Shown one piece after another: positions 1 through 34,515 of a stretch of DNA of 34,515 bases. The first letter of the stretch is position 1. Each line of letters starts with the position of its first letter. This DNA comes from Flavobacteriaceae bacterium (GTDB lineage Bacteria > Bacteroidota > Bacteroidia > Flavobacteriales > Flavobacteriaceae). The stretch spans positions 1 to 34,515 of the forward strand of contig NZFW01000035.1 of assembly GCA_002690805.1 (NCBI GenBank), in the 5' to 3' direction. The notes under the pieces are model-generated. The model saw nothing but the letters and a program-made list of their open reading frames with translations, made no database searches and was not told the DNA's origin. The position numbers and the translations under genes are program-made.

Positions 1-610
1 CATAAGTAAGCAGACAACACAAGTACAGATTTTGATTGTAGTTTTTTAGTTTTAGTAATAACTGTTTTACGTCTTTTATTGGACTGTGAAGCACTTCTTC
101 TTGCTTACGTGTTTTAAGTGTAGAGAGTTTTATAGGAAAGTCTCTTTGATGCAGAAAATTAACTAACACATTTACGTGTCTTCTAGTAGTATTGTAGCTA
201 GTGTTGTTATTGTATTTTAACGGAATAGAATCTATAAAAGAAGTAGTAATTGTTCCTTTTTTAATTAGTTGCTGTCTCAACAAAGTAGATAATCTTTTTA
301 GAGTTTTATTATACTCACTAGATAGAGGTTCTGCTAGTTTATCACTTATGATACTGTCGTACTTTTCTACTGTAGAGAGTTTGCGATACAGAGAATAATC
401 ATTAGAGACAATATAATTATAAACTTCTTTAGCAAGATGTAAGGTAATAGACCTACGCTGCTTTGCAGGATATGAGTTAGGATACAAAGAAGCACCTATT
501 ATTCTACCACTAAACAACCTGTAGCGTTTATTGTCAAGTTTAAAATCTATGTAATATTTTCCGTCTTTGCGTTTGCAGACTTTTGGGTAAGAAAGGTTTT
601 TATTTGGCAC
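1..610 (-). CDS. Tyrosine recombinase/integrase, N-terminal part (runs off window)
   Basis: An open frame of 203 codons runs leftward from a GTG at 610 to the window edge without a stop; a TAA lies directly upstream in frame, so GTG 610 is the earliest start. The N-terminus (KVCKRKDGKYYIDFKL, then KRYRLFSG) resembles the arm-binding domain of phage-type integrases. A helical core-binding region follows at about residues 60-160. The last visible residues (SPIKDVKQLLLKL, then NLYLCCLLTY) match the start of the catalytic domain in Bacteroidota integrases. The catalytic Arg, His-x-x-Arg and Tyr would lie to the left, so activity cannot be judged. The gene lies about 80 nt from a truncated tRNA gene, the usual place for the integrase of an integrated element. 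The family call rests on recalled sequence patterns. Confidence 0.75.
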   Translation of the reverse strand, partial: MPNKNLSYPKVCKRKDGKYYIDFKLDNKRYRLFSGRIIGASLYPNSYPAKQRRSITLHLAKEVYNYIVSNDYSLYRKLSTVEKYDSIISDKLAEPLSSEYNKTLKRLSTLLRQQLIKKGTITTSFIDSIPLKYNNNTSYNTTRRHVNVLVNFLHQRDFPIKLSTLKTRKQEEVLHSPIKDVKQLLLKLKNYNQNLYLCCLLTY

Positions 611-691
611 TTATATGGCAATTTAAAGATTAAACATTTAGTCTGTTTTCTTTAAACTCCTATAAATAAGGGTTTGAATAAATTAAATTTT
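1..691. mobile_element. Right end of an integrated element at tRNA-Ala
   Basis: Homology to tRNA breaks off at 692, and the sequence to its left encodes a tyrosine recombinase reading away from the tRNA. This is the classical layout of a tRNA-targeting integrative element. Only the integrase end is visible; the cargo and the other attachment site are outside the window. Whether it is a phage, an integrative conjugative element or a small genomic island cannot be told. The boundary is inferred from the loss of tRNA consensus. Confidence 0.55.
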
Positions 692-746
692 ACCCACTAC
701 CTCTTGACTGCCAGTCAAGCGCTCTAGCCAGCTGAGCTACATCCCC
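692..746 (-). tRNA. Truncated tRNA-Ala(GGC) / attachment site
   Basis: Read leftward from 746 the sequence has the 7-nt acceptor strand GGGGATG, TA, a D arm (GCTC/GAGC), the anticodon arm CTTGA-CTGGCAG-TCAAG with anticodon GGC (alanine), the variable loop AGGTA, and the first T-stem strand GTGGG plus one T. It then turns into AT-rich sequence (AAAATTTAATT). The rest of the T loop, the second T-stem strand and the 3' acceptor strand are missing, so this copy cannot fold into a tRNA. The palindromic anticodon arm is the kind of site tyrosine recombinases use. It may be a tRNA broken by insertion, or a fragment left at one end while an intact copy sits at the other. Confidence 0.75.
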
Positions 747-749
747 ATT

Positions 750-1490
750 TTAATTTTCATTTTCTTTAACAAGAAGTTTATGAATTGTTTCAAAAACTTC
801 AATATCACGTCTGAGCCATGATAGTTCAATCAATGTTGTCTCTATTTTAAAATTAACAATATTCCAAAATTTTAAATCATTTGAAAGTTTTTCAAAATCA
901 GTCTTAGGCCCTCCAAGAACTAATTCATTATTTCTACCTCCTAAAACAATTTCTTTATAATTAATGTTTTCATTAATATATGGTTCAATTCTATCATTAT
1001 ATTGTGCTTCATTATAGTCAGCCATTCCTTTTGATCTTTCAATATGCCTTACATACTTTTTAAGCATATTTTTTAATGAATCATTATTTACTTTATTTAT
1101 ATAGTCTAAAGCAATAAATTCTTGAGTAATTGGCATTGTATAATTTACTGGCCATGTAGTAGCTAAAGTTCCGAGTAAATTTTTTAAAACAGGAATAGAG
1201 TCTTTATTTTTTGATTTTATAATATCCAACGATCTAATCATCGAGTTTTTGAGATATTTTAATGTTTTTTGATGACGTATTTGATAGTCAATCGTTTCAT
1301 TGAATTCTATCTCAATATCTTCATAATAATCTTTTATCTCTTGTTGTTCAACTCTTTTATTATTCCAATTATCTATAGCTAGTGCGATTAGTATTCCACC
1401 AGTTACTAAAGCTATTTCTATAAGTATATGTTTAAAAGAAAGAGTTTTTTCATTTCCATTATTATCAATAATTCTTTTTAAATTAATCAT
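750..1490 (-). CDS. DUF6090 family membrane-anchored protein
   Basis: This 246-residue protein has a short N-terminal tail, one hydrophobic segment at about residues 23-40 (EIALVTGGILIALAIDNWN) and a long, charged, mostly helical remainder. The segment ending in ILIAL.I.NWN is the hallmark of DUF6090 proteins, which are abundant in Flavobacteriia and of unknown function. It is probably anchored in the inner membrane with its C-terminal part on one side. The ATG start at 1488-1490 lacks a visible ribosome-binding motif, as is normal here. Its stop codon ends only 3 nt before the 5' end of the truncated tRNA, leaving no room for a separate tRNA promoter. Confidence 0.75.
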   Translation of the reverse strand: MINLKRIIDNNGNEKTLSFKHILIEIALVTGGILIALAIDNWNNKRVEQQEIKDYYEDIEIEFNETIDYQIRHQKTLKYLKNSMIRSLDIIKSKNKDSIPVLKNLLGTLATTWPVNYTMPITQEFIALDYINKVNNDSLKNMLKKYVRHIERSKGMADYNEAQYNDRIEPYINENINYKEIVLGGRNNELVLGGPKTDFEKLSNDLKFWNIVNFKIETTLIELSWLRRDIEVFETIHKLLVKENEN

Positions 1491-1727
1491 TTTAGAACCC
1501 TATTAATTGAACATTTATTCACAATCTATATTAACTATTTCTATTGCTTTCGATATAATAGCTAGTCCTTAATCCATTTCATTTTTATTAACTCTCTTCT
1601 AGTTTGTTTTATCATATACCTTTATATTTTGTGAGTTATTATTTAAAAATAAGGAAATTTAGCTTTAGTTTCGAAATTATACCTTAACATAGTTAGAATT
1701 TAAAGTATAAGAATATATTTCAAAATT
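1491..1727. other. Intergenic region, longest gap in the window
   Basis: This is 237 nt of AT-rich sequence between two divergent genes. It must carry promoters in both directions. On the + strand TAGCTTTA near 1659-1666 matches seven of eight positions of the TAnnTTTG element, but without a good partner motif. I see no RNA gene, inverted repeat or convincing small gene. Confidence 0.4.
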
Positions 1728-2384
1728 ATGTTGCGAACATATGTATTAATAGCTTTAATCTTTTCCTTCAATTTTTCTTATTCTCAGGGAGATAAAAACC
1801 TTTATAAACAATACCGAACTGGTCCAGATCCTGATAATTTTTATCATGTATGGAATTATTCTTTTTATGGAAAACTAAACATATTAAATTCTGATCAAGA
1901 CTACACAAAACATTCAATTGGAAAGGGAGGTGGATTTTTAGTTCAAAGACTAAATTCTAAAACATTTGGATGGTCGACTGGTATTGAATTTAATGAAATT
2001 AATTATAGATATGAAGGGGTTCTAGAAAATTCTATTGATAAAACAAATTGGCTTGGCATTCCAATATCAATTAGGCTTTATCCGTCTAGAAGATATTTTA
2101 TTGAACTAGGCTTTAAATTTCACTATTTTTTAAATGCCAAAAATTCTATAATTAGTAATTCAGAAACCAAATCTCTAAAATATCCTAAAGAAGCTTTTAA
2201 AAACACATTTGGAGCGTTTATAACTGCACAATATCAAATATGGAAAAGATTGAACATAGGCTTTCAATATCAATACTTAAAAGGCAGAAATGTAAATCCA
2301 TCAGAAATCCAGCCAAGTATATTTAATGGTTTGTCATTTAAGGTTGGGGCTTTTATTAAAAACCCCAGTAAACGCCCAAATTAG
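1728..2384 (+). CDS. Putative outer-membrane beta-barrel protein
   Basis: The protein has 218 residues and a typical Sec signal peptide (LIALIFSFNFSYSQG, cleavage expected after about residue 19). The mature part alternates polar and hydrophobic residues and is rich in Tyr, Phe, Trp and Gly, with strand-like segments such as WSTGIEFNEINYRY and IELGFKFHYFL, ending in FKVGAFI. This fits a small barrel of roughly eight strands, similar in style to the PorT/OmpW-like barrels of Bacteroidota, but I recognise no specific family. The stop codon overlaps the stop of the convergent lipoprotein gene by 4 nt. Function unknown. Confidence 0.6.
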   Translation: MLRTYVLIALIFSFNFSYSQGDKNLYKQYRTGPDPDNFYHVWNYSFYGKLNILNSDQDYTKHSIGKGGGFLVQRLNSKTFGWSTGIEFNEINYRYEGVLENSIDKTNWLGIPISIRLYPSRRYFIELGFKFHYFLNAKNSIISNSETKSLKYPKEAFKNTFGAFITAQYQIWKRLNIGFQYQYLKGRNVNPSEIQPSIFNGLSFKVGAFIKNPSKRPN

Positions 2385-2683
2385 AAGTTATTCTTAATGA
2401 TTGTATCATTAGCAATTATGATTCTCTTCAAAGAATCTTTAGCTAAACTATCAGCTATAACCAGAAATCCCTTTGGAGTAATATCATCAGAAAAATAAAT
2501 TTCTTGTTTTCTGTTATTTAATTCAACAAACTTTCCTGAACCTCTTAATATTTTATCATTTTTTTTATTTTCTTCATTGGTATTTTTAGAAGGTGTTTTA
2601 TAAAAATTATTTACAATTAAACAAGATTGAAAAAAAATTAAAAAAATAGCTGAATAGAATATATTTACTGATCGTTTCATCAT
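2381..2683 (-). CDS. Small hypothetical lipoprotein
   Basis: This protein has 100 residues. The N-terminus (MMKRS, then a hydrophobic stretch ending FLIFFQSC) is a lipoprotein signal with the acylated Cys at residue 21. The rest is hydrophilic, contains a Lys/Asn-rich linker at about residues 28-45, and has no motif I recognise. It lies 19 nt downstream of the LpxR-like gene on the same strand, so the two may be co-transcribed. The function is not known, and no link to lipid A can be shown from sequence alone. Confidence 0.6.
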   Translation of the reverse strand: MMKRSVNIFYSAIFLIFFQSCLIVNNFYKTPSKNTNEENKKNDKILRGSGKFVELNNRKQEIYFSDDITPKGFLVIADSLAKDSLKRIIIANDTIIKNNF

Positions 2684-2702
2684 TATTAAATTTACAAAAA
2701 TT

Positions 2703-3581
2703 TTAAAATTTATTTCTGATAGTTATGTTTAGGACTTGATGTCTATTTAATCTTTGACCTGGAGTATCTTTACTCATAGATTGATATAACATTAAAAATG
2801 TCCATTTATTTTTTTGAGAAAAAAAACCAAACTCAAAATTATTTCTATAAACATTATTTTTATATGTTTTTTCTCTTGGAGCAAAATCATATAAGTTGCC
2901 ACTTAAAGCAAAATCATGTGGAATGTACTGTTGTCTTGTTCCAAAATAAATTCCTCCTGAAGATTCATGCTTTGAAAAAGAAACCTTTTGAAAAGGCATT
3001 TTATTCCCTACTCCTATTAAAACACCAATTCTTCCTGTAAATAGAATTCTATAGCTTGATATCTTAGAATATAATTGAGAAGTAATATGGAAATAATCTG
3101 ATAAACTTTTCCCTTTGTTTATTTGTCCAAACACACCAAATTGAAGGCTTTGAGGTTGGGCGCCTACCCAACTCAGTTCAGGTAAATTTAAAAATGTTTT
3201 ATGGTAAAAATTTTGAAAAGTTTGGGCTAGTGAAGCATCTCCAGTAACTCCTATTTCTAACCCCCAACTGTAGCTTGAATTTTCACTTAAAAACACTTCC
3301 CTTTCATTTTGAAGAAATAGCCATCCACTGTAAGGATAGTCCATTTTTGAAATATCGCTAGTGTATCGTCGTGATGGATGGTATATATCTTGACCTAGTC
3401 TCCAGTGATTAACTTTGTTCTCAATTTTTTTTCCATAAGAAATAAGTATTCCACTTGAATAATATTGATCTGTTTGAAAATATAAATCATTATCAACAGA
3501 AAGCTCATAATATGACTGAGAATAATTTTTCAAAGCCAAAAGAGCAAAAAAGACAAATAAATAAATTGACTTTTTTTTCAA
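2703..3581 (-). CDS. Lipid A deacylase LpxR family protein (DUF2219)
   Basis: LpxR proteins are outer-membrane barrels that remove the 3'-acyloxyacyl chain of lipid A. This 292-residue homologue has a signal peptide (LFVFFALLALKNYSQS) followed by the family's opening motif, VDNDLYFQTDQYYSSG, carrying the conserved Asn-Asp pair. A second conserved block lies at about residues 112-145 (IGVTGDASLAQTFQ, then FYHKTF, then LSWVGAQPQ), with a His in the expected place. The C-terminus ends in strand pattern and Phe (LNITIRNKF), as outer-membrane proteins do. The start codon is TTG; no ATG or GTG lies near. Activity on lipid A is inferred from the family; in Bacteroidota many homologues have no assigned substrate. 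Confidence 0.75.
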   Translation of the reverse strand: MKKKSIYLFVFFALLALKNYSQSYYELSVDNDLYFQTDQYYSSGILISYGKKIENKVNHWRLGQDIYHPSRRYTSDISKMDYPYSGWLFLQNEREVFLSENSSYSWGLEIGVTGDASLAQTFQNFYHKTFLNLPELSWVGAQPQSLQFGVFGQINKGKSLSDYFHITSQLYSKISSYRILFTGRIGVLIGVGNKMPFQKVSFSKHESSGGIYFGTRQQYIPHDFALSGNLYDFAPREKTYKNNVYRNNFEFGFFSQKNKWTFLMLYQSMSKDTPGQRLNRHQVLNITIRNKF

Positions 3582-3707
3582 TTTTAATTTATAGTTGTAT
3601 TACACTAATTTAACAGAATTATAAATTTACAAACTATAATACCATAAATAAATTGTAAAATTATAGCTCAAAAATGCTAAAAACTTTATTTTGGTAAAAA
3701 AATTGTA

Positions 3708-4223
3708 ATGATTAGACTCGCTTATTTTTCTGATTTAAATAGGGTTAAAAAAATAACTGAAGCTTGTGCAGAAGATATGATCTCTAAGAATATTTATCAG
3801 TGGAACGAACATTATCCGTCTAAAGAAGTTTTTAAAAATGATATAGAAAATAAAGAGTTATATGTTACTGAAATAAATGAATTGATTGTGGGATGTGTAA
3901 TGTTTTCAAAAAAGAAAGATGAGCTTTACAATAAAATTGATTGGCTTACTTCAGATCCTGACAATCTGTATATTCATAGATTAGCTGTACATCCTAAAAG
4001 TCAAAATATGGGAATCGCAAGATCAATGATGGATTTTGCTGAGGCAGAAGCAGTTAAACTAAATTGTGAGTCAGTAAGACTTGATACATTTAGTAAAAAT
4101 CCAAGAAACTCTAGGTTTTATAAAGCCAGGGGATATGTAAAATTAGGTAATGTTTATTTTCCTAAGCAAAGTGAATTTCCATTTTTCTGTTTTGAAAAAA
4201 TTTTAAAAAATAAAAGATCATGA
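3708..4223 (+). CDS. GNAT family N-acetyltransferase
   Basis: This is a cytoplasmic protein of 171 residues with the GNAT fold. A substrate-side N-terminal half precedes the central strand YIHRLAVHPKSQNMGIARSMMDF at about residues 92-113, whose Q/R-x-x-G-x-A-like loop binds acetyl-CoA pyrophosphate. A C-terminal block has NPRNSRFYKARGY, typical of the last GNAT helix and strand. The acetylated substrate cannot be predicted. The stop overlaps the start of queD by 4 nt (ATGA), so the two genes are translationally coupled and probably form an operon. Confidence 0.85.
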   Translation: MIRLAYFSDLNRVKKITEACAEDMISKNIYQWNEHYPSKEVFKNDIENKELYVTEINELIVGCVMFSKKKDELYNKIDWLTSDPDNLYIHRLAVHPKSQNMGIARSMMDFAEAEAVKLNCESVRLDTFSKNPRNSRFYKARGYVKLGNVYFPKQSEFPFFCFEKILKNKRS

Positions 4224-4675
4224 TTAATAAAATACGAATAACAAAAGAGTTTAGTCTTGAAACTGGTCATGCGCTATATGGACATGATGGGTTATGTAAA
4301 AATGTTCACGGTCACAGCTATAAATTATATGTTACTGTAATAGGTGACCCAATCGAAAACAAAAGTGATGTAAAGCTTGGAATGGTTATTGACTTTGGAG
4401 ATTTAAAAAAAATTGTTAAAGAAGAAATAATAATTCCGTTTGATCATGCTACAGTTTTAAATTGTAATTCTCCTCATAAAGAATTGGCTAATGACATGGA
4501 AGAAAAAGGAAATAAAATAATAAGAGTTAATTATCAACCTACTTGTGAAATGTTAGTCATTGATTTTGCTAAAAAAATTAAAAAAAGACTTCCACAAAAC
4601 TTAAAACTCTATTCTTTAAAACTTAGAGAAACAGCAACTGCATTTGCAGAGTGGTATGCCGAGGATAATAATTGA
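4220..4675 (+). CDS. queD: 6-carboxy-5,6,7,8-tetrahydropterin synthase (QueD/PTPS family)
   Basis: QueD converts dihydroneopterin triphosphate to 6-carboxytetrahydropterin, the second step towards queuosine and other 7-deazapurines. The protein has 151 residues. It shows the zinc-binding histidines (ETGHALYGHDGLC and the HGHSY motif), the catalytic Cys in GLCKNVHGH, the block GMVIDFGDLKKIV, and a DHATVLN segment near residue 75. The C-terminal Glu in RETATAFAEWY anchors the pterin. No other queuosine genes lie in the window. A PTPS role in biopterin metabolism is the alternative, but QueD is usual in this phylum. Confidence 0.85.
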   Translation: MINKIRITKEFSLETGHALYGHDGLCKNVHGHSYKLYVTVIGDPIENKSDVKLGMVIDFGDLKKIVKEEIIIPFDHATVLNCNSPHKELANDMEEKGNKIIRVNYQPTCEMLVIDFAKKIKKRLPQNLKLYSLKLRETATAFAEWYAEDNN

Positions 4676-4681
4676 TGTATT

Positions 4682-6970
4682 TTAAAATCCAAACCCATCT
4701 AAATCATCTTCAGGCATTTCTTGAATATATTTATCACAATCTAGCGGAATTGTAAGGATTTCAGGTTCAATAAAATCCTCTGAAGAAATTCCAAGCTCAG
4801 GCTTAAGATATACTTCTTTCATAAATTGTCCCCATATAGGCAGAGCCATTGTTGCTCCTTGACCATAGGCTATATCTTTAAAATGAATGGAACGATCTTC
4901 ACCTCCTACCCAAACTCCAGTTACTAGGTTAGGCACTATTCCCATAAACCAACCATCACTCTGATTTTGAGTAGTTCCTGTTTTTCCTGCAATTGGATTT
5001 TCAAAAATATAAGGATATCCTGAAACAACATTTTTATAAATATAATTTTCTTTCTCTAATCCTGCATGTCTTAGCCTGGCTCCAGATCCGTGCTCTGTGA
5101 CTCCTTTCATCAAACTAATGGTAACATACGCTGCTTCCTCTGAAATAACATCTTGAGTTTCTGGAACAGATTCGTAAATAACAGTTCCATTTTTATCCTC
5201 TATTCTAGATATCATTACTGGTTTGACATATATACCCTTATTTGCGAATGTTCCATATGCTCCCACCATTTCAAAAAGACTAATATCTGGTGTGCCCAGT
5301 GCAATGGAGGGGACTGCAGGGATTCTGGAACTTATCCCCATTTTTCTTGCTAAATCAATAACTGGTCTTGGACCTACTTTATCCATCAATCTCGCACTAA
5401 CAGTATTAACTGAATTGGCTAATGCATTTTTTAAAGTCCTGTTTTTTCCATATTTATCCCCAGAATTCTTTGGACACCAGGCGTCGATATTTCCGTGTTT
5501 CATGGGCTCTATACAAAACAAAGCGTCTGGAAGTATATCACAGGGTGAAAGCTTTAATTGGTCAATTGCTGTAGCATACAAAAAAGGCTTAAATGTAGAT
5601 CCAATTTGTCGTCTTCCCTGTTTTACTTGATCATATTGAAAATGTTTGTAGTTATATCCTCCAACCCAAACTTTTACATGTCCAGTTTGAGGCTCAATAG
5701 ACATCATCGATGATCTTAAAAAATACTTGTAATATTTTATCGAATCAAGAGGAGTCATTATTGTATCGATTTCACCTTTCCATGAAAAAACAGTCATTGG
5801 AGCAGGTTCATTAAAATTTTTTAAAATCTTATCTTTTGACCATCCAGCATTAGTTTTATTTCTCCAACGCTCAGACCTATATGCAGTCCTTTCAAGTAAG
5901 GTGTCTATTTGACCCGTTCTTAAGTCTAGAAAAGGTGCTGTTTCATTAATTTGTTTTGTGTTTTGTCTAAAAAATTCTTTTTGTAAGTTTTTCATATGGC
6001 TACTGACTGAATGTTCCCCTATTTTTTGAAGTTCAGAATCAATAGTTGTATATATTTTTAAACCATCCCTGTAAAGATTATAAGTTTCACCGTTTTCTTT
6101 AGGATTTTGTTTTATCCATTTTTTCATAAAATCTTGAAGGTAGGCCCTAAAATATGTAGCTAATCCCTCTCTATGGGATTCGGGAGTATAATCAATTTCT
6201 AAATTCATTTTGGTTAAAGAATCTGATTCTTGAGAAGTTAAAAAGCCATTTCTTTTCATTTGTTTAAAAACAATGTTTCGTCTTCTTTTAACTAATTCGG
6301 GTCTTCTTAACGGATTATAATATGAAGAGTTTTTTAACATTCCTACTAGGGTAGCAGATTGTTCAATTTTTAAGTTTTTTGGGGTTGTATTAAAAAATAT
6401 TTTTGATGCTGATCTTATACCATCAGCATTATAACCAAAATCATATATGTTTAAATACATAGCTATTATTTCCTTTTTGGTATATCTTCTTTCTAGCTGA
6501 ACAGACAAAACCCATTCTTTTACTTTTTGAATTACCGCCTCATATAAATTTCGAGACCTGACTCCAACAAAAAGTTGTCTTGCTAGCTGTTGAGTTATCG
6601 TACTCGCTCCTCCTCTTTTTCCTAAAAAAATGAAAGCACTAATTGTCCTTCGCCAATCTATTCCTGAATGTAAAAAAAACCTTTCGTCTTCAGTTGCTAT
6701 AAGACCATTTACAATGTTTTCTGGAAGATCATCAAACTCAATAGGAGTTCTATTATCCTCATAATAATATTTACCTAATACAACTCCATCGGTTGAAAAT
6801 ATTTGAGTAGCCAAATTAGTTTTAGGGTTTTCAAGTTGTTGGAGGTCGGGCATTGGCCCATAATATCCATTTGCAGCTTTATAAAAAATTATTACAACAA
6901 TTATAATTCCAGAAAAAATAATTCCCCAAAGTATATTAATTAATCGTTTAAAAGACTTCGAATAATTCAT
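4682..6970 (-). CDS. Class A penicillin-binding protein (PBP1A-type transglycosylase/transpeptidase)
   Basis: This bifunctional enzyme polymerises and cross-links peptidoglycan in the periplasm. It has 762 residues. A transmembrane anchor lies at about residues 12-30. The GT51 glycosyltransferase domain has EDERFFLHSG near residue 94 (catalytic Glu), GGASTITQQLARQLF, and KVKEWVLSVQLE. The transpeptidase domain has the Ser-x-x-Lys box GSTFKPF near residue 456, Ser-Val-Asn in NSVNTVS, and KTGTT near 662, so all catalytic motifs are present. The C-terminus is short and acidic. Its start lies 3 nt after the stop of gldH, so the two are probably co-transcribed, a common flavobacterial pairing. Confidence 0.95.
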   Translation of the reverse strand: MNYSKSFKRLINILWGIIFSGIIIVVIIFYKAANGYYGPMPDLQQLENPKTNLATQIFSTDGVVLGKYYYEDNRTPIEFDDLPENIVNGLIATEDERFFLHSGIDWRRTISAFIFLGKRGGASTITQQLARQLFVGVRSRNLYEAVIQKVKEWVLSVQLERRYTKKEIIAMYLNIYDFGYNADGIRSASKIFFNTTPKNLKIEQSATLVGMLKNSSYYNPLRRPELVKRRRNIVFKQMKRNGFLTSQESDSLTKMNLEIDYTPESHREGLATYFRAYLQDFMKKWIKQNPKENGETYNLYRDGLKIYTTIDSELQKIGEHSVSSHMKNLQKEFFRQNTKQINETAPFLDLRTGQIDTLLERTAYRSERWRNKTNAGWSKDKILKNFNEPAPMTVFSWKGEIDTIMTPLDSIKYYKYFLRSSMMSIEPQTGHVKVWVGGYNYKHFQYDQVKQGRRQIGSTFKPFLYATAIDQLKLSPCDILPDALFCIEPMKHGNIDAWCPKNSGDKYGKNRTLKNALANSVNTVSARLMDKVGPRPVIDLARKMGISSRIPAVPSIALGTPDISLFEMVGAYGTFANKGIYVKPVMISRIEDKNGTVIYESVPETQDVISEEAAYVTISLMKGVTEHGSGARLRHAGLEKENYIYKNVVSGYPYIFENPIAGKTGTTQNQSDGWFMGIVPNLVTGVWVGGEDRSIHFKDIAYGQGATMALPIWGQFMKEVYLKPELGISSEDFIEPEILTIPLDCDKYIQEMPEDDLDGFGF

Positions 6971-6973
6971 ATT

Positions 6974-7462
6974 TTAATTGCTTAGCTTCAAGGTGATACC
7001 AACACTAATTATACCAGGTAAATTTTGTAATCCAAACTCATTTTGATTTTCTCTCATTGCATGTTTTAAAACCACTGAATATTTTGATTCACTTGAAAAA
7101 TTAATATTTTTCTTCCATGATAATAAGCTTTCTTTTACATTCCCAAACCCTTTTCCTAAATATTTACCTGAGCTATCTGCCATTAAATATTCAAGTGTGT
7201 CAGTACTAACCTCAACACCATCCTTCAGAAAGGTAGTGATCAAGTAAATATTAGAAAATGGGTAATTATTGTCATTCCTAATATTGATAAAAATATTTCC
7301 ATTAGAATTTGGAGTTTTATTAAGTTTAAATGTAACAGGCTCCGATAGTTCCCATCCATTTGAAAAATCTTTAAAATCACTATACCATATATCACTGGAA
7401 CAACTACAAAAATTTATTAGAATAAAAATCAGTAATGCTTTACAATTAAATTTTGTGTTCAT
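6974..7462 (-). CDS. gldH: Gliding motility lipoprotein GldH
   Basis: GldH is one of the lipoproteins required for gliding in Flavobacterium johnsoniae, and it is widespread in this class, including in non-gliding members. This 162-residue copy has a lipoprotein signal with the Cys at residue 21 (INFCSC). It has the characteristic blocks NIFINIRNDNNYPFSNIYLI, then DTLEYLMADSSGKYLGKGFG, and the late segment VVLKHAMRE. Length and order agree with the family. It is followed at 3 nt by the PBP gene. Its biochemical role is unresolved; a link to envelope stability or the type IX secretion/gliding machinery is known only genetically. Confidence 0.88.
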   Translation of the reverse strand: MNTKFNCKALLIFILINFCSCSSDIWYSDFKDFSNGWELSEPVTFKLNKTPNSNGNIFINIRNDNNYPFSNIYLITTFLKDGVEVSTDTLEYLMADSSGKYLGKGFGNVKESLLSWKKNINFSSESKYSVVLKHAMRENQNEFGLQNLPGIISVGITLKLSN

Positions 7463-7474
7463 ATTAATAATTGT

Positions 7475-8506
7475 CTAATTTTTATATTTTATATACTTTG
7501 ATCTTCCTTTTTTAAAAATTTTATTGCTGTTATGCGTGCCTTTTCTGAGATGTTTTTGAGCTTCAAGAGGCATATTAGTAATATCTTGACATTCTTTAGA
7601 ACAGCATCCATTATTTTTTTCTAAACATGATTGACATTGAATAAAAAGCAAATGACAAGCTGAGTTCTCACAGTTAACATGGGTGTCACAGGGCAAGCCA
7701 CATTGATGACATTTAGAGATAATTTCATCAGAAATCCTTTCTCCTCTTCGCTCATCAAAAACAAAGTTTTTACCTCTGAATTTATTTTCAATATTTGAAT
7801 TACTTACCTGTCTTGAATATTCAATTATTCCTCCTTCTAATTGAAAAACATTTTTAAATCCTTTGTGCTTGAAATATGCACTTGCCTTTTCACATCTAAT
7901 CCCTCCTGTACAATACATCAAAATGTTTTTTTCTTTTTTATCTTGAAGAATGGTGTTTTCAATAAATGGTAATGAATCTCTAAAAGTATCTACATCGGGA
8001 GTAATGGCACCTTTAAAATGGCCTATTTCACTTTCGTAATGATTACGAACATCTAAGCAAACAGTATTTGCGTCTTCCAAAAGAATATTAAATTCTTTTG
8101 CATTAACGTGTTTCCCTCTATTTGTTACGTCAAATGAGCTATCATTCAGGCCATCAGCCACTATTTTATCTCTTACCTTGATAGTAAGCTTTAAAAATGA
8201 TTTATTATTATGCTCAACAGCAATATTTAATCTAACATTTTTTAAAAAAGATATTTTATCTAAGTGTATCTTAAATTTCTTAAAATTTTCTGCAGGTAAA
8301 GAAAGTTGAGCGTTGATTCCTTCGTTTGCAACATATATCCTACCCAATACGTCTAATTGATCCCAGTTCAGAAAAAGATAATCTCTAAAAATAAATGGAT
8401 TTCCAATTTTGGCATATTTGTAAAATGAAAGGGTGAGTCGCTCGTTTCCAGCAGATTCAATAATTGCTGAGCGCTCCTTAGCGCTTAATTTGTTGTACAG
8501 TTGCAT
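7475..8506 (-). CDS. trhO: tRNA uridine(34) hydroxylase TrhO (YceA, rhodanese family)
   Basis: TrhO makes 5-hydroxyuridine at position 34 of certain tRNAs using oxygen. The protein has 343 residues, the usual length. An N-terminal domain (FRDYLFLNWDQLDVLGRIYVA, then EGINAQLSLP) is followed by a rhodanese domain with CLDVRNHYESEIGHFKGA and the active-site loop MYCTGGIRCEKASAYF (first Cys catalytic). The C-terminal region, about residues 265-300, is Cys-rich (CHQCGLPCD, CENSAC, CQSCLEK, CCSKEC) and probably binds zinc. It stands alone between gldH and a peptidase gene. Confidence 0.92.
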   Translation of the reverse strand: MQLYNKLSAKERSAIIESAGNERLTLSFYKYAKIGNPFIFRDYLFLNWDQLDVLGRIYVANEGINAQLSLPAENFKKFKIHLDKISFLKNVRLNIAVEHNNKSFLKLTIKVRDKIVADGLNDSSFDVTNRGKHVNAKEFNILLEDANTVCLDVRNHYESEIGHFKGAITPDVDTFRDSLPFIENTILQDKKEKNILMYCTGGIRCEKASAYFKHKGFKNVFQLEGGIIEYSRQVSNSNIENKFRGKNFVFDERRGERISDEIISKCHQCGLPCDTHVNCENSACHLLFIQCQSCLEKNNGCCSKECQDITNMPLEAQKHLRKGTHNSNKIFKKGRSKYIKYKN

Positions 8507-8542
8507 GCTATACTATTTTAAAAATATCGTATAAAGATAATA

Positions 8543-9868
8543 TTATTCTATGGCTTTATCCTTTTGACCAATCAAAATAAGGTTTGTTTGTCTTCCATTT
8601 ACATATTTAAATCCTTCAGAACTGAAATATCCAGCCTCCTCAAGCATAACTCGAATTTCTTTTTTCCATTTTTTAATATAAACTTTTGTATTCAATTCGA
8701 TAGCATATACAGTTTCATGCTGAAGCTGATGTTCTCCTGAACCTGGAATACCATCTTGAGCATCCCACATGCCAAATGTTGTTCCAGCAGAGTGACCAAA
8801 AACCCCCAAAGGATGTGTATAAATTTGAGGCTTGTAACCTGCTTGTTTTGCTTCATTTAATGCCTTTCTAAGAATTACATTCCCTGTTTGTCCCTTGACA
8901 AAATTATTTGTCAGAATATCCTGAACATTGTTTCCTTCTTTTAGAGCTTTTTCTAATTCCTCAGGTGCTCTAGTTTCACCTCTCTTTAAAACATATGCGA
9001 GTTCCTGACAGTCAGTATTGAGAGTTAAATAGCTTATACCAAAGTCACAGTGAACTAAGTCGCCTGGGAGAATTATATCAAATTTAGACTTCCCGTCAAA
9101 TGCATACATATCACTTGACTCATTTCTTTGGACATCTACGGTAGGATGAAACCAAGTATTTAATCCCAGGCTTCTTACCTTTTCTCTAAGCCACCAAACA
9201 ACATCTTCTGTAGTTGTTACTCCGGGAGTAATTACCTTGTTTGAAAAGGCTTCCCTAATAATATTATGAGTAATTGAAACAAGTTGATTGTAAATTACCA
9301 TTTCTTTTTTTGTTCTTGTTTCAATCCATGATACAGCTAATGGCTCCGAAGAAATGATTTTAGATTTAAACTTCCTTGGAAGAGATTCCATTAAATTATC
9401 AAAATCAGTTCTAACAATACCGTCCGCTAATGCAAAATTTTCAGAAGTATTTACTGCAATTTTATTAGGGTCTTGAGAAATTATATAGTTAGATAATGCT
9501 TTCCATTGATCAGGCTCTTTATCCTTGTCCCACAAAGATGGAATAAGTTTTCCAAAAGGGTATCTTGTAATAGCTGCTGATTTTAATTTTCCATTTTTCA
9601 AAGAAAAAACTATGATTGTTCTTCTTCTGGCATTTAACCATGTTGGAGGTAGAAGTGTCTTAACCACAGGGTCTTCATTATACTCTCTTGTAATTAAAAC
9701 CCACATATCAATATCATGAGCTTTCATAAGTTTTGGCAACAGATTTTCAAGCCTATCTTTTTGAATCTTTTCTATAATTACTGCTTGACTTTTTAAGTCT
9801 AATATGTTCTGAGACTTTAATACGGTTGTAAAAAATAAAAATATCGTATATATATATAAATTTTTCAT
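8543..9868 (-). CDS. Secreted M24 family metallopeptidase (Xaa-Pro aminopeptidase-like)
   Basis: This is a 441-residue protein with a signal peptide (IFLFFTTVLKSQN), so probably periplasmic or exported. The N-terminal half resembles the creatinase/prolidase N domain. The C-terminal half has the pita-bread metal site: HCDFGISY and LNTDCQELAY supply the two Asp ligands, HPLGVFGHSAG supplies the His, and YAIELNTKV and RVMLEEAGYF supply the two Glu. All five dinuclear metal ligands therefore appear present. M24 enzymes remove N-terminal residues before proline or split X-Pro dipeptides; which applies here is unknown. Confidence 0.85.
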   Translation of the reverse strand: MKNLYIYTIFLFFTTVLKSQNILDLKSQAVIIEKIQKDRLENLLPKLMKAHDIDMWVLITREYNEDPVVKTLLPPTWLNARRRTIIVFSLKNGKLKSAAITRYPFGKLIPSLWDKDKEPDQWKALSNYIISQDPNKIAVNTSENFALADGIVRTDFDNLMESLPRKFKSKIISSEPLAVSWIETRTKKEMVIYNQLVSITHNIIREAFSNKVITPGVTTTEDVVWWLREKVRSLGLNTWFHPTVDVQRNESSDMYAFDGKSKFDIILPGDLVHCDFGISYLTLNTDCQELAYVLKRGETRAPEELEKALKEGNNVQDILTNNFVKGQTGNVILRKALNEAKQAGYKPQIYTHPLGVFGHSAGTTFGMWDAQDGIPGSGEHQLQHETVYAIELNTKVYIKKWKKEIRVMLEEAGYFSSEGFKYVNGRQTNLILIGQKDKAIE

Positions 9869-9915
9869 AGCATTAAACTAATTAAAATTTTGTTAATAAT
9901 CACTTTTAGTGCAAC

Positions 9916-9946
9916 TTGACCTAGAATAAAAGAAATATTACATTAG
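9916..9946 (+). promoter_or_regulatory. Probable recA promoter
   Basis: TTG at 9916-9918 and TACATTAG at 9939-9946 are separated by 20 nt, close to the Bacteroidota sigma-70-type consensus (TTG or TTTG, about 20 nt, TAnnTTTG; one mismatch). The recA ATG is 16 nt further on. No LexA-type palindrome is obvious. Confidence 0.5.
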
Positions 9947-9962
9947 CTAAAAACAAAAAGTA

Positions 9963-10970
9963 ATGGCAGAAGATAACAAAGCAAAAATAAAAGCTTTACA
10001 ACTAACCCTTGATAAACTAGACAAAACATACGGAAAAGGGACAGTAATGAAGTTAGGGGATGAGGTTGTAGTAGAGACTGAGTCAATTTCATCTGGTTCT
10101 TTAGGTCTCGACATTGCTCTTGGTGTTGGAGGGTATCCTAGAGGTAGAGTAATAGAAATTTATGGTCCCGAATCTTCAGGGAAAACAACATTAACACTTC
10201 ACGCAATTGCTGAATGTCAAAAAAAGGGGGGTATAGCTGCTTTTATTGATGCGGAGCATGCTTTTGATCGTATATATGCAGAAAAACTTGGAGTTGATAT
10301 AAAAGAATTAATTATTTCACAACCAGATCATGGCGAACAAGCACTTGAAATAGCAGATAATTTAATTCGGTCAGGTGCAGTTGATATAGTTGTAATTGAC
10401 TCTGTCGCAGCTCTAACTCCAAAAAGTGAAATTGAAGGAGAAATGGGAGACTCTAAAATGGGGCTTCATGCTAGATTAATGTCACAGGCACTCAGAAAAT
10501 TAACTGCTTCAATCAGTAAGACAAACTGTACTGTTTTTTTTATAAATCAACTGAGAGAGAAAATCGGGGTCATGTTCGGAAACCCAGAAACAACAACAGG
10601 AGGAAATGCTTTAAAGTTTTATGCTTCAGTAAGATTAGATATTAGAAGATCTACTCAAATAAAAAATGGAGATGCTCAAGTAATGGGAAATAAAACAAGA
10701 GTTAAAGTTGTCAAAAACAAGGTTGCTCCACCTTTCAAAATAACTGAATTTGACATTCTTTATGGAGAAGGGATTTCTAAAGTGGGTGAAATAATTGACC
10801 TTGGAGTTAGTTATGAGATAATAGATAAAAGTGGTTCATGGTTCAGTTATGGTGATACAAGGCTTGGGCAAGGAAGAGATGCAGTTAAAAATCTTTTAAT
10901 AGATAATCCAGAATTGATGGAGGAGCTTGAAAGTAAAATAATGAAATCTATTGACGCCTTGAATAGTTAG
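9963..10970 (+). CDS. recA: Recombinase RecA
   Basis: RecA forms filaments on single-stranded DNA and drives strand exchange and the SOS response. The 335-residue protein has the Walker A motif GPESSGKTT at residues 68-76, the block [11 protein letters not shown], the Walker B strand [12 protein letters not shown], loop L1 [22 protein letters not shown] split over the usual positions, and loop L2 ([22 protein letters not shown]). The C-terminal domain is present (ENPELMEE-like: [13 protein letters not shown]) and ends with little of the acidic tail found in enterobacteria. It has its own promoter and terminator, so it is a single-gene unit. Confidence 0.98.
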
Positions 10971-10991
10971 CTATTTACTTAATAGCTTTTT
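10969..10991 (+). terminator. Intrinsic terminator of recA
   Basis: A perfect 7-bp stem, AGCTATT/AATAGCT, with loop TACTT is followed by a run of five T. It begins inside the last codon of recA and covers the last codons and stop of the convergent acyltransferase gene. A stem of this length is modest, but the T-tract fits a rho-independent terminator. Confidence 0.6.
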
Positions 10992-11760
10992 GCCAGACTT
11001 TAATTGCTTCAATAGCTGATTTCTTAGGATCATTAATTAATTTTTCTTCAATAAAACTTCTTGTTTTATCCATTATTTTTTTAAAATCTCTTTCCTTTAA
11101 TTTTGTTGTAGAAATAGGTTTATAAATAGACGCTCGAAGCTCTCCAGGGAATCCATGTGTTGTGTACCAAGGAAATTTTCTTTTACAATCAAAAAATACA
11201 ATTGGAAGTACTGGAAGTTTGTGTTCAATAGCTAGTTTGAATGCTCCATGCTTAAATTCATTAAGTAAATTTGTTTCAACAGTATATTGTTTTTCTGGAA
11301 AAATACAAACACTATACCCTTTATTTAACTTTTCAGTTGCTTGGCTATAAACTGCATATCTACTTGCTTTATCACTTCTATCAACCATTATCGCTGCTCG
11401 TCTATATAAAAACCCGAAAATTGGTATACTATTTAGCTCTTTTTTTCCAACAAATACAAATGGCTTCTTGAATAGCCTTAACATAATCATTGGATCAATA
11501 TAACTAGTGTGATTAGCTACTAATAAGTATGACTTGTCTTCTTCAAGGGTTGTATTAACACTTTTTTTTATATAAAATCCCATTCCAAACAAAACAAAAG
11601 GCGCCCATATATTTCTAGCATACCAATAAACAATATTATAACCTCTGGGAAGAATAAAAATAAAAGGAGATATAGGAAAGATTATAAGTACAGGTACTGA
11701 ACATAGGCAATAAAACCATATTCTCCAGAAAACTAGCAGAATTCTTCTTATTAATCTCAC
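10975..11760 (-). CDS. Lysophospholipid acyltransferase (PlsC family)
   Basis: Members transfer an acyl chain to lysophosphatidic acid or related lipids at the inner membrane. The 261-residue protein has two hydrophobic N-terminal segments at about residues 8-45, the catalytic His-x4-Asp motif in VANHTSYIDPMIM near residue 83, the block FVGKKELNSIPIFG, and a third motif FPEKQYT in place of the common FPEGTRS. A downstream PVLPIVFFD matches motif IV. The unusual third motif (glycine and arginine lost) may mean a different lipid acceptor, for example an ornithine- or amino-lipid, but this is inference. The start is GTG. Confidence 0.82.
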   Translation of the reverse strand: MRLIRRILLVFWRIWFYCLCSVPVLIIFPISPFIFILPRGYNIVYWYARNIWAPFVLFGMGFYIKKSVNTTLEEDKSYLLVANHTSYIDPMIMLRLFKKPFVFVGKKELNSIPIFGFLYRRAAIMVDRSDKASRYAVYSQATEKLNKGYSVCIFPEKQYTVETNLLNEFKHGAFKLAIEHKLPVLPIVFFDCKRKFPWYTTHGFPGELRASIYKPISTTKLKERDFKKIMDKTRSFIEEKLINDPKKSAIEAIKVWQKAIK

Positions 11761-11829
11761 AAAAAAAATTTACTCAATCGAATATACAAACCCTAGGTTA
11801 AAATTAGCTAACCCTCTTAATAAAAAAAT

Positions 11830-11837
11830 TACCTTTG
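11830..11837 (+). promoter_or_regulatory. Possible -7 element for trpS
   Basis: TACCTTTG matches the Bacteroidota TAnnTTTG element exactly and lies 17 nt before the trpS ATG. No good TTTG is seen about 20 nt upstream, so confidence is moderate. Confidence 0.4.
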
Positions 11838-11854
11838 CTATATTATTTAAAAAT

Positions 11855-12823
11855 ATGTCGAGAATATTAACAGGAGTTCAATCAACAGGAACACCTCATT
11901 TAGGAAATCTTCTAGGTGCAGTAATTCCAGCTATAGATCTTGCCAATAAAAAAGATAATGAGTCTTTTTTATTTATTGCTGACTTACACTCCTTAACACA
12001 GATAAAAAAAGAAAATGAACTTAGAGACAATACCCTATCAACAGCTTCGGCTTGGCTTGCCTGTGGTCTTAATCCAAATAAAACTGTTTTTTATCGTCAA
12101 AGTGATGTAAGTCAAGTTACAGAGTTATCATGGTATTTATCATGTTTTTATCCTTATCAAAGATTAACCTTAGCACATTCATTCAAGGATAAATCCGACA
12201 ACTTATCTGATATAAATGCAGGTTTGTTTGGTTATCCAATCCTAATGGCAGCAGATATTCTACTTTATGATGCAGAGTTTGTCCCTGTTGGAAAAGATCA
12301 ATTACAACATTTAGAGATGACAAAAAATGTTGCGTCAAGATTTAATAATAAAATGGGGGAAACATTTATTTTACCTAAACCAATTATACAAGAAAATGCT
12401 CATTATGTGCCTGGAATTGATGGTCAAAAAATGAGTAAATCAAAACAAAATACAATCAATATATTTTTACCAGATAATAAATTACGAAAACAAATCATGA
12501 GTATAGCTACTGACAGTATTCCTGTGGAAAGTCCAAAAAATCCTGAAAAATGTACTGTTTTTAAACTTTATTCTTTAATAGCATCCAAAGTTGAAATTGA
12601 TCTTCTGAGAAAAAGATATTTATCTGGAGGAGTTGGTTACGGTGAGGTTAAAAAATTACTTTTTGATTTAATCATTACAAAGTTTAGTTCAGAAAGAAAA
12701 AAATTTGAATATTATAATTCTAATCCTGAAGAAGTTAATATCGCTCTTGTTAAAGGTGCGGAAAAGGCCAGAAAAGTAGCTAATTCAGTTTTACTTAGAG
12801 TGAGAGATAAAATAGGTTACTAA
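11855..12823 (+). CDS. trpS: Tryptophan--tRNA ligase
   Basis: This class I aminoacyl-tRNA synthetase charges tRNA-Trp. It has 322 residues, normal for bacterial TrpS. The HIGH-type signature is TGTPHLGNLLG at residues 11-21, and the KMSKS motif appears as GQKMSKSKQN near residue 190. Other typical blocks are FIADLHSLT, LTLAHSFKDK and YPILMAADILLYDAEFVPVG, which build the tryptophan and ATP sites. The ATG at 11855 is directly followed by SRILTGVQSTG, the expected N-terminus. The next gene begins 47 nt later on the same strand. Confidence 0.97.
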   Translation: MSRILTGVQSTGTPHLGNLLGAVIPAIDLANKKDNESFLFIADLHSLTQIKKENELRDNTLSTASAWLACGLNPNKTVFYRQSDVSQVTELSWYLSCFYPYQRLTLAHSFKDKSDNLSDINAGLFGYPILMAADILLYDAEFVPVGKDQLQHLEMTKNVASRFNNKMGETFILPKPIIQENAHYVPGIDGQKMSKSKQNTINIFLPDNKLRKQIMSIATDSIPVESPKNPEKCTVFKLYSLIASKVEIDLLRKRYLSGGVGYGEVKKLLFDLIITKFSSERKKFEYYNSNPEEVNIALVKGAEKARKVANSVLLRVRDKIGY

Positions 12824-12870
12824 ATCCTTATTCAAAAGCTAGGACGACAAAATAAATTTATTATTTTTGA

Positions 12871-13827
12871 ATGATGACTCTAGAACAATATATAAAAGAA
12901 CTATTATTCGAATATGAATGTGTAACTATTCCGAATTTTGGAGCTTTTTTAACTCGATCTTATGATTTCATTATTAATAAAGAAACAGGTGAATTTACCC
13001 CGTCAAGAAAAGAATTAACTTTTAATAGCTTATTGACTAGTAATGACGGTGTTTTAGCTAACTATTTTGCTCTTAAACAAAAGATTAGTTATGAAAAAGC
13101 TTTGAGAATAATTGAAAAAGAATCTTCTGTTTGGAAAAAAAAATTAAAAACCCAGTGCTTATTTATTGGAGAGCTTGGTAAAATAAGCCTTAACGAAAAT
13201 AAAAAAATTCAATTTGAACCGTATGGCAAAATAAATTTTGATGGCTCTGCTTTCGGTTTATCTAGTTTTTCAAGAGTTCCTTTAACAGTGAATAATCATG
13301 CTAAAATTAATTTGCCTTTTACAAAAAAAGAGGAATTGGATTTTTCTGTTGATATCAAGAAAAACTTTTTCAATAAAAAATATCTAAGATATGCTGCTGT
13401 ACTATTAATCAGTCTTTTAATTTCATCATCATCTTACTACTTTATTGAAAAATATATAAATAATCAAATAATAATTAATCAACAAATCGCTCAAAATAAA
13501 ATTAAGGAAAACATTCAATCCGCTACGTTTAATTTGGGAAACTTAAATAGTGTAATAGTATCTGTTGATGTAGTTAAAAATGAAACAAAGATAAGTACTA
13601 CAATGTATTCTGTAATAGCAGGAACATTCAGAAATAAATCATATGCAAACAGAAAAATTAAAAACTTAAAACAACAAGGGTATAATGCAGCTATTGCTGA
13701 GCTAAATCCCAAAGGAATGTTTAGGGTTGCATATGGTCGTTTTTACTCTAGAGATGAAGCAATTAAACTTCTTTATCATTTAAAGTATAAGCTAAATAAA
13801 GATGCTTGGTATTTAGTTGAAAAATAG
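12871..13827 (+). CDS. HU-CCDC81/SPOR domain envelope protein
   Basis: The protein has 318 residues. The N-terminal half (TLEQYIKELLFEYECVTIPN, then FGAFLTR, ETGEFTPSRKELTFNSLL, DGVLANYFA) resembles the tandem HU-like (CCDC81-type) domains found in Bacteroidota. A transmembrane helix lies at about residues 172-192 (AAVLLISLLISSSSYYF). The last 70 or so residues form a SPOR domain (YSVIAGTFRNKSYANRKIKNLKQQGYNAAIAE, split as seen), which binds peptidoglycan with bare glycan strands. The layout suggests an inner-membrane protein with a cytoplasmic HU-like part and a periplasmic SPOR part, perhaps acting at division sites; the precise role is unknown. ATG at 12874 is an alternative start. Confidence 0.82.
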   Translation: MMTLEQYIKELLFEYECVTIPNFGAFLTRSYDFIINKETGEFTPSRKELTFNSLLTSNDGVLANYFALKQKISYEKALRIIEKESSVWKKKLKTQCLFIGELGKISLNENKKIQFEPYGKINFDGSAFGLSSFSRVPLTVNNHAKINLPFTKKEELDFSVDIKKNFFNKKYLRYAAVLLISLLISSSSYYFIEKYINNQIIINQQIAQNKIKENIQSATFNLGNLNSVIVSVDVVKNETKISTTMYSVIAGTFRNKSYANRKIKNLKQQGYNAAIAELNPKGMFRVAYGRFYSRDEAIKLLYHLKYKLNKDAWYLVEK

Positions 13828-13837
13828 GTCAGTTAAT

Positions 13838-15049
13838 TTATTGTAATAACCAAAAAGCTGGATTTTCAGGCTTCATACCATTAAAAACACTAAACTGTAA
13901 TATTGTTTTTCCTGTATCTTTGTTTGTAAATATTTCTCCTAGAACTTCCTTGGAGTCAACTTTTTGTCCCTTTTTTACATATACTTTTGAAAGATTTTTA
14001 TATGCAGTAATATAATTCCCATGTTTAATTAATACAGTAGGGTTACTGTTTTTAAAAGATAAAATAGACATTACTTCACCTTCAAAAACTACTCTTGCTT
14101 TTATGTTTGATTCAGTTGCTATACTTATACCGCTACTTTTAATTTTTGTAGTCTTAACAATAGGATGAGTTTGAGTTCCATAATTCTGTATAACAACTCC
14201 TTTGATAACTGGCCAAGGAAGCTGTCCTTTATTTGATTTAAAGTTTTCTGCAAGAATTTTAGTTTCTGGAGTCAATGAAAAAAAATTTGAAACCTTTTCT
14301 CCTGCCTCTTTATTTGACAATGCAATCGCTTCTCTAATCAATTTTTCAATTTTAGAGTCAATCAAGGAAGCTAAGGCTTGTTTTTGACTTATTTCTTTTT
14401 GAAAATTTTTAGTTTTATTCTTCAATGACTTTAGTAAGTTTTCTTGTTCCAACTGTTCAGCTATTAGATTTTTTGAAATATTTCTATTTTCCTCAACTAA
14501 ACTCTTCTTAATATTTTTTTTTAAAATCATCTCTTTATTTAATTCTTGAAGGTTTAGAGTTTGATTTTTAATTTTTATTGCCTGTTTTTTTCTGTAACTA
14601 TTATACTGTTTTAAATAGTCTAGTCGTTTGTATGCTTGAAGAAAATTATCAGATGAAAAAATAAACATGAGTCTGTTTTGCATTGATTTGCTTTTATATG
14701 ATTTTTGAAGTATTAAAGCATATTCATTTTTTATCTCTTTTAATTCATTTCTAAACTGATCAATATTTCTTTGATTTACATTTATTAAGTTATCTAATAA
14801 GTTTGCTTGTTGATTATTAACTTTTATTAGTTGCTTTCTAACAGATATCCTTAACTGGATGTCCTCTACATCCGAAATAGTTGTATTTTTTTTTCTCTTA
14901 TTTTCAAATAATAGACTATTAATTTGCTTGATCTCCTTCCTTAACTTTATTCTTTGACTTTCGAGTTTCATTTGTTCGGCAGTTAATTTATTTTGCGCAA
15001 ATAAACTAAAGCCATGTAATATGAATAATAAAAAAATTAGGTTTTTCAT
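13838..15049 (-). CDS. EnvC-like factor with degenerate M23 (LytM) domain
   Basis: This protein has 403 residues. A signal peptide (FLLFILHGFSLFAQN) is followed by a long coiled coil at about residues 25-245, rich in Lys, Glu, Gln and Asn, and a C-terminal M23/LytM fold. This is the layout of EnvC, which activates cell-wall amidases at the division septum instead of cutting peptidoglycan. Consistent with that, most zinc ligands are gone: the usual G-I-D-I is GISI, the Y-x-H-L-S is AYKNLSK, and the H-L-H-F is ILQFSV; only the early His (THPIV) remains. It is translationally coupled to the DUF4292 gene (4-nt overlap). Confidence 0.85.
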   Translation of the reverse strand: MKNLIFLLFILHGFSLFAQNKLTAEQMKLESQRIKLRKEIKQINSLLFENKRKKNTTISDVEDIQLRISVRKQLIKVNNQQANLLDNLINVNQRNIDQFRNELKEIKNEYALILQKSYKSKSMQNRLMFIFSSDNFLQAYKRLDYLKQYNSYRKKQAIKIKNQTLNLQELNKEMILKKNIKKSLVEENRNISKNLIAEQLEQENLLKSLKNKTKNFQKEISQKQALASLIDSKIEKLIREAIALSNKEAGEKVSNFFSLTPETKILAENFKSNKGQLPWPVIKGVVIQNYGTQTHPIVKTTKIKSSGISIATESNIKARVVFEGEVMSILSFKNSNPTVLIKHGNYITAYKNLSKVYVKKGQKVDSKEVLGEIFTNKDTGKTILQFSVFNGMKPENPAFWLLQ

Positions 15050-15822
15050 TCAGGAATAATTGAAGAATATCCAGGTGGAATTGAAAATGGGAAAGTTAGA
15101 TTATTTGGTATCTCAACCCTAGTATATTCTATTTCTAATTTAATATTATTATTGTTATTTGTTAAATTTAAAGTTATTTTACTTGGAACCATTTCCCCTT
15201 CAACTTTTTGAAATTCATTGTAATAAATTATTAATGAGTTTCTTACATTATTAAAAATAAATCTTTGCTCTTTCAACATTAAATTAGCAGGATCAAAGAA
15301 AAAAATGGGTCTAAATTTTTCATTAGAAAATTTTGGTGAAATGATATAAAAATTAGGGTTTTTAATTTGCTCCCATTTACCCTTTCTTATGTCAATTATT
15401 GGTCTTCCCGTAAGTAAGTTTTCTATATTCTTATATTCGAAATCAATTCCCAAATAATTTTTTAAAAAAGAAAGATTGCCATTGTATGAGGTTTTTTGGA
15501 ACTTTTCATAAAAAGATGCTTCTTTTGGAGTCAATAATAGTTTTGCAATAGGTATAAACATTGTAGCACTAAGCCATATAGCTACGTCTTTTTTCATTCT
15601 TAAATTAACAACTACGGGTTGAGATCGTTTTCCGTCATCATAATTTACTTTTAATCTAGACCTTAACAAAGAAAGTTTAGGGGCAGATAAATAAATAGCT
15701 TTTGTTAGTTCTCTTGTTTTAATATTCTTAATTGGCGCTTTATTTGGGAGAACTTTTAGTGATTTGCAACCATTAAATATTATACCAAATAAAAAAATAT
15801 ATATAGTCAGTTGTCTTCTCAT
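15046..15822 (-). CDS. DUF4292 lipoprotein
   Basis: This 258-residue protein has a lipoprotein signal and an acylated Cys at residue 19 (IIFNGCKSL). The body shows the DUF4292 pattern, including SRLKVNYDDG, VVVNLRMKKDVAIWLSATMF, an amphipathic block at about residues 95-115 (LLLTPKEASFYEKFQKT), and alternating strands resembling LolA/LolB-like folds that carry lipids or lipoproteins. The last codons overlap the EnvC-like start (ATGA). In Flavobacteriia this gene commonly precedes the EnvC-like gene, so a shared envelope role is plausible. The biochemical function is unknown. Confidence 0.78.
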   Translation of the reverse strand: MRRQLTIYIFLFGIIFNGCKSLKVLPNKAPIKNIKTRELTKAIYLSAPKLSLLRSRLKVNYDDGKRSQPVVVNLRMKKDVAIWLSATMFIPIAKLLLTPKEASFYEKFQKTSYNGNLSFLKNYLGIDFEYKNIENLLTGRPIIDIRKGKWEQIKNPNFYIISPKFSNEKFRPIFFFDPANLMLKEQRFIFNNVRNSLIIYYNEFQKVEGEMVPSKITLNLTNNNNNIKLEIEYTRVEIPNNLTFPFSIPPGYSSIIPE

Positions 15823-15823
15823 A

Positions 15824-16840
15824 TTAAATTAATTGGGAAAAATCTCCGATAGAAATTGATTTATAATTTTTATCAAAAAAAACATTGTTTCCTATCATTG
15901 ACTGGGATAAATCAGCATTTTTAATTATGGTATTATTTTGAATTAGAGAATTATTAATTTTACTATTTTCAACCTTTGTATTTTCACCAATTGAAACATA
16001 AGGTCCAATTTCTGAATTAATAATTTCACATCCCTTTCCTATAAAACAAGGGGGAATAACTTTTGAATTAATCTGTTTAAACTCAGAGGTAATTAAACAA
16101 ACATCTTCTTCATTCAAAATTTTTAACATTTTAGTATTCGTTTCAATTGTAATTTTGGAATTGCCACAATCCATCCACTCTGAAACACTTCCTGGATTTA
16201 TTTTATATCCATCTTGAATCATTGATGTTATTCCTTCATTAATTTGATACTCTTCACCCAGGTTTTTATTAAGTTTTAATATAGTTTCTAATTTATTTTT
16301 TAGGATCTCGATATTTTTAAAATAATAAACTCCTATCGCTGCAAGATTTGAAATGTAATTCGATGGCTTTTCTACAAGATTAATAACTTCATTATTTTTA
16401 TTTATTTCTATAACTCCATATGCTTCTGGATTTTTAACTTTCTTGGCCCAAATTATCCCATCAACTTTAGGATTGATATCTAAATCAGCCCTTATAAGGG
16501 TATCAGCAAAAGCAACAATAGCTGGGCCACGAAGTGATGGTGAGGCACACATTAAAGCATGGCCTGTTCCAAGAGGGACTAGCTGTCTATAAATTTTAGC
16601 TTTAGCACCAATTGAAGTGGCTAATTTTATTAAACTCTTTTCTAAATTATTATCAAAAAAGGCTGGGTCTCCCAAAATAAAAGCAACTTCATCTATTGGA
16701 GTTTTAATTGCTTTTGCAATTGTATAAATCAATTGATTTACAATTGGAGAACCAGCAACAGGAATTAAAGGCTTAGGAACTGTTAAGGTGTGAGGTCTTA
16801 ATCTTGAACCTCTTCCTGCCATAGGTACTATGATTTTCAA
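15824..16840 (-). CDS. Sugar-phosphate nucleotidyltransferase with left-handed beta-helix tail
   Basis: This enzyme class makes NDP-sugars from NTP and a sugar 1-phosphate. The protein has 338 residues. The N-terminus KIIVPMAGRGSRLRPHT and PKPLIPVAG is the nucleotide-binding signature. GTGHALMCA and VAFADTLI carry further active-site residues, and VVEKP-like LVEKPSNY follows. The C-terminal 80 residues show hexapeptide-like repeats (IGPYVSIGENTKVENSKI, and so on) of a left-handed helix. The sugar is uncertain: glucose, mannose or N-acetylglucosamine phosphates all fit. The start is TTG at 16838-16840, the only start that yields the conserved N-terminus. It lies 21 nt from dut. Confidence 0.82.
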   Translation of the reverse strand: MKIIVPMAGRGSRLRPHTLTVPKPLIPVAGSPIVNQLIYTIAKAIKTPIDEVAFILGDPAFFDNNLEKSLIKLATSIGAKAKIYRQLVPLGTGHALMCASPSLRGPAIVAFADTLIRADLDINPKVDGIIWAKKVKNPEAYGVIEINKNNEVINLVEKPSNYISNLAAIGVYYFKNIEILKNKLETILKLNKNLGEEYQINEGITSMIQDGYKINPGSVSEWMDCGNSKITIETNTKMLKILNEEDVCLITSEFKQINSKVIPPCFIGKGCEIINSEIGPYVSIGENTKVENSKINNSLIQNNTIIKNADLSQSMIGNNVFFDKNYKSISIGDFSQLI

Positions 16841-16861
16841 TTTATTTTATTTTTAAAATAG

Positions 16862-17299
16862 TTAATTTTTACCTGTACTTCCAAAACCTCCCTCACCTCT
16901 AGTGGTGGATTCTAAATTTTCTTCTATTTTCCATTCAACTTGATCTACTTTAGAAAAAACTAATTGTGCAATTCTTTCTCCTGGATTGAGAGTATAACTT
17001 TCAGAAGATAAGTTAACTAATATAACTCCGATTTCTCCTCGATAATCTGCGTCAATAGTCCCAGGGGAATTTAAAACTGTTACTCCATATTTTGCTGACA
17101 AACCACTTCTAGGTCTTATCTGAGCTTCATACCCCTGAGGAATGGCAATTTTAATTCCAGTTCCAACAACTTTTCGTTCCAGGGGTGCTAATGTTATCTC
17201 AGAAGAAATTGCTGCCCTTAAATCAACACCTGCTGAAGAAGAAGTAGCGTATTCGGGAAGGTCATAGGGGCTTTCATTTACAATAGGAACTTTTTGCAT
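16862..17299 (-). CDS. dut: dUTP diphosphatase
   Basis: Dut hydrolyses dUTP to dUMP, keeping uracil out of DNA and feeding dTMP synthesis. The 145-residue trimeric-type enzyme has all five motifs in order: [33 protein letters not shown] (with the catalytic Asp), GERIAQLVF, and the C-terminal [11 protein letters not shown] arm that closes over the substrate. It is separated from atpG by 90 nt that may hold a terminator, so it may have its own promoter. Confidence 0.95.
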
Positions 17300-17332
17300 A
17301 TTTAGATATTTTTATAAAATTACAAAAAGCAA

Positions 17333-17352
17333 TAATTAAGGAACCCTAATTA
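17333..17352 (-). terminator. Possible weak terminator after atpG
   Basis: An inverted repeat, TAATTAAGG/CCTAATTA with one bulge and a 3-nt loop, lies 38 nt past the atpG stop. On the transcribed strand it is followed by TTGCTTTTTG. The stem is AT-rich, so termination may be partial. Confidence 0.35.
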
Positions 17353-17389
17353 AAAACTAATTTTAAAAAACAATAAAAAAAGAAAAATT

Positions 17390-18250
17390 TTAGTTGTTTA
17401 AAGCCTCAGCTCCACCAACAATTTCTAAAATTTCATTTGTTATTGATGCTTGACGAGCTTTGTTGTAAGTAAGCTTTAATTGGTCTCTAAGCTCTCCAGC
17501 ATTATCGGTAGCTTTATGCATTGCGGTCATTCTAGCCCCATGTTCACTGGCAAAAGAATCTTTTAACACTTTTAGAAGCTGAGTTTTTAAAGCTTTTGGA
17601 AGTAACTCATTAATGATTTTTTCTTGAGAGGGTTCATAGATATAATCGATAGAATTAGATGTTTCAGGGTTTAATTTAGGAACTATCGGTAAAAACGTTT
17701 CAGTTGTAACTATTTGACTAGCAGCATTTTTAAATCTATTATATACTATATCAATACAATCAAATTCTTCTTCTATAAAAGATTTCATAATTAAATCTGC
17801 TATGTGTGAAGTGTTTTCATAATTTAAATTATTAAAAACTTCATCATGAGAACTAGTAACTTCATATTTCTTCGAAAAGATGTCTGTACCTTTTTTACCA
17901 ATAGATAAAATTTTAATTTGTTTATCCTGATTCTGAGCTATAATTTGATCAGTTTCTTTAATAATATTTGAATTAAATCCACCACACAGACCTCTGTTTG
18001 AGGTTACAGCAATTAAAAGTAATTTCTTTTTTTCTCTGATTTTTACATAGGGATTCTCATTACTGCTATCAAAAGACGAACTTAGATTTTGAATAAGCTC
18101 GGTTAGTTTATCAGAATAAGGTCTCATTTGATGAATAGCATCAGTAGCTTTTTTTAATTTAGCTGCTGAAACCATTTTCATTGCACTTGTTATTTGCATC
18201 GTAGAAGATACTGATGCAATTCTATTTCTAATTTCTTTTAAATTAGCCAT
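17390..18250 (-). CDS. atpG: F1Fo ATP synthase subunit gamma
   Basis: Gamma is the central rotor shaft of F1. The 286-residue protein has the N-terminal helix (LKEIRNRIASVSSTMQITSA, then MKMVSAAKLKKA), the middle block TSNRGLCGGFNSNI, and the C-terminal helix with ASEHGARMTAMHKATDNAGE and LTYNKARQASITNEILEIVGGA, all hallmarks of the subunit. It is the last ATP synthase gene in the block; no atpD or atpC follows. Confidence 0.97.
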   Translation of the reverse strand: MANLKEIRNRIASVSSTMQITSAMKMVSAAKLKKATDAIHQMRPYSDKLTELIQNLSSSFDSSNENPYVKIREKKKLLLIAVTSNRGLCGGFNSNIIKETDQIIAQNQDKQIKILSIGKKGTDIFSKKYEVTSSHDEVFNNLNYENTSHIADLIMKSFIEEEFDCIDIVYNRFKNAASQIVTTETFLPIVPKLNPETSNSIDYIYEPSQEKIINELLPKALKTQLLKVLKDSFASEHGARMTAMHKATDNAGELRDQLKLTYNKARQASITNEILEIVGGAEALNN

Positions 18251-18259
18251 TATATATTG

Positions 18260-19834
18260 TTAATATTGTCCAGAGATTATCTGAGCAGATTCGTTCAAAA
18301 TATCAACGACGTCATCCGAAAGCTTTCCTAATTTTAATTGAGCAAGTGCATCAGGATGATTTTTATTCAAATGTTCAAGAAAACTTATTTCAAAATCTTT
18401 AACTTTTTCAACTGGAACACTTCTTAATAGGTTTTTAGAACCAGCATAAATTATTGCAACTTGATCTTCGACCTTAAATGGGTCATTTTGAGACTGTTTC
18501 AATATTTCAACATTTCTGCGCCCTTTTTCAATAACATTTAGAGTAGCGGCATCAAGATCAGATCCAAACTTTGCAAAAGCTTCCAATTCTCGAAATTGTG
18601 CCTGATCTAATTTAAGCGTACCCGCTACTTTTTTCATGGACTTTATTTGAGCTGAACCTCCAACTCTAGATACAGAAATTCCTACATTAATTGCAGGTCT
18701 AACTCCAGAATTAAACAGATCAGATTCTAAAAAAATCTGCCCGTCTGTAATTGAAATTACATTAGTCGGAATATATGCAGAAACATCTCCTGCCTGAGTT
18801 TCAATTATGGGCAATGCTGTTAAAGATCCTCCCCCCTTGACCTTGTTTTTCAAAGACTCTGGTAAATCGTTCATTTCAGAAGCAATATTGTCATCAGAAA
18901 TTACCTTAGCTGCTCGTTCAAGTAATCGTGAATGCAAATAAAAGACGTCTCCAGGATATGCCTCACGACCAGGAGGTCTTCGGAGTAATAAAGATACTTC
19001 TCTATATGCAACAGCTTGTTTAGATAAATCATCATAAATTATTAATGCAGGTCTTCCCGTATCTCTAAAATATTCACCTATTGCCGCTCCTGAAAAAGGA
19101 GCATAAACTTGCATTGGAGCAGGATCAGAGGCATTTGCGGCTACTATTGTTGTGTAGGCTAATGCTCCTTTTTCTTCAAGTATTCTAGCTATTGCTGCTA
19201 CAGTTGAAGCTTTTTGTCCAACTGCAACATAAATACAATAAACTGGTTCTCCAGCATCGTAAAACTCTTTTTGATTAAGTATTGTGTCTATACAAACAGT
19301 TGTTTTACCCGTTTGCCTGTCACCAATAACTAGTTCTCTTTGGCCTCTTCCAACAGGAATCATTGCATCTATTGATTTTATACCTGTTTGAAGTGGTTCA
19401 TTAACTGGTTGGCGAAAAATAACACCTGGAGCTTTTCTCTCAAGAGGCATCTCAAATAATTCACCTTTAATGTTACCTTTTCCATCTATTGGAAATCCTA
19501 AAGTGTTTACAACTCTCCCAACAATTCCTTCCCCAACATTGATAGAAGCAATTCTTCGAGTCCTCTTAACGGTATCACCTTCTTTAATTTCTTTTGATGG
19601 TCCCAAGAGAACAATACCAACATTATCTTCTTCAAGGTTAAGTACCATTCCTTCAAGGCCACTATCAAATGAAACTAATTCCCCATATTGAGCATTTGTT
19701 AATCCAAATACTCTTGCAATACCATCTCCAACCTCTAAAACAGTTCCTATCTCATTAAGTTCAAGAGAGGAGTTATATCCTGCTAATTGATTTTTTAAAA
19801 TTGCTGATACTTCAGCTGGTTTGACTTCTGCCAT
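18260..19834 (-). CDS. atpA: F1Fo ATP synthase subunit alpha
   Basis: Alpha forms the F1 hexamer with beta and carries the non-catalytic nucleotide sites. The 524-residue protein has the Walker A motif GDRQTGKT at residues 171-178, the strand [20 protein letters not shown], the [19 protein letters not shown] block, and [15 protein letters not shown] with the conserved Arg. Length and order match bacterial AtpA. It lies 11 nt from atpH and 9 nt from atpG. Confidence 0.98.
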
Positions 19835-19845
19835 AATATTTTATT

Positions 19846-20394
19846 TTAAGCAATATGATTTGTTTTTGTTAATGTGCTACCTAAATTTTCTAGTTGATTT
19901 GCAACGCTTGCATTAATTTGAAGATCTCCAACATTCAAAATAAATCCTCCAATTATTTTTGGATCAATATTGTTCTTTAATTCAACTTGAAGATCAGTCA
20001 TTTTTTTTGCTATATCTAAGATTTCATTTATTACTTGAGTACTCAAAGGAATTGCTGACGTAACTGTAGCTGTTATTTTACCTTTAATCTTTTGGTAACT
20101 ATCTATGAAGTTTTTAGCGACCATAGATAGTAAATCAAGTCTTCTGTTTTCTGAAAGAAGAGAAATAACAGATTTTGTTTCCGAATTAAGATTAGGAAAA
20201 ACTTTCATTAATGTTTTTAATTTTAATTGTGAGGGAAGAACAGGATTAAATAAAAAGTCCTTTAAATCTTTTGAGCCCATAATAACGGAGAGAACTTGTC
20301 TAAAATCAGATTCTACTTTATCTGCAACTTTGTTTTCTATTGAATTTGCCAAAGAGGCTTTTGAATATCTAATTGCTGCTCTGCTTACTCTCAT
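19846..20394 (-). CDS. atpH: F1Fo ATP synthase subunit delta
   Basis: Delta joins the peripheral stalk to the top of F1. The 182-residue protein begins SRAAIRYSKASLANSIE, the usual N-terminal helix, contains FLFNPVLPSQLKLKTL and LLSENRRLDLL, and ends with the family's C-terminal region (LKNNIDPKIIGGFILNVGD). It is 6 nt from atpF and 11 nt from atpA, consistent with one transcript. Confidence 0.93.
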   Translation of the reverse strand: MRVSRAAIRYSKASLANSIENKVADKVESDFRQVLSVIMGSKDLKDFLFNPVLPSQLKLKTLMKVFPNLNSETKSVISLLSENRRLDLLSMVAKNFIDSYQKIKGKITATVTSAIPLSTQVINEILDIAKKMTDLQVELKNNIDPKIIGGFILNVGDLQINASVANQLENLGSTLTKTNHIA

Positions 20395-20400
20395 TTTACT

Positions 20401-20898
20401 TTAAAGTTTTGTCTCTTTGATAAGCTGCTTAATCAACTTATTTTGCTTTTCCTTGTTTTCTAACTCGTTATGAAGGACCTTTTCAGCTATTTGAATGGCT
20501 ATACCAGCTACTTGATTTTTAAGTTCTTGAATTGCAGCTCTTTTCTCACTCTCAATAGATTCCTGTGCTTGTTTGATTAATTGATTAGCAGAATCTTTTG
20601 CTTCTTGTTTTGCATCCTCAATAATTTTAGAACCTGTATTTCTAGCTTCTTTTAAAAGTGCTTCCCTTTCCGATCTTGCAGATTTAATTATTCTTTGATT
20701 CTCTTCATTTAAAGATTCTATTTCTTTTCTCGCTATATCTGCAGAAGAAAGAGCATCTTTAATTGAAGATTCTCTTTCATTTATAGCATCTAGGATTGGT
20801 TTCCATGCAAACTTTTTTAACAAAAGGACTAGTCCTATGAATATAAGCAGTTGCCAAAAAAACAATCCAAAAGAAAACTCATTTATTAATTTATCCAT
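20401..20898 (-). CDS. atpF: F1Fo ATP synthase subunit b
   Basis: Subunit b is the peripheral stator stalk. The 165-residue protein has one transmembrane helix at about residues 10-27 (GLFFWQLLIFIGLVLLL) followed by KKFAWKPILDAINERE, then a long charged coiled coil with many Ala, Glu, Lys and Gln. No second b-type gene is seen, so the stalk is probably a homodimer. The 57-nt gap to atpE holds a strong hairpin. Confidence 0.95.
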   Translation of the reverse strand: MDKLINEFSFGLFFWQLLIFIGLVLLLKKFAWKPILDAINERESSIKDALSSADIARKEIESLNEENQRIIKSARSEREALLKEARNTGSKIIEDAKQEAKDSANQLIKQAQESIESEKRAAIQELKNQVAGIAIQIAEKVLHNELENKEKQNKLIKQLIKETKL

Positions 20899-20911
20899 TT
20901 TGGTGCTTTAA

Positions 20912-20938
20912 AATAATTGCCCTTAAGGCAAAATTATT
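20912..20938 (-). promoter_or_regulatory. Hairpin between atpE and atpF
   Basis: Arms AATAATTGCC and GGCAA(AA)TTATT pair over 10 bp, with a two-base bulge and the 5-nt loop CTTAA. On the transcribed strand the structure lies just downstream of atpE and is followed by TTATTTTAAAG, so it could be a partial terminator or an mRNA-end stabiliser. Either would raise atpE expression over the downstream genes. Confidence 0.5.
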
Positions 20939-20955
20939 ATTTAATACAATCTTTA

Positions 20956-21165
<210 letters not shown>

Positions 21166-21187
21166 TTACACATTAATTAAACAAAAT

Positions 21188-22267
21188 TTAATGATCATCT
21201 TCATGATCATGTTCTTCTACGGCAAAACCAAAATATAAAGCTGATAATACCGTAAAAATATAAGCTTGTAATACTGCCACTAATATCTCTATAATAGAGA
21301 TTGAAAATGCTAAGATAAATGACAAACTTGATCCAAGCCAATTTCTGAAAATAAATATTAAAGAAATCAGGCTCATTAAAACAATGTGACCTGCGGAGAT
21401 ATTTGCATATAGACGAATCATTAAAGCAAATGGCTTTATAATTACACCCAAAAGCTCTATCGGTGCAAGTGCAATTTTCATTGGTAATGGGACTCCTGGC
21501 ATCCAAAAAATATGTTTCCAGTAAACTTTTTTTGCTGTAAAGTTAGTTATTAAAAACGTTATTAATGCTAAACAAAACGTAACAGCAATATTTCCTGTAA
21601 CATTAATTCCTAGGGGTGTTAAACCTAAAATATTTAGAAACCATATGAAGAAAAATAAAGTCAATAAATAACTCATATATTTTTTGTAATGTTTTTCACC
21701 AATATTTGGTATAGCAATCTCATCTCTAACATACAAAACTATTGGTTCAAAGTACCTGCCAATTCCTTTGGCAATCTTATTATTTTTTTTGTATGAATCT
21801 GCAAGACTTTTAAACAGGAAAAACATTATTATAGAAGTGAAAATTATGCTTACCACTCCTTTAGTTAATGAAAAATCAATAGGAGTCACATTCGTTGGAT
21901 GAGAAGATTCGTCATAAAATATCTCACCTTTTGAATTAGTTTTATAAATCTTATTGTGATGCAGTTTGTAATAATCTTTTCCAATTTGCGCAACAGTTTC
22001 TCCATGATGAAATTTTTCCGAAGAGAATATTTTTAATCCATTATCCCATAAAATTACAGGTAAAGGGATCCCAAAGTGAACTTTTTTTCCTTTATCATTT
22101 GTATAAGACAATAAATTAAAATCATGAGAATCTTGAAGGTGATGTAATATATACTCCTTAATATCTTCTTTGTTGTTTTTTGTAGATCCTTTAAAATCAT
22201 TGGCACTAACCACTCCTATTCCTAGAAAAATTAGAATCAGTGTTTTTAAATGTATTTTTTTTAACAT
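21188..22267 (-). CDS. atpB: F1Fo ATP synthase subunit a
   Basis: Subunit a forms the proton channel beside the c ring. The essential Arg is seen in LMIRLYANISAGH, and the helix before it has IELLGVIIKPFA. The protein is long (359 residues) because of a signal peptide (TLILIFLGIGVVSAND) and an extra-membrane domain of about 100 residues before the first channel helix, which is usual in Bacteroidota. The tail EEHDHEDDH is acidic and His-rich. I place the start at ATG 22265-22267; a TTG at 22276 would add three residues but is less likely. Confidence 0.95.
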   Translation of the reverse strand: MLKKIHLKTLILIFLGIGVVSANDFKGSTKNNKEDIKEYILHHLQDSHDFNLLSYTNDKGKKVHFGIPLPVILWDNGLKIFSSEKFHHGETVAQIGKDYYKLHHNKIYKTNSKGEIFYDESSHPTNVTPIDFSLTKGVVSIIFTSIIMFFLFKSLADSYKKNNKIAKGIGRYFEPIVLYVRDEIAIPNIGEKHYKKYMSYLLTLFFFIWFLNILGLTPLGINVTGNIAVTFCLALITFLITNFTAKKVYWKHIFWMPGVPLPMKIALAPIELLGVIIKPFALMIRLYANISAGHIVLMSLISLIFIFRNWLGSSLSFILAFSISIIEILVAVLQAYIFTVLSALYFGFAVEEHDHEDDH

Positions 22268-22301
22268 ACTAAGCAATAAAAATTTTATTTTTTACGCTTT
22301 G

Positions 22302-22309
22302 CAAATGTA
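22302..22309 (-). promoter_or_regulatory. Possible internal promoter for atpB
   Basis: On the minus strand TACATTTG matches the TAnnTTTG element exactly. It lies in the 93-102 nt gap before atpB, the widest gap in the ATP synthase block, at a distance of about 35 nt from the start codon. The upstream TTTG partner is poor. It could uncouple atpB-E-F-H-A-G from the small genes upstream. Confidence 0.45.
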
Positions 22310-22369
22310 AGTCATTCGCAAAAAATATTAAAGTACTTTTTGTATATAATTTTTTTATTTCGTTTAGAA

Positions 22370-22756
22370 TTAATCTTTAAAATTTAAAAAAGTTATAAGC
22401 TCTCTTATTTCAACAAATAAACATGAAGAATATGGGATGATAAAAGTAAAAAATTCAGTTTTTTGAATTACTCCATCCAAATAAAATTTGGGATATAAAA
22501 AGATAAAAAATATAAAAATCTTTAAGAAGGTGGTGATGAGATAAAATATTATTGAATTTGCATTACTGGATAATGAAAAAAAATATGTTCCATAATAAAT
22601 TACTGTTGCAAAAACAATATTAAAAATATATGTAGTTAAGATATATTCCGGCCACTCTAAATTAAAAATAAAGTGGTTAGTAAGTATATGGATAGAAAAA
22701 ATAAAAAATAAAAACGTACAAATTTTGATTAAAAAATTGGAAAAAACTTTAAACAT
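22370..22756 (-). CDS. AtpI-like four-helix membrane protein (possibly DUF6168)
   Basis: This 128-residue protein consists almost entirely of four hydrophobic segments, at about residues 8-28, 42-62, 66-86 and 98-118, and carries few charges. Its place between atpZ and atpB is that of AtpI in many ATP synthase operons. AtpI-type proteins help assemble the c ring or serve in ion uptake. Sequence similarity to AtpI is not evident by eye; I believe flavobacterial proteins in this slot are classed as DUF6168, but I cannot verify it. The assignment rests mainly on context. Confidence 0.6.
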   Translation of the reverse strand: MFKVFSNFLIKICTFLFFIFSIHILTNHFIFNLEWPEYILTTYIFNIVFATVIYYGTYFFSLSSNANSIIFYLITTFLKIFIFFIFLYPKFYLDGVIQKTEFFTFIIPYSSCLFVEIRELITFLNFKD

Positions 22757-22766
22757 AAGGTCCCAA

Positions 22767-22970
22767 TTAATAAAAATTTTTACTTTTCTTTCGAATCATA
22801 TAGATTATTATAAGCATTCCAATTACTAAGCATATAATTGTAGGGAGCTTATTCTTTAATGAAATTTGTGACTCAATCCATAGTCCTAAATGAATCATTA
22901 TATAAATCAAAATACCAATTTGAAATACTAAACCGGAAAATAAAAGCCATTTATTAGGCTGTTTTTTCAT
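22767..22970 (-). CDS. atpZ: AtpZ/AtpI family small membrane protein
   Basis: This 67-residue protein has two transmembrane helices, at about residues 7-29 and 41-59. The first, WLLFSGLVFQIGILIYIMIH, followed by LGLWIESQISLKN, is the typical AtpZ pattern (S/G-x-x-x-Q helix, then a G-x-W-x-D/E-like turn). AtpZ is a small partner of AtpI, implicated in ATP synthase assembly and magnesium or calcium transport. The start overlaps the end of the bactofilin gene by 17 nt. Confidence 0.75.
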   Translation of the reverse strand: MKKQPNKWLLFSGLVFQIGILIYIMIHLGLWIESQISLKNKLPTIICLVIGMLIIIYMIRKKSKNFY

Positions 22971-23349
22971 GAGATTTGGACAATTTAGAAAGAGGCTTAA
23001 TTTGATTTGCCTCGTGATTTTTCATCGAGCATTTAGCATTGAATGTTGCTCCTGACTCAACAATAAGTTTTCCAATAAAAACTTCTCCCTCGATATTGCT
23101 AGTTGATTTAAGAAAAAGTGCATTTCTAACTTTAAGTGATCCATTAATCATTCCCTCGACATCAGCAGTTTCACATTCGAGACTTCCTTGAACCTTACCG
23201 TCCTTTCCTATAATAACTTTTCCTTTTGTTTTTATTGTTCCATTTAAAACCCCGTCGATTCTAAAGTCAGCCTCGGAAATAATATCTCCTTTGAACTTTG
23301 TGCTTTTTTCTATTCTACTATATTGTCCATTGATTTCAGTATTTTTCAT
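22954..23349 (-). CDS. Bactofilin family cytoskeletal protein
   Basis: Bactofilins polymerise without nucleotide into filaments that place envelope machines. The 131-residue protein has the short disordered head and the beta-helical core, with repeats of the type GDIISEADFRIDGVLNGTI, GKVIIGKDGKVQGSLEC, GMINGSLKV and GEVFIGKL, then a Lys/Ser-rich tail. Its place between sprE and atpZ is common in flavobacteria. The tail overlaps atpZ by 17 nt, so translation is coupled. Confidence 0.88.
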   Translation of the reverse strand: MKNTEINGQYSRIEKSTKFKGDIISEADFRIDGVLNGTIKTKGKVIIGKDGKVQGSLECETADVEGMINGSLKVRNALFLKSTSNIEGEVFIGKLIVESGATFNAKCSMKNHEANQIKPLSKLSKSHEKTA

Positions 23350-23355
23350 AATGTT

Positions 23356-25824
23356 TTATTTTTCCATAAACCAAGTTTTTTCGACAAACATCTCTCGGAA
23401 TTGGGCCGATAAAGCTACAAAATTATTTGTATTAATTAATTTAAATGTAGTTTTTGGAAGCTTCTGCTTAACACTATCAACCTGAAGTTTTGATTTTATG
23501 CCATGAATTATAATAAATTGATAGTCAGTATTGTAATAATCTTTTGTTAATTTCCATTGATTTGTTTGCAGTTGAATTATGTTCATATTCAAACTGTCAA
23601 TTAAACGATTGGCTTCTAAATTTGATTCATTTTTATAAGGGAAAACCCACTTAAACTGAGCTAGTGTTTTTGTCTTTTCTTTATGCTTTTTATTAATTAT
23701 TTCTAAATTTTTCTTGGCAATCATTGCTGCATCTGAGTTAGGGTATTCTTCAATAAATGTAGTAAGCTCTTTTTTGTATGTGCCTCTTCCGTTTAACCTG
23801 CCAAGAACTTGAGCTTTTATAAATTTCATTTTAGGCTCCCATTTCGAAGCTGCTAATAAAACATCAGAAGCCTCCATCATTGAAATAACTTCATTATAAT
23901 TTTCATCAAAAAATTGATTTAATATTTTTAAATATGTTGATTCAGGTGTTATCAATTCCCCTTGCTCATAATTATTGGGGCTTTTTAATACTTTTGCATA
24001 AATTGATTCAGGATAATTTTTAATTAATTGGTTTTTATAATTTAAGGCAAGCTCAATTGAATCATTTTGTAAAACCTTGTAAATGTGATATAATGCTGGT
24101 ATCAAATAAATTGAGTCTGCTTGATTTTCTATGATATATTTCAAGTTTTTTATTGCTAAAGGCTTGTCATAATATTTTTCCTTATAAATCAATCCAAGTT
24201 TGAGAGCTGAATTATAATTTTTTTGTTTGAGACTATCAATTATACCAATGGATGTTGGAATCTGATTCATATAAAAATCTACTGATTCAATTTCTATATT
24301 TGCAACTTTTTTATCAGTATTAATTTGATTTTTAGTTGATATACTATTTTTAAATTGTGATTGGGTTTTATTTCTCCAATTATCAATATTTGGTCTCTTT
24401 CCCCAAGTAGATGCAAAATACTGCTTGCCCTTCAAAACTAAACTTGGATTATAAAAATAAAACGATGCTTGCGGTTTGTTTTTAAAAAGACTTTTTTTCT
24501 TCGTTTCCTCAATTTTAATTAGCTTATCATACTCGATCTTTCTTTTATTTATTAAATAATTTTCAAAAAAAATTATTTGCTCGGATTCATTCAATTTTAA
24601 TAAGCTCAATAAGCTATCTGTCTTTTGAAATTGATTTTCATAAAAAATAACATCAGATAAATTTTCACGCTCTCTTATAGTTCTGTTTTTAACTACTTGT
24701 ACTGAAATTAGAGGTATTAAACTATCAAGATAGGCTCCAGTCAATAAATATTTTTTATTTTTAAAACTAAGGCTTGCTAAATCCCTAAAATTTGCCTTTT
24801 GTGTTGGTCTATCAATATCAGGACTGTTTAAAGATTTTAAAAGGTAAATTTCTACAAGAGAATCTTTATCTTTTTTAGAATAATACATCCCTAAAGCTCT
24901 GTTTAAGGTGTGTGAAAATCTTTTATTTTCATATACATCCAATTGATCTTTAATTGGTTGAATAAATGGAGTTCCATTTTTTTGATGAGAAAGTCTTAAT
25001 AAATTTATCTTGGCATTAACCCAAAAACTCCTTGATGCTTGCCAATTCATTTCTACAATTGAGTTATAATAATAGATTGCTTGATCTGTTGATTTAATTT
25101 TTTCACAGAGTTGGCCAGCTATATAAGAATACCTAACTTTTTTAATTAGATTTTTCTCATGATTTGCAGCTCTTATCATATAGTATTTTGCTGAATCAAT
25201 TTCTTTGAGATTAATAAACGCTTGAGCTAATGTAGCATTTGCTTGACCGTAAAATGGGTTTTTATTAATTAACTGCCTTGCCAATGGTCTCAAGTTGTTT
25301 ATTGCTATTTTATTATTTTGTAATCTAATGTTTGTTTTCTCTCGCCATATTCTACCTTCTATATAGACTGATTCGTCCACGTTGTTTTCTAAAAGAAAAT
25401 TAAATGCTTCAATGGCGGGAAAAAACCTTCTGTCATAATACCTTGCTTTTCCTAAAAGTAAATATGCATCATCTATGTTGGCATTCCTTTGAATTCCTTT
25501 TATGTCCATGGAGTGTTTTTGAATAGCCTTTACAGCTTTTTCCTCTGCCTTATCAAACCCTGGAACAATAGTGTTTTCATCAAACCTTTCACCTGATAAT
25601 AGAATAGGGTCAACTTTAATAATTTCAAAAAAATCATCCTCAATCGTTGCAATTAAAATTTCTTCTCCTACTGAAAGTGCTTCTTTTCCATTAAAAATAA
25701 CATTGTATTTAGTGTTAAGACCATGATATTGTCGATTTAAGAATTTATTTTTTTGGGGGGAACAAGATGCAATAACCACCCAAAAAATGAATAAATAAAA
25801 GAATGTCTTAGAATAAGATTTCAA
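23356..25824 (-). CDS. sprE: Type IX secretion/gliding lipoprotein SprE (PorW)
   Basis: SprE (PorW in Porphyromonas) is a periplasmic TPR lipoprotein needed for type IX secretion and gliding; it links the inner-membrane motor to the outer-membrane translocon. The 822-residue protein has a lipoprotein signal with Cys 21 (VVIASCSPQ), the family opening FLNRQYHGLNTKYNVIFNG, and about 20 helical TPR-like units (for example DDAYLLLGKARYYDRRFFPA). The C-terminal region, about residues 740-820, is a separate alpha/beta part. The start is TTG at 25822-25824; no ATG or GTG lies upstream in frame near the signal peptide. It is followed at 6 nt by bactofilin. Confidence 0.87.
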   Translation of the reverse strand: MKSYSKTFFYLFIFWVVIASCSPQKNKFLNRQYHGLNTKYNVIFNGKEALSVGEEILIATIEDDFFEIIKVDPILLSGERFDENTIVPGFDKAEEKAVKAIQKHSMDIKGIQRNANIDDAYLLLGKARYYDRRFFPAIEAFNFLLENNVDESVYIEGRIWREKTNIRLQNNKIAINNLRPLARQLINKNPFYGQANATLAQAFINLKEIDSAKYYMIRAANHEKNLIKKVRYSYIAGQLCEKIKSTDQAIYYYNSIVEMNWQASRSFWVNAKINLLRLSHQKNGTPFIQPIKDQLDVYENKRFSHTLNRALGMYYSKKDKDSLVEIYLLKSLNSPDIDRPTQKANFRDLASLSFKNKKYLLTGAYLDSLIPLISVQVVKNRTIRERENLSDVIFYENQFQKTDSLLSLLKLNESEQIIFFENYLINKRKIEYDKLIKIEETKKKSLFKNKPQASFYFYNPSLVLKGKQYFASTWGKRPNIDNWRNKTQSQFKNSISTKNQINTDKKVANIEIESVDFYMNQIPTSIGIIDSLKQKNYNSALKLGLIYKEKYYDKPLAIKNLKYIIENQADSIYLIPALYHIYKVLQNDSIELALNYKNQLIKNYPESIYAKVLKSPNNYEQGELITPESTYLKILNQFFDENYNEVISMMEASDVLLAASKWEPKMKFIKAQVLGRLNGRGTYKKELTTFIEEYPNSDAAMIAKKNLEIINKKHKEKTKTLAQFKWVFPYKNESNLEANRLIDSLNMNIIQLQTNQWKLTKDYYNTDYQFIIIHGIKSKLQVDSVKQKLPKTTFKLINTNNFVALSAQFREMFVEKTWFMEK

Positions 25825-25872
25825 ATTTGCTTTTTTATAATAACTATAAAAGCAACTTTTTATTATAAATTA

Positions 25873-26568
25873 TTAGGTAGTAAAATACCCCTCAAGTTCT
25901 TTTAATGTGGTTTTATTAGTTTCGATATCCTTAATAACTTCTCCCTTTTCAAGTAAAACTATCCTATTGCAAACTTCTGTAACGTGAGTTAAATCATGAC
26001 TAGAAATAAGAAAGGTTGTATTGTGGTTTTTAGAAAAATCTTCAATTAATTTTTTTAAAAGAATTTGGGAACTGGGGTCTAAGTTTGAAAATGGCTCGTC
26101 AAGTATAATTAAATCCGGTGAGCCAATAAAAGATGATGTTATTCCAACTTTCTTTTGATTTCCCTTTGATAAATCTCTAATATATTTTTTCTGATTTAAA
26201 ATTTCTTCATTAAAAAAACTTGAGAATTTTTTAATCCATTGATATAAATTTTCTTTTTCAACGCCTCTTAATTCGGCAATAAATTCAAAATACTCTTCTG
26301 GGGTTAAATAACCTATAATAAAAGTGCTATCGATAAAAGCACTAGTTTTTTCTTTCCATGATTCATCTTTTGAAACTTTAATTCCTTGATTTAGCACTTC
26401 CCCTGAAGTGGGTTCAACCAAATCTAGGAGCAAACTAAAAAGAGTTGTTTTCCCAGCTCCGTTGTTTCCCACTAGTCCAAAACATGATCCTTTAAAGATT
26501 TCAAGATTTGATACATTAAGGACTTGTTTGTCCGAATAGGTTTTTGTTAAATTTTCAATTTTAATCAT
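25873..26568 (-). CDS. ABC transporter ATP-binding protein
   Basis: This 231-residue ATPase has the Walker A motif GNNGAGKTT near residue 34, a Q-loop region, the signature LSKGNQKK (a variant of LSGGQ as in ABC-2 exporters), the Walker B motif LIILDEPFSNLDP, and the switch His in LISSHD. It belongs with the DUF5687 permease gene, which ends 1 nt before it. Together they form an exporter of the ABC-2 type. The substrate is unknown; pairing with DUF5687 is common in Bacteroidota. Confidence 0.92.
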   Translation of the reverse strand: MIKIENLTKTYSDKQVLNVSNLEIFKGSCFGLVGNNGAGKTTLFSLLLDLVEPTSGEVLNQGIKVSKDESWKEKTSAFIDSTFIIGYLTPEEYFEFIAELRGVEKENLYQWIKKFSSFFNEEILNQKKYIRDLSKGNQKKVGITSSFIGSPDLIILDEPFSNLDPSSQILLKKLIEDFSKNHNTTFLISSHDLTHVTEVCNRIVLLEKGEVIKDIETNKTTLKELEGYFTT

Positions 26569-26569
26569 T

Positions 26570-28072
26570 TTAGTTATTTGTGTTATATGCTTCTAATGTT
26601 TTATATTTTTGACTCTTATATACTTTTTCAATTTGTCTAATTAAAAAGCTGTGCAAGATAAGACCTATTAGGCCAGATAATCCCACTAGTAAAATCCCTA
26701 TTTGTTCATTAAATAAGAAGTTCCCTAACCAAAATATTAAAATCGGTAACCCCATCTTAGGAAGAACAAACAAAAACTGTGTAAGACTAAAAGCTTGAGT
26801 ATTTTCAAAAGCCTTTGCTTTTACATTTAACTTCATTGGGCTTTTGTTCAATACTCCAGAGATAAGTGTGATATATCCCCCAAGGCCTAAATTAAAAAAA
26901 GCTGCTGCTATTACTAATGAGTATATTTTTAATCCATAATATAGATAGGGAGTTGCAAGAATTGATGAGATAATTGTTGCTGCTATCATAAGTATTAACT
27001 TAGATTCTAAATATTTTCTGTAAGAAAGGTTTTGAACCATCAAAAGAGAATAATATTCACTATCCCATGAGGGCACATATTGACCAAATGTCATCATGAA
27101 GCCACCTGTTATAAAAACAGAAGCAAACACCAATAACGTACTCATGTCTTTATAAATATCAGGAGTAAAAAAGATTATTCCATAAAATAGAAATAAAAAT
27201 GACATCAAAACAACTTGTCTTGCCCTTACATTTCTAATTATAAGTCTAATATCATTTTTAATTAACATTCCTAATGTTCCAAAACGATTTAAAAAAAATA
27301 AGTTTTGACCTATTATTTTTTCTTTACCCTTTGAAAGAGCTTTGTCCAAATAGCACTGTTTAACTAAAAAATTAAATAACTGGTAGTAAGTTGATATAAG
27401 AATTAAAATAATAACAAATAACCAAATTGGATTTTTATATATATTGTCAAGAATCGAACCGAAAAAAGTGAAAAAATCAAAGTATTCAAATTTTTGAAAT
27501 CCATACAGCAAAATTGTTGTGAGTAAAACTATTTTTAGAATTCTACTGTTTTTATTAACAAGAAAAACTAAATTATTCAACATCCAAGTAATCATCAAGA
27601 GACAAACCCACCAGGAAAAAATTCCAAAAATGCTTCTTCTTGAAAATTCGAATTCATCTCCTGGACCTCCTGAATAAATAAAAACAATTGCAAATGGTAA
27701 AAAATAAAATATAGGAGAGGAGTTATAAATTGAGAAAGTAGACTTTAACATTGTATTTATAACAATTCTTTTTTTTGATATGGGTGTTATTAATAGTTGT
27801 TGTATTTCAGTTGCGGGAAGTGTTTGAAAAAAGTATCTAAAAATAAATCCAAAAATAAAATAATATAAGAGGTATTTGTTTAATACAGTAAGAGGCGATT
27901 GATCAGGAAAATTGTCTTCTAAAAGAAAAACAGCAATTCCACTGAAAAAAATTGCAGCAAGTGAAAAATATATTATAAAAAATCCAATCAAAACCTTAAC
28001 CGCTAGCTTAGCTCCAAACTGTGGAGCTCTGGAAAATTGCTTCCATTTGAGGTCGATAAATTTTGATGTCAT
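26570..28072 (-). CDS. DUF5687 membrane protein (ABC-2 type permease)
   Basis: This 500-residue protein has about 12 hydrophobic segments, starting with KLAVKVLIGFFIIYFSLAAIF, and an N-terminal amphipathic stretch (DLKWKQFSRAPQF) typical of DUF5687. Such proteins resemble two fused ABC-2 permease halves and pair with the ATPase encoded directly downstream. The start is ATG, with a TATGTTTG promoter-like element (minus strand, 28099-28106) about 27 nt upstream. The transported substance is not known. Confidence 0.82.
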   Translation of the reverse strand: MTSKFIDLKWKQFSRAPQFGAKLAVKVLIGFFIIYFSLAAIFFSGIAVFLLEDNFPDQSPLTVLNKYLLYYFIFGFIFRYFFQTLPATEIQQLLITPISKKRIVINTMLKSTFSIYNSSPIFYFLPFAIVFIYSGGPGDEFEFSRRSIFGIFSWWVCLLMITWMLNNLVFLVNKNSRILKIVLLTTILLYGFQKFEYFDFFTFFGSILDNIYKNPIWLFVIILILISTYYQLFNFLVKQCYLDKALSKGKEKIIGQNLFFLNRFGTLGMLIKNDIRLIIRNVRARQVVLMSFLFLFYGIIFFTPDIYKDMSTLLVFASVFITGGFMMTFGQYVPSWDSEYYSLLMVQNLSYRKYLESKLILMIAATIISSILATPYLYYGLKIYSLVIAAAFFNLGLGGYITLISGVLNKSPMKLNVKAKAFENTQAFSLTQFLFVLPKMGLPILIFWLGNFLFNEQIGILLVGLSGLIGLILHSFLIRQIEKVYKSQKYKTLEAYNTNN

Positions 28073-28098
28073 TTCAAAAATTTAGTGGGTTGAAGATA

Positions 28099-28106
28099 CA
28101 AACATA
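28099..28106 (-). promoter_or_regulatory. Possible promoter of the DUF5687-ABC-sprE array
   Basis: On the minus strand TATGTTTG matches the TAnnTTTG element exactly and lies 27 nt before the DUF5687 start. The upstream partner motif is weak. This could drive the long leftward array. Confidence 0.4.
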
Positions 28107-28165
28107 ATTGCTAAAAACAATTATATTAAAAAAGTCCTATAATTTAACTTATTTTCAAAAAAATG

Positions 28166-28173
28166 TAATTTTG
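28166..28173 (+). promoter_or_regulatory. Possible promoter of the PaaE-type reductase
   Basis: TAATTTTG matches TAnnTTTG exactly, 22 nt before the ATG at 28196. No good TTTG lies about 20 nt upstream, so support is partial. Confidence 0.4.
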
Positions 28174-28195
28174 AAAAAAATTATTTTTTAAACGT

Positions 28196-29230
28196 ATGTC
28201 AAAATTTAATTTATTGAAAATAATTAGTGTTGATAAAATAACAGCAGAATCGGTATCATTATCTTTTGAAGTCCCTAAACAAATTAAAAATAATTATAAT
28301 TTTATTCCTGGTCAATATTTGACGTTAGAATTGGAAATTAATAATCTTAAGGTTAGAAGGTCATATTCTATATGCTCTGGACCTGATGAAATTCTTAAAG
28401 TTGGAATTAAAAAAGTTCCCAAAGGAATTTTTTCAAGTTACGTATTAGAAAATGTTAAAGCTGGAGATTTAATTCACGTTGGTGTACCCGAAGGAAAGTT
28501 TACATATCATCCAACAGTTAATAATCAAATTGTAACCGGAATTGCAGCTGGAAGTGGCATTACTCCCATTTTATCGATAGCTAAATCGGTTATAAGTGCA
28601 AATAAAAAAAATGAATTTAGATTAGTCTATGGAAATAAATCTGTCAAAGATGAGATGTTTTCCCTTGAAATTAAAAAATTAAAAAACCTTTATCCAGATC
28701 AATTAAAGGTTATTAATATTTATAGCCAGTCTAACGAAAAAGAAAGCTTATTTGGAAGAATTGATGAGTCAATTATTAATCATTATGAAGCTCTTTATGG
28801 TCTTGCTGATAAATATTTCATTTGTGGGCCTGAAAAGATGATACATTCTGTTTCAGATGTTTTATTTAAAAAAAATATTTCAAAAGAGAATATTTTATTT
28901 GAGTTATTTAAGACTAATACTCAAAAGGTTTCAAAGAGTAATAATACCGAAAACTCAAAACTTGATATTGTATATGAGGGTGTAAAGCATGAATTAAACA
29001 AAATTAGCGGAAAAACTGTTTTAGAAGCAGCAATCGAATCAGATATTGATGTTCCTTATTCTTGTAAAGGTGGAGTATGTAGCAGTTGTATTGCAAAGGT
29101 TGTTGAAGGAAGCGTTACAATGAAAGCTAATCAAATACTTACTGATGAAGAGGTGTCAGAAGGTCTCATACTTACTTGTCAAGCTGAATCCTCAGGTAAA
29201 TATCTCAAGGTTGATTTTGATAACGTTTAG
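28196..29230 (+). CDS. PaaE-type ferredoxin-NADP reductase with 2Fe-2S domain
   Basis: This protein has 344 residues and three domains. A flavin domain carries RRSYSICSGP at about residues 58-67, where R-x-Y-S binds FAD. An NAD(P)H domain has GIAAGSGITPIL near 118 and YFICGPEKMI near 208. The C-terminal plant-type ferredoxin domain has cysteines in PYSCKGGVCSSCIAKV near 289-300 and a last one in LILTCQAE near 330 (C-x4-C-x2-C-xn-C). It passes electrons from NADPH to an oxygenase. PaaE of the phenylacetyl-CoA epoxidase is the closest model, but no paaABC genes are here, so the partner is unknown. It converges with and overlaps the GT9 gene by 4 nt. Confidence 0.88.
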   Translation: MSKFNLLKIISVDKITAESVSLSFEVPKQIKNNYNFIPGQYLTLELEINNLKVRRSYSICSGPDEILKVGIKKVPKGIFSSYVLENVKAGDLIHVGVPEGKFTYHPTVNNQIVTGIAAGSGITPILSIAKSVISANKKNEFRLVYGNKSVKDEMFSLEIKKLKNLYPDQLKVINIYSQSNEKESLFGRIDESIINHYEALYGLADKYFICGPEKMIHSVSDVLFKKNISKENILFELFKTNTQKVSKSNNTENSKLDIVYEGVKHELNKISGKTVLEAAIESDIDVPYSCKGGVCSSCIAKVVEGSVTMKANQILTDEEVSEGLILTCQAESSGKYLKVDFDNV

Positions 29231-30270
29231 ATCTTCTTGTTTTCTAGAACTTCTAAAACTTTTTCAATGATATCTTTTGGAGAAATTGTTCTAAATGCGT
29301 CCTCATATCCTCTAGGGATATGTTTTCCATATATAGAAGTTGGTATCCCTGGATACTTATTTCGGTCTGCACAAATTGAATACTCTTCTGGTTGATCAAA
29401 TGGAGCAAAACCAGCATATGGGTGAGTTTGACCCCAGAGCGTAATCACTGGTATGCCTGCGTTTGCAGCTAAATGACCGTTTAAACTATCCATGCTAATC
29501 ATCAAGTCTAGAAAAGGAAGTGTTTTTATCTGGTCTTTGAAGCTTAACTCCTTAGCTGCATTCCAGCAATTTGAATAGGCATTTGTCCAAATCTCTAATA
29601 AGCTAATTTCTTTTTTTCCAGCACCTAACAAAAATATTTTATGATCTCTTTGAAGAAAAACAATAACCTGTTGCATTAAATCAAGTGGATAGGTCTTACC
29701 TTCATATGATGCAAAAGGTGCAATTCCTATCCATTTTTTTTTGTCAGCATAAAAGAATTCTTTAAGATTTTTTGGAATTGAATTATAATATAACTTTTCA
29801 TTTTTGGTAATATCAATAGGAAAGCCCAAATTTGAAAAAACTTTTGAATACCTAAAAACTGTGGGAGTTAAAGGTTCAAAATGTTTGTTTTTAATTCTTA
29901 TTAAAGCATTTTTTTGTCTCCTTCCTTTATTAATACTTTTTACCTTATATCCTGTAAGCTTAAAACATAAATTAATAACTCGCGTTCTGATAACAAAATG
30001 TAAATCAGCTATATGTGTTGGTCTAATTTTTTTTAGTTTTTTGAATAACTTTAATATTCCTGTAAAACCTGCATACTCATTTTCAATATCAATGGAGAGA
30101 AAGTTTACATTTTCAAATTCATCAAAAATTGGACTCATTTTAGGTCTACTAGCGACAACAAACTCTACCTCAGGATATGATTTAGTCAAGGCTCTTAAAA
30201 CTGGAATCATAATTGCTACGTCTCCAAAAGAAGAAAAACGAAGTATTAATACTTTTTGAGCCCTTTGCAT
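29227..30270 (-). CDS. Glycosyltransferase family 9 (heptosyltransferase-like)
   Basis: GT9 enzymes add heptose or other sugars to the LPS core at the inner membrane. The 347-residue protein shows the N-terminal pattern VLILRFSSFGDVAIMIPVLRAL, with an Asp in the acceptor loop, and the C-terminal nucleotide-sugar block FLDLMISMDSLNGHLAANAG, then IPVITLWGQTHPYAGFAPF. The middle holds KKWIGIAPFASYEGKTYP, also typical. The donor sugar cannot be named. The gene lies 4 nt downstream of DUF4254, a frequent partner of GT9 in Bacteroidota. Confidence 0.87.
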   Translation of the reverse strand: MQRAQKVLILRFSSFGDVAIMIPVLRALTKSYPEVEFVVASRPKMSPIFDEFENVNFLSIDIENEYAGFTGILKLFKKLKKIRPTHIADLHFVIRTRVINLCFKLTGYKVKSINKGRRQKNALIRIKNKHFEPLTPTVFRYSKVFSNLGFPIDITKNEKLYYNSIPKNLKEFFYADKKKWIGIAPFASYEGKTYPLDLMQQVIVFLQRDHKIFLLGAGKKEISLLEIWTNAYSNCWNAAKELSFKDQIKTLPFLDLMISMDSLNGHLAANAGIPVITLWGQTHPYAGFAPFDQPEEYSICADRNKYPGIPTSIYGKHIPRGYEDAFRTISPKDIIEKVLEVLENKKI

Positions 30271-30274
30271 TAAT

Positions 30275-30892
30275 TTATTTTTTTTTCATGTAAAGAATTG
30301 GGTTTAATTCATCATCATTGTACATTTTCATTTGCTTATAAACCTTCATATACTTTTTGCCTTTTGAAATATTTTCCAACAATAAATCAATAGCATTTGA
30401 AAGATCTGTTTTTTGCTCAAGTAAAATATTAAGCTTGTTATTACATGCCACTTTGTGGTCTTCATTGGCATTGGTTCGATTGGCTTCTTCCTTCATATGA
30501 TATATTTTTAATGCTAAAATTGATAGCCTATCGATAGCCCAAGCAGGGCTTTCAGAATTGACTTCTGCATTTTTTAAAACCCTAATATTTTTATATTTAT
30601 TAAGAAAGTAGCTGTCAATATACTCTACCATATCTGTTCTATCTTGATTGGATGAATCAATTTTTCTTTTAAGTTCCATTCCTTTCACAGGATCTATTTT
30701 TGGATCTCTTATTAAGTCTTCATAATGCCATTGAACGGTGTCAATCCAATTTTTTCTGTATAATAAGTGTTGAAATGTATTATCAGGAAACGGGTTTTTA
30801 AATTCTTGATTAACAGTATTTAAAACATGGTATTCTTCAATTACGCGTTCAAATACATCAATAGCTAAATTACTTATCTTATTTATATCCAC
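30275..30892 (-). CDS. DUF4254 family protein
   Basis: This 205-residue, mostly helical cytoplasmic protein has no signal. It matches the DUF4254 pattern: the N-terminal part (LYRKNWIDTVQWHYEDLIRD), then GMELKRKIDSSNQDRTDMVE, PAWAIDRLSILALKIYHM and a C-terminal helix ending KQMKMYND. The function is unknown; it is usually encoded next to a GT9 glycosyltransferase, as here, suggesting a role in lipopolysaccharide assembly. The start is GTG at 30890-30892. Confidence 0.85.
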   Translation of the reverse strand: MDINKISNLAIDVFERVIEEYHVLNTVNQEFKNPFPDNTFQHLLYRKNWIDTVQWHYEDLIRDPKIDPVKGMELKRKIDSSNQDRTDMVEYIDSYFLNKYKNIRVLKNAEVNSESPAWAIDRLSILALKIYHMKEEANRTNANEDHKVACNNKLNILLEQKTDLSNAIDLLLENISKGKKYMKVYKQMKMYNDDELNPILYMKKK

Positions 30893-30922
30893 AGATTTAA
30901 ATGTTATTTATGAGTTTTTACG

Positions 30923-30952
30923 TAAAGATAATATTTGCTAGATGGATTCAAA
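30923..30952 (-). promoter_or_regulatory. Possible promoter of DUF4254-GT9
   Basis: On the minus strand TTTG (30952-30949) and TATCTTTA (30930-30923) are 18 nt apart, close to the Bacteroidota promoter consensus with one mismatch. The upstream box lies in the last codons of the DUF6427 gene. Confidence 0.35.
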
Positions 30953-31879
30953 AGAAAGGTATAAATTGAATAGTGAAAAAAGAAAAAGAGTAATTAAACT
31001 TAGCTCTAAAATAATTTTATTTTTTATGGTCCTGCTGAATAGGCTTAACCCATAACTTACTGGATATATTAAAAGAATTAAAGCTTCCATAGATTTTAAA
31101 AAGCTAATTAGTGCTAGATGAGTAATAAAAAAAGCAATTCTATTATAGCGTGTTCTTCTTTCTAGTATATAGAAATATCTTTTATTTATAAATACTAATG
31201 TTGTAAATGAAACTAATGTAATTATTATAAACATTATAGAAGTAATGTCAATAGTTAATAGTTGATAAAAATTTTCGTTTTGGATAATGGGTTTGTAAAA
31301 AGGAAAACTAATTGAAGAAAAAGTTTTTATCGTCAAAGTTAAAAACCAAGTTATTAAAGACGGAAGTCCAATAGCTAAGATTTTACTGATTCTATAATTA
31401 TCTGCAGGAAGAATTTTTATTGTCAACAAAAAAAAGATGTAAATAAAAAAATATGGAACTATCATAGAAGAAATACTCAATAATATTCCAATTTTAACTA
31501 GTGTCTTTTCTCTCACTTCTGGGAGTGATGAGATATGTTTTAACATTGCAAAATTCATAAAACAAATAGCAGTTATCCATTCTAGATTAATAATGTTACT
31601 TGGTAAAAAAGAAAAAATAACTGGGAATAAAAATAAATGAATACTCGATCTATCAGTGATAGAAATTCCGTCATCTTTTGCTTGTCTTTTTACCCAAGTG
31701 TTATAGAGGTTAAATAAAATAAAGAATAGTATTATGTAAATTAAATATTCTGATAATGAAATATTGATTTTAAGTCGATTGCTATTTTCAATTGTTTTGA
31801 AAATAATTAAAATGATAAGGTACAGATAAGACAAAAAAATTGATGAATATGAGGATTTGCTATATAACTTTGTAAGCAT
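30938..31879 (-). CDS. DUF6427 family multi-pass membrane protein
   Basis: This 313-residue protein has about nine or ten hydrophobic helices and short loops, and no catalytic motif that I can see. It agrees with DUF6427, a family found almost only in Flavobacteriia and typically encoded beside DUF6341 and purD, exactly as here. Typical segments are FLFPVIFSFLPSNIINLEWI and the tail helices near residue 290. The function is unknown. The start region overlaps the promoter of the divergent DUF6341 gene. Confidence 0.75.
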   Translation of the reverse strand: MLTKLYSKSSYSSIFLSYLYLIILIIFKTIENSNRLKINISLSEYLIYIILFFILFNLYNTWVKRQAKDDGISITDRSSIHLFLFPVIFSFLPSNIINLEWITAICFMNFAMLKHISSLPEVREKTLVKIGILLSISSMIVPYFFIYIFFLLTIKILPADNYRISKILAIGLPSLITWFLTLTIKTFSSISFPFYKPIIQNENFYQLLTIDITSIMFIIITLVSFTTLVFINKRYFYILERRTRYNRIAFFITHLALISFLKSMEALILLIYPVSYGLSLFSRTIKNKIILELSLITLFLFSLFNLYLSFESI

Positions 31880-31900
31880 ATTCTGTTTTTATTATCTTTG
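31869..31900 (+). promoter_or_regulatory. Promoter of the DUF6341 gene
   Basis: TTTG at 31869-31872 and TATCTTTG at 31893-31900 are separated by 20 nt, a full match to the Bacteroidota consensus. Transcription would begin a few bases on and reach the ATG at 31920. A perfect dyad, TTATCTT-TGT-AAGATAA (31892-31908), overlaps the -7 box and could be an operator. Confidence 0.65.
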
Positions 31901-31919
31901 TAAGATAAATATTCTAACT

Positions 31920-32150
31920 ATGATGAAAAACTTTTTTAAAGGAATTGCCTATTTATTTGAAGAGGTTTTATTTGTGCCGTTTAATTTTCTAAGGCAGTTA
32001 GAGTTAGATAATTGGTGGCTGGCAAACTTAATTACTTGGGTGTTCTTTTTTGTTGGGATTTGCGCAGCAACATACTGGATTAATCAACTAAGAATTTTTG
32101 ATAAAAAAGGTGAAGAGAATAAAGATCCTTCTGCTCATTCTTTTTTATAG
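31920..32150 (+). CDS. DUF6341 family small membrane protein
   Basis: This 76-residue protein begins MMKNFFKGIAYLFEEVLF and has an amphipathic N-terminus (FNFLRQLELDNWWLANL), one transmembrane helix at about residues 35-55 (LITWVFFFVGICAATYW) and a polar tail ending SAHSFL. It is the DUF6341 pattern, found next to purD and DUF6427 in flavobacteria. The longer reading frame from 31857 would add 21 hydrophobic residues, but the promoter at 31869-31900 lies inside that extension, so ATG 31920 (or 31923) is the real start. The function is unknown. Its stop overlaps the purD stop by 6 nt in convergent orientation. Confidence 0.82.
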   Translation: MMKNFFKGIAYLFEEVLFVPFNFLRQLELDNWWLANLITWVFFFVGICAATYWINQLRIFDKKGEENKDPSAHSFL

Positions 32151-33419
32151 ATCAAAGCCTATATCTTTTCGATAGTAAATGCCTTTAAAATCTATTTTTT
32201 CTAATCCATTATAAGACTTATTTAGTGCCCCCTCCATATTTTCTCCAAGGCCTGTGATGGTTAGAACTCTCCCTCCGGAAGTTATCGTTTTTGAATTTTT
32301 GTCAATAATTGTTCCTGAGTGAAAAACTATAGCGTCTGTCACATCTTTTATACCTTCTATTACATATCCTTTTTTATACTTTTCTGGATATCCTTCGGAA
32401 ACTGCCATTACGGTTGATGCGTACCTTCAATCTATGTCTAATATCTTTTCTTTAAGGCTTTGATTTGATGTTGCTTCGAATAAAGAAACTAAATCATTTT
32501 TAATTCTTGGAATAACAACTTCTGTTTCAGGGTCACCCATTCTGACATTATACTCAATCACTTTAGGTTCGCCACCAACATTAATTAGACCAATAAAAAT
32601 AAATCCTTGATAATTTAGATTTTCATTTTCAAGACCTAATAAAGTAGGTTTAATTATTCTGTCGTTAATTTTTTTTATAAAATCTTTACTTGCAAAAGGA
32701 ACGGGAGAAACCGCACCCATTCCTCCTGTATTTAAACCTTTATCTTCTTCTCCTATTCTTTTATAATCTTTTGCCATTGGAAAAGTAATTCCTGTTTTTC
32801 CATCAGTTAAAACAAAACATGAAAGTTCAACGCCCTCTAAAAATTCTTCAATTACAACTTTATCGGAGGCCTCACCAAACTTTTTATCTATCAACATGGA
32901 TTTAAGTTCTAGCTTAGCCTGATCAATATCATTAATAATTAAAACTCCTTTACCTGCAGCTAAGCCGTCTGCTTTAAGGACATAGGGGGGGGGCATTGTT
33001 TTTAAAAAATCATAGGCTTGTTCTATTGAAGAAGATGTAAACTCAGAGTGTTTAGCGGTTGGAATATTATGACGATTCATGAATTCTTTTGCAAATGACT
33101 TGCTTCCTTCAAGTTTAGCAGAATTTCTTCCAGGACCAATAATACTTACTTTTGATAACTCTTGATCAGACTGAAAAAAATCTTTAATTCCATTAACCAA
33201 TGGTGCTTCTGGTCCCACAATAACCATTTTGATTTTATGATTTATTACTACTTTTCTAATAGCTTTAAAATCATTTATGTCAATCTGAAGATTAGTTGCT
33301 GTTTGAGCGGTTCCAGCATTTCCAGGCGCGGCATATAAATTTTCACATTTTGGACTTTGAGCTATTTTCCAACAAAATGTATGCTCTCTACCTCCTGATC
33401 CAATAACTAAAATATTCAT
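32145..33419 (-). pseudogene. purD: purD, phosphoribosylamine-glycine ligase, with one in-frame TGA
   Basis: PurD joins glycine to phosphoribosylamine in purine synthesis. The frame is complete in length (about 424 codons), in one register and with all domains: VIGSGGREHTFCWKIA at the start, VVGPEAPL-like VIVGPEAPLVNGI, the ATP-grasp block YVLKADGLAAGKGVL, NTGGMGAVSPVP, YNVRMGDPETEVVIPRI, and the C-terminal SGGRVLTITGLG and YYRKDIGF. A single TGA at 32429-32427, after codon 330, splits it into a 330-residue part and a C-terminal part; six more sense codons precede the next ATG. Nothing else is damaged. Explanations are sequence error, a recent nonsense mutation, or readthrough. The frame also contains nine consecutive C (32985-32993). 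Without the C-terminal domain the enzyme is unlikely to work. Confidence 0.85.
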
Positions 33420-33446
33420 TAATAAAATTTATTTAAATATAGGTTA

Positions 33447-34379
33447 TTACTTGTCACTGTCGAAGAATTTTTTGACCTTTTCCTTGAGGCTAAGGGAAAT
33501 TGTAGTGTGGTTTTTTTTAGGTCTAATTTTATTTATATCAATATTTTTTAGATCATTAGTATTACAGCAATAAAAATAATCTGAAAGACCTTCAAGTCTG
33601 CTCTTTTGATTTATATGGTCAAGTCCATCTGTTAAAAAAATTACTTTTACCCCCAATGATATTGCGGGAAGTGCTGTATGAATTCTTGATGTGATAACAA
33701 GTCTAGATTTTGAAATTAAGTCTAATTGTTTTTCTGCAAGAGAAAATTTTTCTTGCTCAGAATATGCATTTGATTTAACAATTTGAGAGCTGTATATAAT
33801 CTTGGAATCTCCCAGCCTTTTAATAAAAGAGTTTAGTCTAATTCTCGACGTTTTATATTTTTTATATTTTTTTGGAAACTTTAAAATATCCAAAATAAAA
33901 CTTTTTAAATTAATTTTTGGTTTAATTCTGTCTATTGCCCCCAAAACAAGAATTCCTTCACCTGTTTTATTTTTGTTTTTATTTTTTAAAGTTAGCGTCA
34001 AACATCCTGAAAAATATGACTCAACTCCATGTTGGGTTAAAACATTTTGGGTATATAAGTCTCTACATCCTATAGGTTCGTGTTTTTTAAAAAATGCAAC
34101 ACCAATGGGCTTAAGCATGTTTTTTACAGCAATTGGGTTGATATGAAAAGAAATCATTAAAGGTTTGATATTGTCTGTTGGTGGCCAATTTTTTGAATTT
34201 TCCATAAACCATCCATTCATTATTAATTTAGTAATTGGACCATTGTATGAATTTAATGCTTCCCTATCTATTGGAACTGCTCTTTCATCAATTAGTTTTT
34301 TTGCAGCTATGCTTTGAATATAGTCGCCTAAATTATTAGATTCTCGATAAAACAAAAAACCCTTTGACTTTGACTTCAT
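33447..34379 (-). CDS. Polysaccharide pyruvyl transferase family protein
   Basis: Members add pyruvate ketals to exopolysaccharide or cell-wall sugars. The protein has about 310 residues from ATG 34377-34379. It has the N-terminal block FYRESNNLGDYIQSIAAKKL, the central GCRDLYTQNVLTQHGVESYF with FSGCLTLTL, and the C-terminal VITSRIHTALPAISLGVKV, all typical of the GT-B-like fold. The frame can be extended to ATG 34418, adding 13 residues, but that overlaps the end of the gene upstream by 38 nt; starting just after its TGA is more natural. The acceptor sugar is unknown. The neighbour supports a surface-polysaccharide locus. Confidence 0.85.
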   Translation of the reverse strand: MKSKSKGFLFYRESNNLGDYIQSIAAKKLIDERAVPIDREALNSYNGPITKLIMNGWFMENSKNWPPTDNIKPLMISFHINPIAVKNMLKPIGVAFFKKHEPIGCRDLYTQNVLTQHGVESYFSGCLTLTLKNKNKNKTGEGILVLGAIDRIKPKINLKSFILDILKFPKKYKKYKTSRIRLNSFIKRLGDSKIIYSSQIVKSNAYSEQEKFSLAEKQLDLISKSRLVITSRIHTALPAISLGVKVIFLTDGLDHINQKSRLEGLSDYFYCCNTNDLKNIDINKIRPKKNHTTISLSLKEKVKKFFDSDK

Positions 34380-34380
34380 T

Positions 34381-34515
34381 TCATATCTGTTTAAATTTTT
34401 TGATTCTTTTTTCTTCACTAAAAAGTGATATTATTCTTTTTCGGGCTTGTTTTCCAATCTTGTCATTATTTTTTAAAAAGCTAATCACTTTTTTTATTTC
34501 TGATGGACCTTCAAA
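34381..34515 (-). CDS. C-terminal tail of a probable glycosyltransferase (partial)
   Basis: From the window edge an open frame of 44 codons ends in TGA at 34383-34381, one nucleotide before the pyruvyl transferase ATG. It reads FEGPSEIKKVISFLKNNDKI, then GKQARKRIISLFSEEKRIKK and a short end. The pattern (segment I-x-x-F/L-L-x-N, then A-R-x-R-I/V, then F-S-E-E/W-x) is the C-terminal helix of GT4-type glycosyltransferases. The evidence is short, so the family call is tentative, but a real coding end is well supported. Confidence 0.6.
   Translation of the reverse strand, partial: FEGPSEIKKVISFLKNNDKIGKQARKRIISLFSEEKRIKKFKQI

Follow-up and report, generated by a model that had tools for sequence, protein, structure and literature searches.

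A tRNA-Ala(GGC) fragment beside an integrase gene: the probable junction of a small island that restores the 5′ end of its target

A tRNA gene that breaks off at its T loop close to an integrase gene raises the question of whether an inserting element destroyed its target or left a fragment behind and rebuilt the gene at its other end. We examined this question in the window, a stretch of 34,515 nucleotides (bases 1–34515 of contig C16) from the metagenome-assembled genome G000, which comprises 1.38 Mb in 38 contigs and is 74% complete. We conclude that the window very probably contains the integrase-side junction of a small, 5′-end-restoring island in the chromosomal tRNA-Ala(GGC) gene, and not the site of a gene destruction.

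A tRNA 5′ half at its native locus

The window itself contains a 5′ tRNA fragment, the N-terminal part of an integrase and the host flank (Table 1). The fragment, GGGGATGTAGCTCAGCTGGCTAGAGCGCTTGACTGGCAGTCAAGAGGTAGTGGGT at 746–692 on the minus strand, agrees at 54 of 55 nucleotides with gene positions 1–55 of tRNA-Ala(GGC), which stands intact at this locus in a sister genome, G004 (98% identity, E = 1.3e-21). Identity is complete over gene positions 1–48, the sole mismatch falls at position 49 and the match stops at the T loop; neither ARAGORN nor Rfam calls a tRNA anywhere in the window. The broken gene noticed in the original prediction is therefore real, with its position corrected from 680–746 to 692–746 on the minus strand. 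Judged from its sequence, the segment is most likely both the leftover chromosomal 5′ half and the start of the island attP.

Between the fragment and the integrase start lie 81 unrelated bases, close to the approximately 80 nt first proposed, and the description of this junction as one without a restored tRNA was right. The 25 AT-rich bases that follow the fragment are equal in length to the segment from the T loop to the 3′ end in the orthologous locus of another genome, G325, and unrelated to it in sequence. The putative attP arm holds TTTATAGGAGTTTA at 653–666, common to the window and G325, and two TGCCA direct repeats at 605–609 and 616–620 with a spacing of 11 bp; repeats of this kind also precede other integrases of the clade.

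The surroundings of the fragment are chromosomal. In G004, the protein encoded directly upstream of the intact tRNA-Ala(GGC) is 78% identical to the product of 750..1490, and window positions 692–1589 and 1642–12000 align to the same genome at 77–79% (blastn). Both the upstream gene and the colinear flank match the intact locus, so the flank of the window belongs to the place where tRNA-Ala(GGC) natively resides, and the fragment represents the native 5′ half. The flank also occurs in a third congener, G001, where the tRNA is interrupted after position 40 and gives way to different AT-rich DNA, with 58 bases left to the contig end; the tRNA-Ala(GGC) site was probably hit more than once.

Two further features of the flank may be recorded here. 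About 3.1 kb that is absent from the window lies between the tRNA-upstream gene and the remaining colinear flank in G004 (L232, contig C25, about 1190–4303), and G001 also has about 3.1 kb at that place, without the window's upstream gene. The 246-aa gene has five relatives (36–40% identity) clustered at G000:C36:59299-65361.

Table 1. Features of the window and of the related islands used for comparison. Handles beginning with L denote integrase loci.
Feature	Location	Strand	Basis or remark
Tyrosine recombinase (integrase), N-terminal 203 aa	2..610	-	73% identity to the full-length G277 integrase with PF00589
Putative integrase-side attP arm	603..666	-	Comparison of upstream regions
AT-rich 25 bases in place of the tRNA 3′ half	667..691	-	Alignment of the window with G325
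5′ 55 nt of tRNA-Ala(GGC)	692..746	-	Acceptor 5′ strand, D arm, anticodon arm, variable loop, T-stem 5′ strand
Anticodon loop and edges (gene positions 30–41), inferred crossover zone	706..717	-	Fragment limits across the clade, L148 markers
Chromosomal gene (246 aa, no family) immediately upstream of the tRNA	750..1490	-	Host flank, not island
Host chromosomal flank	1642..12000	.	Colinear at 77% with G004 and G001 (blastn)
Far-end intact tRNA in related islands	L127 5.4 kb; L129 4.1 kb; L144 3.8 kb; L147 3.9 kb; L148 7.2 kb; L149 8.9 kb		Distance beyond the integrase start
Cargo regions of related islands	L149:11169-17650; L148:9102-14714; L127:11072-12916; L129:6497-7732; L147:11874-13055; L120:2995-4779		

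The integrase and its tRNA-linked relatives

The integrase reading frame begins with a GTG at 610, reads away from the tRNA, as the original prediction had it, and is open to the contig end at window base 1. On its own it matches no family in Pfam, PHROG or NCBIfam, because only the N-terminal part is present; the catalytic part lies beyond the contig end, and the identification rests on the relative from G277, which is complete at 348 aa and matches both PF00589 (Phage_integrase) and PHROG integrases. The motifs LLRPH, SFRH and GHSS...LTYLRG are conserved in the clade and, from their sequence, can be read as the catalytic motifs of tyrosine recombinases. No near relatives of the integrase were found in phage, plasmid and viral collections, nor was the exact tRNA/integrase junction found in viral contigs. 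In G004, a broken copy of the window integrase with an unrelated 5′ part lies at the end of contig C20 (L060/L235), with 92% DNA identity over window positions 1–242.

To place the junction among its relatives, integrase homologues were gathered from 397 genomes of the family, together with 80 genome_contigs loci. Upstream DNA was readable at 76 loci, and at 71 of them a tRNA piece lies 37–119 bp upstream of the integrase; in four of the five readable loci without such a piece, the integrase was matched in part only. Three configurations occur among the 71: a 5′ half co-directional with the integrase, which is the form seen in the window (17 loci), an antisense 3′ half or larger 3′ part (52) and an intact co-directional tRNA (2). 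Each tRNA was assigned through its best BLAST match in a library built from the tRNAs of the collected loci; single isoacceptor labels may therefore be in error, and CAT anticodons, labelled Met, may be Ile2. The clade is otherwise from Bacteroidetes; the record of L144 is titled Rhodobacteraceae and those of L177 and L186 Euryarchaeota archaeon, and these three are probably mis-binned contigs.

Intact tRNAs at the far ends of related islands

The relatives show what the window, cut short at its first base, does not reach: an intact tRNA at the far end, with a 5′ half of island origin. In all six fully assembled islands of the 5′-half form, the far end carries the tRNA again, intact and in the same orientation; G351, G388, G342 and G308, four of the genomes collected first, give the same picture, and their loci are among the six. 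Intact tRNAs also mark the far ends of 3′-half islands in G277, G026, G046 and G151, at 6–24 kb, and no far end with only a 3′ half was seen among the loci examined. In L185, the 5.9-kb contig breaks off inside a recurrence of the tRNA repeat, and no far copy occurs in the sequence available for L125 (about 26.6 kb), L178 (about 5 kb) and L189 (about 10 kb). The suggestion that a leftover fragment is paired with an intact tRNA at the far end thus holds in every fully assembled homologous island; for the window's own island, whose far end is unassembled, we infer the same by analogy.

Several smaller observations concern these far ends. A 5.9-kb contig, G428:C303 (L209/L218), has the same tRNA-Ala 5′ repeat at both ends and resembles a single island flanked by its direct repeats. 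In L149, and partly in L147, nearly the same DNA precedes the leftover 5′ half and the far-end tRNA, which gives the appearance of islands placed one behind another at a single tRNA. An island-borne promoter is not supported as a general feature: the Bacteroidetes-type -7 box, TAnnTTTG, stands at a plausible distance upstream of the far-end tRNA in L127 only.

A probable crossover inside the anticodon arm

Sequence differences within the L148 island locate the exchange. Its leftover 5′ half and its far-end copy differ at positions 16 and 28, as does the DNA upstream of them. The 5′ half at the far end, together with the DNA upstream of it, closely resembles that of the L149 island and is therefore island-borne; the leftover half has native bases and native upstream DNA. 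At position 51 the roles are reversed: the base on the integrase side is one that the islands of L148 and L149 have in common, and the base at the far end goes with the native 3′ half. Positions 28 and 51 therefore bracket the crossover, and the new 5′ half came from the island. In the clade as a whole, no 5′ fragment ends before position 41 and no 3′ fragment begins after position 30, so that both forms have the anticodon loop with its edges in common; the integrase may recognise both arms of the anticodon stem.

These observations suggest a mechanism in which the integrase would act within the anticodon arm and recombine the tRNA gene with the island attP. The chromosomal 5′ half would join the integrase side of attP, which here offers no usable 3′ half, and would remain as a dead fragment. 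The opposite side of attP would bring a new 5′ half, together with upstream DNA of its own, to the native 3′ half at the far end, a joining that would rebuild an intact tRNA-Ala(GGC) several kilobases away. By analogy with the relatives, the source organism has probably not lost its tRNA-Ala(GGC).

Restoration, destruction or artefact

Evidence that complicates this account comes from the orthologous locus of G325, where an intact tRNA-Ala(GGC) precedes the attP arm known from the window and the 32 N-terminal codons of a closely related integrase, with unrelated sequence beyond. An intact tRNA next to this integrase remnant counts against reading the window's fragment as a leftover half. The only wholly different part of the tRNA-to-integrase junction, between the window and G325, is the 25 bases after GTGGGT, and their lengths are equal. 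From this comparison, the junction in the window may descend from one with a 3′ half beside the integrase. Such a descent is compatible with an attP that carried both halves, of which the integrase-side one has decayed, and it is compatible with a true loss of the gene too. In the latter case, a once-restored 3′ half beside the integrase was replaced or decayed over those 25 nt, the tRNA-Ala(GGC) was destroyed and tRNA-Ala(UGC) reads GCC and GCU, an outcome that the original prediction had also allowed for. Besides the intact tRNA of G325 and the equal length of the replaced segment, this explanation can point to the source genome, where a whole-genome tRNA scan, as originally proposed, found no intact or second tRNA-Ala(GGC) in the 74% complete assembly. 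That absence is weak evidence, however, because even tRNA-Ala(UGC) is missing among the tRNAs called in so incomplete a genome. A pattern search of the genus for the missing 3′ half returned in G000 only a match with three mismatches, taken for chance, and none in G001; the proposed search to the left of the window has no sequence to work on in the assembly, since the window starts at base 1 of C16. The loss of the gene, with its consequence for GCC and GCU decoding, has no positive support, but it keeps a small probability for this genome, because the far end is unassembled and the assembly incomplete. Against it stand the intact far-end copies in all six fully assembled 5′-half islands, and the loci L148 and L149, where tRNA identity on the integrase side extends to positions 63–65 (to 55 in the window) and this partial 3′ identity coexists with a restored tRNA. 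The same extended identity suggests, as far as sequence can tell, a decayed integrase-side half in an attP with two halves. On the record of the relatives we favour such a decayed half over true gene loss, which we consider unlikely.

A decayed duplicate of tRNA-Ala(GGC) lying next to an unrelated integrase by chance has nothing to recommend it beyond the absence of a visible second end. It is strongly disfavoured by the adjacency of a tRNA half and an integrase in 71 of the 76 readable homologous loci, with the same junction in dozens of genomes, by the match of the host flank to the orthologous, intact tRNA-Ala locus of the sister genome, and by the undecayed state of the tRNA part itself, and we regard it as highly improbable. 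We attach equally little credence to an assembly chimera that joined a host tRNA to an unrelated integrase contig. The contig does start inside the integrase, and contig C20 of G004 also ends in the same gene; but the independently assembled G325 has the same order of tRNA, arm and integrase, with 80% DNA identity over window positions 516–746, and the anatomy of the junction agrees with that in many other assemblies. Restoration at the far end of a 5′-end-restoring island therefore remains our preferred reading. It follows for annotation that a 5′ tRNA fragment without a restored copy beside an integrase should not be read as the loss of a tRNA, and that incomplete assemblies will systematically seem to miss such a tRNA.

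Relation to known islands, and cargo

Among the 3,919 islands in Islander, 159 have a 5′ fragment and 3,760 a 3′ fragment (PMC4383910), and 2,083 have an anticodon-centred site (PMC4383910), so that a junction like this one belongs to a kind already known, though in the minority. The window shares with the Islander 5′-fragment class a tyrosine integrase at the element end, a terminal tRNA fragment and a chromosomal tRNA locus; the regenerated tRNA at the other end is seen in the window's relatives, the window's own far end being unassembled. Unlike that class, the clade described here mixes 5′- and 3′-fragment forms among close relatives (17 and 52 junctions, respectively). The usual 3′-restoring islands resemble the window in that the integrase closely follows the tRNA and points away from it, and this is the form of the clade members L133 and L137 (with a 3′ fragment 8.6 kb away in L137); they differ in that the tRNA next to the integrase in the window is not regenerated. 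Tycheposons (PMC10872708), cargo islands of aquatic bacteria that sit at tRNA genes and have a tyrosine recombinase, can be likened to these islands as functional analogues only.

The fully assembled islands of the window's form are small, at 3.8–8.9 kb, and consist of an integrase and cargo; no replication or transfer genes were found among the proteins scanned in the relatives' islands. The cargo of L149 is a type I restriction-modification system, as is apparently that of L148 from the layout of its reading frames, that of L127 includes a YadA-head/S74 surface protein, and L129, L147 and L120 carry DUF285 proteins. The type I restriction set was recognised through Pfam, and PADLOC, run on ten cargo proteins, gave no defence match.

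Repeated changes of target and insertion side

Integrase subfamilies are usually taken to be constant in their target tRNA and in the side on which they insert. Within this clade, both have changed repeatedly. On a quick tree of 70 integrases, the insertion side requires nine changes, seven of them forced by the starred branches, and the target label requires 27, counts that depend on tRNA labels assigned by similarity. The apparent novelty is that a single clade has, among 70 members, flipped its side at least 7–9 times and changed its target about 27 times; the searchable literature, outside which most subscription papers lie, yielded no description of an integrase clade with such use of both sides and of many tRNAs. 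As a tentative explanation, which we regard as possible but short of probable, the clade might read the near-palindromic anticodon stem in either direction, such that a new tRNA piece in attP would suffice to retarget the element and to flip it between 5′- and 3′-restoring forms. With target and side both changing repeatedly among close relatives, target switching by tRNA-directed integrases would become open to direct tests. Integrases that are 94–99% identical already use different tRNAs, in one pair with opposite orientations: L127 (5′ half, CAT) and L128 (3′ half, Ala) share 94% identity, L143 (CAT) and L153 (Asn) 97%, and L154 (CAT) and L179 (Asn) 99%.
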